Source: Natrialba sp. SSL1
GTDB lineage: Archaea; Halobacteriota; Halobacteria; Halobacteriales; Natrialbaceae
Reading direction: 5' to 3'
DNA: 64,000 nucleotides
NCBI RefSeq assembly: GCF_001861355.1
Contig: NZ_MASN01000035.1
Span: 1-64,000, forward strand
Position 1 is the first letter of the stretch. Every line of letters starts with the position of its first letter. The notes below the pieces were generated by a model that saw only the letters and a program-made list of their open reading frames with translations, searched no databases and was not told the origin of the DNA. The translations under genes were made by a program, and so were the position numbers. Positions 1-64,000 of this stretch are shown here, piece by piece.

Positions 1-38
1 TCGTGGACTTCGTGCCCTTCGACCTCGTACCGATCCAT
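1..38 (-). CDS. 5' end of an unidentified protein (partial, runs off window)
   Basis: An ATG on the minus strand at 38-36 opens a frame (MDRYEVEGHEVH...) that continues past the window edge. A TATA-like TTTATG at 68-63 lies 25-30 nt before it, the spacing of a haloarchaeal leaderless promoter, which is the main reason to believe the start. Only 12 residues are visible, so no family can be named. Confidence 0.4.
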   Translation of the reverse strand, partial: MDRYEVEGHEVH

Positions 39-125
39 TACCAATGTTTAAACTAGGTAGAAACATAAAGCTACCGATGGCGTGGGCCTGCGGGCCTGCT
101 GTAGAACAGTCCAAGAAACACGAGC

Positions 126-236
126 GGCGTTGACGAGACGCGAAGCGTCTCGTTCGCACACCAGAAATCGAAGATTTCTGGGGACGCTGTATCCCCTCCC
201 TGCTCGCGCCTTCGGCGCTCGCTGAGGAAGTGGCAT
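126..236 (-). mobile_element. PATE-like remnant of an IS200/IS605-type element
   Basis: Two adjacent perfect hairpins (133-153, arms ACGAGACGC/GCGTCTCGT; 161-181, arms CCAGAAATC/GATTTCTGG, both with GAA loops) are separated by 7 nt and preceded by GGCGTTG. The same arrangement recurs at 25708-25763 inside the tnpB element. On the minus strand the module is next to a right-end-like structure (233-193) in which CCACTTCC can pair with GGGAGGGG around a loop, resembling the tnpB right ends near 42.05 and 43.47 kb. No transposase gene is present, so this fits a non-autonomous palindrome-associated element of the kind described in Haloquadratum. The boundaries are uncertain. Confidence 0.55.
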
Positions 237-242
237 TAGCGC

Positions 243-263
243 CTCGATTTAGGTAAAATCGAG
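243..263 (-). terminator. hairpin just downstream of the PGF-CTERM protein gene
   Basis: A perfect 8-bp inverted repeat (CTCGATTT / AAATCGAG, 5-nt loop) begins 11 nt after the stop codon of the minus-strand gene ending at 274. It could end that transcript or mark the edge of the mobile-element remnant beside it. Archaeal terminators are usually T-rich rather than hairpins, so the call is tentative. Confidence 0.3.
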
Positions 264-273
264 TTCGTCGTCC

Positions 274-1638
274 CTACTCACGATAGCGCACCGCGAGCAG
301 CCCGATGAGCGCTGCGAGCGCCACGAGCGCACCGAGGCCACCGAAGCCGGGCATCGCCGACAGTCCTGAGTCAGGCTCCGGTTGGGCCTGTGCAACCGTC
401 AGCCCCTCGAGCGTGTCGACCGAGGCCGCGTACTCGTGGGACGATCCCGAGGAGCCCTGATACTCCGTCGTCGACTCGTTCCACACCGCGCCATCTGCCC
501 GCTCGTAGAGCGAGACGTCTTCCGGTGCAATCTCGTGCTCCTCGAGTACTGCCTCGTCCACGGAGAACGTCACTGTCGCCGAGAGGTTCTCGAGTGCGGG
601 TTCGCCGGAGACGGCCAGCGACCCGAGTCCGGGGACATCGTCCGGACTGTCGGGCAGGTCGTCGGGGTGATTGTTTTCGAACGTGACGGTAGTGTCGCCG
701 TCGAGGCCGCTTACGTACACGTCGTCGAATCGGACCTCGTCGACGGAGCCTGCCGTCGGTCGCAGATGTACCTGGTCGTCGGGACCGCCGTTCTCGACCG
801 TGGCTGCGAGACCTGCATCCGCGGCGTCTTCGCCGCTACCGCCACCGAGGAGGTCATAGGAGACGGACGGGCCATCGCAGGTTCCAGTTCGGATCGTTAC
901 CGGCTCGTCGAGCGATGGGATGTCCGTTCGGTCCGGATTGTCCGCATCACCGGAGAGGATCTCCCAGTCGCTGATTTCGCCGTCGTCGTGGAAGTCGGGA
1001 TCGTAGAGGTCGTCGTTATCGTAGTGTTCTGCGTCTTCGTTGAACGCCGGATGGATCGTCATTGCGAAGGCGTCGTTGAGTCCACCGTTGATCGCGCCGC
1101 CGTCGGTGCGCTCTTCGGCCCAGATCCACGATGCACCGAGCCAGCCGTCGCCGCCGTACCACTCGGCCATGTTCGTCTCGCCGGTGTAGTTGTCGTCCTG
1201 GACGACCCACTCGGACTCCGCCGGGAGACCGACGATGTCGAAGGTCGCCGCGCCACCGGAGGAGTTCCCATCAACTTGGTCGTGAATCGTCACGAGGCTT
1301 AGCCCGTCGGTGCCCTCGTGGAGGAACAGGATACTGGTATCGTCTTCCTGGAGGTGCTCGGTGCCGTAGGAGCTGTACATTCGGTCGACGTCCTCCGGAT
1401 GCGTCTCGTGGTTGCGATAGTCGTAGAAGGACTCGACCGTGCCGCCACTCGAGAGCGGCTCGATCTGCTGACAGAACCCGTCCTGCTCGATGACGTAGGT
1501 GTCAGTCGGCGGCGCGTTTGCCGCCGAGGCGCTCGGCGACGGCGTCGACGACGAGTCGCCGACCTGCGCGACGCCGCCGACACTGCTCAGGACGAGCAGG
1601 GCGACGACCGCGACGACCGCTGCTGGACGCCCGCTCAT
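274..1638 (-). CDS. secreted PGF-CTERM surface protein of unknown function
   Basis: A 454-residue acidic protein. Residues 1-25 form a Sec-type signal peptide (hydrophobic VAVVALLVLSSVGGVAQ). The C-terminus has the PGF-CTERM tripartite tail: MPGFGG, a hydrophobic helix, then a basic end (VRYRE). This tail is the known signal for archaeosortase A processing and lipid anchoring in haloarchaea, so the protein is expected on the cell surface. The middle is rich in Asp, Gly and Thr and has a sandwich-like composition, but I recognise no named domain. Its ATG overlaps the stop of the upstream deacetylase gene by 4 nt (ATGA), so the two are co-transcribed and probably translationally coupled. An unusually strong Shine-Dalgarno sequence (GGAGGTGA) precedes the start. 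Confidence 0.8.
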   Translation of the reverse strand: MSGRPAAVVAVVALLVLSSVGGVAQVGDSSSTPSPSASAANAPPTDTYVIEQDGFCQQIEPLSSGGTVESFYDYRNHETHPEDVDRMYSSYGTEHLQEDDTSILFLHEGTDGLSLVTIHDQVDGNSSGGAATFDIVGLPAESEWVVQDDNYTGETNMAEWYGGDGWLGASWIWAEERTDGGAINGGLNDAFAMTIHPAFNEDAEHYDNDDLYDPDFHDDGEISDWEILSGDADNPDRTDIPSLDEPVTIRTGTCDGPSVSYDLLGGGSGEDAADAGLAATVENGGPDDQVHLRPTAGSVDEVRFDDVYVSGLDGDTTVTFENNHPDDLPDSPDDVPGLGSLAVSGEPALENLSATVTFSVDEAVLEEHEIAPEDVSLYERADGAVWNESTTEYQGSSGSSHEYAASVDTLEGLTVAQAQPEPDSGLSAMPGFGGLGALVALAALIGLLAVRYRE

Positions 1639-2711
1639 AGGGAGGTGTCACCTCCGCTACTGCTCGCTGAGCGAAGCTGTGGCGCGGCTTCCTCGCGTCG
1701 ATTCCCACGTCCACGACGCGACTCCTCGGTGCCGGTCTGTGCTGTCGTCGACACCAGCTCTCGCTCCGAGTCGGTTCCGATCGAGACGGACTGCTGCTCG
1801 ACCGTTTCGGCGTCGATCGTCTCGTATAGCGTTCCGGGTGAGCCGACCCACGCGCCCAACTCGAGTGCCCGCTCGACGAGCCACCGGTAGAGCGCGCGGT
1901 GGCCGGGGAACTCTCGCTCGTTGAAGAAGCGCGGGTGCCAGAGAACGGTCATCACGGCATCGTTCCTGGCGGCGTCTATCAGCAAGCGCTCACAGGTTCG
2001 GCGTGCGGCGTCCGGGCTGGTCGCGGGATCCGGCAGCGCTTGATCCATGATCGTCAGCGGGAAGACGACGAACTCGTCGCCGAACGGGCGGATCGGGTGG
2101 TAGCCGTCGTGGAACCCACAGTCCGTCGTCGAGCCGAGGCTGGTGTCGTAGCTGAGTCCGATTTCGCGGTAATGTTCCCACGTTTCTGGCACTGAGAGGC
2201 GAAGATGATGCTGACGACCGCCCGTAATCTGCTCACCGAGGACGTTCTCGAGTGCAACCTTCTCGGTCCGCAGTCGGTCGCGGTCGTGCTGGGTGTGATA
2301 CGAGCCGTGGAGGCCGACCTCCCAGCCGCCGGTCGACAGGTCGCGGATGGCGGCGGCGATGTCGTCGCTGTCGACCTCGTAGCGGCCGAGGTGTTGTACC
2401 CAGTGTTCCGGTGAGAGCCACTCGCGCGGCGGTCGGTCCCTGAAGAGGTGCTGTTCGTTCAGGAAGTAGAACGCCGATCGGACGCCGAGGTCGTCCTCGA
2501 GCTCCATGATCTCGGCGAACTGCCAGTAGGGGTTCGATCGGTCGAGCGCCGTTCGGAGGTGGTAGCCTGGGCGTTCCTGGGTCGCGTAGTACAGCGACCG
2601 GAAGCCCTTGTACGGGCGGTCGACGTCGTGGGTCAGACAGAGGGCGAATTCGGCACCGTCGGGGAGGGCTGTGATTCGCGCCGGTTGGGCGCTGGTGTGA
2701 TCGGGGTTCAT
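1635..2711 (-). CDS. polysaccharide deacetylase family protein (NodB-like)
   Basis: A 358-residue protein with the metal/catalytic pattern of the polysaccharide deacetylase fold: LTHDVDRP near residue 27 (catalytic Asp plus metal Asp), GLHGSYHTQ near residue 134 (metal histidines) and TVLWHPRFF near residue 254. Family members hydrolyse N- or O-acetyl groups from carbohydrate chains. In haloarchaea such genes usually sit with glycan or surface-structure genes, and here the next gene encodes a surface-anchored protein. There is no signal peptide, so it acts in the cytoplasm or at the inner membrane face. The C-terminal 50 residues are low-complexity and rich in Ser, Glu and Arg. Substrate unknown. 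Confidence 0.8.
   Translation of the reverse strand: MNPDHTSAQPARITALPDGAEFALCLTHDVDRPYKGFRSLYYATQERPGYHLRTALDRSNPYWQFAEIMELEDDLGVRSAFYFLNEQHLFRDRPPREWLSPEHWVQHLGRYEVDSDDIAAAIRDLSTGGWEVGLHGSYHTQHDRDRLRTEKVALENVLGEQITGGRQHHLRLSVPETWEHYREIGLSYDTSLGSTTDCGFHDGYHPIRPFGDEFVVFPLTIMDQALPDPATSPDAARRTCERLLIDAARNDAVMTVLWHPRFFNEREFPGHRALYRWLVERALELGAWVGSPGTLYETIDAETVEQQSVSIGTDSERELVSTTAQTGTEESRRGRGNRREEAAPQLRSASSSGGDTSL
1641..1655 (-). promoter_or_regulatory. Shine-Dalgarno sequence inside a perfect palindrome
   Basis: GGAGGTGTCACCTCC reads the same on both strands apart from its centre. On the minus strand it places a full anti-16S match, GGAGGTG, just before the ATG at 1638, within the end of the overlapping upstream gene. 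As RNA, GGAGGU can pair with ACCUCC with a 3-nt loop, hiding the ribosome site until a ribosome on the upstream gene opens it. Confidence 0.55.
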
Positions 2712-3090
2712 GCGTTCACCCGCCGGAGGGGGCGGCGTTCGTGAGTGGTGTCGATTCTCGGCGTCGTAACTGTGACCAACGCCGTGGGGAATCCTGACTC
2801 GTCACGCCCGCGGCGGTCTGTTCGGGTTGGGGCTCCACCGCCAATCTCGGCCGTAGTTCCCCGGATACAGGGACTATCGCGCCGATTCGACGGACCACAG
2901 CCATGGGTGCGGTCACGGTCACGCTCGTACTCACTCGAGAATCTATGACACCTCGTCGTCTCGCTCATTACAGCTACACACTCACTGGAATCGATACGAT
3001 AGTAAATGACAACATTATCAGACAGTGAACTGTGTGGCTGTCCCGAACAATCGGTACGCACTCCGTACCGGGAACAGTGAGACCGTCGCG
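2712..3090. other. intergenic region, no supported gene
   Basis: About 380 bp between two minus-strand genes. A 117-codon frame exists on the minus strand but has poor codon use (many CGN Arg and Cys codons) and no recognisable protein, so I leave it out. It presumably holds the promoter of the deacetylase operon. Confidence 0.5.
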
Positions 3091-3678
3091 CTACCGGCCA
3101 CTCGAGAGGACCCGAAGACAGCCCCGGAGGAACTCACGGAGGACTGGCGCGCCGTCGTAGAGCCAGAGGAGGGCCGCGGACACCGCAATTCCGAGCTGAA
3201 ACCACATATACGTCGAGAGGTCGCCGGCGAGCAGTTCCTGCTGGTAGTGTCCGAAGAGCCGGGTAAACTCGCCGAAAAAGTCGGTGTACTCGCCGATCGA
3301 TTCGACCGGATGGACGGGCCAGAGCACGATATCGTACCGGAGTTCGCCGCCGCGAACGTAGGTGTCGAGAATGTCACTCGGCAGGTGGAGCAGATAGCCC
3401 AGGCCGAAGGCGAGTCCTGCACGCGGACGGCCCGCAGAGCGTGCGAGCGCGCCGACGATGATCGCGAGTGGCACCGCGAAGAAGACGGAGTGACCGAGCG
3501 CGTATCCGGAGTCGAAGACGCCGAACTGCCAGGCCAGCGGCTTGTCGATGAGATCCGGCAGTACGGACGCGAAGACCACGGCGAACGCCTCGAGTCCACT
3601 CGGTGCGTCGCGGTAGACGAGGTGGCTAAACAGCGAGTAGACGACGTAGCCGACGATTGCGTGTTCCCATGGCCACAT
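3091..3678 (-). CDS. membrane-bound metal-dependent hydrolase (YdjM/DUF457-like)
   Basis: A 195-residue integral membrane protein with about four hydrophobic segments. It shows the spaced acidic and His residues of the YdjM/LexA-binding inner-membrane hydrolase family: MWPWEHAIVG at the N-terminus, LPDLIDKP (~42), LGHSVFF (~62) and GYLLHLPSDIL (~94). The histidines and aspartates are predicted to bind a metal in the membrane. The physiological substrate in archaea is not known. It is a single gene, convergent to nothing nearby and divergent from the alpha/beta hydrolase gene. Confidence 0.75.
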   Translation of the reverse strand: MWPWEHAIVGYVVYSLFSHLVYRDAPSGLEAFAVVFASVLPDLIDKPLAWQFGVFDSGYALGHSVFFAVPLAIIVGALARSAGRPRAGLAFGLGYLLHLPSDILDTYVRGGELRYDIVLWPVHPVESIGEYTDFFGEFTRLFGHYQQELLAGDLSTYMWFQLGIAVSAALLWLYDGAPVLREFLRGCLRVLSSGR

Positions 3679-3832
3679 TGGTGTAGGCCAGCCACGTCGG
3701 CTGATTAGTTATGCAGGAGATAACCTGCCGTGGCGGCGGCACAGTACCGTGATTCCCGAACGGATTCGCTCGGCCGGTCACCGCCGCGTGACCTCAACGA
3801 ATACGGTCGTCGGGACGAATGGACGAGCAAGC

Positions 3833-4603
3833 ATGCCACGCGAGTTCACGGTTTCAGTTACGGACGGCTCATCGTCCGTCGCCGAATCAGAGTTCGGTGC
3901 CGACCCAGAGTCCGTCGCCGCCGTCCACCACGAAGCGCCCTCCGATGACTGGCTCGTCTTCTGTCACGGGCTCCGAAGCGACAAGTCCGGCAGCTACGAG
4001 CAGCGCTGCCAGCGCGCCGTCGACGAGGGGTACAACGCCGTCCGGTTCGACTGTCGGGGTTGTGGCGAGTCCGACCGTGACTTCGTCGATCACTCGCTCA
4101 GTACGCGTCTCTCCGATCTGCAGGCAGTGCTCGACAGCGTCCTCCAGGACGACCGCAACAACAACGGCTCGCTCACCCTCTTCGACTCTAGCTTCGGCGG
4201 CGCCGTCGCCCTCCACACCGCCGCCACCGACGACCGCATCGACGCCGTCGCAACCCGCGCGCCCGTCACCGATATCTCGACCTTCGACCGCTACCGAACG
4301 CAGGTCGAACGCGAGGGGGTACTCGAGTTCGACTCCGGCGAGCGACTCGACGAGCGATTCTTCGACGATCTGGATCGCTATCCGTTCGCGGACGTAGCGG
4401 CGACGCTCGACGTGCCAGTCGCTATCTTCCACGGTTCGGCCGACGACTCGGTGCCCGTTGCGGACAGCCTCGACGCGGCGGGGGTACTCGAGACGGACGT
4501 GTTCGTGCAGGTGTTCGAGGGAGAGGGACACAGTTTCTCGCGCGAGGCGGAAGCGCGGTTGCGTGGGCTGTTGTTCGCGTGGCTGGTTGAGACTGGGCTA
4601 TAG
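3833..4603 (+). CDS. alpha/beta hydrolase family protein
   Basis: 256 residues from the ATG at 3833; an upstream in-frame ATG at 3749 gives an implausible Arg-rich extension. The fold signature is clear: WLVFCHGLRSDKSGS (oxyanion loop), RFDCRGCGESD, the nucleophile elbow FDSSFGG (D-x-S-x-G variant with Ser), the acid loop FHGSADDSVP and the catalytic His in EGEGHSFS. This is a serine hydrolase of the dienelactone hydrolase/YqiA-like type, probably a cytoplasmic esterase or thioesterase. The loop composition gives no hint of substrate. Confidence 0.85.
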   Translation: MPREFTVSVTDGSSSVAESEFGADPESVAAVHHEAPSDDWLVFCHGLRSDKSGSYEQRCQRAVDEGYNAVRFDCRGCGESDRDFVDHSLSTRLSDLQAVLDSVLQDDRNNNGSLTLFDSSFGGAVALHTAATDDRIDAVATRAPVTDISTFDRYRTQVEREGVLEFDSGERLDERFFDDLDRYPFADVAATLDVPVAIFHGSADDSVPVADSLDAAGVLETDVFVQVFEGEGHSFSREAEARLRGLLFAWLVETGL

Positions 4604-4704
4604 TGCGGCTACCGCTGGACGGCGTCTATTCGACTCTAAAACGGGAGATGAGTACGCAGGAACCGTATTTCGGGAGTTTTTTCTCAGTCAGAAAAACCGG
4701 ACCG

Positions 4705-4713
4705 TTTTTCATA
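4705..4713 (+). promoter_or_regulatory. TATA box for the wHTH/DUF7521 pair
   Basis: TTTTTCATA lies 26-34 nt before the GTG at 4739. That spacing predicts a leaderless transcript and supports the GTG as the true start. Confidence 0.5.
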
Positions 4714-4738
4714 GCGATGCCGAAACGAACAGGTACCA

Positions 4739-5092
4739 GTGAGTGAGGATACCGATACCGATCTATCCACCGTTCTCTCGGTACTCGACGACGAGTACGC
4801 GCGAGAGATCCTCACGCACACGAGCGTCGAACCCATGTCTGCTAGTACACTGAGTGACCGGTGTGACGCGTCCCTGCCGACGATCTATCGTCGCCTCGAT
4901 CGTCTCGAGGAGTGCCGACTCGTCACTGAAGAGACCGAACTTGCCCCGGACGGCAACCACTACAGCATCTACAGTGCGAATCTCGATCGACTGGAACTCT
5001 CACTCGAGGATGGCTCGTTCGATCTGCAGGTGAACTACCACGAGGAGGATGTCGCCGACAAGTTCACCCGAATGTGGGAGGGGATGCGATGA
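4739..5092 (+). CDS. winged-helix transcriptional regulator (ArsR-like)
   Basis: A 117-residue protein starting at GTG. The first 80 residues match the ArsR/HTH_20 winged helix: VLSVLDDEYAREILTHTSVEPMSAS, a recognition helix around TLSDRCDASLPTIYRRLDRL, then a wing ending LAPDGNHYSIY. The last 35 residues (FDLQVNYHEEDVADKFTRMW) are typical of a haloarchaeal family encoded next to small membrane proteins. The stop overlaps the next start (ATGA), so the pair is one operon. It is likely a DNA-binding regulator, perhaps of its own operon. No cysteine metal site is seen, so metal sensing is unlikely. Confidence 0.85.
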   Translation: MSEDTDTDLSTVLSVLDDEYAREILTHTSVEPMSASTLSDRCDASLPTIYRRLDRLEECRLVTEETELAPDGNHYSIYSANLDRLELSLEDGSFDLQVNYHEEDVADKFTRMWEGMR

Positions 5093-5400
5093 GCGCGGAC
5101 GTCGTCCGACTCGATGAGGCGACGCTGTTCGAGCTCTTTACGGTTGTGAGCCTCTTTCTCGTCGCGCTGTTCGGAACGGTGATCGCCTACCAGGCCTACC
5201 GTGGCTACCGGCGAAACGATGCGCAGTCGATGTTCTACCTCGCGGTTGGGCTGCTCTTGCTGACGCTGTGCCCGTTCGTGCTCAACGTCGTGCTCAACAC
5301 GCTGACGGCCACGGATCGGATCGTAACGGTGTTCGCCGAGAACCTGAGTCGACTGCTCGGACTGGTTGCGATCATGTACTCGCTGTACGGACAGCACTGA
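5089..5400 (+). CDS. small membrane protein, DUF7521-like
   Basis: 103 residues from the ATG that overlaps the previous stop. It has three hydrophobic segments: LFTVVSLFLVALFGTVIAY, FYLAVGLLLLTLCPFVLNVVL and LLGLVAIMYSLYG, with a YRGYRRND basic cytoplasmic loop. Haloarchaeal genomes repeatedly pair such proteins with an ArsR-like wHTH gene, suggesting a membrane partner or target of the regulator. No catalytic motif is visible and the function is unknown. Confidence 0.75.
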   Translation: MSADVVRLDEATLFELFTVVSLFLVALFGTVIAYQAYRGYRRNDAQSMFYLAVGLLLLTLCPFVLNVVLNTLTATDRIVTVFAENLSRLLGLVAIMYSLYGQH

Positions 5401-5479
5401 AGGCGACTGCGGATGGGTTCGAATGAGACGATATCCGTACCACGGGTTGTGGCTGACGGTCGTTTCTCCTGATTTCATT

Positions 5480-5757
5480 GCGCTACTGACCAGTAGTCTG
5501 TCGGGACTGAACGTAGTCAAACAGGCCAACAAACCGGACCGTAGCTGTAGGGCCGAAGCGCTCGCCACGGCAGCGAGAGTGAGAGCGGAGTGGGGCTGAC
5601 AGCGCGGGCACAGGCGCTGTCAGGGGGAGAGGGCAAATCGAACGGGAATCGAGGACGGGTCGGGAACCGTCCTCGCAGTGGGGGTGGGAACCCGTTCGAG
5701 TGGGTGATCGGATGGGGGACCAACACGGGGTGGGTGTTGGACCTGTCTCGTCCCCCA
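5480..5757. ncRNA. candidate structured RNA in a convergent intergenic region
   Basis: The 470-bp gap between two convergent genes holds a series of perfect inverted repeats: 5596-5623 (10-bp stem CTGACAGCGC/GCGCTGTCAG), 5638-5646 with 5691-5699 (TCGAACGGG/CCCGTTCGA) enclosing 5650-5675 (CGAGGACGG/CCGTCCTCG), and 5713-5720 with 5750-5757 enclosing 5720-5740 (CCAACAC/GTGTTGG). The nesting (stem inside stem, twice) is more like a folded RNA than a terminator. I find no SRP RNA, RNase P or tRNA consensus. The strand is unknown. Confidence 0.4.
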
Positions 5758-5869
5758 GTTTCACCGATACACTGGATGGTATTAGTGATGCCAGCGCGTT
5801 TTCTGGGTCGGAAAATCCACGTCGATATCGAACCGGCCGTACTTTCGGACCGCTCCCCGTCCTCGCTCG

Positions 5870-7384
5870 CTAGTCGTCACTCGGTGCTGCACCAGGGCGG
5901 TAGCCCCGACTGATCGCCTTCCAGTGACCGGTCGAGAACCGGTAGTAGTTGATCACCGCGGGAGCGGCCGTCTCGGCGATGAACGAGAGGTACAGGCCCA
6001 GCAGTCCGAGCGGTGCGATGTCGATGCCGGGAACCGTGACGCCGAGCACGGGGATCGGTCCGATCGCAGGGATCGTCAGCCCGGCCGCACCGAGATAGGC
6101 GAGCGGAATCGCGAGCCCGAACATGCCGACGAGCTGGCTGTAAAACGGCCATTTGGTGTCCCCGCTCGCCTTGAGCGCGCCTTCAGCACCCGTCGAAACA
6201 CCCTTCAGAACGATTGCGAGACACGCCGCGTAGATGAGCGAGACGGCGGCCGGAATCGAGAGCTCCGCCGGATCGTCGGTGAACAGGAGCACGATCGGCT
6301 CCGCGAAGACGAAGACGATCACGGCCGAGACGACGTAGACCGCGACGGCGTAGCGGATGATCTCCCGACCGTAGCGCTCTGCGAGCCCCTCGTGGCCGAC
6401 ACCGAGTTCCTGGCCGACGAGACTCGAGGCGGCAAGGCCGAAGCCCCAGCCGGGCGTGTTCATCAGCCCCCAGATGCGCCGGGCGATGACGTAGGCGGCG
6501 ACGATCTGCGGGCCGAACAGCGCGACGATGGCGAGCATCGGGAACTCGGCGACGGTCCAGACGGACTTGCTGCCGAGGACCGGAAGCCCAATCTTTGTCA
6601 GGTTGCGAACCGTCTCGCCGTGGACGTAGCTCCCGAACGGGTCGACGCTGACGGGGAACGTCCCGACGCCGGGGAGCCAGCCCGCGACGAGTCCGATTGC
6701 GAACGTCGCGGAGACGACCACGTTGGCGAGTACCGTCCCGAGCGCCGCGCCCTCGACACCCAGCCCGACGCCGAAGATGAGCACCGCGTTGAGCCCGATG
6801 TTGGCGACGGCACCGCCCGCGCGGACGATCATCGGCGTCCAGGCGTCGTCCATGCCGACGAACGTCCGGCTCCCGATGAGGTTGAGCCCGGCGAACGGAA
6901 TCCCGAGACCGACGATTTGCAGGTAGTCCGCACCGAGCGCGATGGTCTCCGGGTCGTTCCCGATGAGCGAGATGAGCTCGGTCGGATACGTCCAGAACAG
7001 CGCCGTCACCGGTAGCGTGAGGACGAGCACGAGGAGGGTACTCGAGCGCACCGCCTGCCCGAGCGAGTCGAACGAGTTCGCGCCGAAGCGCTGGGAGACG
7101 AGCGCGATGGTGCCGCCGGCGACCCCGCCGCCGAGGGCGAACGCGAGCCCCCAGAACGGCGAGGCGAAGCCGACGCCGGCGATAGCCGTCGATCCGACCG
7201 CGACGCCGACCATAGCGACGTCGACGGCGTTTTTCGACATTCGCGCGACGCCCGTGACGACGCGGGGCCACGCGAGGTCGGACGTTCGCTGCGCTCGCTC
7301 GGGGTCTATCAACCCGAGACGGGCGAGCGCGAGTCCGATCCAGTAGATACACACTCGGATCGGATTGAACGATCGACGACTCAC
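5870..7384 (-). CDS. MATE family efflux transporter
   Basis: A 504-residue membrane protein with 12 hydrophobic segments arranged as two homologous halves, each with the MATE-type core (first half AVDVAMVGVAVGSTAIAGVGFASPFWG; second half FPMLAIVALFGPQIVAAYVIARRI). MATE proteins export cationic drugs or metabolites using a Na+ or H+ gradient. In a halophile Na+ coupling is likely but not shown. The start is a GTG at 7384, and the N-terminal 40 residues form a cytoplasmic extension. It is monocistronic and convergent with the structured intergenic region. The substrate cannot be read from the sequence. Confidence 0.9.
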   Translation of the reverse strand: MSRRSFNPIRVCIYWIGLALARLGLIDPERAQRTSDLAWPRVVTGVARMSKNAVDVAMVGVAVGSTAIAGVGFASPFWGLAFALGGGVAGGTIALVSQRFGANSFDSLGQAVRSSTLLVLVLTLPVTALFWTYPTELISLIGNDPETIALGADYLQIVGLGIPFAGLNLIGSRTFVGMDDAWTPMIVRAGGAVANIGLNAVLIFGVGLGVEGAALGTVLANVVVSATFAIGLVAGWLPGVGTFPVSVDPFGSYVHGETVRNLTKIGLPVLGSKSVWTVAEFPMLAIVALFGPQIVAAYVIARRIWGLMNTPGWGFGLAASSLVGQELGVGHEGLAERYGREIIRYAVAVYVVSAVIVFVFAEPIVLLFTDDPAELSIPAAVSLIYAACLAIVLKGVSTGAEGALKASGDTKWPFYSQLVGMFGLAIPLAYLGAAGLTIPAIGPIPVLGVTVPGIDIAPLGLLGLYLSFIAETAAPAVINYYRFSTGHWKAISRGYRPGAAPSDD

Positions 7385-7521
7385 AAGAACCGTGTCGGCC
7401 TAGTCGAGTCCCACAAAAGTGTCTTGCAGACGCGGCAGACGCGTCCGATTTCGACTCGCTACCCTGTCCCACACGTCGGGATCGGAGTCACTCTTCTGAC
7501 CGTGACGTGTCAGTCGATCTG

Positions 7522-7920
7522 CTACTCGACGACCAGCACGGGAACCGACGCCTCTTCGGCGACCTGTTTCGAGACGCTCTTTCGGAAGAACCGATCGAGT
7601 CCACGCGTTCGGCCGACGACGATCAGGTCGACGCCGTGGGCCTCGGCGTAGTCGAGAATGGCCTGATGGCGCAGGCCGTGCTGAACACTTGTCTCGACAC
7701 CTACTCCGGCCTCGGCTGCCTGCTCGGCGACGTACGCAACTGCTGTCTCACCGATCGGCTCGAGATCGTCGAAGTCTACTCCCGGTGCGATCTCGGCGGA
7801 GTTGATCACGTACAGCGCGTGCAGCGTCGCACCGTGCACGTCAGCGAGGTCGATCGCCTCGCTGATCGCCCGCTCGGTGTTCGGTCGGCCATCCGTCGGA
7901 ACCAGAATCGTATCGTACAT
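7522..7920 (-). CDS. universal stress protein (UspA family)
   Basis: A complete 132-residue single Usp domain beginning MYDTILVPTDGRPNTERAI, the family's first beta strand and Asp. The C-terminal part, LIVVGRTRGLDRFFRKSVSKQVAEEASVPVLVV, covers the nucleotide-binding loop region. The usual G-2x-G-9x-G(S/T) pattern is only partly kept: R-T-R-G-L-D-R-F-F-R-K-S-V lacks the second Gly, so ATP binding is uncertain. Cytoplasmic, and dimeric by family knowledge. Confidence 0.85.
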   Translation of the reverse strand: MYDTILVPTDGRPNTERAISEAIDLADVHGATLHALYVINSAEIAPGVDFDDLEPIGETAVAYVAEQAAEAGVGVETSVQHGLRHQAILDYAEAHGVDLIVVGRTRGLDRFFRKSVSKQVAEEASVPVLVVE

Positions 7921-7965
7921 CGTCTCACTCCCGGATATCCGCCTTTCACACTCCCGTACCCACGG

Positions 7966-8433
7966 CTACTCCGACGTGCCAAGCGCGCTCGAGGAGCGAT
8001 CGATCGCCGGCGGTTCGAGTTCCTCTGGCCCGTCGTACTCCGATCGAACAGCAGCGGTGCAGGCGTCAATCGTCGGGTTTGCGATGTCGACAGTACCAGC
8101 GCCAGGGACGACCGGCCCGTCGCCAGTGAAGCACTCGAGTCCGGTGACGATCGGACCGTAGGCGAACTCGCCGAACTCGTCGGTGGCGGAGATGTCGCGC
8201 TCGCCGTCGACGCTCCCAACGGGTTCGGAGATCGTTCCGATCTGGCCGCTCTCGTCCCACCAGAAGAACGAAAGAATGAGCTCTGACGCTGTCCCGGTCA
8301 CGCGGACGGTATCACAGTGGACAAATTCGGCGACGATCGGTCCGTCTGCGAACTCGACCTGTGTGGGGTGGTGGTCCTCGTCGGTCGCCGTGGGCGTGGC
8401 TGCCGTACCGACGGCTCCCTCGTGTTCGTCCAT
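7966..8433 (-). CDS. conserved haloarchaeal protein of unknown function
   Basis: 155 residues from the ATG at 8433 (an in-frame ATG at 8463 would add ten residues including Cys and His). It is acidic with no signal peptide. Two related segments, VEFADGPIVAEFVHCDTVRVTG and EFAYGPIVTGLECFTG, suggest an internal duplication of a small beta unit. I recognise no named domain. It stands alone between uspA and a long non-coding gap. Confidence 0.5.
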   Translation of the reverse strand: MDEHEGAVGTAATPTATDEDHHPTQVEFADGPIVAEFVHCDTVRVTGTASELILSFFWWDESGQIGTISEPVGSVDGERDISATDEFGEFAYGPIVTGLECFTGDGPVVPGAGTVDIANPTIDACTAAVRSEYDGPEELEPPAIDRSSSALGTSE

Positions 8434-8463
8434 GCAGTGGCTTTGTCCGAGACAGTGTATCAA

Positions 8464-9013
8464 TCATTTTTCGAGGTCAGGTGACTCTCACGGGTATTGA
8501 GGAGACGTGCGCAACAGGCAGCCTCTCGAGTGGCTGTGCGAACAGCGACTCCGTGTATCGGGATCGCACGATGAGCCTTCCTGCTGAATTTAGGGTCCAT
8601 CCACCAGACATACCAGATTAGATATATAGAAGCAAAATTCATGGTTATGGGGTGTCACATCTTGCGTGGAGTCGACACATTCGACATAGAAGCTTTGAAA
8701 ATCCTGAATATGCCTCTTCCCCATTGACATCTGGTCTATTGGGTCTGAAAGAGGATTACCGGTATGAGGGAGTTATAGGTGGGGAAGCGGCGACCTGAGG
8801 ACTATATGGCTGCTGGCCACTATAGTTATAATACCGATAGCTACCCAATCCTAACGGATATATTATCTATAGATGTCGTCGGCTAGAGACAATCACATTC
8901 GTTGACAGACGACGAATGGTTTACAATCGTATGACTGTAACTATAGATGAAACGGACCGATCGCAGGCAGGTACTCGAGTTCACGATCGATGAGCGTTCA
9001 ATAGTGTCGAACG
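8464..9013. other. 550-bp AT-richer intergenic region without a supported gene
   Basis: Clearly lower GC than its neighbours, with stretches such as AGATATATAGAAG and ATATATTATCTATAG. It contains an inverted repeat CATTCGT/ACGAATG near 8899-8921 and one ACTCGAGT palindrome near 8972. Short frames here have no coding character. The composition may reflect an old insertion or a degraded gene. Confidence 0.4.
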
Positions 9014-9787
9014 CTACGTGAACAGCAGGTTGACTTCGATGGTGTTCGCAGCCGAGAGCAGTTGGTTGTGGAGGTCGTCGATATCCCATTCGTTCTCGAG
9101 TCGGTGCGCCGGTCCCGAGATCGCAACGGCACCGTAGACGGTGTCGTCGTTGTCCAGAATAGGCGCACCCACGGCGCTGAGTCCCGGGAGATACTCACCG
9201 TGATTGTACGCGAGTCCCTCCTCGCGGATCGTCTCGAGTTCGGCCGTGAGTTCGTCCCAGGTGGTGATCGTCTCGTCCGAAAAGGCCGGGAGGCCCCAGG
9301 TGTCGACGATGTCCGCGACGCGCTCTTCATCGAAGTGGGCCAGCATGGCCTTGCCGCCGGCGGAGCAGTGGAGGTAGGTGTGGGTGCCGACGGTGATGTC
9401 GGAGGGGACCGAGCGGTCGCCGTCGCAGGCGCGGAGGACGGTGCCGAGTCCGTTCTGTGCTGTCGAACAGAGGACGCGCTCGCCGGTCCGTTCGGCGAGG
9501 TCCGCAATCGGAGTCTCGGAGGCCTCGTACAGCGGTTCGGCGTGTTTGACGTGCTCGCCGAACGAAAGGAATCGGAGGCTCAACCGATACTCGTCGTCGT
9601 TCTGGACGACGTACCCCTTCGACCGGAGCGTCGTCAGGTGGGCGTGAACGGTGCTCTTTGCGAGTCCGGTTCGCTCCGTGACTTCGGTTACGCCAGCGCC
9701 GTCGGCCTGCCAGAGGGCTTCGAGAACATCCAGGGTCTTCACGACCGCATCGACCCGATCCGCCGAGTTCCTGCCTTGTGTTCCCAT
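9014..9787 (-). CDS. IclR family transcriptional regulator
   Basis: 257 residues from the ATG at 9787. The N-terminal helix-turn-helix (about 15-75) contains LDVLEALWQADGAGVTEVTERTGLAKSTVHAHLTTL. The C-terminal effector domain (about 85-250) has the IclR hallmarks YLHCSAGGKAMLAH and AVGAPILDNDDTVYGAVAISGP. It is transcribed divergently from an acyl-CoA dehydrogenase with only 95 bp between the starts, so it probably controls that gene and perhaps the wider beta-oxidation block. IclR proteins bind small organic acids or acyl derivatives; the ligand here is unknown. Confidence 0.9.
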   Translation of the reverse strand: MGTQGRNSADRVDAVVKTLDVLEALWQADGAGVTEVTERTGLAKSTVHAHLTTLRSKGYVVQNDDEYRLSLRFLSFGEHVKHAEPLYEASETPIADLAERTGERVLCSTAQNGLGTVLRACDGDRSVPSDITVGTHTYLHCSAGGKAMLAHFDEERVADIVDTWGLPAFSDETITTWDELTAELETIREEGLAYNHGEYLPGLSAVGAPILDNDDTVYGAVAISGPAHRLENEWDIDDLHNQLLSAANTIEVNLLFT

Positions 9788-9853
9788 ACGACACAATTCC
9801 TGTGGGTCGACAAAGGTGTTCCGCTGCACCGAACAGTATGGTACACGGTAACG

Positions 9854-9860
9854 TTTATAT
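9854..9860 (+). promoter_or_regulatory. TATA box of the acyl-CoA dehydrogenase gene
   Basis: TTTATAT lies 23-29 nt before the ATG at 9883, so the mRNA is probably leaderless. It sits in the 95-bp gap shared with the divergent IclR gene, where the regulator could act on both promoters. Confidence 0.5.
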
Positions 9861-9882
9861 GTCGATTACTGTGATATGTGGT

Positions 9883-11127
9883 ATGGATTTCAGCGAGCCG
9901 TCAGAAGCGGTGCAGATCACGAAGGCACTCGAGGACTTCATCGAGCAGGAGGTCGCTCCACTCGAGCAGGAGTACGAGCAGTTCCTGGGGCAGGACTACG
10001 AGAAGCACATCGTCGACGAGAATCACCGACAGGTGCCGGCCTACCGCGAGGTCGTCGAGACGATCCGCAAGAAATCGGTCGAAGCGGGCTTCTACGGGAT
10101 GACGATGCCCGAGGAGGTCGGCGGTGGCGACGTCGATATTCTCACTCGTGCGATCGTCGGCGAGCATATGGCGAACCGACCACCGGGCTTTCACAGTGCA
10201 ATCTTCGGCGGTGCCGGCGGGCCAACGCCAATTCTCCTCGCGTGCGACGAGGAGCAGCGCGAGACGTACCTCGAGCCACTGATGGACGGCGAGATCACGA
10301 CCTGCTTCGCGCTGACGGAGCCGGGCCACGGCAGCGACGCCCATCACATGGATACTACTGCGGAGAAGAGCGAGTCGCATAGCGACTCGGAGCGGAGCGG
10401 CACCGCCGCGGAGAAGGACGGCGACGAGTGGGTGATCAACGGTCAGAAGGTGTACATCACGAACGGCCCCTACGCCGACTTCGCGATGGTCTTCGCGCGG
10501 ACGAGCGGCGAGGACGGCGATCTGTCGGGGATCACCTGCTTCCTCGTCGAGGCCGACAATCCGGGCTTCGAGATCGGGACGATTCACCGATCGATGGGGA
10601 TGACGCCCGGCCAGCACGCCGAACTCCACTTCGACGACTGTCGCGTCGGCGAGGACCAGATTCTCGGCGAGGTCGACCAGGGCTTCACGGCGGCTATGAG
10701 CTGGATCGGCGGCGGCCGGATCAACATCGCCGCGAACTCGGTCGGGACAGCCCAGTACCTGCTCGACATGTCCGTCGAGTACGCGCGTAACCGCGAGACG
10801 TTCGACAAACCGATCGGTCACCGGCAGGGCGTCTCCTTCCAACTCGCCGATCTCGCGACGGACATCGAGCAGACCCGGCAGCTCTACCGCTACGCTGCCT
10901 GGAAGATGGACAACGGCGACCGCGCCCGCAAGGAAGAGTCCATGGCGAAACTCCGCGGCGCAGAACTCGCGAACAAGGCAGCCGATATCGCCATGCAGGT
11001 CCACGGCGGCGCGGGGTATATGAAGGAACTGCCGATCGAGCGCAACTACCGCTCCGCGCGCGTGTTCCGCATCTTCGAGGGGACGGACGAAATTCAAAAG
11101 CGGACGATCGCACGAGAGCTTATCTAA
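9883..11127 (+). CDS. acyl-CoA dehydrogenase (with in-frame palindromic insert)
   Basis: 414 residues from the ATG at 9883. The family landmarks are present: CFALTEPGHGSDAHHMDTTA (FAD/substrate loop), ITNGPYADFAMVFART, the ACAD middle domain, YARNRETFDKPIG, and the C-terminal IFEGTDEIQKRTIARELI. It oxidises acyl-CoA to trans-2-enoyl-CoA in the first step of beta-oxidation and passes electrons to ETF. Residues about 163-178 (SESHSDSERSGTAAEK) are an insertion in a surface loop. The DNA there is an 8-bp palindrome flanked by a repeat of GCGGAGAAG, so the stretch looks like a small inserted element rather than ancestral sequence. Divergent from the IclR regulator. Confidence 0.92.
   Translation: MDFSEPSEAVQITKALEDFIEQEVAPLEQEYEQFLGQDYEKHIVDENHRQVPAYREVVETIRKKSVEAGFYGMTMPEEVGGGDVDILTRAIVGEHMANRPPGFHSAIFGGAGGPTPILLACDEEQRETYLEPLMDGEITTCFALTEPGHGSDAHHMDTTAEKSESHSDSERSGTAAEKDGDEWVINGQKVYITNGPYADFAMVFARTSGEDGDLSGITCFLVEADNPGFEIGTIHRSMGMTPGQHAELHFDDCRVGEDQILGEVDQGFTAAMSWIGGGRINIAANSVGTAQYLLDMSVEYARNRETFDKPIGHRQGVSFQLADLATDIEQTRQLYRYAAWKMDNGDRARKEESMAKLRGAELANKAADIAMQVHGGAGYMKELPIERNYRSARVFRIFEGTDEIQKRTIARELI
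10358..10416 (+). repeat. 48-bp in-frame palindromic insertion flanked by direct repeats
   Basis: GCGGAGAAG occurs at 10360-10368 and again at 10408-10416. Between them is CGAGTCGC/GCGACTCG (10371-10389, 3-nt loop). The insert length, 48 bp, keeps the reading frame. The palindrome has the same design (8-bp arms starting CGAG, 3-nt loop) as the hairpins at 133-153 and 25715-25735. Confidence 0.6.
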
Positions 11128-11203
11128 CCGACCCACCGTACCACCGGCCCACCGACCCAGACTCGTCGCAACGGGTGGAACGGGGCGATACCTACTTGAT
11201 GTG

Positions 11204-11223
11204 TGGTGTGGTTGAACACACCA
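11204..11223 (+). promoter_or_regulatory. inverted repeat overlapping a start codon
   Basis: TGGTGTG - 6 nt - CACACCA; the final A is the first base of the ATG at 11223. A protein bound here would block transcription or translation start. The half-site TGGTGT also occurs at the promoters of the beta-oxidation genes at 15229, 18505 and 18587. Confidence 0.4.
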
Positions 11224-11474
11224 TGTCGATCGGACGATTTCGGGACGTCCCATCGGAGATGGATGGGGTCGAACGCGAGATTGCGGCCGCACAGTATCCG
11301 GAGGGTGGACTGGTTTTCGGGCTCGCAAGCGGCGTCGTGGCCGGCATGCTGACGAGTGCGCTATTGCTCGTCACGTTGCCGTTCGTTGGTGCACTCGCCG
11401 GCTTCGCCATCGGACGGCAGTATCGCTCCTACCGACTTCGCCAGCGACGGAGGACTCGAGAGTCAGGCGAATGA
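11223..11474 (+). CDS. small membrane protein with glycine-rich hydrophobic hairpin
   Basis: An 83-residue protein: an acidic N-terminus, two hydrophobic segments rich in small residues (GGLVFGLASGVVAGMLTSALLLVTLPFVGALAGFAIG), then a basic tail RQYRSYRLRQRRRTRESGE. The composition resembles glycine-zipper membrane proteins. Its stop overlaps the start of the following permease gene by 4 nt (ATGA), so it may be a small accessory subunit of the transporter. No named family recognised. Confidence 0.65.
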   Translation: MSIGRFRDVPSEMDGVEREIAAAQYPEGGLVFGLASGVVAGMLTSALLLVTLPFVGALAGFAIGRQYRSYRLRQRRRTRESGE

Positions 11475-12985
11475 GCAACTCGAATGCGGGCGGATCGGAA
11501 ACGCTGTCCTCGAACGTCGGCTTACTCGGTGTGCTCGCGCTCCTGGTTGGGAACGCGATCGCGGTGCCGATCTTCGTGCTGCCCGGGCCGCTCGCGGGTG
11601 ACGCCGGTCCGGCGATCGTCGTGGCGGCGTTGCTGGCGGCGATTCCGGCGTCGTTCGTCGTGTTGTACAACGCGCTGCTCGGCTCGGCGATGCCCGTCGC
11701 GGGTGGTCTCTACGTCTACATCTCGCGGCTCGTCGCGCCGTTCTGGGGCTTTCTGGTGCCCGTTACGATTCCGCTAGTCGCCTGGGCGTCCCTGCTCATC
11801 ACGGCGACCGGCTTCGCGGAGTACACGCAGATCTTCTTCGACGTCTCGCCGCTCGTACTCGTCTACGGCCTGCTTGCGTTCACGCTGTTCATCAACGTAG
11901 TCGGCCTCCGCCTCGTCGCGCAGGTGCAACTCGTCTTTTTTGTCGGCCTGCTGCTCGCGCTGCTCACGTTTATCGTCCCCGGCGCGACCGCAGTTGATAC
12001 CGCGAACTACACGCCGTTTTTCCCAGAGTACGGCGCGTTCGCGCTCGCCGTCGTCGCGCTCTTTTACCCCTTTCTCGGCTTCGGCCTCCTGATCGAACTC
12101 GGCGAGGAAATTGACGATCCGAAGCGGACGATTCCGCTCGTACTCGGACTCGGCATCGGTATCGTCGCGGTCGTCTACGTCGCGCTCATCGCCGTCCTCG
12201 TCGGCGTCGTTCCCTACACGCAACTCGGCGGGGAGGCGGACCTCGCGCTGGTGGCGTCGGTCTACCTGCCCTGGTGGGGCGAGTACGTTATCGCCGCGGG
12301 TGCGATCTTCGCCGTCGTCACGACGGTCAACACGACGCTGCTCGTCTTTTCGCGGACGCTCATGCGAGCTAGCCGGGACGGCATCCTTCCCGAATCGCTC
12401 TCGCACATTCATCCTCGGTTCGACACGCCGCACGTCTCGGTGCTCGCCCTCGGCCTGCCGCCGTTCTTGCTCGTTCCTATCGCAGGCGAAATCGTCGGCC
12501 TCTCGACGTTCATCGGCCTGGCGAGTCTCACCGCGTACTTCTTCTGCGCCGTCGGGCTCTGGAACCTGCCGCGTGAGTTCCCCGAGCACTACGCGAACGC
12601 GCCGTTCCGACTCCGGCGTTCGCGCGGCCTGCTGCTCGCCGTCGTCGGTGGGGCCCTCACGACGGCTTGCTTCTGGGTTATCACGCTGCTCCAGCAGCCG
12701 ATCGTCGGCCTCGTCCTGCTCGGCTGGTTCGTGCTCGCGTACGGCTACTATCAGTACCGGCTCCGAAAGCGCGATCCCAGCCAGCTCTATCTGACGATGA
12801 CCTCGCTCGACGCCCACGAACGCGTTTCAGACGGGAGCGCGGGTGTCGCTTCCGGCCGATCGCACCCGAGACGGAGTGGTCGTGCGTCCACTCGCGACAG
12901 CCCCATCTCAGCCGAGACGTTCGACGCTGAGACGGCGGCTACTCGAGACGATCGCGACTCGGTCGATCCCGGATCGGGAGAGTAG
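11471..12985 (+). CDS. APC-type amino acid permease
   Basis: 504 residues with 12 hydrophobic segments. The first, NVGLLGVLALLVGNAIAVPIFVLPGPLAGDAGP, corresponds to the broken TM1 substrate site of the amino acid-polyamine-organocation superfamily, and FLGFGLLIELGEEIDDPKRTIP is the classic TM6 region followed by the E-(E)-x-x-x-P-x-R-x-I-P loop. It imports amino acids or related amines by cation coupling. The last 65 residues are a polar Ser/Asp/Arg-rich cytoplasmic tail with no membrane segment. Coupled to the small membrane protein upstream. Confidence 0.9.
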   Translation: MSNSNAGGSETLSSNVGLLGVLALLVGNAIAVPIFVLPGPLAGDAGPAIVVAALLAAIPASFVVLYNALLGSAMPVAGGLYVYISRLVAPFWGFLVPVTIPLVAWASLLITATGFAEYTQIFFDVSPLVLVYGLLAFTLFINVVGLRLVAQVQLVFFVGLLLALLTFIVPGATAVDTANYTPFFPEYGAFALAVVALFYPFLGFGLLIELGEEIDDPKRTIPLVLGLGIGIVAVVYVALIAVLVGVVPYTQLGGEADLALVASVYLPWWGEYVIAAGAIFAVVTTVNTTLLVFSRTLMRASRDGILPESLSHIHPRFDTPHVSVLALGLPPFLLVPIAGEIVGLSTFIGLASLTAYFFCAVGLWNLPREFPEHYANAPFRLRRSRGLLLAVVGGALTTACFWVITLLQQPIVGLVLLGWFVLAYGYYQYRLRKRDPSQLYLTMTSLDAHERVSDGSAGVASGRSHPRRSGRASTRDSPISAETFDAETAATRDDRDSVDPGSGE

Positions 12986-13067
12986 AGACACAACCTAGAC
13001 CGAGAGAGTCATCGATTCGTGAAAGTCAGACGAACAGTTTTCTCCGGGGAGTACGTCAGTGGAGCAC

Positions 13068-13997
13068 ATGCCGATCGACTACAGTAATCGCGAGAAGTCT
13101 TACGAACTGTATCGGAAGGGAAAGCGCGAGGGGACCTGGGATCCGGACGACTACGACCTGACGCAGGACCGCGAGGACTGGGAACAGTTCTCCGAAGCTG
13201 AGCAGCACCGCTTTCTCGCGACGTGTTCCGGCTTCTACGACGGCGAGGAGGACGTGACGCGGACGCTCGCGCCGTACATGATGGCACTCGACGCGCTCCC
13301 GAACGAGGAGTTACCCTTCGACACCGTTCAGGAGGAGATGTACCTCGCTCAGCAGGTCTACGAGGAGGCCAAACACACCGACCTCTTCAGCCGGTACTTC
13401 GAGGAGGTGTTCGGCACACAGAACACCGCGCCCTACCGCGAGGGCGGCTATCAGGAACAGGGGTACAGCACGGACAACCTCTACGACACCGCAGACGACC
13501 TCCTCGCGGCAGTCAACAGCGGTGACCGGACCGATCTCGTCTACAGCCTCGGTGAAGCCTACCTCAACTACATGGGCATCGTCGAAGCCCAGCTCGCCCG
13601 CGGCGGCTACCTCAGCTTCGATCAGATGATCGAGCTGAAGGCCGACCAGATGGGCAGAGACTCCGTACTCGAGTCGTTCCAGCAGGCGATCGGCAAGGTT
13701 CGACAGGACGAAACCCGCCACATCGAGAACGGCCGCTGGGTGATGAAACAGCTCGCCATCGCCGAACCCGAAATCGTCGTCGACGTCTACGAGCCGCGAA
13801 TCGAAGAGTACGTCGAGAACCGGTTGCTAAGCGACCCACTCTACGACGACCAGCCGTTCGAGGGCTACGATCAGGAGCGGATCGGCCACCAGCTCGTCCA
13901 GTATCTCCAGGATACGATCGACTACATCGGTGCCGAACGCTTCGACCAGTATGGCGATGTTCGAGCGGTACTTAAGGCGGAAACTGCGGCCGACTGA
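13068..13997 (+). CDS. R2-like ligand-binding oxidase (R2lox)
   Basis: 309 residues from the ATG at 13068 (GGAG lies 4 nt upstream). This is a ferritin-like four-helix protein with all six metal ligands of the R2 family: E60, E100xxH103, E173 and E215xxH218. Two further residues mark it as R2lox rather than a ribonucleotide reductase subunit: V63 three residues after the first Glu and Y168 five before the third Glu. These match the Val-Tyr pair that forms an ether cross-link in the Mycobacterium enzyme. R2lox proteins hold a Mn/Fe or Fe/Fe centre and a bound fatty acid and are thought to carry out two-electron oxidations. Its place inside a fatty-acid catabolism block fits a lipid substrate. 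Haloarchaeal copies are often annotated as RNR beta. Confidence 0.8.
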   Translation: MPIDYSNREKSYELYRKGKREGTWDPDDYDLTQDREDWEQFSEAEQHRFLATCSGFYDGEEDVTRTLAPYMMALDALPNEELPFDTVQEEMYLAQQVYEEAKHTDLFSRYFEEVFGTQNTAPYREGGYQEQGYSTDNLYDTADDLLAAVNSGDRTDLVYSLGEAYLNYMGIVEAQLARGGYLSFDQMIELKADQMGRDSVLESFQQAIGKVRQDETRHIENGRWVMKQLAIAEPEIVVDVYEPRIEEYVENRLLSDPLYDDQPFEGYDQERIGHQLVQYLQDTIDYIGAERFDQYGDVRAVLKAETAAD

Positions 13998-14084
13998 CGA
14001 GGGCCACTGTCGTCGTTTCGACGCCAGTTTTCGTGAAAAGGCGCTACTGCTGCTATTGCTGCCGGTGCTGCTACCGCTCCACAA

Positions 14085-15098
14085 TCACCGGTCGTTCGAC
14101 CGCGACAGATCCGCCGTCGCAGTTCCGGTCAGGAGCGTCTTCCCGTCCGGGGTCGCTGCCTCGAGCGTCACGTCGACGGTTTCGTCCTGCGACACCGACT
14201 CGACTTCACCCGTCGCGACGATGGTCTCGCCGGGAAAGACGCGCGACTGAAACCGCACGCCGAACGACGAAATCGTCTCGCGGCCGAACCAGTCCGTCAC
14301 AACGCGGGAGGCGACGCCGGCCGTAAACATTCCCTGTCCGAAGACGCTCTCGTTGCCCGCCGCGGTCGCGTACGGCTCGTCGTAGTGAATCGGATTGAAA
14401 TCGCCGCTCGCGCCCGCGTACTTGACGAAGTCGCGCCGCTCGAGGTCGGGGGCGACGACGGTCGGGCCGGACTGGCCGGACTCGAGTACGGCTGCAGATT
14501 GCGGACGGTCGACGGGTTGTGGCTCGGGTTCGGACTCGTGAGTGGTCGCTGCGTCACCAGCGGATGCGTCGTCGCCGCCACCATCATCGACCGCACCCTC
14601 CGTCTCGATCGCCGTCGCCCGGTCGGTGAGCACGAGCTCGCCCGACTGGTCACGGTAGGCCGTCTCGAGTACCGCGAAGGTCATCGTGCCGGCGCGGCCG
14701 CCGTCGCGCTGGTAAACCTCGGCGAGCGTCGTCTCGCCGGTCAGTACGTCGCCGACGAGCAGCGGCCGCTCGTACTCGTAGGCCTGCTCGCCGTGGAGGA
14801 CGTACTCCGGTCGAAAGCCGAGGTCGAAGCCGTAGTGGCCCTCCTCGCGTTCGTCCACCTCAGCGTCAGCGCCGACCTGATAGCGCGGGAACCGTTTGAC
14901 CCGCGGGAACGTCAGCGGTGCCGGAATCGCGTCGAAGCCGCGCTCTCGTGCGACACTCTCGTCTCTGAACACCGAGTTCGTGTCCGTGATCGCACGAGCG
15001 AACTCCTCGACCTTCCCCGCCTCGATGCGGAAGTTTTCGACGGTTTGCTTCGACTCGCCGACCATGGACTCGAGTTCGGCCAGCGGCTTAGTCGGCAT
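14085..15098 (-). CDS. MaoC-type enoyl-CoA hydratase with two hot-dog domains
   Basis: 337 residues from the ATG at 15098, preceded by the ribosome site GAGGTGCG. The N-terminal half (about 1-150) is a FAS1-like dehydratase/MaoC_N hot-dog fold. An acidic linker (about 155-200) joins it to a C-terminal MaoC domain whose hydratase motif reads YAGASGDFNPIHYDEPYA, with the catalytic Asp and His. It hydrates trans-2-enoyl-CoA to 3-hydroxyacyl-CoA, the second step of beta-oxidation, or works in reverse in biosynthesis. Divergent from the 3-hydroxyacyl-CoA dehydrogenase gene, which takes the next step. Longer upstream frame (to 15284) rejected because it overlaps that gene. Confidence 0.88.
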   Translation of the reverse strand: MPTKPLAELESMVGESKQTVENFRIEAGKVEEFARAITDTNSVFRDESVARERGFDAIPAPLTFPRVKRFPRYQVGADAEVDEREEGHYGFDLGFRPEYVLHGEQAYEYERPLLVGDVLTGETTLAEVYQRDGGRAGTMTFAVLETAYRDQSGELVLTDRATAIETEGAVDDGGGDDASAGDAATTHESEPEPQPVDRPQSAAVLESGQSGPTVVAPDLERRDFVKYAGASGDFNPIHYDEPYATAAGNESVFGQGMFTAGVASRVVTDWFGRETISSFGVRFQSRVFPGETIVATGEVESVSQDETVDVTLEAATPDGKTLLTGTATADLSRSNDR

Positions 15099-15228
15099 TC
15101 GACGCACCTCGGTCGCGACGGATCGTTGCGGAGCGTGTAGCCATTGTCGTGAGATTCGAACAACGGCCCCATAAGCGTACGCCCACCGGCGGCTCTGCGC
15201 CGCGACCAAAAACGTTAACAGAACACAC

Positions 15229-15236
15229 AGTGGTGT
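15229..15236 (+). promoter_or_regulatory. AGTGGTGT element before the 3-hydroxyacyl-CoA dehydrogenase gene
   Basis: AGTGGTGT, 7 nt before the ATG at 15244. The same octamer stands at both divergent promoters around 18.5 kb, each belonging to a fatty-acid gene. A shared operator is an inference. Confidence 0.4.
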
Positions 15237-15243
15237 CGGTAGC

Positions 15244-15981
15244 ATGTCACAGGGACCAGTTGCAGTGATCGGCGGCGGGATCATGGGTGCGGGAATCGCG
15301 CAGGTGCTCGCGCGGGCCGGCTACGAGGTTCGCATTCGCGAGCTTTCTGACGAGTTGGTAGACGACGCGCAGGATCGGCTCATCTCCGGGAACTACGGCC
15401 TCGACGACGCGGTCGAGGGTGGCTACCTCGACGAGGACGAGAAAGAGGACATCCTCGATCGGATCTCGTTCACGACGGACATGGAAGAGGCGGCCGCAGG
15501 CACGGAATTTGTCATTGAAGCCGTCACCGAAGACCTCGCGATCAAGGGCCAGGTGTTCCGCGAACTCGATTCGGTGACCGACGACCAGCCGCTGTACTCG
15601 AACACGAGCGGATTTTCGGTCACCGCGATCGCGAACGCCGTCTCGGATCCCTCGCGGGTCGCCGTCACACACTTTTTCAATCCGGTACCGATCATGTCGA
15701 TGGTCGAAATCGTCGAGGCACCAGAGACCGATCAGGCCGTCGTCGACCGCGCCGAGGACCTCGTCGACGAACTCGGGAAGACACGAATCACGATCGACGA
15801 CGATCCGGGCTCCTACGGCTTCGTTGCCAACCGCTGTCACGCGGCGATGCGCGAGGAGGCACAGAAAATCGTCGACGAGGGAATCGCCACGGAAGCGCAG
15901 GTCGACACAGCACTCGAGGAGGGCTACAATCTGCCGGCCGGGCCGTTCGCGTTGCGGGGGATCGGCGAGGAGTGGGAGTGA
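15244..15981 (+). CDS. 3-hydroxyacyl-CoA dehydrogenase (short C-terminus)
   Basis: 245 residues. The Rossmann NAD site is VAVIGGGIMGAGIAQVLARAGYEV, followed by the catalytic region THFFNPVPIMSMVEIV (His) and SYGFVANRC (the usual Asn-Arg of the 3HCDH C domain). It oxidises 3-hydroxyacyl-CoA to 3-oxoacyl-CoA with NAD+. Typical single-domain enzymes are about 285 residues. This one stops right after the helix LPAGPFALRGIGEEWE, where other members continue for about 40 residues with the dimer-forming helices. No frameshifted continuation is visible downstream, so it is either a natural short form or a truncated gene. The next gene, a thiolase, performs the following step. Confidence 0.85.
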   Translation: MSQGPVAVIGGGIMGAGIAQVLARAGYEVRIRELSDELVDDAQDRLISGNYGLDDAVEGGYLDEDEKEDILDRISFTTDMEEAAAGTEFVIEAVTEDLAIKGQVFRELDSVTDDQPLYSNTSGFSVTAIANAVSDPSRVAVTHFFNPVPIMSMVEIVEAPETDQAVVDRAEDLVDELGKTRITIDDDPGSYGFVANRCHAAMREEAQKIVDEGIATEAQVDTALEEGYNLPAGPFALRGIGEEWE

Positions 15982-16055
15982 GCGCGTACGAATGCCGGAG
16001 TAGTTGGCCGTTCGGAACGTCTATAGTGCTCGCTGGAATACTGTGACGCACACAC

Positions 16056-17204
16056 ATGCACGAGGCTGTTATCGTCGACGCAGTACGGACGCCGTTCGGC
16101 AAGCGTGACGGCTCCTTTCGCGACACCCACCCGCAGGATCTCGCAGCGAAACCACTCGAGGCACTCGAGGAGCGAAACGAATTCGACCCCGGCGTCGTCG
16201 AGGACGTCATCTACGGCTGCGTGACGCCGATCGGCGAGCAGGGCGCGAACATCGGCCGTCTCGCACCGATGGTTGCCGGCTGGGGCGACGGCGTCCCTGG
16301 CGTCCAGCTGAACCGGATGTGCGGCTCGGGCCAGCAGGCCGTCAACTTCGCCGCGGCGAACGTCATGGCCGGCCAGCACGACGTGCTGGTCGCCGGCGGC
16401 GTCGAGCATATGACCCGAGAACCGATGGGCTCTGACGGCGACGGTGTGACCGACACCTACTTCGAGTACTTCGACGAGCTCACCCATCAGGGCGAGGGCG
16501 CAGAGCGCATCGCCGAGAACTACGGCTTCAGCCGCGAGGAACTCGACGAACTCGCCGTCGACTCCCAGCGCCGGTGGGGCGAGGCCTGGGATGCGGGCCA
16601 CTACGACGATCAGGTCGTCCCCGTCGAAACTGCACTTGATGGCGAGGAAATCGTCGTCGAGCAGGACGAACACCCGCGCCCGGAGACCGACCTCGAGACG
16701 CTCGCCGGCCTGCCGCTCGCGTTCCGCGAGGAAGGCAACGGCGTCCACCACCCGGGCAACTCCTCCGGCATCGTCGACGGCTCGTCGGCGCTTCTCATCG
16801 CCAGCAGGGAAGCCGCCGAGGAGCACGGCTGGGAGCCGATGGCCCGCATCGTCCAGACCGAAGTCGTCGGCGTCGATCCGATCACGATGCTCACTGGTCC
16901 GATTCCCGCGACCGAAGGGGTACTCGAGAAGGCCGACATGGAACTCGAAGAGATCGACCTCTTCGAGGTGAACGAGGCGTTCGCCTCCGTGGTCGCGGCC
17001 TGGCTCGAGGAGACCGGCGTCTCCTGGGAGCAGGTCAACGTCAACGGCGGGGCGATCGCGCACGGCCACCCGCTCGGTGGGACGGGCGCGATGCTACTGA
17101 CGAAGTTGGCGCACGAACTCGAGCGAACCGAGCAGGACACCGCGCTGTCGACGATGTGTATCGGATTCGGACAGGGTGTAGCGACGATTATTGAGCGGGT
17201 CTGA
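16056..17204 (+). CDS. acetyl-CoA C-acyltransferase (thiolase)
   Basis: 382 residues, complete. Active-site features of degradative/biosynthetic thiolases are all present: nucleophilic Cys in NRMCGSGQQAVNFA (~88), the GNSSGIVDGSSALLI loop, NEAFASVV, the catalytic His in NGGAIAHGHPLGGTGA and the second Cys in TMCIGFGQGVATI. It cleaves 3-oxoacyl-CoA to acetyl-CoA plus a shortened acyl-CoA, or condenses two acetyl-CoA. It lies 74 bp after the dehydrogenase on the same strand and likely follows it in the pathway. Confidence 0.93.
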   Translation: MHEAVIVDAVRTPFGKRDGSFRDTHPQDLAAKPLEALEERNEFDPGVVEDVIYGCVTPIGEQGANIGRLAPMVAGWGDGVPGVQLNRMCGSGQQAVNFAAANVMAGQHDVLVAGGVEHMTREPMGSDGDGVTDTYFEYFDELTHQGEGAERIAENYGFSREELDELAVDSQRRWGEAWDAGHYDDQVVPVETALDGEEIVVEQDEHPRPETDLETLAGLPLAFREEGNGVHHPGNSSGIVDGSSALLIASREAAEEHGWEPMARIVQTEVVGVDPITMLTGPIPATEGVLEKADMELEEIDLFEVNEAFASVVAAWLEETGVSWEQVNVNGGAIAHGHPLGGTGAMLLTKLAHELERTEQDTALSTMCIGFGQGVATIIERV

Positions 17205-17237
17205 GCGGCCCTGTTTTTGCTGCGTTCCGATTCTCTT

Positions 17238-18488
17238 TCAGTCGTTCAGGTCGTCGATCCGCAGGTCCTCGTCGAACTGCAGCGTGTTCTCGATCTCGGT
17301 CTCGTCGACGTCCTCGAACGCCCAGCGGGCGATCGAGCGGCGGTGGACCTCGTCTGCGCCGTCGACGATACGGAACGCGCGGACGGCCTCGTAGAAGTGC
17401 GCGATCGGGATATCTTTCCCGATGCCGTTGCCGCCGCAACACTGCAGTGCAAGGTCGATGGTATCCTGCGTGACGTTCGCGGTGAACATCTTCGCCATCG
17501 CGACCTCGATGCGGGCGTCGCTGCGGTCGAGTTCGCGCGCGGCGTGGCGGACCATCGTCCGGGCGGCGTGCAACCGCGTTTCGGCGTCGGCGATTCGGTG
17601 GCGGAGCGCCTGCTTCTCCTCTAGGGTCGAGCCGAACGCCTCGCGCTCTGCAAGATATGCCTTCGCGATGTCGAGCGAGCGCTCGGCCATCCCGGAGTAG
17701 CGCATACAGTGGGTGAGTCGACCGCCGCCGAGGCGCATCTGGGCGATCCGGAAGCCGGCGTTCTCCTCGCCGATGGTGTTTTCGACAGGTACGCGAACGT
17801 TATCGAACTTCATCTCGGCGTGGCCGCCCGTCCGTTCGGTGATGCCGTGTCCGCCGAGGTGGGGGACGTTCCGGACGACTTCGACGCCGTCGGCGTCTCG
17901 CGGCACGAGAATAATCGAGGTTCCCTCGTAGGGGTGGGCGTCCAGATCCGTCCGCGCCATCAGGAGGTAGAAGTCGGCGTCGAGCCCGTCCGAGGTCCAC
18001 CACTTGTGGGCGTTGATGACCCACTCGTCGCCGTCCTTGACGGCGGTGCTCTGGAGCATCTTCGGGTCAGAGCCACCGCCCTGTTTGGGTTCTGTCATCG
18101 CGAACGCGGAGGACATTTCACCCTGGACGAGCGGCCGGAGGTACTCCTCCTTTTGCTCCTCGGTGCCGACCATCTCGAGGGTGTGCATGTTGCCCTCCTG
18201 TGGCGCGTTCGCGCGAATCGCGTGCGCGCCGATGAGTGACCGCCCGACCTGCTCGAAGGAGGGCAGCATATCGCTGAAGTCCAGTCCCTGGCCGCCGTAC
18301 TCCTCCGGCACCTGCGGAGCGAAGAGATCCCGCTCTTTCGCTTCCTCCCAGAGGTCCTCGATTTCGTGCATTGGAATCTGCTCGCCCGTCGCGAGCGCCT
18401 CCCGCTCGCGTGGGATGACGACTTCGTCCATGAAGGACTCTACCCGGCCCGCAACCGCCTTCGCCGTCTCGGAATCGTGGTATTCCAT
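17238..18488 (-). CDS. acyl-CoA dehydrogenase
   Basis: 416 residues. Landmarks are PQVPEEYGGQGLDFSDML, AFAMTEPKQGGGSDPKMLQSTA, INAHKWWTSDGLDADFYLLMART, MRLGGGRLTHCMRYSG and the C-terminal VDGADEVHRRSIARWAFED. It is longer than, and of a different subclass to, the enzyme at 9.9 kb; the KWWTSDG and ADEVHRRSIA signatures recall members acting on branched or long-chain substrates. Divergent from the acyl-CoA ligase gene, with a 121-bp gap in which both promoters carry the AGTGGTGT element. Confidence 0.92.
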   Translation of the reverse strand: MEYHDSETAKAVAGRVESFMDEVVIPREREALATGEQIPMHEIEDLWEEAKERDLFAPQVPEEYGGQGLDFSDMLPSFEQVGRSLIGAHAIRANAPQEGNMHTLEMVGTEEQKEEYLRPLVQGEMSSAFAMTEPKQGGGSDPKMLQSTAVKDGDEWVINAHKWWTSDGLDADFYLLMARTDLDAHPYEGTSIILVPRDADGVEVVRNVPHLGGHGITERTGGHAEMKFDNVRVPVENTIGEENAGFRIAQMRLGGGRLTHCMRYSGMAERSLDIAKAYLAEREAFGSTLEEKQALRHRIADAETRLHAARTMVRHAARELDRSDARIEVAMAKMFTANVTQDTIDLALQCCGGNGIGKDIPIAHFYEAVRAFRIVDGADEVHRRSIARWAFEDVDETEIENTLQFDEDLRIDDLND

Positions 18489-18504
18489 ACGAACGCATTC
18501 TCAC

Positions 18505-18523
18505 ACACCACTGTAAAACTATA
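18505..18523 (-). promoter_or_regulatory. promoter of the acyl-CoA dehydrogenase gene (17.2-18.5 kb)
   Basis: On the minus strand TATAGTTTTAC (18523-18513) is directly followed by AGTGGTGT (18512-18505), 16 nt before the ATG at 18488. The TATA-to-start spacing predicts a leaderless mRNA. Confidence 0.5.
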
Positions 18524-18579
18524 CCCGAACACCGGAAACCAATGTAAAGCTCCTACCCGACGTGTCGGATCGGGATACG

Positions 18580-18594
18580 TTTTAATAGTGGTGT
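18580..18594 (+). promoter_or_regulatory. promoter of the acyl-CoA ligase gene
   Basis: TTTTAATA (18580-18587) followed immediately by the AGTGGTGT element (18587-18594), 15 nt before the ATG at 18610. This is almost the mirror arrangement of the divergent promoter, so one factor could control both. Confidence 0.5.
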
Positions 18595-18609
18595 ATGATA
18601 TACAGGTGC

Positions 18610-20190
18610 ATGGACATAGACGACATCAGTGACGCGGCCAGAGAGGGCAACGCCGCGCGGTTGCACGACGAGACGGCACGCCACCACGGCGACGCGGTCG
18701 CGATCGAGTACCACGGAATAGAGCACACACACGAAGAAATCCGCGCGGAGAGCGCCCGGTTCGCCGGCGGTCTCGCCGACCTGGGAATCGAGCCCGGTGA
18801 CGCCATGTTGCTCTACCTGCCGAACTGTCCTGCCTACCTGATCGGCTCGCTCGGCGCGTTCAAGGCGGGTGTCGCCGTCTCACCGGTCAACCCGCAGTAC
18901 CGCCGGCGCGAACTCGCCTACCAACTCGAGGACACCGATGCGACGGCGGTCCTGACCCACGCCGCGCTCCTCCCGCATCTCCGGGAGGGACTCGAGGACG
19001 CAGACACCGATCCGACCGTCATCAGCGTCGCGAGTACCGACGATGACGTCCACGCGTTCGAATCCGTTCGCGGCGAGGAGACGTTCGTCGAGCGGGCGGA
19101 CGACGACGTCGCGCTGTTGCCGTACACGTCGGGAACGACGGGGAAGCCAAAGGGTGTCGAGACGACCCATCGAAACTTTCGGGCACAGATGTTCGCGACG
19201 CTTTCCCAGGAGAGCGCCCTCGAACCCGAGGAGGTTCGCAGTCTCGTCTGGCTCCCGCTGTATCACATCACCGGCTTTACGCACACTGCCTGGCAGCCGT
19301 TGATTCAGGGCGGGCGCGTCTTCCTCCGGAGCGCCGCGAACTGGGACGGCGAGACAGCGATGGGCCTCATCGAGGAGGAAGCCATCACCCACTTCGTCGG
19401 CGTCACCGCGATGTACGTCGACATCGTCAACAGCGACGAGTTCGGCGACTACGACCTGACCACACTCGAGATGGCCGGCGAGGGCGGCGCGAAGATGTCC
19501 GTCGCCGTCCAGAAGGAGTTCGAATCGGTCGCGGGCGTCGACATGCAGGAAGGGTACGGGCTCACTGAAACTCACGGCGCGACCCACACGCAGTCGAACT
19601 CGACGTTCGGCTTGCGCCACGGCACGATCGGCCAGCCGCTCCGGATGACTGACTGTAAGGTCGTCGACAGCAGCGACGAGGAAGTTCCACCGGGCGAGGA
19701 GGGCGAACTGCTCGTGCGCGGCCCGCAGGTCATGAAGGGCTACCACAACCGTCCGGAGGCGACCGAGGCCGCCTTCACCGACGACGGCTACTTCCGGACC
19801 GGCGACATCGCCCGGCGCGACGCGGAGAACTACTACGAGATCGTCGACCGGAAGAAACACGTCATCGTCACCGCGGGCTACAACGTCTATCCGAGCGAAC
19901 TCGAGGAACTCCTCTCCGAACACGAGGCCGTGGCGGAGGGCGCCGTCGTCGGCATCCCGGACGAGCGCCGCAACGAGGTCCCGAAGGCGTTCGTCGTGCC
20001 GACGCCCGACGTAGAACCCGGCGTCGACGTCACCGAGGAGGAAATCACGCAGTTTTTCCTCGACAACGTCGCGGCCTACAAACACCCGCGCGAGGTCGAG
20101 TTCATCGACGAACTGCCGCGGACGACCTCGGGGAAGATACAGAAGTACAAGCTAGAGGAGCGGTCTGAGGAGCCCGAGAAACTGGAATAG
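18610..20190 (+). CDS. long-chain fatty acid-CoA ligase (AMP-forming)
   Basis: 526 residues from the ATG at 18610, which sits at leaderless distance from its TATA box. It is an ANL-superfamily adenylate-forming enzyme: P-loop LLPYTSGTTGKPKGVETTH (~173), motif QEGYGLTETHGATHTQ, the hinge region YFRTGDIARRDAENYYEIVDRKKHVIVTAGYNVYPSE and C-terminal catalytic Lys in LPRTTSGKIQKYKLEE. It activates fatty acids to acyl-CoA with ATP, feeding the beta-oxidation enzymes encoded around it. Cytoplasmic. Chain-length preference is not readable from the sequence. Confidence 0.92.
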   Translation: MDIDDISDAAREGNAARLHDETARHHGDAVAIEYHGIEHTHEEIRAESARFAGGLADLGIEPGDAMLLYLPNCPAYLIGSLGAFKAGVAVSPVNPQYRRRELAYQLEDTDATAVLTHAALLPHLREGLEDADTDPTVISVASTDDDVHAFESVRGEETFVERADDDVALLPYTSGTTGKPKGVETTHRNFRAQMFATLSQESALEPEEVRSLVWLPLYHITGFTHTAWQPLIQGGRVFLRSAANWDGETAMGLIEEEAITHFVGVTAMYVDIVNSDEFGDYDLTTLEMAGEGGAKMSVAVQKEFESVAGVDMQEGYGLTETHGATHTQSNSTFGLRHGTIGQPLRMTDCKVVDSSDEEVPPGEEGELLVRGPQVMKGYHNRPEATEAAFTDDGYFRTGDIARRDAENYYEIVDRKKHVIVTAGYNVYPSELEELLSEHEAVAEGAVVGIPDERRNEVPKAFVVPTPDVEPGVDVTEEEITQFFLDNVAAYKHPREVEFIDELPRTTSGKIQKYKLEERSEEPEKLE

Positions 20191-20235
20191 CGTCACTACC
20201 GTTCCTGTCCCCGTCCCATCAGTAGGACACCTCTA

Positions 20236-21264
20236 TTACTGATCCAGCACAGCGGACCCGTCCGCCGTCCGATAGTACCGCACGCCATCGCGCCAGTCGA
20301 ACGCCACTTCGCCTCGCTCCGCGAGTGTCCCGAGCGCACCGAGCGTGTCGAGCAACTGCGCCGGATACTGCAGGTCGCCGTAGAGATGTTCCGTAATCTC
20401 GAGTGGCGTCGCCGGCCCGACGGTCGCGACAGCGTCACGTCTGGACTCGAGTAGCGAGTCGAGAGCAGCCCGCGTGTCCGCGAGCGCTCCCGCGGCGTCG
20501 GTGAAGACCGGCCCGTGGCCCGGACAGACCCGCTCGAACGGGCGTGCGGCAGTTTCGTCTTCGAGTCGTTCCAGTCCCGCATCGACCGCCTCGACCGCCT
20601 CGTACGCTCCGTCGTCGAGGCCAACGTGTAGCGCACCCGCCCGAAACGACTCGATGAGCGCGTCGCCGCTGAACAGCACCCGTTCGCTGCCAATGCTCGT
20701 TGCGAGACTCGCGTGGTGCACCTGATGACCTGGCGTGTGAATCGGCTCGAACTCGAGTGCACCCACCCGAAACGAGTCGTTGAACGAGAACCCGATCGCA
20801 TCGTCAGGGTCGAGCAGCCGTCGGTTGCGCTCGAGCGAGTGCCGCGCGCGCTCGACCTCACGCTCGAGTGCCTCGTCCTCGTAGCCCGCAGAGCGTGTCG
20901 TCTCACGGACGCGCGCCGCGAGGTCGTCCTCGTCGCGTCGGACCTGCTCGAGCGCGGGTTCGGGCGCGTAGACAGTCACATTAGCCGCGCGCAGCGCCGG
21001 CACCTGTCCGATGTGGTCGCTGTGGGGGTGCGTGATAACGGCCGCGTCGATTGCTTCGAGGTCGACGCCGAGCCCGTCCAGTTGGGTCCGCATCGTTTCC
21101 GTTGCCTGCTCGCCGGGTGGTCCCGCATCGACGAGCACCCGTTCCTCTGTTGGCCCCTCGATAAGATACGCGGCGGCGTGATTCGGTGGCCACTCGACGC
21201 TGAACTCGAGTCGCTCGACGCGCTCGCCACGCTGGGATGGCGAGCGCTCGTCCGTCGTCTCCAT
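20236..21264 (-). CDS. MBL-fold metallo-hydrolase (LACTB2/glyoxalase II-like)
   Basis: 342 residues. The metallo-beta-lactamase metal site is intact: THPHSDHIG at residues 78-86 (HxHxDH), HTPGHQVHHASL (second His), LFSGDALI (bridging Asp) and VCPGHGPVF (last His). A C-terminal winged-helix-like segment (about 265-340) with LEITEHLYGDLQYPAQLLDTLGALGTLAERGEV is typical of the LACTB2/haloarchaeal glyoxylase-like group. It probably hydrolyses a thioester or phosphodiester. The adjacent fatty-acid genes hint at acyl-CoA or an acyl-thioester, as an inference only. Confidence 0.88.
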   Translation of the reverse strand: METTDERSPSQRGERVERLEFSVEWPPNHAAAYLIEGPTEERVLVDAGPPGEQATETMRTQLDGLGVDLEAIDAAVITHPHSDHIGQVPALRAANVTVYAPEPALEQVRRDEDDLAARVRETTRSAGYEDEALEREVERARHSLERNRRLLDPDDAIGFSFNDSFRVGALEFEPIHTPGHQVHHASLATSIGSERVLFSGDALIESFRAGALHVGLDDGAYEAVEAVDAGLERLEDETAARPFERVCPGHGPVFTDAAGALADTRAALDSLLESRRDAVATVGPATPLEITEHLYGDLQYPAQLLDTLGALGTLAERGEVAFDWRDGVRYYRTADGSAVLDQ

Positions 21265-21285
21265 CGTCGCAGACGACGGCGTCTC

Positions 21286-21297
21286 ATTATTTAAATG
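21286..21297 (-). promoter_or_regulatory. TATA box of the MBL hydrolase gene
   Basis: ATTATTTAAATG (minus strand CATTTAAATAAT) lies 22-33 nt before the ATG at 21264, a leaderless arrangement. Confidence 0.5.
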
Positions 21298-21641
21298 TCG
21301 GTCTTACGGCGAGTGTGAACAGTCGTCATTAAAAACGACGGTTAGAATATACTTAGTCCGAATAGTCAATAATGTGTGGTGTAAGCATCTGTTCTATCCG
21401 TCGAAGAAGGTGTAGTCATGACGACGATGTGGACTAAATCGCCACGTGTAATCCAGAAACATTGGTTTCGATAACTCACGTTCGTGGCAGTAAGTCTCTA
21501 TCCCAACGGTATCATCCTGCATCTCAATTTTCATCTCATTTCTGTATACTGGCTATTTCGAGCGATCACGAGGAAAATAATCCTTCTTTCGTTCCGGAAT
21601 GCAATCGGAGAAATTACAACCACTGCCTTCCAGTGACAGCT
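21298..21641. other. intergenic region between divergent genes
   Basis: About 340 bp with AT-rich patches and one TGTGGTGTAAG near 21374 resembling the fatty-acid gene element. No frame here has coding character. It should hold the promoter of the acetyltransferase gene. Confidence 0.4.
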
Positions 21642-22448
21642 ATGGGCGAAGCAGACGCCGTCGACCGCGTGCAGGAGCCGTGTACGATCTCGTCGCTAAC
21701 TGAAGATCTGCGCTATCTTGGCATAGAGCCGGGACAGACCCTCCTCGTTCACTCCTCGCTTTCGTCGCTAGGCTGGGTCGCAGGCGACGCCCAGGCGGTC
21801 GTCGAAGCGCTCCAGAAGGCCGTTACACCTGAGGGGACCCTCGTGATGCCGACGCACACCGCACAGTACTCCGATCCATCCGTCTGGTCGAACCCACCCG
21901 TTCCGTCGGACTGGGTCGAGACGATCCGGACAGAGCGACCCGCATTTCGGCCAGCCGCGACACCGACGCGAGGCATGGGTGCGATTCCGGAGTGTTTCCG
22001 AACCTACCCCGACGTCGTCCGGAGTTCACACCCGATCTATTCGGTCGCAGCGTGGGGCGCGGAGGCCGAGGAAATTGTCGCCGACCATCCGCTCGACCAC
22101 GGGCTCGGCGAGGAGTCCCCACTCGCGTCCGTCTACGAGCAAGACGGTGACGTACTCATGCTCGGGACCGACTACAGCACCAATACGTCGCTGCATCTGG
22201 CCGAGTACCGCGCCGATCTCGATCTCGGAACGACGACGACGACCGTGCCGGTCCTCGAGGACGGCGACCGAGTCCTGCGAGAACTCGAGGAGTTCGAGAC
22301 GTCGACCGACGACTTCCCGGAGGTCGGCGCCGCGTTCGAAGACCAGCACGATTATCGCGAAGGTACCGTTGGCGCTGCGACGGCGACCCTCCTCGAGCAG
22401 TCGGCGCTCGTCGACTTCGCGACGAAGTGGTTCGAAGCGAACCGGTGA
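21642..22448 (+). CDS. AAC(3)-family N-acetyltransferase
   Basis: 268 residues from the ATG at 21642. The fold-specific blocks of the aminoglycoside 3-N-acetyltransferase family are present: LLVHSSLSSLGWVAG, GTLVMPTHTAQYSDPSVWSNPPVP, ATPTRGMGAIPECFRTYPDVVRSSHPIYSVAAWG and LMLGTDYSTNTSLHLAEYRA. These enzymes transfer acetyl from acetyl-CoA to an amine. Many archaeal members are chromosomal and are not known to confer drug resistance, so the natural substrate is unclear. Single gene. Confidence 0.85.
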   Translation: MGEADAVDRVQEPCTISSLTEDLRYLGIEPGQTLLVHSSLSSLGWVAGDAQAVVEALQKAVTPEGTLVMPTHTAQYSDPSVWSNPPVPSDWVETIRTERPAFRPAATPTRGMGAIPECFRTYPDVVRSSHPIYSVAAWGAEAEEIVADHPLDHGLGEESPLASVYEQDGDVLMLGTDYSTNTSLHLAEYRADLDLGTTTTTVPVLEDGDRVLRELEEFETSTDDFPEVGAAFEDQHDYREGTVGAATATLLEQSALVDFATKWFEANR

Positions 22449-22617
22449 GTCGTGTCCGTTGATTTCGATTCCGAACCGATCTCGATCTCGACCCGTTCTC
22501 GCCCCTGACTCTAATCCCAAGTACGATTACGTTCACCACTTCCCAGAGTGTTGATTGGTACTCGAGTACGCTGATTTCGGGGTGTCCTCGTAAGTGGAGT
22601 TCCAGTCATCTGCTGTG

Positions 22618-23211
22618 CTACGCTGGGTTCTGGTCCTGGGTCCAATCAGTGTCTGGCGGTGCATCGAGCCGCCCCTCGACGAACGCAGCGAAGTCGGCGG
22701 TGAACGCCTCGACCTCGTGCCAGTCCGTGTACTCGTAATCCTGGGACGTGTCGCTATCGCCGGTCGCTCCCTTCGCGATTCGTTTCATCACGAGCCGTTT
22801 GAGGAAGCCGTACTTCGAGTACCGAAGTGCGCCGCCGAAGAGTCCGATTCGGTCCGGCTGCCAGTCGGTCTGCTCGAGGAACTCGTCGACGTACTCCGCT
22901 GCGTCCGCCCGTGCTGACTCGTCGTCGACGGCTGACGCGAGCGAGAGTTGGAAGAACGCGGTCGGTCGCGATGCCAGCGACTCGCGTTCGGTCCGCACGA
23001 ACTCACTCACCGTCGATTGGTGCGTTCCCATGTGGACCGATGCCCCAACGAGAACGGCGTCGAACGACTCGAGATCGTGGTCTCCTAGCCCAACCGCAGC
23101 GTCAACCGTAGTCGCACCGTGACCGCGGTTGCGAAGCACGTCTGCGATGCGGTCGGCAACAGTGGCCGTCTGACCCTCTCCAGTGCCGTAGTAAATGAGG
23201 AACGATAGCAT
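22618..23211 (-). CDS. flavodoxin domain protein, HemG-like protoporphyrinogen oxidase
   Basis: 197 residues. The FMN phosphate loop is YGTGEGQTATVADRIA at the N-terminus; VLVGASVHMGTHQSTVSEFV is the second flavin loop. The HemG-type extension is visible in LFGGALRYSKYGFLKRLVMKRIAKGA followed by DYEYTDWHEVEAF. HemG enzymes oxidise protoporphyrinogen IX using a quinone as acceptor. Assignment to that activity, rather than another flavodoxin-dependent reaction, is by family resemblance. Confidence 0.8.
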   Translation of the reverse strand: MLSFLIYYGTGEGQTATVADRIADVLRNRGHGATTVDAAVGLGDHDLESFDAVLVGASVHMGTHQSTVSEFVRTERESLASRPTAFFQLSLASAVDDESARADAAEYVDEFLEQTDWQPDRIGLFGGALRYSKYGFLKRLVMKRIAKGATGDSDTSQDYEYTDWHEVEAFTADFAAFVEGRLDAPPDTDWTQDQNPA

Positions 23212-23435
23212 GTGTGACGATCGATTCTCGTACGATGTCCACGCGGATAAAGGACCGACGTATCTGCCCTCCCTTGTTCAAGCAGACAACAGGGAGAGTC
23301 CCATCCAAAAATCGGCTGCTGAACGCTACGAAATATCTCTGGCGACTGGTACCGATTTTTACGCTGCTCGACCTTGTTCAGGTTGCGGACTGATGTTACA
23401 GAGTTTGTCTACCTTGCCGGTTCTGGGATGTTTAT

Positions 23436-23720
23436 TCAGTCGTCGTCAGCGGTATACGCGCCACCACGACGTTTGATTCGAGCAACGACCATTCGATGGT
23501 CGCCTTTGTGAAAGGTGACCGCAAGACGGAACCCGCCGATACGCACCTTACGGCGTGGACTGTTCTGGAGTGGTTCGCCATAGTCCGGTGGGTCGCGCCA
23601 CGGAGAATCGACGATTTTGTCGAGTTTATCGATGATTTGTTGCTGCTCGTCCGGATTGAGCCCATTGAGGTCGTCCTGTGCGTTCAATGCGAGTTCCCAC
23701 GCCCACCCGTCGTCACTCAT
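23436..23720 (-). CDS. RelE/ParE-type toxin
   Basis: 94 residues from the ATG at 23720, which lies inside the 3' end of the antitoxin gene (8-nt overlap). The sequence WELALNAQDDLNGLNPDEQQQIIDKLDKIVDSPWRDPPDYGEPL then RRKVRIGGFRLAVTFHKGDHRMVVARIKRRGGAY follows the RelE/ParE fold: a helical pair, then a beta sheet with the conserved basic R-x-G-x-x-R-x strand and a C-terminal basic/aromatic end. Such toxins are ribosome-dependent mRNA endonucleases or gyrase poisons. The RHH antitoxin gene lies just upstream. Confidence 0.82.
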   Translation of the reverse strand: MSDDGWAWELALNAQDDLNGLNPDEQQQIIDKLDKIVDSPWRDPPDYGEPLQNSPRRKVRIGGFRLAVTFHKGDHRMVVARIKRRGGAYTADDD

Positions 23721-23997
23721 CCGTGTCGTCAGTACCGAATCGTTCGCGCGCTTCTTCGGCACTCATCGTCTGTTCTTCACGAACGTCCTCTTCAGCGTGG
23801 AGGAGTGCGACGAGCTCATCGCGGTCGAACGTGGGGTGTTCGACGGCATCGCGTAAGGTATACCGAATAAATTCGCTCCGGCTGTTGAATCCTCGTCCTT
23901 GCCACGTGTCTTCAATCTCGTTGAGAAACGACCGTGTGACTTTGAAGTTCACCGTGACGATCTCATCGTCGCCGTTGTTTGTGGCCGCTTCGGACAT
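23713..23997 (-). CDS. ribbon-helix-helix antitoxin (CopG-like)
   Basis: 94 residues. An N-terminal strand (EIVTVNFKVTRSFLNEIEDTW) and two helices with RGFNSRSEFIRYTLRDAVEH form the MetJ/Arc ribbon-helix-helix DNA-binding fold. The C-terminal half (FDRDELVALLHAEEDVREEQTMSAEEARERFG) is acidic and probably wraps the toxin. Gene order, overlap and size fit a type II toxin-antitoxin operon, usually autorepressed by the complex. Confidence 0.85.
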   Translation of the reverse strand: MSEAATNNGDDEIVTVNFKVTRSFLNEIEDTWQGRGFNSRSEFIRYTLRDAVEHPTFDRDELVALLHAEEDVREEQTMSAEEARERFGTDDTDE

Positions 23998-24100
23998 ACG
24001 CCTGTATTACCTGCGTGTTACTGTAGGTGTTTCGGCGTCCGAACGCTGAAGCTATTCACGAGGAGAAACAGTAGCCGATACATGAAATTGGTGTCGTTTG

Positions 24101-24427
24101 CTACCGATTCTCACGTTGCTCTACTTTGTTCAACTCGATCAAGAGCCGGAAGATCGCCTTCACGAGATTCGCATCCACATCGAACTGCTCTGCGTTTCGA
24201 CCCGCCCGGTCCATCACCTGCTCTTCCTGTTTCTCGTCAGTCGTCGGCAAATCTTTCTCGTCTTTGACCGCCGCAATTGTATCCGCGACGTAGGTGCGCT
24301 GGGCGATCAACTCGACAATCTCTCGATCAATCGTCTGAATTTCTTCCCGGAGTTCTTCGAGATCCATCTCCTCCGGTGTCCGTTTCTCCGTCTCAGATCC
24401 GCTGTCTGTGGCTGTGTTTCGAGTCAT
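24101..24427 (-). CDS. chorismate mutase (AroQ class)
   Basis: 108 residues, all-helical. MDLEELREEIQTIDREIVELIAQRTYVADTIAAVK has the conserved Arg, Asp-Arg and Arg of the AroQ active site, and the C-terminal helix LVKAIFRLLIELNKVEQ carries the Glu/Gln that complete it. It converts chorismate to prephenate for Phe and Tyr synthesis. It lies 51 bp after the shikimate kinase gene on the same strand, so two shikimate-pathway steps share an operon, as commonly seen in haloarchaea. Confidence 0.9.
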   Translation of the reverse strand: MTRNTATDSGSETEKRTPEEMDLEELREEIQTIDREIVELIAQRTYVADTIAAVKDEKDLPTTDEKQEEQVMDRAGRNAEQFDVDANLVKAIFRLLIELNKVEQRENR

Positions 24428-24478
24428 GCTATCTCGTCTTTCAGTCGGTAACTCTCGTCACTACTCCCTCTCGCCAGT

Positions 24479-25384
24479 TCATCTCTCCTCACCGCTCTGG
24501 GTCGTGTCTTGCACACGTGTTCCATCCGTCCGCAACTGCAAAATCCGTGTCGTCCCGTCACGCTCGTTCCACCGTTCGCGGACAGCTTCGAGTGACTCGC
24601 GCTCGCCAATCGCGACGTAACTCGGCCCCGTCCCCGACAGCGACACACCCTCCACATCCGGGAGTGCCTCGACCATCGGCCCCGTCGGGAACTCGAGTAC
24701 CCCGCAGAACGCAAATCCGTTGACGGTCATCGCCTCGCCGTACCGACCGTCTCGTGCGAGCTCTTCAACCAGGTGTGCCATCGGTGCGATGCGCTTGCAG
24801 GCGCCGATGTCGGCGTCGGCGCTGAAGGCCTGTTCTGGTGGGGTGTAGACGAGTGCTTGCTGGTCCGTGTCGAACGTGTCGCGGGCGAGTAGTTCGTCGC
24901 TCGTGTTGTCGGTGATCGTCACGCCGCCGAGCATGCTGGCGCTGGCGTCGTCGAACGCGCCGGTGGCGGTGACGCCGGCTTCGCGGGCGGCGCGGACGCC
25001 GAGTCGGCAGGCGTCGATTCGGTCGACGGCGTCGCGGACGCCAAGCGCGTCCAGCGTCGCGAGCACCGTCGCATTGGCGGCGGCGCTCGAACTCTTCAGG
25101 CCAGCAGCTAGTGGAACCTCACTTTCGGTTCGGACGCGACCACCGAGAGTGTCCGGATCGAGTCCGGCGTCGGCAGCGAACTCCGAAATTACGAGTTCGA
25201 CACAGCGTTCGATGAGGTCGGTGTCGGCGTCAGGGTGGCCATCGACTTCGCCAGTGGCGGAACCACTCTCATCGAGTTCGACCGTTGCAGTCGTCTCGAG
25301 ATCGATCGCGAACGCCGAACCGGTTCCCGTCGCAAGCGCGTTGAGAACGGTTCCGGCTGCGGGTGCGACGGCGCGACCATCCAT
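24479..25384 (-). CDS. aroK: archaeal shikimate kinase (GHMP family)
   Basis: 301 residues from the ATG at 25384. The GHMP ATP-binding motif is PLAAGLKSSSAAANA at residues 91-105. The first residues, RAVAPAAGTVLNALATGTGSAFAIDLE, and the C-terminal SLSGTGPSYVAIGERE complete the three GHMP signatures. This archaeal shikimate kinase is unrelated to bacterial AroK/AroL and phosphorylates shikimate at O3. Operon with chorismate mutase. A much longer upstream frame is rejected because a TATA box sits just before this ATG. Confidence 0.92.
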   Translation of the reverse strand: MDGRAVAPAAGTVLNALATGTGSAFAIDLETTATVELDESGSATGEVDGHPDADTDLIERCVELVISEFAADAGLDPDTLGGRVRTESEVPLAAGLKSSSAAANATVLATLDALGVRDAVDRIDACRLGVRAAREAGVTATGAFDDASASMLGGVTITDNTSDELLARDTFDTDQQALVYTPPEQAFSADADIGACKRIAPMAHLVEELARDGRYGEAMTVNGFAFCGVLEFPTGPMVEALPDVEGVSLSGTGPSYVAIGERESLEAVRERWNERDGTTRILQLRTDGTRVQDTTQSGEER

Positions 25385-25405
25385 ACGAACACACTCACAG
25401 AGAGT

Positions 25406-25413
25406 GTATTTAC
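25406..25413 (-). promoter_or_regulatory. TATA box of the shikimate kinase operon
   Basis: Minus-strand GTAAATAC is 22-29 nt before the ATG at 25384. Between them lies ACACTCTCTGTGAGTGT, an imperfect inverted repeat at the likely transcription start that could bind a repressor. Confidence 0.45.
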
Positions 25414-25544
25414 GGCTGGCGGTTCTGACAACTCTTCTCGGAGCAGTCAAACGGCGTCCAACGAACGGCCGAACACGTTCCGCGCAGAGTCGACATCGGT
25501 GAGAAGAGACAGGGCTTAGTGGACACTCTCGAACTGGTGCGTCG

Positions 25545-25676
25545 ATGGCTGTCGGCCAGCGATCGACCGTCCAGTCGCCCGCCAGCAGATTCGTCCCGAT
25601 TCTCCTGGCGAACCTGCTTCCAGTTGTCGGCATCGTCTGGTTCGACTGGCGCGCCAGCGAGGTAGTGGTGATCTAC
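25545..25676 (+). pseudogene. N-terminal fragment of a DUF6498-like membrane protein
   Basis: 44 codons from the ATG at 25545 (MAVGQRSTVQ..., then RFVPILLANLLPVVGIVWFDW and ASEVVVIY). The hydrophobic N-terminus matches what I recall of haloarchaeal DUF6498 proteins, where the next residues are typically W-L-E. Here the frame runs into mobile-element sequence after Tyr44. The W-L-E-V-V-V continuation appears 1.7 kb away at 27387, in the frame expected if the intervening DNA is removed. Confidence 0.7.
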
Positions 25677-25707
25677 CTTTCTACAGCGAGAGAGTCCCGC
25701 AGTTCAT

Positions 25708-25763
25708 GGCGTTGACGAGACGCAAAGCGTCTCGTTCACACATCAGAACGCGAAGCGTTCTGA
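25708..25763. repeat. paired palindromes at the left end of the TnpB element
   Basis: GGCGTTG, then a 9-bp hairpin (25715-25735, arms ACGAGACGC/GCGTCTCGT, AAA loop), a 7-nt spacer TCACACA, then a second 9-bp hairpin (25743-25763, arms TCAGAACGC/GCGTTCTGA, GAA loop). The same order and spacing occur at 126-181. This probably acts as the transposase-recognised end, as in IS200/IS605 elements. Confidence 0.6.
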
Positions 25764-25806
25764 GAATGGGCGTGAATCGCGTAAGCTCCGGTGAGAAATT
25801 ACCGGG

Positions 25807-25953
25807 TTACTGCTGGTCTTGAGTCTCCAACGCTTCCAGACTTGCTTCTAACACCTCTGCATAGGCCTCCGAGAGATTCAGGTCGTTCGCTTCTGCGTAG
25901 TCTTTAATTCGTCCGTGGATCGCCCAGTCAATGTCGATGTTCGGCCTCATCAT
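25807..25953 (-). CDS. small ribbon-helix-helix protein carried with tnpB
   Basis: 48 residues (47 if the second ATG at 25950 is used), beginning MMRPNIDIDWAI. A short strand (PNIDID), a first helix (AIHGRIKDYAEANDLN) and a second helix (LSEAYAEVLEASLEALE) match the MetJ/Arc/CopG ribbon-helix-helix layout, so a DNA-binding dimer is expected. TATAAT 25-30 nt upstream supports the start and a leaderless mRNA. It is divergent from tnpB with only 36 bp between the starts and lies inside the element boundaries, so it travels with tnpB. Likely role: repressor of itself and tnpB. This is inference; an antitoxin-like or accessory role is possible. Confidence 0.65.
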   Translation of the reverse strand: MMRPNIDIDWAIHGRIKDYAEANDLNLSEAYAEVLEASLEALETQDQQ

Positions 25954-25957
25954 TGGA

Positions 25958-25983
25958 CTTATTAGACATTGGGACCCATTATA
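25958..25983. promoter_or_regulatory. overlapping divergent promoters with central palindrome
   Basis: CTTATTA (25958-25964) is 26-32 nt before the tnpB ATG; ATTATA (25978-25983, minus strand TATAAT) is 25-30 nt before the RHH start. Between them lies the palindrome TGGGACCCA (25970-25978). Each promoter's TATA box covers the other's transcription start, so only one can fire at a time. Confidence 0.5.
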
Positions 25984-25989
25984 CTTTAG

Positions 25990-27330
25990 ATGAAGCGTAC
26001 CAACACATTCACCGTGCGACCGCTCTCTGATAATGGAGAGCAACTGCTACGGGACCTGTTGGACGCTTCCGCCGCTCTCTGGAACGAAGTCAACTATCAG
26101 CGCCTCATGCGGTACAACGACGAAGATGGCTTCGAGGACGAGGACGTGTGGGACGCTGATACCGGCCGACTCGAGGGTAAGTACAAAGGTATCGTCGGCG
26201 CGTCGACCGCCCAACAGGTGATTCGGAAGAACTCAGAAGCGTGGCGCGGGTTTTTCGAGCTCAAAGAAGCGTATCACGTCCCTGAAAACCAGTCAGTGAC
26301 AGAACACCCGGAGCCGACGGGGTTCTGGGGAAACCAGGACGACGGGCGCAAACTCCACACCGTCATTCGCAACACGTCGTACACCGTCGAATGGGGCGAC
26401 CGCTCCCGATTGGAGGTACTTGTTGGGAGCGAGTTGAAAGAGCGATACAACCACACTGGACGACTCCGGCTCGAGATCGCTGGCGAACCGAACTGGCCCG
26501 ACTACGAGAAGCAGGGCCGGTTAGACCTGTGGTACGACGAGACAGACAGCACCTTCCGAGCTTCGCAGCCTGTGACTGTTTCTTCAGACGAGCAGGCAAC
26601 TCCACTGGCCGATGAAACGGCCGCTCTGGATATCGGTGCCAACAATCTCGTCGCCTGTACCACGACGTCCGGAGAGCAATACCTCTACGAAGGCCGAGAG
26701 TTGTTCCAGCGGTTCCGTGAGACGACACGCGAGATCGGCCGGTTACAGTCGAAACTTGAGGATGGTCGGTACAGTAGCGAGCGCATCCGGCGACTGTACC
26801 GGAGACGGACTCGTCGACGCGACCACGCACAAGAGGCACTGTGTCGTGACCTGCTGGAACGACTGTACGCCGAAGGCGTTGATACCGTGTACATCGGTGG
26901 CCTGACTGACATCCTCGAGACCCACTGGTTAGTCGAGACGAACGCCAAGACTCACAACTTCTGGGCGTTCAAGCAATTCACCGAACGGCTGGCGTGTACC
27001 GCTGAGGAGTACGGTATCTCGGTCGAGGTCCGGTCGGAAGTGTGGACCAGTCAGGAGTGCCCACAGTGCAGTTCGACAGACCGAACAACACGGCATCAGG
27101 ACACACTGATCTGCCCGTGTGGATTCGAGGGGCACGCCGACCTCACAGCCTCAGAAACGTTCCTGAAGCGGCACGCGAACAACGCAGTCAGGCCGATGGC
27201 ACGGCCCGTGCGGTTCCAGTGGGACGACCACGAATGGTCGGAGTCACCACGCTCTCACCGTCCCAACGAACAGCGCACAGACCCGAGTACCGCTGGCAAC
27301 GGCGGGAATATTGCTTCCGGCGAGTCTTAG
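25990..27330 (+). CDS. tnpB: TnpB RNA-guided nuclease with a rearranged RuvC site
   Basis: 446 residues. The N-terminal WED/REC-like part starts [21 protein letters not shown]. RuvC-I is ALDIGANN with D214. At RuvC-II, where the motif is normally E-D/N-L, this protein has YIGGLTD (G303, G304). A conserved-looking Glu lies 46-47 residues later (E350 in [13 protein letters not shown]). RuvC-III is GHADLTASE with D384. A zinc finger CPQC...CPCG lies between. Loss of the canonical Glu with a replacement about 45 residues away is the pattern described for Fanzor proteins and some TnpBs, so it is probably active, not dead. The Asp/Ser-rich tail ends at TAA/TAG sequence that should form the 3' end of the guide RNA. 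Confidence 0.88.
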
Positions 27331-27386
27331 ACCGACTGAGGCTCCCATGGAGGAAACCGTACCGTTCACGGCGCGGAGGATGTCAT

Positions 27387-28058
27387 TGGCTCGAGGTCGT
27401 CGTCATGCTGCTGGTATACGGCGTCGCAGCACTGTTTGCTCGTCAATGAATAATCCTGGAACACCGGCGTCTCTTCCTCCCTGGCGTCAGTGAGGGAACG
27501 GAACTGTGTGAGTCGAAGTGGAGCGACGATCCTGCCACGATTCAGTTGCGTGATCGACTCCCGCCAATCTATCTACGAAATGTAAGGATTGTCGCTCTAT
27601 CGCTTATCTGGGGGCTTAGCTTTCTTCTCCTGCCAGTTGTCGTATTTGGATTGCATACCACCGTGATGTCGAAGGTATCGCCCTCACTACTCGCCGTTAC
27701 TGTCGCGATCATCGGCTCACATCTTCTCGAACTTCGCCGCAACTACTTCGGAACAAACCAGTACGAGGAACTGTCTTCACACATGGTACTCGAGATCTCC
27801 TGTCGAATCATCATCTTCGCGATTGGCTTTTTCTCGCTGCTCACCCTGGTCGGGTGGATTCTCTTTTTCCTGACACTGAATCTCCTGCGTGAATTCACCG
27901 GTGTTGTGCCGGCGACGGACACGACCGACCTGTACGTTGTGTTGCTCGTCGTGTTCGGAAAACTCGTCGTCGAGTGGTCGCAGTTTCAGGCAGCACTCAC
28001 AGACGATCCGAGCGGCTTCTCGAGTTGGTTCGTGCCGTTCGACCCGCGAGAGTTGTGA
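27387..28058 (+). pseudogene. C-terminal part of the split DUF6498-like membrane protein
   Basis: The frame from 27387 reads WLEVVVMLLVYGVAALFARQ, a transmembrane helix that continues the N-terminal fragment exactly after Tyr44. A TGA stop follows at 27447, and the same frame reopens and runs to 28058 (open from ATG 27546: MRDRLPPIYLRNVRIVALSLIWG, then SHLLELRRNYFGTNQYEEL and FLTLNLLREFTG with two or three membrane helices, ending WFVPFDPREL). A neighbouring frame between 27440 and 27490 (NNPGTPASLPPW) looks like the missing linker, so two compensating frameshifts or further decay after insertion are likely. Confidence 0.65.
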
Positions 28059-28207
28059 TGGTGTCCGACGTCGCATCGGTATCGATCCCGCTCCGGTGGT
28101 TGCAATACACGAGAGACGACACGACAGAATAAGAGGAGAGACAACACACCGAAAGGCGACCGCCGAGAACGCACTGCTTTTCCCACCGCCGACCGAACGG
28201 CCGACTA

Positions 28208-28648
28208 ATGAGCGCGCGCAGCAACGTCGCCCCGAGTACGATCACCGTCGACCTCGTCGATGGTGGCATCGTCGTCCAGTATCTCGACGGTCGGGAGGTC
28301 TTCTACCACGGGCCGCCGGAACCCGTCGCGGAGTCGATCAAGACGCCGCCGGGCAAGGACGTCCACGTCCTCGTCACTGACCCCGACGGCGTCGAGGGTG
28401 TCATGACCTACGTCAACGACCGGGACACGCACGACGACATCCTCGAGGGAACTGGCGTCGGCCGCGTCATGCTCAGCGACGACGACGAGGAAGTGCTGTT
28501 CCCGGGCGTGACGGTCACGACCGAGGCCTACTCGATCCGTGTCGATGCGGACCTCTCGCTCGTCGACGGGCGAGTGTTCGTCTTCGCCGAAGACGAGATG
28601 AGCGAGCACGCCTACGAACTCGTCGCCGACTCGGAGACCGACAGCTAA
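28208..28648 (+). CDS. DUF5796 family protein
   Basis: A 146-residue acidic beta-rich protein: ITVDLVDGGIVVQYLDGREVFYHGPPEPV, HVLVTDPDGVEGVMTYVNDRDTHDDIL and TEAYSIRVDADLSLVDGRVFVFAEDEMSEHAYEL. I recognise the haloarchaea-only DUF5796 family; function unknown. No signal peptide or membrane segment. It is 1 nt from the next small gene and co-directional, so the two are one operon. Confidence 0.8.
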   Translation: MSARSNVAPSTITVDLVDGGIVVQYLDGREVFYHGPPEPVAESIKTPPGKDVHVLVTDPDGVEGVMTYVNDRDTHDDILEGTGVGRVMLSDDDEEVLFPGVTVTTEAYSIRVDADLSLVDGRVFVFAEDEMSEHAYELVADSETDS

Positions 28649-28649
28649 G

Positions 28650-28895
28650 ATGCCACTCCAGAAACCCTGGCGGCCGCTCGACCGCGACGCCGTCGCCAGC
28701 GCACCGAATCGTCCCGGCGTCTACGAACTCGGCGACGAGTCAGGAACCGTGCTGTCGATCGACCACGGCGTCCTTCGCGACGAACTCAAGACTGTACTCG
28801 CCTACGGCGACGGCGAACGCGTCCGCTGGACCGAAACGCACACGCTGGACCGGGCTGGGGAGCTTGCCGACGAGCATCGGGACCGACTCGAGTAG
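28650..28895 (+). CDS. small conserved haloarchaeal protein (DUF7508-like)
   Basis: 81 residues. The segment NRPGVYELGDESGTVLSIDHGVLRDELKTVLAYGDGERVRWTET resembles a shortened GIY-YIG-like core (P-G-V-Y-E-L at the first strand), but the second Tyr and the catalytic Arg/Glu context are not clear, so nuclease activity should not be assumed. It starts 1 nt after the DUF5796 stop. Confidence 0.65.
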   Translation: MPLQKPWRPLDRDAVASAPNRPGVYELGDESGTVLSIDHGVLRDELKTVLAYGDGERVRWTETHTLDRAGELADEHRDRLE

Positions 28896-28948
28896 GCTGT
28901 TCGTTGTTCGTTGTCCGTTGTCGTTGTAGCTGTGGTCTCTCGTTGTCC

Positions 28949-29083
28949 TCACTGGATGTAGGACGGATCCGCTCCGTCACACCGTTTTTCGTGCTCTGCG
29001 GCGTCTCCCTTCTCGTCGAAGAGCAGGCCGCAGGTCTCACATTCGTACCAGGTGGCGTCGTCCCGTTCGGTCTGGACCACCAT
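28949..29083 (-). CDS. 44-residue zinc-finger protein (DUF7128-like)
   Basis: From the ATG at 29083: a single C2H2/C3H-type motif, CETCGLLFDEKGDAAEHEKRC, preceded by an aromatic WYE strand and followed by an acidic tail. Small zinc-finger proteins of this size are frequent in haloarchaea and several affect metabolism or biofilm formation, but this one's role is unknown. It is divergent from the CDC48 gene. Confidence 0.75.
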   Translation of the reverse strand: MVVQTERDDATWYECETCGLLFDEKGDAAEHEKRCDGADPSYIQ

Positions 29084-29270
29084 ATCGGAGTTCCAACAGC
29101 GACGCCCAAATGCGTTTCTCCGGCAGGCTTGGTTGCGGGCCACTCTGTGCCGGGGGTGCAGTTCGATCCGCCGCGACGTGACCCGACTTGACTCGTCTCC
29201 ACTCACCCGCAGTCGCGTTTGGCTCCGGAAGTGGGCAATTCTCAAGACCTCCCAGCGAAAAGAACCGGGT

Positions 29271-31511
29271 ATGAGTGGGTCGGATTCCGACGGCATCACG
29301 CTGTCGGTACGAGCAGCCGAGAAGCGCGACGCTGGCCGCGGCGTCGCCCGCATCCCCGAGATGGCCCGCCGACAGTTGGGCGTCCTGAGCGGCGATACGA
29401 TCGTCATCGAGGGCGAGAACGGCAAGACGACCGTCGCGAAGATGTGGCCCGCCGACCCGTCGATACCCGAACGCGCGATCCAGATCGACGGCGACACCCG
29501 CGCCAACGCGGGCGTCCACGTCGGCGATACGGTCACCGTCCGCACGACAGACAAGTCCGCGATTCGCGACGCCGAACGCGTGACGCTGACTGCGCCGCCG
29601 GGACTCACCACCAGTCAGCGCCAGGTCGCCGAGCACGAAGCCGCCAAGACCCTGCGAAATCGCCCGGTTCGCACCGGCGAACAGATCCGCGTCGAAGGCG
29701 TCGATCAGGAGCCGTTCACCGTCGTCGACACGACACCGGGCGGCGACGTTCGGATCACGAGTTCCACGACAGTCCGCATCGCTGGCCAGTCCGGTACTGC
29801 CAGCACGAGTCAAGCCAGCACTTCGTCCGGGACGAGTGCAAGCGACACCGAATCGGCAGCCGACTCGAGTACGACGGCACCAGAAGGGACAGACGGACCC
29901 GTCGAGACCAGCGCCGACTCGAGTACCCCTTCCGGCGTCACCTACGAGGACATCGGTGGGCTCGACGAGGAACTCGAGTTGGTCCGCGAGATGATCGAGT
30001 TGCCGCTTTCAGAGCCGGAGTTGTTCCAGCGTCTCGGCGTCGAGCCGCCTTCCGGTGTGCTCCTCTACGGCCCGCCCGGCACCGGGAAGACGCTGATCGC
30101 TCGTGCGGTCGCGAACGAGGTGGATGCACACTTCGTGACGATTTCCGGGCCGGAGATCATGTCGAAGTACAAGGGCGAGTCGGAGGAGCAACTTCGCCAG
30201 ACCTTCGAAGCAGCGAAGGAGGACGCCCCGACGATCATCTTCTTCGACGAAATCGACTCTATCGCGGGGACGCGAGACGACGATGGCGACGCTGAAAACC
30301 GGATCGTCGGCCAGTTGCTGACGCTGATGGACGGGCTCGACGCTCGCGGCGAGGTGATCGTCATCGGCGCGACGAACCGCGTCGACAGCATCGACCCTGC
30401 ACTCCGGCGTGGCGGTCGCTTCGACCGCGAAATTCAGATCGGCGTTCCCGACGAGACGGGCCGGAAGGAGATTCTCGAGGTTCACACCCGTGGAATGCCG
30501 CTCGCGGAGGACGTCAGCGTGGACGCGCTTGCGCGGCGAACGCACGGCTTCGTCGGGGCGGACCTCGACGCCGTCGCGAGCGAAGCTGCGATGGCCGCGA
30601 TTCGGAGTCGGCCGGCCGACGAAGACGAACTCGCGACGTGGAACCAGAACCCCACGGTGAAGAAGCGCCACTTCGACGAGGCGCTGGCATCAGTCGAGCC
30701 CTCGGCGATGCGCGAGTACGTCGCCGAGTCGCCCGATACGGACTTCGGGAACGTTGGCGGCCTCGAGACCGCAAAGCAGACGCTTCGGGAATCCGTCGAG
30801 TGGCCGCTGACCTACGACAAACTCTTCGAGGAGACCAACACCGAGCCGCCATCGGGTGTTCTGCTGCACGGCCCGCCCGGCACCGGGAAGACGCTGCTCG
30901 CCCGCGCGCTGGCCGGCGAGACGGATGTTAACTTCGTCCGAGTCGACGGCCCCGAAATCGTCGACCGCTACGTCGGCGAGAGCGAGAAAGCTATCCGGAA
31001 GGTGTTCGAGCGCGCCCGCCAGGCCGCCCCCTCGATCGTCTTCTTCGACGAAATCGACGCCATCACCGCCGCCCGCGGCGAGGGACACGAGGTAACCGAA
31101 CGGGTCGTGAGCCAGTTGCTCACCGAACTCGACGGCATGCGCGAGAATCCGAACCTCGTCGTGCTCGCGGCGACTAACCGCAAGGACCAGATCGACCCTG
31201 CTCTGTTGCGGCCGGGCCGGCTCGACACCCACGTCTACGTCGGCGAACCCGACCGCGCGGCCCGCGAGAAGATCCTCGAGGTCCACAGCCGCGGCAAGCC
31301 GCTGGGCGACGATGTGGATCTCGAGGAACTTGCAGGTGAACTCGAGGGCTACACCGGCGCGGATCTGGAGGCGCTCGTCAGAGACGCCTCGATGAAGGCG
31401 ATCCGCGAGGTGGCAGACGAGTACAGTCCCGAGGAAGCGAACGAGCGGGCAGAGCAGGTCGTCGTCGAGCGTCGGCATCTCGAGGCGGCCCGCGAGGACG
31501 TGGACGTCTAG
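29271..31511 (+). CDS. CDC48/p97 family AAA+ ATPase
   Basis: 746 residues from the ATG at 29271. Domain order: double-psi barrel plus Cdc48_2 N-domain (about 5-185); a Ser/Thr-rich linker (about 165-220) longer than usual; AAA D1 with Walker [18 protein letters not shown] (~267) and Walker [15 protein letters not shown]2 with Walker [18 protein letters not shown] (~534) and Walker [11 protein letters not shown]. It forms a hexamer that unfolds or segregates proteins and in archaea can feed the proteasome. The GAT/NRxDxxDPALxRxGRFD sensor and arginine-finger blocks are present in both rings. The C-terminus ends acidic, without a clear HbYX motif. Haloarchaea usually encode several paralogues. 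Confidence 0.92.
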
Positions 31512-31536
31512 TACTGCTGGCGAGTCGCCGTCCCCC

Positions 31537-31547
31537 TCTATTTTTAT
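31537..31547 (+). terminator. T-rich terminator after the CDC48 gene
   Basis: TCTATTTTTAT lies about 25 nt after the CDC48 stop and overlaps the convergent catalase stop codon. Oligo-T tracts are the usual archaeal termination signal. Confidence 0.45.
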
Positions 31548-33835
31548 GCTGGGACTTCCGACGGGTCCCGGTCCCAGTGGCGGTGCTGGGCGACCGCGTC
31601 GACGAACTCCTCGACGAACTCGTCTAAGTCGTCGTTGCGACAGGTGACGACGCCGGTGTCCGAGACGAGGTCGCCATCGTCGGCGATGTCGGTGCCCGGC
31701 AGGTCGACCGCCTCGAACAGCTCTGTCCCCTCGCCGACTGCACCGATTGGCTTGTAGTGTTTGAACGCCTCGGCGACGAAGTGCTTCGGATCACCCTGCT
31801 GGCTCATTGCGTCGACGCTCTGGCTGCCGCCGGGAACGAGGACCGCATCGAACGAGACCGAGGCCGCCGCGACGTGGTGTTTGTCAGCCTCGACCGTCTC
31901 ACCGTTAGTCCCTGACTTCTCGCCGAGGAGTTTCGAGACGATCTTCACGCGAGCGCCCTCGTCTTCCAGCGCAGATCGAAGCTCCGAGACGTGGTCGTCG
32001 TCGAAGCCGTCGTCGATCAGCATTGCGATCTTGCGGGTCTCGATCGTGTCCGGGGTCCGGTTTTCCATGCTCAGCGACGGGTCCTCTCTGTCGTGGTCCG
32101 GCATCTCGTCGCCGGGTGATTCGGGCGGCTCGACGCCGATCCCTTCGGCGACCCGCTTCGCGAACTCGTGGTCGACGTTGTTGAACAGGTCGTAGACCAT
32201 CCGCTCGCGAATCTCCATGCGATCGACCTTGCCGAGCTCGAAGTGGGCAGCGTCGACGATGTTCTGCTTTTCGGGCTCGGACATGCTGTTCCAGAACAGC
32301 CGCGCCTGCGTGAAGTGGTCCTCGAAGCTGTCGCTGCGATTGCGAATCTTCTTCCCGGAAATTTTCTCGGCGTAGTGTTCGTAGCCGCCTTCTTCCTCGG
32401 GAACCTCCTGTGGGTCGTCGTCGCCGATCGAGTTCGGCTTGTAGGAGGCCTTCCCCTCGTTGATTTCCTGGCGCATGAAGCCGGCGCGCTGGTTGTTGTG
32501 CCGTTCTGCGACGGGTCGGTTGATCGGGATCTCGTCCCAGTTAGCACTCCCGAAGCGATTGAGCTGGGTGTCCTGGTAGGAGAACAGCCGACCCTGCAGG
32601 AGCGGGTCGTTCGAGAAGTCGATGCCGGGGACGACGTTGCCGGGGTGGAACGCGACCTGTTCGGTTTCGGCGAAGAAGTTGTCCGGCGTTTCGTTCAGAA
32701 CCATCTTGCCGATCGGCCGGACCGGAACCTCGGTCTCGGGGACGATCTTGGTCGGATCGAGAACGTCGAAGTCGAACTCCTCGGCCTGTTCCTCGTCGAA
32801 GAGCTGGACACCGAGTTCCCACTCGGGGTCGTACCCTTCTTCGATGACGTCGTAGAGCCCCTTCCGGTTGAAGTCCGAACTCTTCCCCCAGAGCTTCGTC
32901 GTCTCGTCCCAGACGAGCTGGTTCGTGCCGAGTTTCGGCGTCCAGTGGAACTTGACGAACACCGACTCGCCGTCGTCGTTGACCAGCCGGAAGGTGTGAA
33001 CGCCAAAGCCCTGCATCATGCGGTACGCACGGGGGAGTGCGCGCCCAGAGAGGACCCACATGATCATGTGCGTGATCTCCGGTTTGAGAGAGGCGAAGTC
33101 CCAGAATGTGTCGTGGGCTGCCGAGGCCTGCGGAATCGCATCGTCGGGCTCGGGTTTGATCGCGTGAACCAGGTCTGGGAACTCCATCGCATCCTGGATG
33201 AAGAACGGTGGCATGTTGTTCCCGACGAGGTCCCAGTTGCCCTCTTCCGTGTAGAACTTCGTCGCGAAGCCGCGGACGTCCCGGACGGTGTCAGACGATC
33301 CACGCGAACCGACGACGGTCGAAAACCGAACGAAGACCGGCGTTTTCTGATTCGAATTGGTCAGCACCTTCGCCTTCGTCACCTCCTCTATGTCGTCGTA
33401 CTCGTCGCCGAGGTCCGGGTCCTCGTAGGGCTGAAAGTAGCCGTGCGCACCCGTCCCGCGGGCGTGGACCACGCGCTCCGGGATCGACTCGTGGTCGAAC
33501 TGGGTCATCTTCTCCCGGAAGTGGAAGTCCTCCATGATCGTCGGCCCGCGCTCGCCGGCCTTCAGGGAGTTATCTGTATCGCTGATCTTGACACCGTGGT
33601 CGCTCGTCAACTCCTCTCCCTCGGGATTCTCACGGACCTCATCGAGCTGGTCGTGTTTGCTGGTCTCGTCGATCTCACCGTCCTGGCTGTCGCTGGTGCC
33701 GGTCGTACTCGAGTCCGAGCCGCCGTCGGCGACCGGGCTTCGGTCTTCGTCGACCGGTTCTTCGTGTTCGTCTGACTGGGTGTGTTCGCGCTCGGTTCCA
33801 CTGTCCGGCTGATCGTCGTGTGGTGTGTCGGGCAT
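31544..33835 (-). CDS. katE: large-subunit (clade II) heme catalase with DJ-1/PfpI domain
   Basis: 763 residues. An acidic disordered N-terminal extension (about 1-90) precedes the catalase core: [13 protein letters not shown] (catalytic His), [17 protein letters not shown] (catalytic Asn), [19 protein letters not shown] and heme-ligand Tyr in [14 protein letters not shown]. From about residue 600 a DJ-1/PfpI flavodoxin-like domain follows ([23 protein letters not shown] ... [13 protein letters not shown]), as in E. coli HPII. It dismutates hydrogen peroxide. Haloarchaea more often rely on KatG, so this large HPII-type enzyme may be laterally acquired. Single gene, convergent with CDC48. Confidence 0.93.
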
Positions 33836-34161
33836 GGATTCTCGCTCTCGGTCTCGGAGCCCAGTCTCGCCTGGTTCCGATCACCGGGTGTCCGTCAGGT
33901 TGCCTGTCGGCCATTTGCTCAGCACCGCTCGCCCCACTCGAGTACCGAGGGAATACGCTGGATCGCTGGTGCCCGCCGGCGGGGGCGCATCGCGACGGTA
34001 TCGGATCGGTGTCGAACGGAACAGGGCACACTGGGTCTCCCATGGTTGCGAAGCGATACTGTCTCGGCCAGTCGCTCGCTTCCTGCCTATCGACCAGCAC
34101 TAATAGAATAAAGCCGAGCCACTACGTTGCAAGCCGGCTTCGGCTCGGAGGGTTGGCTCGG
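33836..34161. other. intergenic region upstream of the catalase gene
   Basis: About 325 bp. It contains an ACTCGAGT palindrome near 33938 and no supported gene. It should hold the catalase promoter on the minus strand, but I cannot pick a convincing TATA box. Confidence 0.4.
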
Positions 34162-34851
34162 CTACTCGAGTCGGTTGGACTCGAGCACCACGGTCTCGCC
34201 GGCGGTCATCGAGTCGCCGGGGTCGACGGCGATGTCATCGAGACTGACGTCCGGCGGGAAGAGGACGTCGACGCGGCTGCCGAAGGCGATGTGGCCGAGG
34301 CGGTCGCCGCGAGCGAGGGTGTCGCCGGGGTCGCAGTAGGGGTGGATGCGGCGGGCGAACGCGCCGGCGATGAAGGTGACGGTGGCGGGGCTGTTTGCAG
34401 GGAGCGGCGTGGTGGTAGTGGTAGTCGGAGCGGTTTCGCTGGTATCGTCGGTGTCGCTGGTATCGTCATCGCCACCGGTCTCGAACTCGACGTGCACTCG
34501 CTCGTTTCGGTCGGATTCCTTGGAGAAGGCGGGACGGTTCGTGCCGTCGATGTGCTCGACATCGGTGACAGTGCCGGCGAAGGGAGCACGGACGACGTGG
34601 ACGTGCCAGACGTTCATGAAGGTGCCAAGACGAACGCGGCCGTCTTCCTCGCGGAGCACCGAGACGGTGCCGTCTGCGGGTGCGACGACGCCCGATGCCG
34701 GCGGCGTCCGCTCGGGATCACGAAAGAACGCGAGCGTCCCGACGCCGAGGGCGAGCGCGACGGCACTCGCCGTCACGCTGAAGATGAACGCGAACGGTGC
34801 GGCGAGAAGGGGAACGAGCGCGTACTTCCACGCTCCCGGCGCGAAGTTCAT
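34162..34851 (-). CDS. asd: archaeal phosphatidylserine decarboxylase
   Basis: 229 residues: an N-terminal membrane segment (about 10-45), PSD blocks FFRDPERTPPASGVVAPADGTVSVL, GTFMNVWHVHVVRAPFAG, and the self-cleavage region GHIAFGSRVDVLFPPD, in which the Ser of G-S becomes the pyruvoyl group. It decarboxylates archaetidylserine to archaetidylethanolamine. Between the Asp/Glu-rich strand VHVEFETGG and the next strand is a 30-residue Asp/Thr insert (DDDTSDTDDTSETAPTTTTT), absent from most homologues as I recall them. Ends 41 bp before a response-regulator gene on the same strand. Confidence 0.88.
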   Translation of the reverse strand: MNFAPGAWKYALVPLLAAPFAFIFSVTASAVALALGVGTLAFFRDPERTPPASGVVAPADGTVSVLREEDGRVRLGTFMNVWHVHVVRAPFAGTVTDVEHIDGTNRPAFSKESDRNERVHVEFETGGDDDTSDTDDTSETAPTTTTTTPLPANSPATVTFIAGAFARRIHPYCDPGDTLARGDRLGHIAFGSRVDVLFPPDVSLDDIAVDPGDSMTAGETVVLESNRLE

Positions 34852-34892
34852 ACGATCCCTGAGGCCTGCGAGTTGTATGGTCGTTACGGTGC

Positions 34893-35282
34893 TCAGTTGC
34901 CGTGGGCCTCGATCGCCAGCCGAATCCGGTTCGCGAAGACGTTCATCTCACCCGTCGCGTGCGTGCTCTTGCTCACGAACGCGGAAACGCCGGCCGACAG
35001 CGCCTCGTCGACCAGCGGCTCGAGTGGGTTCCCCGTAAACAGCACGAACGGGACCGACGCATCGTCCAGGGAGGCTGCCAGGTCGATTCCCGTCTCGTCC
35101 GGCAGTTCGTAACTCGAGACGATACAGTCGAACGACTGCGCGTCGTCCGCGAGTGCCGTTCGCGTCGCCTCGCCGGTCGTCACGGCGTTGACCTCGAACC
35201 CGTGTGAAGATTCGAGCGCCGTGCTGACGTGTTCGGTGATGAACTCGCTGTCTTCGACGAGGAGAACGCTGTGAGATGGCAT
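34893..35282 (-). CDS. receiver-domain protein lacking the phosphoacceptor Asp
   Basis: A 129-residue stand-alone receiver. The acidic pocket (E10, D11), the Thr (T83 in VLFTGNP) and the Lys (K105 in FVSKSTH) are kept, but the phosphorylation position in CIVSSYELPDETG is Ser57 where haloarchaeal receivers have Asp. It therefore should not be phosphorylated in the usual way and may act constitutively, as a decoy or via Ser. No output domain. No histidine kinase gene is adjacent. Confidence 0.82.
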   Translation of the reverse strand: MPSHSVLLVEDSEFITEHVSTALESSHGFEVNAVTTGEATRTALADDAQSFDCIVSSYELPDETGIDLAASLDDASVPFVLFTGNPLEPLVDEALSAGVSAFVSKSTHATGEMNVFANRIRLAIEAHGN

Positions 35283-35356
35283 CTACTAGAGCTGTGACAC
35301 AGGTTCGTCTAATAATTCTTCTTGCAGATTTAGTATTTCTTTCAGACACTTTCGGC

Positions 35357-38233
35357 TCAGTCCCAGAACGCCTGCGTCCGAGCGTACTCTCGCTCTTTCG
35401 AGAGAATATCCCGGTAGAACTCGGTTTCGTCCTCCCGAAGCTTGTTGATGATCTGGGCGGCGTTGTGCGGGCCGACGCCGCGGGCTGCCATCGCGATCAC
35501 GGCCTGTTTGCCGTGGCTCTGGACGAGGCTCGCGGCCCGAAACGCGCGTTCGGTCATCTGCTCCTGTTCATCGTCCTTCTCTGCCGCACGGACCGCCTGG
35601 ACGACCTCGTCGGCCCACGGGTTCAGCGAGGCGATGCGCGTCGAGCCACACTCGGGGCACTTCGGCTGCTCCTGGACGCGCTTTACCTTCGTCCGGGCCT
35701 TCCACTCCGTGCAGTGGGTACACAGGAGGATGACGCGGTCGTCCTGCAGGCGCTCTTTGACCGTCTCGATCACGCCCGCGTCGGCGTTCTCCGGCGCGAG
35801 CAGTTCCTTTCCGCCGCTGGAGCGACCGCCCTGCCCAACCGGCGTCCGTCCGCGGTGAGTGACGAGTTCGATCCCGCCCGACTGCAGCCCTTCTAACACT
35901 GCCGCCGCTCGCTCGACGTCGAGATCCTCGTGGAACACCTCCCGAATCGCCTCCTCGTACATCGGAGTGTCCTCGAGTGCGGCGAGCAGTCGGTCGTTCG
36001 AGAGCCGGCCCGAACCCTGGCCCTGCCAGCGCTTGAGCGCGCCGAACTTGGCCGAGACCTGCGCCAGACGGAAGGCGAGCGCGTCGGAGTTCTTGAGCCC
36101 GAGTTCGATGATCGCCTGAACGTGATCGGGATCCGTCTCCTCGATCACCTCGAGGACGTCGCTCGTTGCGACCGACGTGGGTACCTCGAGTTCGATCCGG
36201 TACGGGTCCGTCTCGAGGCCGACCGAGGAGCCGGCGCGCTGGCCGAGTAACGACGAAAGGAGGCGACCGAGCGTCTCGTTTGCCATGTGACCGTAGCAGG
36301 CGTTGAGAACGATCGTTCGACCCTGTCGCTCGAGGACGATCCGGTCGGCGGTGGGCATCGGCATCGGCGAGGAGTCTGCGGTGTCGGTATCGCTGTCGGC
36401 GCCAGCATCAGCATCGACCTGGTACTCGAGTTGCCTGCAGGCCTCGGTCAGGGTGTACTCGTCGCCGGGGTAGCGGCCCGAGAGTTCGCGACCGACAGCA
36501 CGCGCATCTGCACCTGCTTCGAACTGGGGTTCGGCGACCGCACGAATTTCACCGACCTCCTGTGCGACCGCCGCAGGAACGGGAATCTCCTGGCCGATCC
36601 AGGAAGGTACTTCGCCGGCGGGGTCCTCGATCGGGCTGACCTTCACGCGGCCCTCGTCGTCGTCGATCTCGGCGATGCGCCACATCTCGCCGCGCTGGAT
36701 GAACACTTCGCCGGGCTGGGCGAAGTTGACGACGAACCGCTCGTCTAAGGTTCCGATCTGGGAACTCGAGGCGATGTCGTGGACCTCGTAGGTCTCCTCG
36801 TCGGGGATCATCGAGAGGTTGGCGTAGACGTACTGCCAGGTGCCGCCGGAGGTTTCGATGCGATCCTCGCCCTCGTCGAACCAGACGATTCGGTTGCGGT
36901 GGAGTTCGCCGAGCACCTCGCGGAACGTCTCCAGTTCGAGGTCGCGGAACGGGTACGCCCGGCTGATCGTCTCGTAGGCGTCCCGGACGTGTACCGAGCC
37001 GCGGCTGTGGACGAGTCCGGGAATTTGATTCGCGACTACGTCGAGGCTCCCCTCGTGGATTCGGGCCGGTTCGACCTCGCCGTCACGGGCCCGCCGGGCG
37101 ATCGACAGCGCCTCGAAGGTGTCGTCCGGCCGGGTCGTGACGACGGTCCCACTCGAGACCTCGTCTCGTCGGTGGCCCGCGCGGCCGATCCGCTGGAGCA
37201 GTCGGGCGACCTGCCGGGGGCTCTTGTACTGGATTACGTGATCGACACGGCCCACGTCGATCCCGAGTTCCATGGAGGACGTACAGAGCAGGCCGTCGAG
37301 TTCCCCGGCTTTGAACCGATCCTCGACGTCGATCCGGGCTTCCTTCGAGAGCGAGCCGTGGTGGACGCCGATAGGGAGGTCGAGTTCGGTGAACCGCGAT
37401 CCCAGTGCTTCTGCTGTCTGGCGCGTATTGACGAAGATGAGCGTGGATTCGTGTTCCTCGACGAGATCCCGAATCAGTCGGACGTGGCTCGCCGTGTCGG
37501 CCTCGGTCATCAGTTGGCCGGCGAGTTGCTCGTCTTCTGGCTGGATCTCGGGCTTGCGGACGGTCACGTCAACGTTACTCCCAACATCAATCTCGCGGAT
37601 CTCACAGCGGCGGCCGCCGGTGAGGAACTGGCCGACTTCGCCCGGATCGCCGACCGTCGCGGAGAGCCCGATCCGCTGGAAGCCACCGGACAGATCCCGC
37701 AGGCGCTCGAGTCCGATCGAAAGCTGTGCGCCGCGCTTCGAGGCCGCGAGTTCGTGCACCTCGTCGATGACGACGTGCGAGAGGTCTGCAAGCGCGTCGC
37801 GGAGTCGATCCCCAGTGAGCATCGCCTGAACGGTTTCGGGCGTCGTGATGAGTACGTCAGGCGGGTCCTCGGCCTGTTTGCTTCGCTGGTAGTCCGTCGT
37901 GTCGCCGTGGCGAACGTCGACCTCGAGGTCGAGAAAGTCACCCCACCACTCGAGTCGGTCGAGCATGTCGCGGTTGAGCGCCCGCAGCGGGGTGATGTAG
38001 AGCGCACCGAACCCTTCCGGGCGCTCGTCGACGAGGTCGTCGAAAACGGGGAGCATGGCCGTCTCGGTCTTGCCACTCCCGGTTGGGGCGATGACGAGCG
38101 TGTTCTCGCCGGCGGCGAGCGGCGGAATCGCCAGCCGCTGTGGTGCTGTCGGCGTCGAGAACCCGCGCTCAGAGAGTGCCCCGCGAACCGTCGTTCCGAG
38201 TTGGGAAAAGGCCGCGACGTCCCCCTCAGTCAT
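35357..38233 (-). CDS. Lhr-type ATP-dependent helicase
   Basis: 958 residues. RecA1: Q-motif TPTAPQRLAIPPL, Walker A APTGSGKTETAMLP (~49), motif Ia TPLRALNRDM, Walker B VVIDEVHELAASKRGAQL, motif III GLSATVGDP. RecA2: IFVNTRQTAEALGSRF, SSMELGIDVGRVD and motif VI QRIGRAGHR. Then a winged helix, the Lhr core with an acidic low-complexity insert near residue 620, and a C-terminal zinc pair CTHC...CPEC (~810-835). Large Lhr helicases move 3'-5' on DNA or RNA:DNA hybrids and serve DNA repair. The zinc-bearing extension is typical of the archaeal Lhr2/ASH-type group. Single gene. Confidence 0.9.
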   Translation of the reverse strand: MTEGDVAAFSQLGTTVRGALSERGFSTPTAPQRLAIPPLAAGENTLVIAPTGSGKTETAMLPVFDDLVDERPEGFGALYITPLRALNRDMLDRLEWWGDFLDLEVDVRHGDTTDYQRSKQAEDPPDVLITTPETVQAMLTGDRLRDALADLSHVVIDEVHELAASKRGAQLSIGLERLRDLSGGFQRIGLSATVGDPGEVGQFLTGGRRCEIREIDVGSNVDVTVRKPEIQPEDEQLAGQLMTEADTASHVRLIRDLVEEHESTLIFVNTRQTAEALGSRFTELDLPIGVHHGSLSKEARIDVEDRFKAGELDGLLCTSSMELGIDVGRVDHVIQYKSPRQVARLLQRIGRAGHRRDEVSSGTVVTTRPDDTFEALSIARRARDGEVEPARIHEGSLDVVANQIPGLVHSRGSVHVRDAYETISRAYPFRDLELETFREVLGELHRNRIVWFDEGEDRIETSGGTWQYVYANLSMIPDEETYEVHDIASSSQIGTLDERFVVNFAQPGEVFIQRGEMWRIAEIDDDEGRVKVSPIEDPAGEVPSWIGQEIPVPAAVAQEVGEIRAVAEPQFEAGADARAVGRELSGRYPGDEYTLTEACRQLEYQVDADAGADSDTDTADSSPMPMPTADRIVLERQGRTIVLNACYGHMANETLGRLLSSLLGQRAGSSVGLETDPYRIELEVPTSVATSDVLEVIEETDPDHVQAIIELGLKNSDALAFRLAQVSAKFGALKRWQGQGSGRLSNDRLLAALEDTPMYEEAIREVFHEDLDVERAAAVLEGLQSGGIELVTHRGRTPVGQGGRSSGGKELLAPENADAGVIETVKERLQDDRVILLCTHCTEWKARTKVKRVQEQPKCPECGSTRIASLNPWADEVVQAVRAAEKDDEQEQMTERAFRAASLVQSHGKQAVIAMAARGVGPHNAAQIINKLREDETEFYRDILSKEREYARTQAFWD

Positions 38234-38467
38234 GACTCGTTCCTATGGGCGAGCGATGCATAAGGGCCACGTTCTGCACCGCTCAGCACTGTACGGACAG
38301 ATATAGGGACAGTCTTCGCTTCTTTGACACCGGTTCGACACTGCGCCGACACCGAGCGTGCTCGTTGTGTTCGAATCGGTCATACCTCGAGGGCGAACGA
38401 AGCTGAACAAAGCTGCACGAAGCCGAACATGTCAGCAGTTACGCGGATCCTACCCGGTGGTAGGCAG

Positions 38468-38475
38468 CTTATATC
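38468..38475 (+). promoter_or_regulatory. TATA box of the second PGF-CTERM protein gene
   Basis: CTTATATC lies 29-36 nt before the ATG at 38504 and supports that start over longer upstream frames. Confidence 0.45.
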
Positions 38476-38503
38476 TACGACCTCCGTTCCGGAATCCCCG
38501 GCA

Positions 38504-39586
38504 ATGACTCCTCCAGATCGAAGACAGTCATCGCTTCCAACTCGTTCGAGACGGTCTCTCGCCGTATCCACGTACTCAGTCGCGCTCGTCGGCCTCGTGC
38601 TACTCGTCGGTGTCGTCGTCGCGCTGAGCATCGCCCCAGTCGGCGGCGCGAGTGCGAGCACAGGTGCAGGCCAGCCGACACCTGCGGTCCAAGAGAGTGA
38701 GAGCGACGACGAGACGGTGTACGTCTCCGAAGAAGCGGTCGTCGAGCCGGTTCCTGAAGAGGGTGACCTGTACTTCGAACAGGCGGATCCGGACGGTGAG
38801 TGGGTCAGCTACGTCAATCCGCGCGACGAGTATCGGATGCCCTACCTCGGTGACGGTTCCGGAAAGATGTGCGTCACGCTGTTAAACGAGGCTGGCCAGC
38901 CTGTCGAGGGTAGCTCTGTTCCCGGCACGACCGTCACGGTGCCGACCGGCGACTCGCTGTCCTGGCACGACGACATCGACCCGTTCGTCGTCGACTATCC
39001 ACTGTCCGAAAACTACAACCGACCGCTCGACTCCGACCAGTTCGGCACCACCGCCGACCTTCCACAGGGTGACGGCTACCTCGACTCCCACTGCTTCGAA
39101 TGGCACGGTCTCCCTGAAGACGAGACCGTCGAATACGGTGAGGCACAGATCGAGGGTCCACACACGGACCAGATCGACCTTGTCGGCTACATCGAGCGCC
39201 CGCACGAGGCCTGGGATACTGACATCGACCCACTCGAGTCGGCCGTCTCTTACGAGGAAGCTGGCGGTGGCTGGACGTACCACCCTGACGGCTCGCACGG
39301 CCAGTTGGTTGTCGTCCTCCAGCTCGACGGTGATGCCGACATTCCGGTCGATCCGGACGAAGAAATCGGTGACGAAGCCGCCGATGTTGGTGGTGATGCA
39401 GCCTCCGATGCTGGCGGTGATACAGACGAGAATACGGACGATCGTGGCGACGACTCGACCGACGACGATACCGGTGCGTCGAACGGAACTGACGACGACG
39501 CAACCGATACCGTGCCTGGGTTCGGCGTCTTGTCGGTGCTCGCCGCGCTCGGTGCGCTGTTGATTGCCACCCTGCGACGGCCCTGA
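38504..39586 (+). CDS. secreted PGF-CTERM surface protein
   Basis: 360 residues from the ATG at 38504. A twin-Arg-containing N-terminus (SLPTRSRRSLAVSTYSVALVGLVLLVGVVVALSIAPVGGASA) is a signal peptide. The folded part includes YVNPRDEYRMPYLGDGSGKMCVTLLNEAGQPVEG and paired Cys residues. An Asp/Thr/Gly-rich stalk (about 290-335) precedes the C-terminal VPGFGVLSVLAALGALLIATLRRP, a PGF-CTERM anchor processed by archaeosortase. No enzymatic motif seen. The last 31 bp, including the stop codon, are tandemly duplicated just downstream. Confidence 0.78.
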   Translation: MTPPDRRQSSLPTRSRRSLAVSTYSVALVGLVLLVGVVVALSIAPVGGASASTGAGQPTPAVQESESDDETVYVSEEAVVEPVPEEGDLYFEQADPDGEWVSYVNPRDEYRMPYLGDGSGKMCVTLLNEAGQPVEGSSVPGTTVTVPTGDSLSWHDDIDPFVVDYPLSENYNRPLDSDQFGTTADLPQGDGYLDSHCFEWHGLPEDETVEYGEAQIEGPHTDQIDLVGYIERPHEAWDTDIDPLESAVSYEEAGGGWTYHPDGSHGQLVVVLQLDGDADIPVDPDEEIGDEAADVGGDAASDAGGDTDENTDDRGDDSTDDDTGASNGTDDDATDTVPGFGVLSVLAALGALLIATLRRP

Positions 39587-39620
39587 AATGTTGATCGCCA
39601 CCCTGCGACGGCCCTGAAAG
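39559..39620 (+). repeat. 31-bp tandem duplication across a stop codon
   Basis: 39559-39589 and 39590-39620 differ at two of 31 positions (GTTGATTGCC versus GTTGATCGCC, and the last base). The first copy encodes the final LIATLRRP plus TGA; the second copy is untranslated. Confidence 0.85.
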
Positions 39621-39711
39621 CGTCACTCGAGCCCGCCCGCGACAGTAACCTGTCTCGCGTTCACTGCTCGAACCAACGAACCTATGACAGTTGCCACGAG
39701 ACTCCCGACAA

Positions 39712-39927
39712 ATGACGACCGACGACACGGACGCCCCGAAGGTTCCGATCGTCTGTAGCGCCTGTGAGACGACCTCGCGCGTGCCGCTCTCGACTGTCGC
39801 CGACGCAGTCGAGCGCCACAACGACCAGCTTCACCACGGCGAGGACATCGCACAGGTCGATCCAGATATTGCCGATCAGATCGCCGATCTGGTTGCGACC
39901 GAACTCGGCCTTCTCGAGGATCCGTAG
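39712..39927 (+). CDS. small conserved haloarchaeal protein with one CxxC
   Basis: 71 residues from the ATG at 39712: KVPIVCSACETTSRVPLSTVADAVERHNDQLHHGEDIAQVDPDIADQIADLVATELGLL. One CxxC and a His-rich segment (RHNDQLHHG) could form a zinc site. The helical acidic C-terminus is common in haloarchaeal small proteins. Function unknown. Confidence 0.65.
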   Translation: MTTDDTDAPKVPIVCSACETTSRVPLSTVADAVERHNDQLHHGEDIAQVDPDIADQIADLVATELGLLEDP

Positions 39928-39953
39928 CGTCCTCGAACGGCCGGCCTGTCTCT

Positions 39954-40118
39954 TTACCGCCGTAACAGTGTGTCGCGTAGCCGACGAGCCAGTGCGGACA
40001 GTCGTGCTCCGAGCCCCGACTCACCGTCGGTGTTGGCGTCGTCCGTCGGTCGCGTCGTCACGCGCCCTTCTTCGTCGGGCTGTTCGTCCACTCGGACGTC
40101 GGGACGTTTCGAGTCCAT
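39954..40118 (-). CDS. small hypothetical protein
   Basis: 54 residues from the ATG at 40118: an acidic, charged first half and an amphipathic basic C-terminus (LGARLSALARRLRDTLLRR). Codon use is haloarchaeal. No known family; it could be spurious. Confidence 0.35.
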   Translation of the reverse strand: MDSKRPDVRVDEQPDEEGRVTTRPTDDANTDGESGLGARLSALARRLRDTLLRR

Positions 40119-40328
40119 AGCGGGTCTCGTTGCCCCGCGGGGACGAGTCCACGGCTTGAGATCGAAACCCGCACCGTCATTTCGGAGACGCACCTGTACT
40201 CGAGTACACGCAGGGCCAGCGACCGGCTGGCAGCACGACCGTGGTGTGCTCGATTCGGTTGGTTCCGTCCCGTCGGTGTGCCAGCGCGCCGATTTGGATG
40301 CCCTCGTGTCCCCATATCCCCTATCCCT

Positions 40329-40493
40329 ATGTCCCGAACGACGTACACGTGTCAGTGCGGTGCTCGCCTGCAGTACAGGCAGGACCTCCAGAAGGAGCCG
40401 GGAACGGTCTCACGAAGCTGGAAGTGCACGGACTGCGGAACGCCGGTTCCGAGTACAGTCGCCGAGCGAATCTCTCATCAGCATCCCTCGTGA
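40329..40493 (+). CDS. small zinc-ribbon-like protein
   Basis: 54 residues from the ATG at 40329: TTYTCQCGARLQYRQDLQKEPG ... WKCTDCGTPVPSTV. The CxC and CxxC pairs about 25 residues apart are the knuckles of a zinc ribbon. No named family. Upstream 210 bp is non-coding and includes a 12-bp GTACTCGAGTAC palindrome at 40196-40207. Confidence 0.55.
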   Translation: MSRTTYTCQCGARLQYRQDLQKEPGTVSRSWKCTDCGTPVPSTVAERISHQHPS

Positions 40494-40637
40494 TCGCATC
40501 CGCACCGGACGAGTATCGCGGTCTCCCCGTCTCTCGATCACCATCGGCTGTCTGTCCCCACGTACAGAGTATCGCCGCAGAGAACCAGTAAGGCGGGAAA
40601 ACATTCAGTCCGCTATGGCGATAATTCAGTGGGAAGA

Positions 40638-40643
40638 TTTATG
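40638..40643 (+). promoter_or_regulatory. TATA box for the 135-residue protein gene
   Basis: TTTATG is 26-31 nt before the ATG at 40669, consistent with a leaderless transcript. Confidence 0.45.
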
Positions 40644-40668
40644 AGCAATTACTCTGCTTTCGAAGGGT

Positions 40669-41076
40669 ATGGCACAGGATGATGCTGATGTGGTACGAGA
40701 CGAATACAGCCCGCTGGAACAGCCAGTACAGGGCAGCTACCCCGAAACGCCTGCGGCGACAACCGACCCATCGCCGGCGACCATCGTCGCAACGGGCGAC
40801 CCTGACGGCTCCGGTCGAACGCTGACGATCATCGGCCGCGGTGTCCCGACGAGTTTCGAAATTACGGTCGAAGGGCGCATCGAGGGCTGCGACGCAGTGG
40901 CGACGATCGACACCTCCGTACTCTCCGGATCGACAGTCGAAGGAACCATCGAAGACGGTACCGTCGAGTTCGAATTCACTGGCGACCTGACCGACGTAAC
41001 GTTTGTCGACCGCGGTATCACCGGCCTCTCGCCGAGTGCCGCACCGCACGTTCACGTCGACTACAACACCAGCTAG
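40669..41076 (+). CDS. haloarchaeal beta-rich domain protein of unknown function
   Basis: 135 residues. The C-terminal part, LTIIGRGVPTSFEITVEGRIEG ... LSGSTVEGTIEDGTVEFEFTGDLTDVTFVD, is a domain that I recall at the C-terminus of many haloarchaeal extracellular proteins. Here it stands with only a short acidic N-terminus and no signal peptide, so it is either a detached domain or a fragment. Function unknown. Confidence 0.6.
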   Translation: MAQDDADVVRDEYSPLEQPVQGSYPETPAATTDPSPATIVATGDPDGSGRTLTIIGRGVPTSFEITVEGRIEGCDAVATIDTSVLSGSTVEGTIEDGTVEFEFTGDLTDVTFVDRGITGLSPSAAPHVHVDYNTS

Positions 41077-41190
41077 CGAGGCGCGAGCGAACACGGTGTC
41101 AGCGCCGCCCAGAAGCCGCTTCTGGCCACCTGTCACCGTCACAGTCGTCCAATCAATTCCTTCTTGGAGCACGAACGAGTACTGCCGACT

Positions 41191-41772
41191 ATGACTGCAG
41201 CCGGAGACGGAGACGGAAACGGAAACGGAGACAAAAACGGAAATGGCGATGACGACGCGGATCGCACCGAAACCGAACCGACTGACGTAGCCAACGGTGC
41301 GGACGGCACCGAGACTACCGGCACTCCCGACACCACCAACGATACCGACAGCGACGACGGCACCGACAGCACCGACGACACCGACGACACCGACGACACC
41401 AACGCAAACTGGACCGACCCAGTCGACGAAACCGTACTCGAGTACATGGGTCAGGAAGAGTACTTCTCCCCCGATCAAATTGCGGCCGAAGACGTCTGTC
41501 GTGGCCCCCACGCGGCCTACCGCTGTCGTGAACTCACCAAGCGCGGGCTTCTGACGAAGCATATGCCGGGCGTCTACGATATTACGGACCTCGGTGAGCA
41601 GGTGCTCGCAGGTGAGGCCGAGTTGGCTGAACTCGGTGCTGATGGTGCTGGGGATGCGACTGACGATGCGAACAGTGACGTTGACGACGCGGACGATGAA
41701 GATGACGACCCTCTCGACGACACGAGCGATGAAGATGAGTCAGCGGCCAGCGACGCTGATTCTGACGAGTGA
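41191..41772 (+). CDS. winged-helix protein flanked by acidic low-complexity tails
   Basis: 193 residues from the ATG at 41191. The N-terminal 75 residues are simple repeats (G-D-G-N-G-N..., then T-D-D-T-D-D-T-D-D). Residues about 75-140 (WTDPVDETVLEYMGQEEYFSPDQIAAE, CRGPHAAYRCRELTKRGLLTKH, PGVYDITDLGEQVLAGE) form a winged helix of the type in haloarchaeal phiH1-repressor-like proteins. The last 50 residues are again Asp/Ser/Glu repeats. The DNA repeats (GGAGAC/GGAAAC hexamers, GACGACACC nonamers) make this gene prone to length change. Probably DNA-binding. Confidence 0.65.
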   Translation: MTAAGDGDGNGNGDKNGNGDDDADRTETEPTDVANGADGTETTGTPDTTNDTDSDDGTDSTDDTDDTDDTNANWTDPVDETVLEYMGQEEYFSPDQIAAEDVCRGPHAAYRCRELTKRGLLTKHMPGVYDITDLGEQVLAGEAELAELGADGAGDATDDANSDVDDADDEDDDPLDDTSDEDESAASDADSDE

Positions 41773-42010
41773 GTTGGCAGGAAGACGGAAACTGGCACTG
41801 TTGTCGGCGTTGCTGGTGCTGGTGGTGCTGTTGAGCGTATTGAAGCTGGTACTACTGTTGTTGAGCGTATTGGAGTTGGTAGGTCTGTTGCTGCTGTCTG
41901 TCCCGGTGGTCCTGTCGATACCGCCGATCGAGATCGAATCTGACGAAGCGGAAGCTGCCGACAACAGCGCAGGGACCGACACTCGCAACGACTCCCTCCA
42001 ACAGTTCTAG
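41735..42010 (+). CDS. possible small membrane protein overlapping the wHTH gene
   Basis: 91 residues in a different frame from the preceding gene, overlapping its last 38 nt. A long hydrophobic stretch (KLALLSALLVLVVLLSVLKLVLLLL, then LSVLELVGLLLLSVPVVLSI) is followed by an acidic tail. A 30-bp repeat (41831-41860, 41861-41890) duplicates ten residues in frame (LSVLKLVLLL / LSVLELVGLL). It may be a frameshifted extension of the wHTH protein or a real coupled membrane protein. Confidence 0.35.
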   Translation: MSQRPATLILTSELAGRRKLALLSALLVLVVLLSVLKLVLLLLSVLELVGLLLLSVPVVLSIPPIEIESDEAEAADNSAGTDTRNDSLQQF

Positions 42011-42043
42011 CAGTTTAGCTGAACGTGAGGGCGCTAAGCCCCC

Positions 42044-42098
42044 GTCCTCAAGGAGCGAACGGAGCGTAGCGAAGTGAGCAAGTAGGGCGGGGATACAG
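42044..42098 (+). mobile_element. solo right-end / guide-RNA-scaffold-like structure
   Basis: CCCCCGTCCTCAAGGAGCGA begins a hairpin closed by AGGGCGGGG about 45 nt later, with CGTAGCG-type inner pairing. It has the same layout as the end of the tnpB gene at 43.47 kb (CCCCTGCCT...AGGCAGGGG) but is 75 bp upstream of that tnpB, in the same orientation, and has no tnpB of its own. It is followed by GATACAG, as is the structure at 193-233. Probably a relic of another element. Confidence 0.5.
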
Positions 42099-42171
42099 TG
42101 CCCGTCCGAGTTACAACCGATTTCAATCAGAATCATTAACTATCGATATTTCGTAGCTGTGGACACGTCAC

Positions 42172-43494
42172 ATGAAGTACAGTCCACGCTACCGACTTTT
42201 CCCAGACGAAGCACAACGGGAGGCGATGGACTGGCAACGCGACACCGTACGACAACTCTACAACCACGCGCTCAGAGAATTCAACCAGATTCCTGAAGAC
42301 ACAGGCACGCTCCGGCAGCGCGTCTGGATGGTTCGCGACACCATCCCCGCGCTGAAAGACTGGTGGACCGACCTGAACAAGGTGTACTCTACCGTCTTGC
42401 AGAAAGCCGTCGAACGCATCCGCGACAACATCAACAACCTCGGAAAATTGAAAGAACACGGGTACGACGTAGGGTCGTTGAACTGGAAGTCACCACGGGA
42501 ATTCAGGAGTTTCACATACCGTCAATCGGGCTTCGAACTTGACAAGAAGAGTGGCCCCGACGGACGCGGACTCCTGACGCTCAAGAAACTCAAAGGCGAA
42601 ACCCGTAAGATTCCGGTTCGCTTGCACCGTGACCTCCCAGCCCACGACGCCATCAAAGAAGTCACGGTGAAGAAAGATGCGACGGGCGCGTGGTATGCGT
42701 CATTCACCATCGATACCAACGCCCCCACGAAACCCGAACCCGAAGACATCGACGCCGAAGACACGGTGGGGCTCGACCTTGGCGTTCTCAACTTCATCCA
42801 CGACTCGGATGGACGGTCAGTTGACCGCCTCGACTTGTCATGTGACCGCAAGCGACTCGAACGAGAGCAACGGTCACTGTCACGAAAACAAGAAGGATCG
42901 AATAACTGGGAGAACCAGCGTCGTCGGGTCGCTGAAATCCATCAACGTATGTCTAACAAGAAGCGAGACTTCAAGCATAAACTCGCGCACTTCTACACCA
43001 CCGAGTACGACGCCGTGTTCGTCGAAGACTTGAACGTGAAAGTGATGCTTGAATCCTCGCAGAACGCCCGAAACAAAGCCGAGGTCGGGTGGCGCAACTT
43101 CCTCACCATGCTTGAACACCACGGTGACAAGAACGGATGTCACGTCGTGGAAGTGAAAGCGCGAGGCACCACGAAGGACTGCGCTGAGTGCGGTGTGGAA
43201 ACCGCGAAACCGCTGTGGGTGCGCGAGCATTCCTGCCCGTCGTGTGGGTTCGAACTCGACCGGGACTGGAATGCTGCCCTCAACATCCAGCAACGGGGCT
43301 GGACTCGACTAGGAGTGGTTCACTCCGAAGTTACGCCTGCGGAGACTGCGACCGTCCTCAGAACTGAAGGTTCTGATGGGCCGCACGAGAACTCCGTTCT
43401 TGTGGACGCTGTGGATACGCTTTCCGTGTCTGCAAGTCGCGTCGTCGAAACAGGAAGCCCCTGCCTCAAGGAACGAGCGCAAGCGAGTGAGTAG
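42172..43494 (+). CDS. tnpB: TnpB RNA-guided nuclease, canonical catalytic site
   Basis: 440 residues, intact. RuvC-I TVGLDLGVLNF (D202), RuvC-II AVFVEDLNVK (E285), zinc ribbon CAEC...CPSC (337-358) and RuvC-III CGFELDRDWNAALNI (D365). The N-terminus KYSPRYRLFPDEAQREAM is the usual OrfB_IS605 start. All catalytic residues are present, so it should be an active guide-RNA-directed DNA nuclease. No tnpA is nearby, making this an IS1341-type element. The C-terminal coding region (RVVETGSPCLKERAQASE) overlaps the predicted guide RNA. It belongs to a different TnpB branch from the protein at 26 kb. Confidence 0.92.
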   Translation: MKYSPRYRLFPDEAQREAMDWQRDTVRQLYNHALREFNQIPEDTGTLRQRVWMVRDTIPALKDWWTDLNKVYSTVLQKAVERIRDNINNLGKLKEHGYDVGSLNWKSPREFRSFTYRQSGFELDKKSGPDGRGLLTLKKLKGETRKIPVRLHRDLPAHDAIKEVTVKKDATGAWYASFTIDTNAPTKPEPEDIDAEDTVGLDLGVLNFIHDSDGRSVDRLDLSCDRKRLEREQRSLSRKQEGSNNWENQRRRVAEIHQRMSNKKRDFKHKLAHFYTTEYDAVFVEDLNVKVMLESSQNARNKAEVGWRNFLTMLEHHGDKNGCHVVEVKARGTTKDCAECGVETAKPLWVREHSCPSCGFELDRDWNAALNIQQRGWTRLGVVHSEVTPAETATVLRTEGSDGPHENSVLVDAVDTLSVSASRVVETGSPCLKERAQASE

Positions 43495-43510
43495 GCAGGG
43501 GTAGTTCACC
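43455..43510 (+). ncRNA. right end and predicted omega-RNA 3' scaffold of tnpB
   Basis: CCCCTGCCT and AGGCAGGGG form a perfect 9-bp stem around CAAGGAACGAGCGCAAGCG-type inner repeats, spanning the tnpB stop codon. In IS605/IS1341 elements this region is transcribed as the guide RNA scaffold, with the guide read from flanking DNA just downstream (after TAGTTCAC). The exact end is inferred. Confidence 0.6.
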
Positions 43511-43563
43511 AGTTCTGGTAGTTCGTTTCCGAGGCGTTCCGCTACACGCGGTGTCCACTCTAA

Positions 43564-43917
43564 CTACACGCTCTCGTTCACCGCAGGCGCGTGCGTCTCG
43601 AGAAACGCCGTCACCTCGTCACCGCCAAGGAATCCATCCGCACGGCTCGCTACTTGCTCTCCCTCGTGAAACACCACGAGCTTCGGCACCGACCGAACGT
43701 CGAACCGCTCGATCAGTTCGGGATCGTCTCTCGGATTCAACACCCCGACGGGTACAGCCGTCGACCGCGCGACGTTGCCGAGTACCGGCTCCATCGCCTG
43801 ACACAGCGTGCACCCCTTCGTGTAGAACTCGACGAGACACGTTTCGTGACTTGCGACGAAGGACTCGAGTGCGTCGCCGTCGTCGAGATGGACTGGTGTT
43901 GGTGTGTGGTCGTCCAT
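43564..43917 (-). CDS. thioredoxin family protein
   Basis: 117 residues from the ATG at 43917. Thioredoxin fold with LVEFYTKGCTLCQAMEPVLG; the redox pair is C-T-L-C instead of the common CGPC, which should shift its redox potential. The cis-Pro loop is VRSVPKLVVFHEGEQV and the C-terminal GGDEVTAFLETHAP helix is complete. Cytoplasmic disulfide reductant. Single gene, divergent from glutamine synthetase. Confidence 0.88.
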   Translation of the reverse strand: MDDHTPTPVHLDDGDALESFVASHETCLVEFYTKGCTLCQAMEPVLGNVARSTAVPVGVLNPRDDPELIERFDVRSVPKLVVFHEGEQVASRADGFLGGDEVTAFLETHAPAVNESV

Positions 43918-44212
43918 ACTGGGACGAGGGGCCGACGTACGAAACAAGTGACGACTGGCTCGGTTGTCGGTGGTCTGTACCGGTGTTCGTGTGACACCAG
44001 TCTGAACCACGACCACGATCTGCCAACCATGTCTCACCCACCCATGACATACGTTCTTCCACTCGGGGTGCAATTGTTGCCACACGAGTATCGCACTCTT
44101 TACCCATGAGTGGTATGAGTGGACAATCGGTCACTATCTATGCGTTCTCAGTATATTCGCCCACAACAGTAGAGCTTTAGTAGTGGAAGTGGTTGTCTGA
44201 ATCGAGTAGAAG

Positions 44213-45568
44213 ATGACAGATGGGAACCTGACCTCAACGGAAGAATCGGTACTGGAGAAAATCGAGTCAGAGGATGTCGACTTCCTCCGACTGCAGTTTA
44301 CGGACATTCTGGGAACGGTCAAGAACGTCTCCGTTCCGGCCCGTCAGGCCGAGAAGGCGTTCACAGAGGGTATTTACTTCGACGGCTCCTCGATCGAGGG
44401 CTTCGTTCGCATTCAGGAGTCGGACATGCGCCTCAAGCCGGACCCGGACACGTTCGCGATTCTCCCGTGGCGCAACAACGAGGACAGCGCAGCAGCCCGG
44501 ATGATCTGTGACGTCTACGACACCTCGACGGGCGAACCGTTCGCTGGCGATCCACGCCGCGTGCTGAAGGATGCACTCGAGCGCGCCAAGGAGATGGGGT
44601 ACACGGTCAACGCCGCACCCGAGCCCGAGTTCTTCCTCTTCGAGGAGGACGAGGAAGGTCGCGCAACGACGAAGACTGGCGATCACGGCGGCTACTTCGA
44701 CCTCGCGCCGAAGGACCTCGCCAGTGACGTTCGCCGGGACATCATCTACGGCCTCGAGGACATGGGCTTCGAGATCGAAGCCAGCCACCACGAGGTCGCC
44801 CGCGGGCAGCACGAGATTAACTTCGAGTACGACGACGCGTTGACGACGGCCGACAACGTCGCCACCTTCCGGACGGTCGTTCGCGCGATTGCGGCCCAGC
44901 ACGACCTTCACGCGACGTTCATGCCGAAGCCGATCCCGAAGATCAACGGCTCGGGGATGCATACACACCTCTCGCTGTTCACCGAGGACGGCGAGAACGC
45001 CTTCCACGACGAGGACGACGAGTTCGACCTTTCGGACACTGCGCACTCGTTCCTCGCCGGCATCTTGGAGCACGCGCCGGCGATCACCGCCGTCTCGGAC
45101 CCGACGGTCAACAGCTACAAGCGCCTCGTGCCGGGCTACGAAGCGCCGGTGTACGTCGCCTGGTCCGACCGTAACCGCTCGGCGCTGATTCGCAAGCCGG
45201 CCGCACGCGTCCCGGCCGCCTCGCGCATCGAAGCCCGATTCCCCGACCCGTCGTGTAACCCGTACCTCGCGCTCGCCGCGCTCATCCAGGCTGGCCTCGA
45301 CGGCATCGAGAACGATCTCGACTGTCCCGACCCGGTTCGTGAGAACATCTACGAGTTCGACGAGCAGAAGCGCGAGGAGTACGGCATCGAGACGCTGCCG
45401 TCGAACCTCGGCGAAGCCGTCGATGCACTGGAGGAGGACGAAGTTATCTACAGTGCGCTCGGCGAGCACGTCGGACCGAAGTTCGTCGAGGCGAAGCGCC
45501 AGGAGTTCGAGGAGTACCTGATCGACGTCTCCCAGTGGGAACTCGACCGCTACCTCGAGACGTTCTGA
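44213..45568 (+). CDS. glnA: glutamine synthetase, type I
   Basis: 451 residues, full length. [19 protein letters not shown] and [19 protein letters not shown] at the N-domain; catalytic blocks [75 protein letters not shown] and [25 protein letters not shown]. It makes glutamine from glutamate, ammonia and ATP as a dodecamer; haloarchaeal enzymes are controlled by PII proteins, but no glnK or amtB gene is adjacent. Starts 295 bp from the divergent thioredoxin gene. Confidence 0.95.
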
Positions 45569-45731
45569 GTCGCTCCCGGTGGCCTGATTCCGAGGTATCG
45601 CCTCTGCTCTGTGGCGTTCGGCTCTGCGACCATCGATCTAATTTTTCCTTTCGAACCAAAACCGTGCTGTGACCGAGTCGAGACCGGAGACTGTTTCGGG
45701 CTCGTCCTCCCAGCATCGGTGAGACCAAATC

Positions 45732-46088
45732 GTGACTGAACGCGACCCCACTCCCCCGCAGCCGCCGGCAGCACTCGACGATGAACTCGTCGAGGCACTC
45801 GAGTCCCACGACAGCGAGACGTTGCTGTCGGTCGCAGAGTATGTGCTGTCGCTCGCCGAGTGGAAGGAATCGGCAACTGCTGCTGAGGTGTCTTCGTCCT
45901 CGCCCTCGTCTCCGTCTCGGTCTCAGTCTCAGCACCCGTCGCCGGAGTCGTCCTCGGAGTCACCGCCGTCCGTTCCGGATCATGCAGCCGTCTCTGTGGT
46001 CGAGATTGCGGGCGAGCGATACCGCTACTATCAGTGGCGCGAGGAGGACGAAATCAAGTCGGAAACCGTCCGACTTCCGGACGAGTAG
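45732..46088 (+). CDS. hypothetical haloarchaeal protein with Ser/Pro-rich middle
   Basis: 118 residues from a GTG. A helical N-terminus (LDDELVEALESHDSETLLSVAEYVLSLAEWKES), a 35-residue Ser/Pro/Gln linker, then a beta-like end VSVVEIAGERYRYYQWREEDEIKSETVRLPDE that recalls DUF6788-type domains. Follows glnA by 163 bp on the same strand. Function unknown. Confidence 0.6.
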   Translation: MTERDPTPPQPPAALDDELVEALESHDSETLLSVAEYVLSLAEWKESATAAEVSSSSPSSPSRSQSQHPSPESSSESPPSVPDHAAVSVVEIAGERYRYYQWREEDEIKSETVRLPDE

Positions 46089-46259
46089 CCGGATATGTGG
46101 CTGTGGACCGGGAGTCGGTACATGCGGTTTACTGTAAGTCACTTCCGGCGCAACCGCGACCCGGGCGGCGATTGCAGCGGTGGACTCGCTGCACTCCCCC
46201 ACCGAAACTCGTCTCACACGGTTCGACTCACCGCCGGGAAATCAGTACAGCAATCCGTC

Positions 46260-46994
46260 TCAGGCCTCGCCGTACACCGGCACCGCCGCTCCGCTCGTAG
46301 CTGTCGCCCCATCGCTGCAAAGAACCGCCATCATCGTCGCGATTTCACCGGGGTCGACCCACGAGTCGTGATCAGCGTCGGCCATCATCTCCCGATTCAT
46401 CGGCGTGTCGATCACGCTCGGAAGCACGCAGTTCGCCCGAACGGTACCCCGATTCTCCGCTGCGAGCGTCTCGGTGAGCAGTTTGATCCCCGCTTTCGTG
46501 ATCCGATAGGGACCGTCGCCCTCGCCGCCCTCGAGTGCCGCGCGAGCGCTGACGCTGACGATCGAGCCCTCGCTGTCCTGCAGGTGTGGGAGCGCATATT
46601 TCGACATGAGGAACGCCGATTTCAGGTTCACGTCGAGCAGTAGTTCGAACTCGTCGAGATCGGTGTCCTCGATGGGGTCGCCGCCGCGCCAGGTGCCGGC
46701 AATGTTCAGCAGGTGATCGATTCGGCCGTGGTCGTCGACGATCTGTGCAATCACGGCGGAAACGTCCGCCTCGTCGGTCAGGTCTGCCTCGTAGAACGTT
46801 AGATCCGCCGTTTCGGATGGCTCCTGCTCGAGTAGGCTGTCCTCGTCGTCAGGTGTGACGATATCGACTGCACAGACGGTCGCGCCGTCTGCTCGGAATC
46901 GATCGACGGCGGCGCTTCCGAGGGCACCGCTCGCACCGGTGACGATTGCGACGCTCTCCGTAAAGTCGAAGTCGGCAGTGTGTTGTGGCGACAT
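46260..46994 (-). CDS. SDR family NAD(P)-dependent oxidoreductase
   Basis: 244 residues from the ATG at 46994. Classical SDR: cofactor loop VTGASGALGSAAVDRF, acidic AVDIVTPDD after strand 2 (favouring NAD), LLNIAGTWRG, catalytic SVSARAALEGGEGDGPYRITKAG with Ser, Tyr and Lys, and PSVIDTPMNREM. It reduces or oxidises an alcohol/ketone; substrate unknown. 82 bp downstream of a response-regulator gene on the same strand. Confidence 0.9.
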   Translation of the reverse strand: MSPQHTADFDFTESVAIVTGASGALGSAAVDRFRADGATVCAVDIVTPDDEDSLLEQEPSETADLTFYEADLTDEADVSAVIAQIVDDHGRIDHLLNIAGTWRGGDPIEDTDLDEFELLLDVNLKSAFLMSKYALPHLQDSEGSIVSVSARAALEGGEGDGPYRITKAGIKLLTETLAAENRGTVRANCVLPSVIDTPMNREMMADADHDSWVDPGEIATMMAVLCSDGATATSGAAVPVYGEA

Positions 46995-47076
46995 AGTCGG
47001 ACCTCCAACGAGTGCCCCAATCAATCTAGGTGGCGGTCCGGTTCGAGTGGCTCGATCACTCCCGCCCTCTCGATGC

Positions 47077-47532
47077 CTACTCCGACGGAGACGCTGGCGG
47101 CAACAGCACATGCCCGAACCAGAACTCCGCGACTGCCTCCGCAAGCGAGTGAAACGCAGCCGGCTCTGTGGGCTTGGTCAGATACGCGTTCGCGGCCAGT
47201 TCGTAACTGCGTTGAATATCCTCGTTCGTGTCGGAACTCGTTAGCACGATCACTGGCATTCGAACCAGAGACGCATCCTCGCGGATCGTCTCGAGGAACG
47301 CATGGCCGTCAACGCTCGGCAAACTGAGATCGAGCAACACGAGCGCGGGTAACTCGACGTGTTCATCGGCCAGTCGGTCGGAGAGTTCCTCGAGTGCAGC
47401 CTCGCCGTCAGCGACGACCGTAAACGTCAGTTCGACGGGCAACTGCTCGAAGGCGTCGCGAATGTGGTCTCTATCCGTCGGATCGTCTTCGACCAGGAGG
47501 ATGTCGAACGGTTCCGTCCGTCGGCTACTCAT
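47077..47532 (-). CDS. response regulator receiver protein (Rcp1-like)
   Basis: 151 residues from the ATG at 47532. A stand-alone receiver with LLVEDDPTDRDHIRDAF (acidic pocket), phosphoacceptor Asp in LVLLDLSLPSVDGHAFLE, VIVLTSSDTNEDI (Thr/Ser) and AYLTKPTEPAAF (Lys). Unlike the receiver at 34.9 kb, its site is intact. The longer alpha4 region fits the Rcp1 phytochrome-response type common in haloarchaea. No output domain. Confidence 0.88.
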   Translation of the reverse strand: MSSRRTEPFDILLVEDDPTDRDHIRDAFEQLPVELTFTVVADGEAALEELSDRLADEHVELPALVLLDLSLPSVDGHAFLETIREDASLVRMPVIVLTSSDTNEDIQRSYELAANAYLTKPTEPAAFHSLAEAVAEFWFGHVLLPPASPSE

Positions 47533-47816
47533 TGTAGCCACCGTTGCCTCGGGGACGTTGCTACTCGTCGACGACACATCGCTGGAAACACGTGACAGTC
47601 GATTCTCAACGGACCACTTTAAGCATAGATGCTAAACGCTTTGGGTGACCGACTGTTTGCGATAGATCGAACAGTTTTCCACCCGTGAGGGTCGCACATG
47701 TCTGCATTACCACGCTCACACCGGTGACTCACCGATGTCCCGCTTGCAGACAGGTACGCACGGCACTCCACCTCGGACGTGACACTGAAGCCACTGGCCA
47801 CCGTCAACCGGATCGA

Positions 47817-48476
47817 ATGCGACTGATCGCCCACCGCGGCTTCGCCGCGACGGCTCCGGAGAACACCATCGCCGCCATCCAGTCCGCCGCTGAGTACGCT
47901 GACGCCGTCGAATTCGACGTTCGACGCTGCGGCTCGGGCGAACTCGTCGTCATCCACGACGAGACGATCGAGCGCGTCACCGGCGGCATCGCCACCGTCG
48001 CAGAGAGCAGCCTTTCGGACCTCAAAACCCACACCGTACTCGAGTCCGGCGAGCAAATTCCGACACTCGAGGAGATGCTCGAGGCCGTCCCGCCCGGCGT
48101 TGAGATCAACCTCGAGATGAAGGAACTGGGGATTGCGGCGGACGTGCTCGATGCACTCGAGGGCGTCGAGAACCGCGTGGTGACGACGTCGTTTCTCGCG
48201 CCGGAATTGCGGACGATCCGCGAGTTGGATTCGAGCCAGCCGACGGGGTTGCTCGTCAGTCGGCGACTCGAGACGCCGGTGACGTCGGCGGTCGAACTCG
48301 ACTGTGACGTGATCGGGGCGAACTACTGGCGCTGTTTGACGACGCAGTTGGTGCCGCGAGCGAAGACGGTGGATCTCGAGGTCCACGCGTGGTCGATCGA
48401 GCGGCGACTGACGGCGCTGGTGCTCGGGCTCCGGGGTGTCGACTGTATTTCGGCGGATCGGCCGATTCGAATTTGA
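47817..48476 (+). CDS. glycerophosphodiester phosphodiesterase
   Basis: 219 residues from the ATG at 47817. GDPD family signatures: MRLIAHRGFAATAPENTIAAI (catalytic His-Arg and Glu), VEFDVRRCGSGELVVIHDETIER (metal Glu/Asp and second His), and INLEMKELG. It hydrolyses glycerophosphodiesters to sn-glycerol phosphate and an alcohol. Somewhat shorter than the usual 240-250 residues but complete in motifs. A 23-bp imperfect tandem repeat straddles its stop codon. Confidence 0.9.
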   Translation: MRLIAHRGFAATAPENTIAAIQSAAEYADAVEFDVRRCGSGELVVIHDETIERVTGGIATVAESSLSDLKTHTVLESGEQIPTLEEMLEAVPPGVEINLEMKELGIAADVLDALEGVENRVVTTSFLAPELRTIRELDSSQPTGLLVSRRLETPVTSAVELDCDVIGANYWRCLTTQLVPRAKTVDLEVHAWSIERRLTALVLGLRGVDCISADRPIRI

Positions 48477-48513
48477 CAGCCGCTGGTAATCGAGTTTGAC
48501 AGCCGTTAGTAGT
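48468..48513 (+). repeat. 23-bp imperfect tandem duplication across a stop codon
   Basis: 48468-48490 and 48491-48513 match at 19 of 23 positions around the shared core TTTGACAGCCG; the TGA of the first copy is the stop of the GDPD gene. Same type of event as at 39559-39620. Confidence 0.7.
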
Positions 48514-48763
48514 AGCCCCTCTTTGTTCAGAGTGAAATCGTGGAAACCGCGGTGAATACAGGGTTCCCGGTTACTGAGTCGGTTATCGGTCTGTCCGAAT
48601 TGTGCCAAGAGTCGCCTGCGGCATCCAGAGCGTGTATACAGCAGAACGGTTTCAAAACAGGTGCTGGTTCAGCCTCTCAGGAGCGGGTTGGCGTTGTACA
48701 GGGTAGTCACTCACGGAGAGTCCGGGCTATACGATTATCGTGTGCTAACCCGTACCATTTCTC

Positions 48764-49582
48764 ATGGGTGCAACGCTCGATGACATCGAATTCCTCGTTA
48801 GTTCGACCCACCGCGTCGGCGTACTCGACGCACTGACCAGCGGTCCGTGTGACCGGGACGAACTCCGTACCGCGACAGGAGCGTCTTCTCCGACCATGGG
48901 TCGAGTTCTCACCGACTTCCAGGACCGCCACTGGATCGAACGAGATGGGAACACGTACCGGCTAACCGAGTTGGGCGAGTTCGTGGCCGGTCGACTCGAG
49001 GACTTTACGGACGCGATAACGTATCAGCGGCGACTTCGAGAGGTCTGGCCGTGGTTACCGCACGAGATCAACGGGTTTACTATCGAGTTGTTCACCGACG
49101 TGGTGGTCTCCCAGCCAGGGCCCGGGTACCCCTACAAGCCGGTCGAACGTCTCACGGAACTCATAACAACGACGGGAACGATGCGCGGATTCGGCATGGC
49201 GCTGCTCAAATCGGGGAATCTGGAGCCGTTCTTCGACCACGTTCTGGATGGCCTGCAGTGTGAATATATCTATCCACCCGACGTTTTCGAGGCGCTCCTC
49301 TCGTGGGACGAAGAAACAGTCGTGGAGACGGCGACGCGCGCCAACTACACGGTCTTGTTACACGATGATCTGCCGCTCGACGACCGGTGTGGAATCAGCC
49401 TCTTCGATGACCGGGTCAGCATCTGCTGTTACGACACGGAAACGGGGGCGTTACAGTCACTCGTCGACACTGAGAGCGACGAGATGCGTGCGTGGGCGGA
49501 GTCGTACTATGAACAGTTCCGAGCTGAAGCTCGACCGCTCGACGACGCAACTGACCTCCTCTCGGCCGAATCGATCCGATGA
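48764..49582 (+). CDS. wHTH regulator with FilR1-type middle domain
   Basis: 272 residues. The N-terminal winged helix (about 8-85) contains FLVSSTHRVGVLDALTSGPCDRDELRTATGASSPTMGRVLTDF. The rest matches the layout of archaeal FilR1/DUF1724 regulators (FTDVVVSQPGPGYPYKPVERL ... YTVLLHDDLPLDDRCGISLFDDRVSICCYD). These proteins respond to unknown metabolites. A 14-bp perfect palindrome lies 48 bp downstream, just before the next gene's TATA box, and is a good candidate operator for it. Confidence 0.82.
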   Translation: MGATLDDIEFLVSSTHRVGVLDALTSGPCDRDELRTATGASSPTMGRVLTDFQDRHWIERDGNTYRLTELGEFVAGRLEDFTDAITYQRRLREVWPWLPHEINGFTIELFTDVVVSQPGPGYPYKPVERLTELITTTGTMRGFGMALLKSGNLEPFFDHVLDGLQCEYIYPPDVFEALLSWDEETVVETATRANYTVLLHDDLPLDDRCGISLFDDRVSICCYDTETGALQSLVDTESDEMRAWAESYYEQFRAEARPLDDATDLLSAESIR

Positions 49583-49621
49583 CCGACACTCCCCAACGCA
49601 GATCGTCCTCGCCAGCGGTGC

Positions 49622-49656
49622 TTTCACGCCGTGAAATATTTCACTAGGCATTTATA
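49622..49656 (+). promoter_or_regulatory. palindromic operator and TATA box of the methyltransferase gene
   Basis: TTTCAC (49623-49628) is followed after GCC by GTGAAATATTTCAC (49631-49644), giving three half-sites in alternating orientation. TTTATA (49651-49656) begins 6 nt later, and the ATG is at 49696. A protein bound to these repeats would sit over the BRE/TATA region and repress. Confidence 0.55.
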
Positions 49657-49695
49657 CATCCGCTCAGGGCGTCCCTGCAGTCGTGGTGAGAGGCC

Positions 49696-50523
49696 ATGAG
49701 CAACCAGACACGTCAATCGGCCGGCTGGCAGATCGAACAGAGCGCTTCCGAGGCCTACGAACAGTATCTCGTGCCAGCGATGTTTGCGCCGTGGGCGGAT
49801 CGACTGATCGAGACCGGCGAGATAGGCGAGGGAGATCGAGTCCTGGACGTTGCCTGCGGGACCGGCATCGTAGCGCGTCGTGCCGCATCCCGGGTCGGGA
49901 CGACTGGATCCGTTGTAGGGCTCGATATCAACGACGGAATGCTCACAGTGGCGGCGGAAACCGCTACCGAGGCCCGCCCGCAGATCGAGTGGCGACAGGG
50001 CGACGCAACTGCGCTTCCGTTCTCCGACGAGGAGTTCGACGTCGTCTGCTGTCAACAGGCTCTCCAGTTCTTCGACGACCCCGTCGCCGCAGTGGAAGAG
50101 ATGCATCGGGTTCTCGCGCCGGAGGGACGCGTGGCACTGAGCGTCTGGCGACCGCTCGACTACCAGCCCGCGTACGTCGTGCTGGCCGACGCTCTAGAGC
50201 AGTACGTCGGCGAGGAAGCCGGGGGTATGATGCGCTCTCCGTTCCCAGCGTGGGACGGTGAAGACCTCCGGACACTCGTTCAAGACGGGGGGTTCGACGA
50301 GGTCTCGGTCACCATCGAGATCGGTTCCGTGCGCTACCCGTCGACCTCGGAGTTCGTTCGCCGCGAGGCGGCTAGCTCGCCGCTCGCCGAATCGATCGCA
50401 GCCCTCGACCGAGCGGTGCGGGACGAACTGATTCACGAGGTCACGGATGCGTTGCACGTGTACAGCGACGACGAAGGAGTAGCCTCACCAATGGAATCGT
50501 ACGTCGTCACCGCGGGTAAGTAG
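49696..50523 (+). CDS. class I SAM-dependent methyltransferase (UbiE/COQ5-like)
   Basis: 275 residues. Motif I VLDVACGTGIVARRAASRVG, acidic loop VVGLDINDGMLTVA, motif II RQGDATALPFSDEEFDVVCCQQALQFF and motif III EMHRVLAPEGRVALSVWRP. The N-terminal GWQIEQSASEAYEQYLVPAMFAPWAD is common in small-molecule methyltransferases of this group. The substrate cannot be told. It is directly after the FilR1-type regulator gene, with palindromic sites at its promoter. Confidence 0.9.
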   Translation: MSNQTRQSAGWQIEQSASEAYEQYLVPAMFAPWADRLIETGEIGEGDRVLDVACGTGIVARRAASRVGTTGSVVGLDINDGMLTVAAETATEARPQIEWRQGDATALPFSDEEFDVVCCQQALQFFDDPVAAVEEMHRVLAPEGRVALSVWRPLDYQPAYVVLADALEQYVGEEAGGMMRSPFPAWDGEDLRTLVQDGGFDEVSVTIEIGSVRYPSTSEFVRREAASSPLAESIAALDRAVRDELIHEVTDALHVYSDDEGVASPMESYVVTAGK

Positions 50524-50739
50524 CAGAGCGGACAACGTCTCCTTTCGAGAGGAACGCTCCGGACTCAGCACAACGGCGCTCGTGCCGAACCGCGCTGCCC
50601 TCGTGCGATCAGGTGTGCAGTGACTTGCAGTGGCGACTATCACAGATGACTCTGCTCCGCGGAGTACCGTGTACCAGTGTGGAGACCACCGAGACCACCG
50701 AACGGTTGAGGGCGATGGATCACGAAGCGACGACTATTC

Positions 50740-52014
50740 GTGTCGAACACCGACCGGACATACGATCTCGTCGTCTGGGGTGCAACCGGCGTCGCTGGCC
50801 GTCTCGTCGCCGAGTACCTCACCGAACAGTACACGTCGGACGACCTCTCACTCGCCCTCGGCGGTCGCGACGAGACGCGGCTTCGCGAACTCGAAACTGC
50901 GCTCGTGGCGCAGCGCGACGGATGGGAGGACCTCCCGATTGTCATCGGCGATGCAACGGAGCCGGAGAGCCTGCGCGCTATCGCCGAGGATACCCGCGTC
51001 GTCTGTACGACTGTTGGACCCTACACGAAGTATGGCACGCCCCTCGTCGAGGCGTGTATCCAGGCCGGAACGGACTACTGCGACCTCACCGGGGAACTAA
51101 ACTGGATCCGGGAGATGATCAACCGCTACCACGACGATGCGGTCGATGCGGGCGCTCGTATCGTCCACAGTTGCGGATTCGATTCTATCCCGGCCGATCT
51201 CGGTACGAAGCTCGTTCAGTCGTTTGCCCTCGAGGAGTTCGGGACGCCCTGTGATCTGGTTCGGATCTACCTCGAGGGCGGTCGCGGCGGGGTAAGCGGC
51301 GGCACGATGTCGAGCATCGTCGAAGTATTCCAGGCCGCATCCACCGATCCGGTCGCCCGACAGACACTTCGGAACCCATACTCGCTGGCGCCACCGGGCG
51401 AGCGCGACGGCGTCGATCCAGGCGCACAGACCCTCCCGCGCAACGATCCGCTGCGAGGGGAGTGGACGGCCCCGTCGCCGATGGCAGTCATGAACGAGCG
51501 GGTGATTCGACGAAGCAACGCCCTACTCGAGTACCCGTGGGGTCGCGAGTTCGAGTGTACGGAGGTCGTCCCCGTCGAGTCGGGTCCCGTCGGTCTGGCG
51601 GGTGCATGCGCCGTCACGGCGGGCCTCGGGGTGGCGACTGGGCTTCTGGCCGTTGGCCCGACGCGGGACGCCCTCCGTCGCTTCGTGTTCCCAGATCCGG
51701 GCGAGGGACCGACGAAGGAGGAGATCGAGGACGGGTACTTTACGATTCGCGTGCTCGGTCGGGGAACCGCCACCGACGGGCCGTTCGTCGTCGAGAGTCG
51801 GATCAGCGCCGACCGGGATCCGGGGTACGGCGCGACCGCGAAGATGCTCGGCGAGGCGGCGATGTGTCTCGTGAACGAGGAAATCGACTCGCCACTTGAG
51901 GGCGGTATCCTCACCCCGGCGGCAGCTATCGGCGATCCGCTCGCCGACGGGTTGCGTCGGGCGGGACTGGGTGTCGAAGTGGGTGTGTGGGGCCCCGATC
52001 AGACGTCGCAGTGA
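50740..52014 (+). CDS. saccharopine dehydrogenase-like / trans-acting enoyl reductase family oxidoreductase
   Basis: 424 residues from a GTG. NAD(P) site YDLVVWGATGVAGRLVAEYL; CTTVGPYTKYGTPLVEACIQAGTDYCDLTGE and HSCGFDSIPADLGT are diagnostic of the saccharopine-dehydrogenase-like family that includes mammalian SCCPDH and mycobacterial trans-acting enoyl reductase. A hydrophobic segment near residue 295 (GLAGACAVTAGLGVATGLLAVG) suggests membrane or lipid contact. Probably acts on lipid intermediates. Single gene. Confidence 0.87.
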   Translation: MSNTDRTYDLVVWGATGVAGRLVAEYLTEQYTSDDLSLALGGRDETRLRELETALVAQRDGWEDLPIVIGDATEPESLRAIAEDTRVVCTTVGPYTKYGTPLVEACIQAGTDYCDLTGELNWIREMINRYHDDAVDAGARIVHSCGFDSIPADLGTKLVQSFALEEFGTPCDLVRIYLEGGRGGVSGGTMSSIVEVFQAASTDPVARQTLRNPYSLAPPGERDGVDPGAQTLPRNDPLRGEWTAPSPMAVMNERVIRRSNALLEYPWGREFECTEVVPVESGPVGLAGACAVTAGLGVATGLLAVGPTRDALRRFVFPDPGEGPTKEEIEDGYFTIRVLGRGTATDGPFVVESRISADRDPGYGATAKMLGEAAMCLVNEEIDSPLEGGILTPAAAIGDPLADGLRRAGLGVEVGVWGPDQTSQ

Positions 52015-52139
52015 GGGTATTCGATACGTACGTGTAGTGACCGAATTCCGATTCAGTTTCAGGAATAGACCTGATCAAAGAAATCCCGCTCTTAACTACT
52101 GTCGACGGGTGGAGTGTGCGGTAGACCGGTGCACCGAGT

Positions 52140-54179
52140 TCAGGCGAGCCAGTCCTCCGGCTTCGTGTCGTAATCCACGTCGTCCGCCGCAAGATGTTCG
52201 ACCGTCTCCCAGCGCACGTCTTCTGTCGTCACTTCCTCGCCGTCGTAGCGGATGAGCTTGCCCTGCTCTTCGGCCTCAGGCTCGCGATTCCGCCGCTTCG
52301 CGACCTCGATATCGTGCTCGTTGACCTCCTTGACGATCGTCAGCAGGTTCACCGGCCGCCCCCAGAGTTCGAAGATGCGCTTCAGCGTCTCCGTCGCCTT
52401 CCCGAGATCGAGCATCACGCCGTTGTACTGGTGGCCCAGCAGCAGTTCGTTCGCGTTGTTGTAGTTGCCGTCGTAGACCGCGATGGTCGGCTTGCCGAAG
52501 TTGGTGAACTGCAACAGGAGTTTTTTCTTGACGTCTTCGGCGGCATCGCTGGCGACGTGGAACTGGCCCGTCGCCTTCGAGTGCTCGTAGGTGAAGTAGT
52601 TGTTCTCCGTGATGAACTCCTGCGTGAGGAACTCGTCCAAGAACGTTACGTCGTTGTGGCTCTCACGCACGTCGAAGAGGCGATCCCAGCCCGCAGTGTA
52701 GTTGACCTCGGCAAGGGCCTCCTCGACCGAGGAGTAGCGGGCGTCGTCGAACAGGTAGCGCCCGATGCGCTCGAGTTCGTTCTGGTTCACCCGCGAAAGG
52801 AACCCGCGGTTCTGGCGCTTGACGAGCGAGTAGTGGCGACGCGCGAGCCCCTCGTAGGTGAGCACCTTCCATGGGTAGCGGTCGACATCGATCTCGCCCT
52901 CGCGAGCCAACTCGAGTGCCTCGTGATCGAGCCACTCGTCGGACACGTCCGCGCTCGCGAGGTCGTCGATCGTTTCCGACGTAATCGAGTCGAGTTCGGC
53001 GGGCGGCTCGAGTTGGTCGCGAACCTCGTCGAAGTCGACGACGTCCGTCAGGTTGCGCCAGGAGATGCCTTCGACGCGGAGCAAGTGCTCTAAGACCTCC
53101 TGACGGTTCGTCGTGTTCTCGACGTACTCCCACAGCTCCATCCCGAGGCTGTAGGGGTTGAGTCCGCCGGAGGCCAGCACCTTCGCCATGTGGTCGGCGT
53201 AGTTCATGAACTCGTCTGCGCCGGCGAAGCTCTCGTCGGTCATCATCGTCGATTCCCAGTAGGCCGCCCACCCCTCGTTCATGACCTTCGTCATCTTCTG
53301 GGCGGCGAAGTAGTACGCCTCGGCGCGCATCATGTCGAGTACGTCTCGTTGCCACTCCTCCATCTCGACGGCGCGCTCGGCGTCGGGATCGTACTGCTTG
53401 CCGTGTTCGCGGACGAACGCGAGGATGTCCTTCTGGGGTACCTCGGGGAACGTGATGCCGCCGTCCTCGCCTTCGAGGCGTTCGAGCCACTCCTCGTCGA
53501 ACACCTCGCCCTTGATCTCGTCGGAGAGCTCGAGTTCGTCGAGCTTTTCGGCCAGATCCTCGTCGAGGTCGGCCGTCACCGCGGGGCCGTCGACGTCGAG
53601 CCGTCGTTCGAACACCTGGTGCTGGTCGATATTGTCCTCCAGACTGAGACAGTGGTCGATCCACTTCTCGACCTCGGCGCGGTCGATTTCGGGATCGGAC
53701 ATGTACTCGTCTATCGCACGGGCGTGGCGTTCGAGCATGGCCGCGGCGTTGACCTGCTCCTCGTCGGCCCGGCCGCTGGTGAAGAGGCCGAACCACTCGT
53801 TCTTCGCGAAGAAATCCGAGTGGGCCTCGACGTGGGTGATGACGGCCTTCTGGTCGGCGATGGTGTTCGACTCCTGGAGGAACGCGTGGGCCGGGTTGTC
53901 GTTGTTGACGATTTCGAAGGCCTTGCCGCCGCCGTACTGGCCCTGCTTTTGCTGGCGGTCGTACTGCATCCCCCATCGCCAGTGTGGGTACCGCGACTGG
54001 AACCCGCCGTAGGCGATGAGTTCATTCATCTCGTCGTAGTCGATGATCCAGTAGTTGACCGGGTACGGCTCGAGGCCGAGTTTCATCGCCAAGTTGCGCG
54101 CCTCGGTGACCGGCTCCTCGAGTTCGGTCGCGATCGCCTGTTTGCGGAATCTGTCGGCGTTGGTGTTTCGTTTACTCAT
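52140..54179 (-). CDS. SpoVR family protein
   Basis: 679 residues from the ATG at 54179 (a GTG 9 nt upstream is possible). It shows the SpoVR/YcgB core: LGLEPYPVNYWIIDYDEMNELIAYGGFQSRYPHWRWGMQYDRQ, FEIVNNDNPAHAFLQESNT, HSDFFAKNEWF, NEGWAAYWESTMM and GLNPYSLGMELWEYVE, with many conserved His, Glu and Trp. The biochemical role is unknown; bacterial homologues are made in stationary phase or sporulation together with PrkA/YeaG and YeaH. Last gene of a four-gene operon, 26 bp after the DUF444 gene. Confidence 0.93.
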   Translation of the reverse strand: MSKRNTNADRFRKQAIATELEEPVTEARNLAMKLGLEPYPVNYWIIDYDEMNELIAYGGFQSRYPHWRWGMQYDRQQKQGQYGGGKAFEIVNNDNPAHAFLQESNTIADQKAVITHVEAHSDFFAKNEWFGLFTSGRADEEQVNAAAMLERHARAIDEYMSDPEIDRAEVEKWIDHCLSLEDNIDQHQVFERRLDVDGPAVTADLDEDLAEKLDELELSDEIKGEVFDEEWLERLEGEDGGITFPEVPQKDILAFVREHGKQYDPDAERAVEMEEWQRDVLDMMRAEAYYFAAQKMTKVMNEGWAAYWESTMMTDESFAGADEFMNYADHMAKVLASGGLNPYSLGMELWEYVENTTNRQEVLEHLLRVEGISWRNLTDVVDFDEVRDQLEPPAELDSITSETIDDLASADVSDEWLDHEALELAREGEIDVDRYPWKVLTYEGLARRHYSLVKRQNRGFLSRVNQNELERIGRYLFDDARYSSVEEALAEVNYTAGWDRLFDVRESHNDVTFLDEFLTQEFITENNYFTYEHSKATGQFHVASDAAEDVKKKLLLQFTNFGKPTIAVYDGNYNNANELLLGHQYNGVMLDLGKATETLKRIFELWGRPVNLLTIVKEVNEHDIEVAKRRNREPEAEEQGKLIRYDGEEVTTEDVRWETVEHLAADDVDYDTKPEDWLA

Positions 54180-54205
54180 GAAAACCACCGGATTTCGAGG
54201 GGTCG

Positions 54206-55534
54206 CTACTCATCTGCCTCACTCTCCGTGCTGAGAATTTCGTAGATTGCGTCGGTCACGTCGTCGGCGTCGTTGACGTACGCGATTGCTACGTCGTCGG
54301 CGTCGGTGCCGAAGTGACGCTCGAGTTCCTCGGCGTGGGTGGCGTTGATCGCGTTCCCGCTCGGTTGGGTCTCCACGTAGGCGTGGAGGTTCGCGGGGAT
54401 CTGTTCCATCATCGGGATCACGCGCTCTTCGGTGTCGTTCGAAGAGTTTTCGGAGTCGCCCGCCGCGAAGACGTAGCGGTTCCAGTCGCTCCAGGGGTAC
54501 TCCTCGAGTAGCTCGGCGGCGAGCTCGTAGGCGCTCGAGATCTTCGTGCCGCCGCCGGAGCGGATGCCGAAGAAGTCGTCGCGTTCGACCGCCCAGGCCT
54601 CGGCGTCGTGGGCGATGTAGACGAATTCGGCGTTGTCGTACTTGCCCTGGAGGTACCAGTCGAGCGGCGTGAAGGTGCGCTCGACGAGTTCGCGCTTTTT
54701 CTCGCGCATCGAGCCAGACACGTCGCGGATGTTGACGACGACGACGTTCTTCTCTTTCTCCTCGATGATCTCGGGGTAGCGGTAGCGCTCGTCCTCGCGG
54801 CGGAAGGGAACGTGCTTGATTCCCTCGCGGCGGATCTGCTGCTGGACGCTCTCGCGTTCGACGTTGGCCTCGACCTCCGAGATCGAACTCCACGTGCCAC
54901 GTTCGGACTCGGGAACGTCGCTGTAGGCTTCCTCGACCCAGGCCATCGAAACCGGGATGTTCTCGCCACGGGCCCACTCGAAGACGTCTCGCGGCGTGAT
55001 GCCCTCGACCTTGCAGAGTTCTTTGAGGAACTCCTCGTCGAAGTCCATCGCGAGCTTGCGCTTGAGGCCCTCCTTGAACATCCGCTCGAAGTCGAGCGTG
55101 CTGTCCGGGCCGGTTCGGGTGAGATCGGTGAACGGGCCTTCCTTCTCCTCGATGACGCGTTTCCCCTTCGGCTCGAGGTCGAGTCCGAGCTCCTCGTCGA
55201 GTTCTTCGGCGAACTCCTCGGGATCCATCTCGTAGTACTCGTGCTCGCCGCCCTCTTCGCCGGGTTCGTCGCCATCACCGTCATCGTCGCCCGGCTGGGG
55301 CTGTGGCTGACCGACCGGCTGGCCGGGCTGTGGAGTGCCGTCTTCACCCTGGCCGACGCCGCCCTGGTCGCGCTGGTCGTACTCGAACTCGGGCAAGGAG
55401 ACGATCTTGACCGGGATGTTGATCTGGTCGGGTCTGCCGTTCCCGAGTTCGCCGTACTGGATGAAGTCGGCCAGATCCTCGCGGCGCTGTTCGCCAACCT
55501 CACGGAATCGTTCGAGGTCGTCTCTCAGTCCCAT
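54206..55534 (-). CDS. DUF444/YeaH family von Willebrand-type protein
   Basis: 442 residues. The N-terminus is [30 protein letters not shown], then a Gly/Pro/Gln/Asp low-complexity segment (about 60-100). The C-terminal half is a vWA fold with a MIDAS motif [19 protein letters not shown] (D-x-S-x-S) and [18 protein letters not shown] (third metal ligand Thr). YeaH/UPF0229 proteins work with the PrkA kinase. Lies between prkA-2 (46 bp upstream) and spoVR. Confidence 0.92.
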
Positions 55535-55580
55535 GCTTGCACCTCGGTCGTAATCTCGGGCTCAGTCGCGCCCGCAGCAA

Positions 55581-57866
55581 TCAGTCCCATCTGTAGCTCA
55601 CCTGTCCCATAACGTGCCTGCTGGTCAGTTCGGCCGACGCCTCGGAGTAGTCGAACTCTTCCACCATCGTCTCGATCGTGTTCTCTTTGACGGACGCCGT
55701 CTCGGTCCCACTCGGCGGGTCGTCCCACTGGCGCGGGTCGAAGTCCTCGAAGGTGCGACTCACGTCGTCCCAGTCGTGGCTCTCCAGGACCGACTTGATC
55801 ACGGGGATCGCTGCCAGGTCGACATCGGCCACCGAGAAGTCCTCGTCGCGGTGCTCCCAGGCGTGGCGATTGAGGGAGGTGATCACCTTCTCGCGGCGGA
55901 AGTTCCTGACGCTTTCCCGGGGGAGGTTCCCCTGGTACTCGTCCTCGGAGAACCGGCCGAGATGCTCGATTTCGAACAGCTTCATCTTCAGCGGATCCGG
56001 CTCGACCCGTTCGCCACGGTCGTTGTACAGCGGTTCGTCGGTCTCCCAGGCGTAGACCTGTTCGACGTACTCGCCGACAGTCTCCTCGTCGACCCGTTTC
56101 TCGTGCATGATGGCCTCGATGACGTCCGACTCCTGTCGGTCGAAGATGTAGTTCTTGACCGGAACGACGCGGTTTTCGAACTCCGAGCGCTCGCCGGTCG
56201 AGAAAACGGGTGCGTTCGCCATCCCCTCGGCCATCGCGTTCAGCACGTCGCGAGGCATGACGACATCCTCGACGGCCAGGTCGGTGTGGTGACGATCCCG
56301 TTCGGTCTGGAGCAGTTCCGCGAGCGTATCGCGGGTGTAGGTGACCGGAATGCCGTGGTCGCCGTCGTGGCCGTCGTCGTCGAAGTCGAACTCGTCCTTT
56401 TCGCGGCGGGTGTCGCCCTCCTGCAGATAGCCCTGATCGTAGATCAGCGCCTTATCGACCAGGTCGAGCCCGTTCGGTAGGTCCTCTTCATCGAGTCGGG
56501 TCACGACGGCGTACAGGGCTGCCGCCTCGATGGCGTGCGGGGCGAACTCGCGCGTTCGCGTCTCGCCGTCCTGGCCCTTGATCGTCGCCCGCACCGGCTC
56601 GCGAATGCGCTCCTCGAGTTCGTCGTAGCTGTCGGCCTCCCAGACCTCGGTCTCGTTGGTCAACTCGCGGCGGATGAGTTCTGACTCGAGGCTGAGGTTC
56701 GTCAGGTAGCCAAAGCGATGCTTGTCGAGTCGGCGTTTGAGTGCCTTCAGCGGGTCCATGCCGTTGCGGTCGGCGTGCTGGTTCAGTTGGGCCTCGAGGT
56801 CGGGGTTCGAGATGATGAGCAACTGGGTGTCGACGTCCATCCCGATGCCCTTGTCCAGTTTGACCGACTGTTCGTCGGGTACGTTCAGCAGCTTCTGCAG
56901 CAGGTCGGCGTGCTGGGCGGCATCCTCGACGATCGTGAGGACGCCGTTACCCTGCGACAGCACGCCGTCGTAGCTGAACGCCTGCGGGTTCTTCCGCCCG
57001 CGCGAGTCAAGTTCCTGGAGCATGCCGTGCATCCAGGAGCCGACGAGGCGCTCCTTCGGCCGTCCCTCGTCTTCGGAGTGCAGGACGCCGACGCCCTGCC
57101 CGATGTCGACGACGTAATTCTTCACCCGGAGATGCTCGCTGTCGGCGATCGCCGAGAACAACTCCTCGCTTCCCTCCCGGCGGTAGCGCTCTTCGAGGAA
57201 GTCATAGGCCTCCCGCGAGAACGGATCGAGTTCGGTGTCGACCCGAACCGGAACGTGGTCTTCGAGTTGCTCGTTCAGATCGGCGAGCACCTGCGAGCGA
57301 ACTTGCTCCGGAAAGACCGACAGCGGGTGGGACTGGACGGGGCTCTGGTACCAGTTCTGATCGTCTCCCGCCGTCGGGTCGACGCCGTAGCTCAGACTGC
57401 GGTCGCTCGTCTCGGCGGTGGCGACGTTCCACTCGATGGTGTACCGGCGTCCCTCAGGTGTCTTCGAGTACTCTCGAAGGCCGTTGACGAGACAGCGTTT
57501 GAGTTCGGACTTGCCCGTCGCCGTCGGTCCCTCGAACCAGATGATCTTCTCGTCTTTCGCCCGGCCCGCGGCGATCGAGCGGAGGTCGTCGACGAACCCG
57601 TTCAACACCTCCGTGTTGCCCAGGATGGCGTGCTCGCCGTCGTTGTGTGGATCGTCGAAGAAGCGGTAGCGCTCTTTCTCCTCACCCTCCTCGACCACGG
57701 TGCGGGTGCCGGCCGCTTCGATCGCCTCGAGCAGGTACTTCGAGGCGTGAGAGGCGATCGTCGGATTCTCGAAGATCCGGTCGACGTACGCCGCGAGCGC
57801 CATCGGCTCCTCGTAGGTCTCCTCGAGTTCCCGGTCGGCCTCGGTGACGTAGTCGTGTCCGGTCAT
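55581..57866 (-). CDS. prkA: PrkA family serine protein kinase, second copy
   Basis: 761 residues. An N-terminal AAA-like PrkA ATPase domain with Walker A FEGPTATGKSELK (113-120) and VLTIVEDAAQHADLL; the C-terminal PrkA region follows from about 600. Compared with the upstream copy it carries extra segments (for instance about 460-480, DEFDFDDDGHDGDHGIP) and a divergent P-loop (PTATGKS instead of PVGSGKS). Starts 1 nt after the stop of the first prkA, so co-translation is likely. The target proteins are unknown. Confidence 0.88.
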   Translation of the reverse strand: MTGHDYVTEADRELEETYEEPMALAAYVDRIFENPTIASHASKYLLEAIEAAGTRTVVEEGEEKERYRFFDDPHNDGEHAILGNTEVLNGFVDDLRSIAAGRAKDEKIIWFEGPTATGKSELKRCLVNGLREYSKTPEGRRYTIEWNVATAETSDRSLSYGVDPTAGDDQNWYQSPVQSHPLSVFPEQVRSQVLADLNEQLEDHVPVRVDTELDPFSREAYDFLEERYRREGSEELFSAIADSEHLRVKNYVVDIGQGVGVLHSEDEGRPKERLVGSWMHGMLQELDSRGRKNPQAFSYDGVLSQGNGVLTIVEDAAQHADLLQKLLNVPDEQSVKLDKGIGMDVDTQLLIISNPDLEAQLNQHADRNGMDPLKALKRRLDKHRFGYLTNLSLESELIRRELTNETEVWEADSYDELEERIREPVRATIKGQDGETRTREFAPHAIEAAALYAVVTRLDEEDLPNGLDLVDKALIYDQGYLQEGDTRREKDEFDFDDDGHDGDHGIPVTYTRDTLAELLQTERDRHHTDLAVEDVVMPRDVLNAMAEGMANAPVFSTGERSEFENRVVPVKNYIFDRQESDVIEAIMHEKRVDEETVGEYVEQVYAWETDEPLYNDRGERVEPDPLKMKLFEIEHLGRFSEDEYQGNLPRESVRNFRREKVITSLNRHAWEHRDEDFSVADVDLAAIPVIKSVLESHDWDDVSRTFEDFDPRQWDDPPSGTETASVKENTIETMVEEFDYSEASAELTSRHVMGQVSYRWD

Positions 57867-57867
57867 A

Positions 57868-59940
57868 TTAGTCTTCCATCTCTGCCTTGGCGACCTCCGC
57901 GCCGGCGAACTCGAGTACCTCCTTCGCGCCGTCCTCGGAGTAGCCCTGTTCCATCAGCGCGTCGATCCAGGCGGAGCGTTCGTCGTCGTCGAACTCGTTG
58001 GCCGACACCAGCGCGGAGAAGTTGATGTTGTGTTTCTTGTCCTCCCAGAGCTTGCGTTCGAGGGCGCGGCGCAGGCGCTCGTTGTCCTGCGGGTTGAACG
58101 CCTCGCCTTCGCGCGCCCGGCGGGAGACCCAGTTACTCACTTCCTGGCGGAAGTCTTCCTTGCGGTCTTCGGGGATGTCGAGTTTCTCCTCGACCGAGCG
58201 CAGGAACGTCTCGTCGGGTTCTTGCTCGCGACCGGTCAGCTCGTCCTCGATCGTGTCGTCGTCGATGTAGGCCATCACGTGGTCCATGTACTTCTCGCCC
58301 TGACGCTGGATCTCGTCCAGATCGTAGGCGAGCGCGTGGCGCACGTCCTCGATGGCGCGCTCTTTGTACTCCTCGCGGACCGTCTCTAAGTAGCGGTAGT
58401 ACGTCTCGAAGTTGTCCTCGGGGATAGAGCCGTGGTGCTCCAGATTCTCCTCGAAGAAGTTGAACACCGTCAACGGCGAGAGGAACCCGCGCGAGCGGTG
58501 TTTGGAATCCATGATCGCCTCCGCGATCTCGTCGCCGATGAACCGGGGCGAAACACCGACCATGCCTTCGCCGATCTCGGCCTTCTGCTCGGCCTCGTCG
58601 CGGAGCTTTTTGATGTCGATATCGTCGCCCTCGTCGATCTCGCCGTTGTAGGCTTTCGCCTTCGAGAGGAGGTCGACCGTCTCCGCGTCGGGTTCCTCGA
58701 TGCGGGTGAGGACGCCGAAGAGGCCGGCCATCTCGAGTGTGTGGGGTTCGACGTTGATATCCGGCACGTCGGCGTTGTTCAGCATCTTCTCGTAGATCAT
58801 CGACTCGTCCTCGTAGGAGAGGACGTACGGGAAGTCGATCCGCTTCGTGCGGTCGTTGAACGCCTCCATCTTCTCGTCGCCCTTCTTGTCCTTGTACTCG
58901 GGCATGTTCGTCCGGCCGACGATCACCTGGTCGATGTCGATCCGCGGGTTGTTCTTCGGCTTGATCGTCTGTTCCTGGGTGGCGTGCAGGAAGTCGTAGA
59001 GGAACTCGCGTTGCAGTTTGAGGAGTTCCTCACCGGAGAAGATACCGCGGTTCGCGTTACAGAACGCACCCGAGTAATCGAACGCACGCGGATCGGATTC
59101 GCCGTAGATGGCGATCTTCGAGTAGTTGACGTCGCCCGTCAGTTCGGTCTCGTCCTGGTTCTTCTTGTCCTTGGGCTCGAACGTCTCGAGTCCCTGGCGC
59201 TTGTTCTCGTCGGCGATGAAGCGAATGATCTCGACGTGGTTCTCGAGTACCTGCTGGAGGTCGTCGTCGTAGTAGGCGAGCAGCCTGTCCATGTAGAACT
59301 CGCTCTCGGGGTCGAGCGACTGCTCGTTCTGGATCGTGTAGGGCGCATCGAGGCGCTCGTTGATGTCGTCGATCACGCGCTGGCGCTGCTCGCGTGGCAG
59401 GAGAACGAGCGGATCCTGATTCATCGGCGAACGAACGGTGTCGTCGGCCGGGTCCTGATCCTTGATGACGTCACAGAGGTTCGTCCAGCGGAAGGTGTAC
59501 ATCCGACCCTCCTCGCGGAGCGTGTAGTCCTCGAAGTACTCCCGAACCTGCTTGTCGAAGTGGGACTTCCCCGACCCGACTGGGCCGAGCAGGAGTTTGA
59601 TACGCCGCTCGGGACCCAGGCGGCGGGCACCCGATTTCACCTTGTTCACAAATTCGTGAATCGATTGATGAATGACCTTCCCGTAGAAGGTGTTCTCGCC
59701 GTCGTTTAACGGGTCCTCACTTGCTAGCTGGTACTCGACGACACCCTCTGTCTCGTCGTAGGTGGTGCCGTAGTAGTCGAACATATCCGCAACGCGCTGG
59801 TGGGCGTTGCGGGTCACCTTGGGGTCTGTGTACACCTCCTCTAGGTACCAGTCGAAGGATTTGGTCTCCCGCAGGTCTGCGGGCATCGATTCCTTGTACT
59901 CCGCGCTGAGGTCCTCGAGCGTCTCGATGTCACCAGTCAT
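57868..59940 (-). CDS. prkA: PrkA family serine protein kinase, first copy
   Basis: 690 residues, the usual length for PrkA/YeaG. FDWYLEEVYTDPKVTRNAHQRVADMF begins the domain; Walker A is LLLGPVGSGKSHFDKQV (119-126); FDYSGAFCNANRGIFSGEELLKLQREFLYDFLHATQE is the AAA sensor region with the Asn-Arg-Gly motif; the C-terminal PrkA part starts about 420 (VGVSPRFIGDEIAEAIMDS). In E. coli YeaG phosphorylates itself and acts in nutrient stress. First gene of the prkA-prkA-yeaH-spoVR operon; no TATA box is found within 60 bp of its ATG. Confidence 0.92.
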   Translation of the reverse strand: MTGDIETLEDLSAEYKESMPADLRETKSFDWYLEEVYTDPKVTRNAHQRVADMFDYYGTTYDETEGVVEYQLASEDPLNDGENTFYGKVIHQSIHEFVNKVKSGARRLGPERRIKLLLGPVGSGKSHFDKQVREYFEDYTLREEGRMYTFRWTNLCDVIKDQDPADDTVRSPMNQDPLVLLPREQRQRVIDDINERLDAPYTIQNEQSLDPESEFYMDRLLAYYDDDLQQVLENHVEIIRFIADENKRQGLETFEPKDKKNQDETELTGDVNYSKIAIYGESDPRAFDYSGAFCNANRGIFSGEELLKLQREFLYDFLHATQEQTIKPKNNPRIDIDQVIVGRTNMPEYKDKKGDEKMEAFNDRTKRIDFPYVLSYEDESMIYEKMLNNADVPDINVEPHTLEMAGLFGVLTRIEEPDAETVDLLSKAKAYNGEIDEGDDIDIKKLRDEAEQKAEIGEGMVGVSPRFIGDEIAEAIMDSKHRSRGFLSPLTVFNFFEENLEHHGSIPEDNFETYYRYLETVREEYKERAIEDVRHALAYDLDEIQRQGEKYMDHVMAYIDDDTIEDELTGREQEPDETFLRSVEEKLDIPEDRKEDFRQEVSNWVSRRAREGEAFNPQDNERLRRALERKLWEDKKHNINFSALVSANEFDDDERSAWIDALMEQGYSEDGAKEVLEFAGAEVAKAEMED

Positions 59941-60330
59941 GTTATCTTGCCAGTTGTGGATCCCCGTCGATTGGGTCGCGTTCGTCGGTCGTCAGTGTCG
60001 GTGTCGGTGTCGATCCGTGATCGTACCTGTGAGCGCTCTCGCAAACGCACGAGGCGACGAAACAGCGTGGGTCCTGCATTGGTGGCTCATCGGCGGCTCG
60101 ACTGCCAGTCACAGCCGATCCGCGGGTGACTCTCGTGGGTCCCCTCCAGACCGAGACGGGGTCTCTCGGCGAGGGCGCGCTCGGACGAGCGTCGGCGACG
60201 ACGGTCTGTTGTGTCATGTGCGAACACCCACCACGCACCAGTGCGAGATGACCGTGTCTGGAGTCTCGCACGACGGCGTTCCACGATCGGGCGTGGGGTA
60301 AATCGGTTCGGTGAACGGATACCGATAGTA
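59941..60330 (-). promoter_or_regulatory. probable long leader of the prkA operon
   Basis: Nothing resembling a TATA box lies 25-35 nt before the ATG at 59940. The best one on the minus strand is CATTAAATAC at 60339-60330, which would start a transcript near 60305 with a leader of about 365 nt. No coding frame in the leader is convincing. An untranslated regulatory region is inferred. Confidence 0.35.
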
Positions 60331-60339
60331 TTTAATGAG

Positions 60340-60615
60340 TGAGTAATCCAGGTACTTAACGTTGGCCCCAAAAGATATTTGTCAGGAGCGAATTAGCGGC
60401 AATTTGCACCGGTACGCGGCGCTGTCAACTGATACCACGGCACTCATTTCGTGAGTAGCGACGTAAATTCCCGGCCTGCATTACCGTGGTTTGCTCGCGC
60501 GCGCTCTCCTAGAAACGGTGATACGTTCGCCACTATGTGTTTCTGGATCGATCGCACTGACTGAGAATTCCAGTCGACTGCCCCCACTCTGTCCAGATCT
60601 CCGTGGATCACGACG
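60340..60615. other. intergenic region between divergent transcription units
   Basis: About 275 bp with AT-rich parts (CCAAAAGATATTTG near 60366) and a small hairpin ACTCA-TTTCG-TGAGT near 60441-60455. No gene is supported. Confidence 0.4.
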
Positions 60616-60618
60616 AAC

Positions 60619-60624
60619 CTTTAG
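60619..60624 (+). promoter_or_regulatory. TATA-like box of the DUF5820 gene
   Basis: CTTTAG is 24-29 nt before the ATG at 60648, matching leaderless spacing; a weak match to the consensus. Confidence 0.35.
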
Positions 60625-60647
60625 GGACGCTTCACCAACCCGCAGCC

Positions 60648-61070
60648 ATGACCACACTCGAGTCCCTGCCGGAGTCCTGGACCGTCTGGTCCGAGGGCGA
60701 GGACGGTCGGCTCGTTCTCGCCTACCGACCCGACGTGTTCAACGGCGACGACTTCCCTGCCCCCTGTTTGCCGACGCTGTACCTTACGCACGGCAAGCGA
60801 ACCCGTCGTCCGGGACAGAACCCGAGTGATACGACGGGGCGGACCGACTGGTACGTCACGTTCTATCTCGAACCCGAGGTGACACTCGAGGGCGGTACCA
60901 GTTTTCCGACCCGGAGCGACGCGCTCACAGCGGCAGTCGATCTCGCCGAACAGTTCGACGCCGGTGACGTCGACTACCGCGCGTGTTATCAGGTGCCCCG
61001 AGAGCAGTACTTCGAGCGGTTGGACGAGCTTACGGGCCGCGGATCGTCCACGCCAGGTGATCCGGAATAG
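60648..61070 (+). CDS. DUF5820 family protein
   Basis: 140 residues from the ATG at 60648: SLPESWTVWSEGEDGRLVLAYRPDVFNGDDFPAPCLPTLYLTHGKRTRRPG then WYVTFYLEPEVTL and ALTAAVDLAEQFDAGDVDYRACYQVPREQYFERLDELTG. I recognise the haloarchaeal DUF5820 family; function unknown. Cytoplasmic. 52 bp before the UPF0179 gene on the same strand, so likely co-transcribed. Confidence 0.8.
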   Translation: MTTLESLPESWTVWSEGEDGRLVLAYRPDVFNGDDFPAPCLPTLYLTHGKRTRRPGQNPSDTTGRTDWYVTFYLEPEVTLEGGTSFPTRSDALTAAVDLAEQFDAGDVDYRACYQVPREQYFERLDELTGRGSSTPGDPE

Positions 61071-61122
61071 GGGTCTCCCCAGTGACGTGAGGCTTAACCG
61101 CGAGTGGTGAATACTCCAGGGT

Positions 61123-61569
61123 ATGACCACTGTCACGCTCATCGGCTCCCGTCTCGCCGAGCCGGGAACCGAATTCGTCTACGAGGGCGAGGCCGACGGC
61201 TGCGCGGGCTGTCCCTACCGAAGCCAGTGTCTCAACCTCGATACCGGCACCAAATACCGCGTCACCGCCGTCCGTGAAAACGCACAGACACTCGAGTGCG
61301 CCATGCACGACGGCGGCGTCCGCGCCGTCGAAGTCGAACCGGCGTCCGTGCGTGCGAACATCCCGAGCAAGGGCTCGTTCGCCGGGAGCAAGGCGAGCCT
61401 TTCGGGGCCATGCCCGTACGTCGAGTGTCCGAGCCACGAGTTCTGTGAGCCCGATGGCGTGGCGTTCGACGAGGAACACCGGATCAGCGACATTCTCGGT
61501 GATCCGCCACACGAGGTCTGTCATCTCGACCGGTCGCTGCAACTTGTGGAACTAGATCTGGACGGCTGA
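61123..61569 (+). CDS. UPF0179 family protein
   Basis: 148 residues. Cys pattern CAGCPYRSQC at 28-37 and CPYVECPSHEFC around 105-116 give seven or eight Cys/His residues that could bind a metal or an Fe-S cluster. VTLIGSRLAEPGTEFVYEGEA and the AxVxANIPSKGSFAGSKASL stretch are characteristic of this archaeal family. Function unknown. Confidence 0.88.
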   Translation: MTTVTLIGSRLAEPGTEFVYEGEADGCAGCPYRSQCLNLDTGTKYRVTAVRENAQTLECAMHDGGVRAVEVEPASVRANIPSKGSFAGSKASLSGPCPYVECPSHEFCEPDGVAFDEEHRISDILGDPPHEVCHLDRSLQLVELDLDG

Positions 61570-61650
61570 GGCAGATCAGTTGCGCAGCGTCTTCTGACTG
61601 TTTCACGCAGTCAAAAACCGACGTTCGACTCTCTCGTTCGTTTCCGACCT

Positions 61651-62004
61651 TCACTCCCGGGTCAGCACATCCTCGTCGAGCCAACTTCCCGCCCAGCACT
61701 CGATTTCGTCGAACACCGGCTCGAGTGACTCGCCCTTGTCGGTGAGACTGTAGTAGGTCGCGATCGGGGCGTCTTCTTCGATGCGGCGCTCGACGAATCC
61801 CATTTCGCCGAGATCGTCTAGGACGCGCGAGAGCGTTCGCGCGTTCGCGCCGGTCGAGCGCTTGAGTTCGTTAAACCGCTGTTCGCCGACGAGCAGTTCG
61901 TGGAGGACCGCCAGTCGCCACTGCGAGCCGATCTGCTCGAGTGACTGGATGACGGGGCACGCATTGGCGTCTACGTCGCGGGTCTTCGCTTGAGGCGATG
62001 ACAT
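61651..62004 (-). CDS. HxlR-family winged-helix regulator
   Basis: 117 residues. The family signature CPVIQSLEQIGSQWRLAVLHELLVGEQRFNELKRS with Cys16 at the start of the first helix, then LSRVLDDLGEMGFVERR and a wing EEDAPIATYYSLTDKGESL. HxlR/DUF24 proteins often sense electrophiles, aldehydes or disulfide stress through that Cys. Divergent from the acylase gene, with a 17-bp palindrome between them as a likely operator. Confidence 0.9.
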   Translation of the reverse strand: MSSPQAKTRDVDANACPVIQSLEQIGSQWRLAVLHELLVGEQRFNELKRSTGANARTLSRVLDDLGEMGFVERRIEEDAPIATYYSLTDKGESLEPVFDEIECWAGSWLDEDVLTRE

Positions 62005-62056
62005 CGTTCACTTCCCCCTACACACTGGACCCCCATAGCAGTTCGGAAGCGAACCA

Positions 62057-62073
62057 GCTAACATTGTGTTAGC
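62057..62073. promoter_or_regulatory. 17-bp palindrome in the hxlR-acylase gap
   Basis: GCTAACATTGTGTTAGC has 7-bp arms (GCTAACA/TGTTAGC) around TTG. It lies 53 bp upstream of the HxlR start and 110 bp from the acylase start. Length and symmetry fit a dimeric winged-helix operator. Confidence 0.5.
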
Positions 62074-62182
62074 CTCCCGTCGTGTTTGTTCCGCTGGCAG
62101 ATGGCACAGAGCGACGAACCAGCACACAGCACCGAGACAACAACAGGGCGGTTTATGTGGTCGTAGGAACAGCTACCGGATA

Positions 62183-64000
62183 GTGACGAACGATACCACA
62201 CGGCGAACCGTTCTCGCCGGGGTGCTCGCCGCCGGTGTCGGGGGACTGGCGCTGACCGACGCCCACGACCTGCTCGACCAGTTCGCCCCCCTGTCGGGCG
62301 ACGCCTGGGACGCGGCCGACCGCACACTCCCCGAAACCGTCGAGAGTTCCCACGGCGAGGCCAGCATCCGCTACGACGAGTTCGGCGTGCCCACGATCAG
62401 CGCCGACGGCGAGGAAGCGGCCTACTTCGCCGTCGGCTACGCCCAGGCGTTCGACCGGCTCTTCCAGTTCGACCTGCAGCGACGAGTCATGCGCGGACAG
62501 GTGTCCGAACTCGTCGGCGAGGTGATGCTCGACGACGACGAGTTCCACGTCGCCATGGACTTTGCCGGCGCAGCCGAGGCCACGTGGGAGCACGTCGCCG
62601 ACACACCTGCCGGTCCGCTGGTCGAAGCCTACGCCGACGGCGTCAACGCAGTGATCGAGGACGAACAGTTGCCACTCGAGTTCGAACTACTCGGCGCTGA
62701 ACCCGAGCCGTGGACGCCGGTGGACTCGATGCTGATGGAGAAGCAGATTTCGTGGGATCTGACGGGGAATTTCGGCGAGCTCCGCGAGGCGTTGATTGCG
62801 GAGCGACTCGGCGACGATGTCGTCGCGGAACTCTATCCGGACCGACTAGATCACGACGTGCCGATTCTGCGGGATGAGATAGAAGCGGATCGACTGAACG
62901 AGAACGGCGAGGAAGACGCCGGCAACGGCGAATCTGCTGGGATCGGCACGGTGTCGACAGCGACTGCGCCACGGTCTGAATCTGCTGAATCCGCTGGCTC
63001 CGCTGGTTCTGCTAGTGACCCCTTACCCGAGGATGGCGAAAATGGCACGACCACCACCGCCAACATCGGTCCGGCACTAACCGGTTGGCTCTCGCAGTTC
63101 GAATCACCGCCCGGCGTCGGTTCGAACAGCTGGGTCGTCTCCGGCGACCACACCGAAAGCGGGCTCCCGATCGTCGCCTACGACCCCCACCTCACACTGA
63201 TGACACCGCCGCTGTGGTACGAACAGCACGTCGAGACGCCCACCACATCGGTTCGGGGGGCAACCTTCCCCGGCGTCCCGTTCGTCATCACTGGCGCGAA
63301 CGACAGCGGCACCTGGTCGTTCACCAACGTCGGCGCGGACGTCCTCGACTGCTACGAGTACGACATCGACGAGGACGGCGAGCGCTACCGCTACCGGGGC
63401 GAGTGGCGCGAGTTCGACACCGAGGAGCGCGAAATCGCCGTCGCGAGCGGCGAGAATCGAACGCTGACACTCCGGAAAACCGTCCACGGCCCCGTCCTCG
63501 AACGCGAGGGCCAGACCGTCGGCGTCGCCTGGACCGGCCACACAGCCACGCGGACGACCGAAGCGATCTACGAGTTCGAGCGCAGTGACGGACTGGACGA
63601 GGTACTCGAGTCCACCCGAAAGTTCGACCTGCCCACGCAGAATCTCGTCTACGCGGATGCGGACGGTCGGACGATGTACTACGCGACCGGCAAACTCCCG
63701 ATTCGGGAAGTCGACGGCGAACCGGTATCCGGCAACCGGATCTTCGACGGCTCCGCGGGCGAGGGTGAGTGGGAGGGCTTTACTCCGTTCGGCGAATCCT
63801 CCTGGGACGGGTTCGTCCCCTTCGAGGAGAAGCCGCACGCGATCGAGCCGGACGTGCTCGCGACGGCGAACCAGCGCGTGGCTGACGACCCGGAGCACTA
63901 CGTCGGCGTCGCCTACGCAGCACCCTACCGGGGCGAGCGGATTTACGACCGCCTCGACGAGCAACTCGAGGGCGGCGAGCCGACGGACCCCGACTTCCAT
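62183..64000 (+). CDS. penicillin acylase family protein (partial, runs off window)
   Basis: 606 codons from a GTG, open to the window edge. The N-terminus TNDTTRRTVLAGVLAAGVGGLALT is a Tat-type signal (R-R followed by a hydrophobic run), so the enzyme is exported folded. The alpha-chain part has YDEFGVPTISADGEEAAYFAVGYAQAFDRLFQFDLQRR. The beta chain would start at Ser of GSNSWVVSGDHTESG, the self-cleavage nucleophile, followed by YDPHL and FVITGANDSGTWSFTNVGADV. Ntn hydrolases of this type cleave amides, including acyl-homoserine lactones and penicillins. The spacer before the cut is unusually rich in Ser, Ala, Gly and Glu. Confidence 0.88.
   Translation, partial: MTNDTTRRTVLAGVLAAGVGGLALTDAHDLLDQFAPLSGDAWDAADRTLPETVESSHGEASIRYDEFGVPTISADGEEAAYFAVGYAQAFDRLFQFDLQRRVMRGQVSELVGEVMLDDDEFHVAMDFAGAAEATWEHVADTPAGPLVEAYADGVNAVIEDEQLPLEFELLGAEPEPWTPVDSMLMEKQISWDLTGNFGELREALIAERLGDDVVAELYPDRLDHDVPILRDEIEADRLNENGEEDAGNGESAGIGTVSTATAPRSESAESAGSAGSASDPLPEDGENGTTTTANIGPALTGWLSQFESPPGVGSNSWVVSGDHTESGLPIVAYDPHLTLMTPPLWYEQHVETPTTSVRGATFPGVPFVITGANDSGTWSFTNVGADVLDCYEYDIDEDGERYRYRGEWREFDTEEREIAVASGENRTLTLRKTVHGPVLEREGQTVGVAWTGHTATRTTEAIYEFERSDGLDEVLESTRKFDLPTQNLVYADADGRTMYYATGKLPIREVDGEPVSGNRIFDGSAGEGEWEGFTPFGESSWDGFVPFEEKPHAIEPDVLATANQRVADDPEHYVGVAYAAPYRGERIYDRLDEQLEGGEPTDPDFH

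What the first reader, a model, noticed from the sequence alone, without database searches (positions are those of the whole stretch)
25807..26010. A ribbon-helix-helix gene carried inside a TnpB element, sharing a 36-bp divergent promoter
Seen: a 47-48-residue strand-helix-helix protein lies within the element and is transcribed away from tnpB. The two start codons are 36 bp apart; each TATA box falls on the other gene's start point, and a TGGGACCCA palindrome sits midway. Known: RHH proteins bind short palindromes as dimers and often repress their own operons. Inference: this is a built-in repressor or switch limiting TnpB/guide-RNA expression, in the position where tnpA usually lies. I do not know of a described RHH partner for TnpB.
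Basis: partly seen in the sequence, partly recalled or inferred. Interest (0 to 1): 0.8.

Follow-up and report, generated by a model that had tools for sequence, protein, structure and literature searches.

The report
TnpB transposon carrying its own RHH regulator
A small mobile DNA element in a salt-loving archaeon carries, next to its RNA-guided DNA cutter TnpB, a tiny gene for a probable DNA-binding switch that most likely limits TnpB, and the same kind of pairing recurs across many haloarchaeal TnpB elements and seems not to have been described.

Summary
A 47-48-aa gene (25807-25953, minus) diverges from tnpB (25990-27330, plus) and lies inside the element: an empty site in a same-genus genome puts the ends at exactly 25677 and 27386. 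There is no tnpA. The gene is real: 48 divergent pairs in 195 sampled genomes of the order, dN/dS well below 1, a two-helix model resembling CopG/Arc. A second small family, without detectable sequence similarity to the first, takes the same slot and orientation (116 of 130 loci). Sampled related TnpBs carry RHH1, RHH2, tnpA or neither, never tnpA with an RHH, and the cassettes were swapped repeatedly; one swap breaks exactly at the tnpB start codon. Best explanation: an element-encoded autorepressor of the shared divergent promoter, limiting TnpB in tnpA-less elements; DNA binding and repression are inferred, not shown. No RHH partner of TnpB turned up in the literature I could search.

The parts
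25677..27386 (+). Whole IS200/IS605-like (IS1341-type) element without tnpA; flanked on the left by CTAC (target/TAM-like; other copies CTAC or CTAT), right end ...GGAGGATGTCAT
   Evidence: Empty site in G438 joins 25676 to 27387; independent insertions share the same ends with unrelated flanks
25677..25806 (.). Left end: ACAGCGAGAGAGTCCCGC...GGGCGTGAATCGCG, interrupted in this copy by a 56-bp hairpin insert at 25712-25767
   Evidence: Comparison with L038, L041, L046
25807..25953 (-). Small ribbon-helix-helix-like gene (family 'RHH1'), 47-48 aa; conserved start MRP at 25950
25955..25975 (.). Candidate operator: GAC repeats at 25956, 25965 and 25973 (GACTTATTAGAC / GACATTGGGAC) bracketing the tnpB TATA-like box
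   Evidence: GAC-N5/6-G[AT]C 22 to 42 bp upstream of tnpB in 8 of 10 promoter representatives; post hoc combined p = 4e-4. Function inferred
25958..25965 (+). TATA-like box of tnpB (CTTATTAG), 25-32 bp upstream of the tnpB ATG; position fits a leaderless transcript
   Evidence: Sequence; 72% of Haloferax volcanii protein-coding transcripts leaderless (PMC4983044)
25978..25985 (-). TATA-like box of the RHH gene (AGTATAAT), 25-32 bp upstream of its ATG
   Evidence: Sequence
25970..25978 (.).
25990..27330 (+). tnpB, 446 aa, OrfB_IS605 + Cas12f1-like TNB; canonical RuvC-II Glu replaced by Gly303, invariant Glu350 near the zinc ribbon
27241..27386 (+). Probable guide-RNA (omega RNA) scaffold at the 3' end, up to the right end
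   Evidence: Sub-threshold Rfam HgcC match at 27241-27399 and at the same place in five of six related elements tested; identity as omega RNA inferred

Best explanation
The small gene encodes an RHH DNA-binding protein that belongs to the transposon. It most likely dimerises, binds repeated GAC half-sites in the overlapping divergent promoter and blocks both the tnpB promoter and its own, making a negative-feedback switch that keeps TnpB (and possibly its omega RNA) low in elements that lack their own transposase. Shown here: presence inside the element, strict divergent arrangement at near-constant spacing, strong purifying selection, RHH-like predicted fold, a second RHH-like family in the same slot, mutual exclusion with tnpA in the sampled loci, and repeated exchange of the upstream cassette. 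Inferred: dimerisation, DNA binding, repression, and that the target is tnpB rather than a gene elsewhere.
For: 48 TnpB loci with a divergent RHH1 gene, start-to-start 37-54 bp in all but three; purifying selection; extended N-terminus plus two helices, Foldseek hits mostly RHH proteins such as CopG, Arc, MazE, CdbA, MatP, SvtR, but all with weak E-values as expected for 47 aa. RHH2 occupies the same slot 54-57 bp from tnpB; 116 of 130 RHH2 loci have a divergent TnpB, and six of the other 14 end within 120 bp of the contig edge. Of 60 RHH1-negative TnpBs, 26 have RHH2, 15 have tnpA, 19 neither; none has tnpA plus an RHH, and no tnpA was found in the RHH1 loci L037-L056 or in the 130 RHH2 loci. 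A tree of 88 TnpBs needs about 18-20 label changes; L026 (RHH1) sits inside an RHH2 clade and L028 (RHH1) beside a tnpA row. L026 and its RHH2 relative L208 are 83% identical from the base before tnpB's ATG onward, and upstream L026 matches RHH1 elements instead. Where a zinc-finger gene separates RHH1 from tnpB (L045-L047), the GACTTATTTGAC site stays at the tnpB promoter. Inverted repeats better than shuffles in several types (ACACATAAA-N7-TTTATGTGT, AGTCTATGG-N4-CCATAGACT, AACCTACG-N6-CGTAGGTT, CAAAAGACATTT-N14-AAATGTCTGTTG; combined p = 0.001 over all types).
Against: No binding, expression or phenotype data. Operator evidence is moderate: most promoter types tested, including the window's own, show no significant inverted repeat, and the GAC motif test is post hoc and overlaps the TATA region, which may be conserved for its own reasons. 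Some close TnpBs (15 of 42 in the >=79% identity class) have no RHH1 and still have a mostly intact tnpB, so the partner is not essential for element survival.
Confidence: 0.7

Rival explanations
1. The RHH protein is an antitoxin-like partner that binds TnpB directly, or both binds TnpB and represses the promoter, making RHH-TnpB an addiction-type retention module.
For: RHH folds are common in type II antitoxins, and MazE/VapB/TacA-type RHH chains are among the Foldseek hits; TnpB is a potentially harmful nuclease; the two genes travel as a pair.
Against: Antitoxin genes are usually co-directional with the toxin, here divergent in nearly all cases; the protein is essentially only an RHH domain (47 aa) without the C-terminal toxin-binding tail typical of such antitoxins; two families with no detectable sequence similarity (hhalign probability 17%) pair with similar TnpBs, which fits DNA control better than a conserved protein interface; RHH-less elements survive.
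Confidence: 0.15
2. The RHH protein controls a transposase supplied in trans, or a host gene, and sits beside tnpB only as cargo of the element.
For: The element lacks tnpA, and its genome has five Y1 transposase genes elsewhere. RHH1 domains also occur away from tnpB, some fused to an unknown ~330-aa domain.
Against: Near-constant spacing, shared promoter and swaps as a promoter-RHH block up to the tnpB start codon tie it to this promoter.
Confidence: 0.1
3. The small frame is a non-functional passenger or misread ORF carried along by the element.
For: Many genome records leave it unannotated or 'hypothetical'.
Against: dN/dS 0.06-0.35 against the window copy wherever it can be computed, third-position bias, and repeated association by two families.
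Confidence: 0.02

Closest known systems
IS200/IS605 elements, IS1341-type (tnpB without tnpA), haloarchaea
   Same: Clean insertion without target duplication beside a short conserved sequence, subterminal palindromes, tnpB, probable omega RNA at the right end; expansion in haloarchaea is known (PMC3119063)
   Different: A dedicated divergent RHH-like gene in the tnpA slot; I found no description of it
IS605 with divergent tnpA-tnpB (from memory)
   Same: Divergent gene at the left end facing away from tnpB
   Different: The divergent gene is a 47-aa RHH-like protein instead of the Y1 transposase; related haloarchaeal elements that do carry tnpA have it co-directional and overlapping or abutting tnpB
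CopG/Arc/MetJ (RHH) repressors
   Same: Size, predicted extended N-terminus plus two helices, position at an overlapping promoter
   Different: No Pfam or NCBIfam family match; associated with an RNA-guided nuclease inside a transposon
TldR (TnpB-like nuclease-dead repressors; from memory)
   Same: Also a link between TnpB and transcription control; this TnpB lacks the canonical RuvC-II Glu
   Different: Here TnpB sits in mobile multi-locus elements, the RuvC Asp residues are kept, and the regulator is a separate protein

Membership tests
RHH (MetJ/Arc/CopG) DNA-binding superfamily | N-terminal strand followed by two helices in about 45 aa | tested here: met
   AF2 model: extended residues 1-6, helices 7-21 and 26-45, mean pLDDT 81; Foldseek hits mostly RHH proteins, all E > 1. 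The strand itself forms only in a dimer and was not modelled
RHH (MetJ/Arc/CopG) DNA-binding superfamily | Significant match to a known RHH sequence family | tested here: not met
   No Pfam/NCBIfam match above cut-off; best FitA-like RHH at E = 0.16 for a relative; no significant PDB sequence match. So classed as RHH-like by fold and residue pattern only
RHH (MetJ/Arc/CopG) DNA-binding superfamily | Dimer binding repeated or palindromic DNA half-sites | not testable with these tools
   Candidate sites only
IS200/IS605 (IS1341-type) element | Clean insertion without target duplication next to a fixed short target | tested here: met
   Empty site joins 25676 to 27387; CTAC/CTAT to the left of other copies
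IS200/IS605 (IS1341-type) element | tnpB present; tnpA absent | tested here: met
RNA-guided nuclease TnpB | NCBIfam guided_TnpB over cut-off, zinc ribbon, RuvC Asp residues | tested here: met
   145.5 bits vs cut-off 100; D214 and D384 invariant
RNA-guided nuclease TnpB | RuvC-II catalytic Glu | tested here: not met
   The Glu of Cas12f 'MEDLTNI' aligns with invariant G303; invariant E350 may replace it, as in rearranged TnpBs I recall from the literature (not read here). Nuclease activity uncertain
Type II toxin-antitoxin module | Co-directional operon with a toxin-binding antitoxin tail | tested here: not met
   Divergent genes, 47-aa protein; one exception with a co-directional RHH-like ORF and tnpB, L106

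The most novel reading that the evidence does not exclude
Haloarchaeal TnpB elements come in two interchangeable states: ones with tnpA, and tnpA-less ones in which a dedicated RHH protein from at least two independently recruited families governs the RNA-guided nuclease, with promoter, operator and regulator exchanged as one cassette. In the strongest form the RHH protein also acts on TnpB itself, making an RNA-guided addiction module.
Probability: 0.4. Interest if true: 0.82.

Novelty: new variant of a known kind. Interest (0 to 1): 0.68.

Why it matters
TnpB is the ancestor of Cas12 and among the commonest proteins in archaea, yet how its activity is restrained in tnpA-less elements is not known. 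A dedicated regulator that recurs in many TnpB lineages gives a directly testable answer, and may help explain how haloarchaea tolerate dozens of TnpB copies.

Tried and rejected
TGGGACCCA as operator: rejected (not conserved, p about 0.5). A diverged RHH1 upstream of the RHH1-negative TnpBs: none found by profile search. Homology of RHH1 and RHH2: not detectable (hhalign probability 17%). A virus origin: no phage record matches, and only two viral contigs carry RHH1, one near a divergent tnpB-like match. RHH1 outside the order: only two weak matches. Literature: searches for an RHH or CopG partner of TnpB found none; one key survey of TnpB diversity is not held. Failed or empty calls.

Full report
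Observation. The window holds a minus-strand ORF at 25807-25953 (48 aa; 47 aa from the conserved Met) facing away from tnpB at 25990-27330, with 36 bp between the start codons. TATA-like boxes stand about 25-32 bp before each start, so the promoters overlap; that spacing fits leaderless mRNAs, which are the majority in Haloferax volcanii (PMC4983044).

It lies inside the element. Copies in other genomes agree from the left end to ...GGAGGATGTCAT and have unrelated flanks. A same-genus genome has the empty site, joining window 25676 to 27387 without gain or loss, so the element is 25677-27386, 1,710 bp, with only these two genes and no tnpA. The host genome has five Y1 transposases elsewhere. 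In this copy the left end carries a 56-bp hairpin insert at 25712-25767.

It is a real gene. In 195 genomes of the order the protein has relatives in 62. Of 150 listed TnpB relatives, 48 have it divergent, 37-54 bp start to start, except three at 267-268 bp where a zinc-finger gene is inserted. All 702 pairwise comparisons have pN/pS below 1 (median 0.30); against the window copy dN/dS is 0.06-0.35 where it can be computed; differences by codon position are 7819, 3602 and 14296. The model has an extended N-terminus and two helices (pLDDT 81); Foldseek returns mostly RHH proteins but none significantly, as expected at 47 aa. Sequence libraries give no significant family.

A wider pattern. RHH1-negative TnpBs in the same superclade often carry a different small divergent gene (consensus MVxIRIEFDDDEQYERLKELKxxRGLTWKGLLLEGEK), 54-57 bp from tnpB. 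Its model is also RHH-like, but no sequence relation to RHH1 is detectable. Of 130 such RHH2 loci 116 have a divergent TnpB, some with very distant TnpBs; six of the remaining 14 have almost no upstream sequence. Of 60 sampled RHH1-negative TnpBs, 26 have RHH2, 15 have tnpA directly upstream and co-directional, 19 neither; tnpA and RHH never co-occur. In 14 of the 19 the region between left end and tnpB is short and several keep what looks like the RHH1 3' end, so the gene was probably deleted.

Cassette exchange. On a tree of 88 TnpBs the upstream label changes about 18-20 times (at least 7 forced for RHH1 by well supported branches; quick tree). L026, with RHH1, sits inside an RHH2 clade, and L028 beside a tnpA element. 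L026 and L208 align at 83% from one base before the tnpB ATG, and not upstream, where L026 resembles RHH1 elements. Promoter and regulator thus moved together.

Operators. GAC-N5/6-G[AT]C occurs in 8 of 10 promoter representatives, 22 to 42 bp (mostly 34-37) before the tnpB start, around the TATA-like box; in the window these are GACTTATTAGAC and GACATTGGGAC (post hoc p = 4e-4). Some promoters have clear inverted repeats of different sequence (combined p = 0.001). This is suggestive, not proof; the window's own promoter has no significant palindrome.

Mechanism. I favour an autorepressor of the shared promoter. Steps shown: location, conservation, selection, predicted fold, exclusivity, cassette exchange. 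Steps inferred: dimerisation, binding, repression, effect on the omega RNA. In Halobacterium the related RNAs are processed from longer precursors (PMC8303175), so promoter control could reach the guide. Antitoxin-like inhibition of TnpB is the main rival.

TnpB. D214 and D384 are kept, but the RuvC-II Glu is replaced by an invariant Gly303 (aligned with Cas12f); invariant Glu350 near the zinc ribbon could substitute. Whether this TnpB cuts DNA is open, and if it does not, the RHH protein would be regulating a guided DNA-binding protein instead.

Known or new. IS1341-type elements are well known in haloarchaea (PMC3119063), and RHH repressors are common, but no paper found describes an RHH partner of TnpB. 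The library of papers is incomplete, so prior description cannot be excluded. I rate it a new variant of a known kind.

Noticed in passing
window 25712-25767; also window 126-180: 56-bp hairpin insert in the element's left end; about 55 bp of it and its edge recur at three other places in the genome (82-87% identity)
   Followed up: partly
window 27241-27399; L050:6206-6381; L054:3039-3136; L043:5589-5668; L044:5647-5746; L038:4937-5040: Sub-threshold matches to Rfam HgcC (best E = 0.003) sit at the tnpB 3' end in five of six other elements and the window: HgcC may be related to an archaeal TnpB guide-RNA family
   Followed up: partly
window 25990-27330: Canonical RuvC-II Glu replaced by invariant Gly303, with an invariant Glu350 that may take over
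   Followed up: partly
L045, L046, L047: A small zinc-finger-like gene (Cys pairs) inserted between RHH1 and tnpB; in L047 its stop overlaps the RHH start as ATGA; no Pfam match over cut-off
   Followed up: partly
L097, L099, L100, L101: RHH1-like N-terminal domain fused to about 300-340 aa of unknown protein, not next to a tnpB; no Pfam match for L100
   Followed up: partly
L106:2439-3781: An RHH1-like ORF directly upstream of and co-directional with a tnpB, an operon-like arrangement
   Followed up: no
L038, L039 (own genome): Two further copies in the same genome: one has RHH1 and a tnpB with an in-frame TGA, the other has an intact tnpB and no RHH
   Followed up: no
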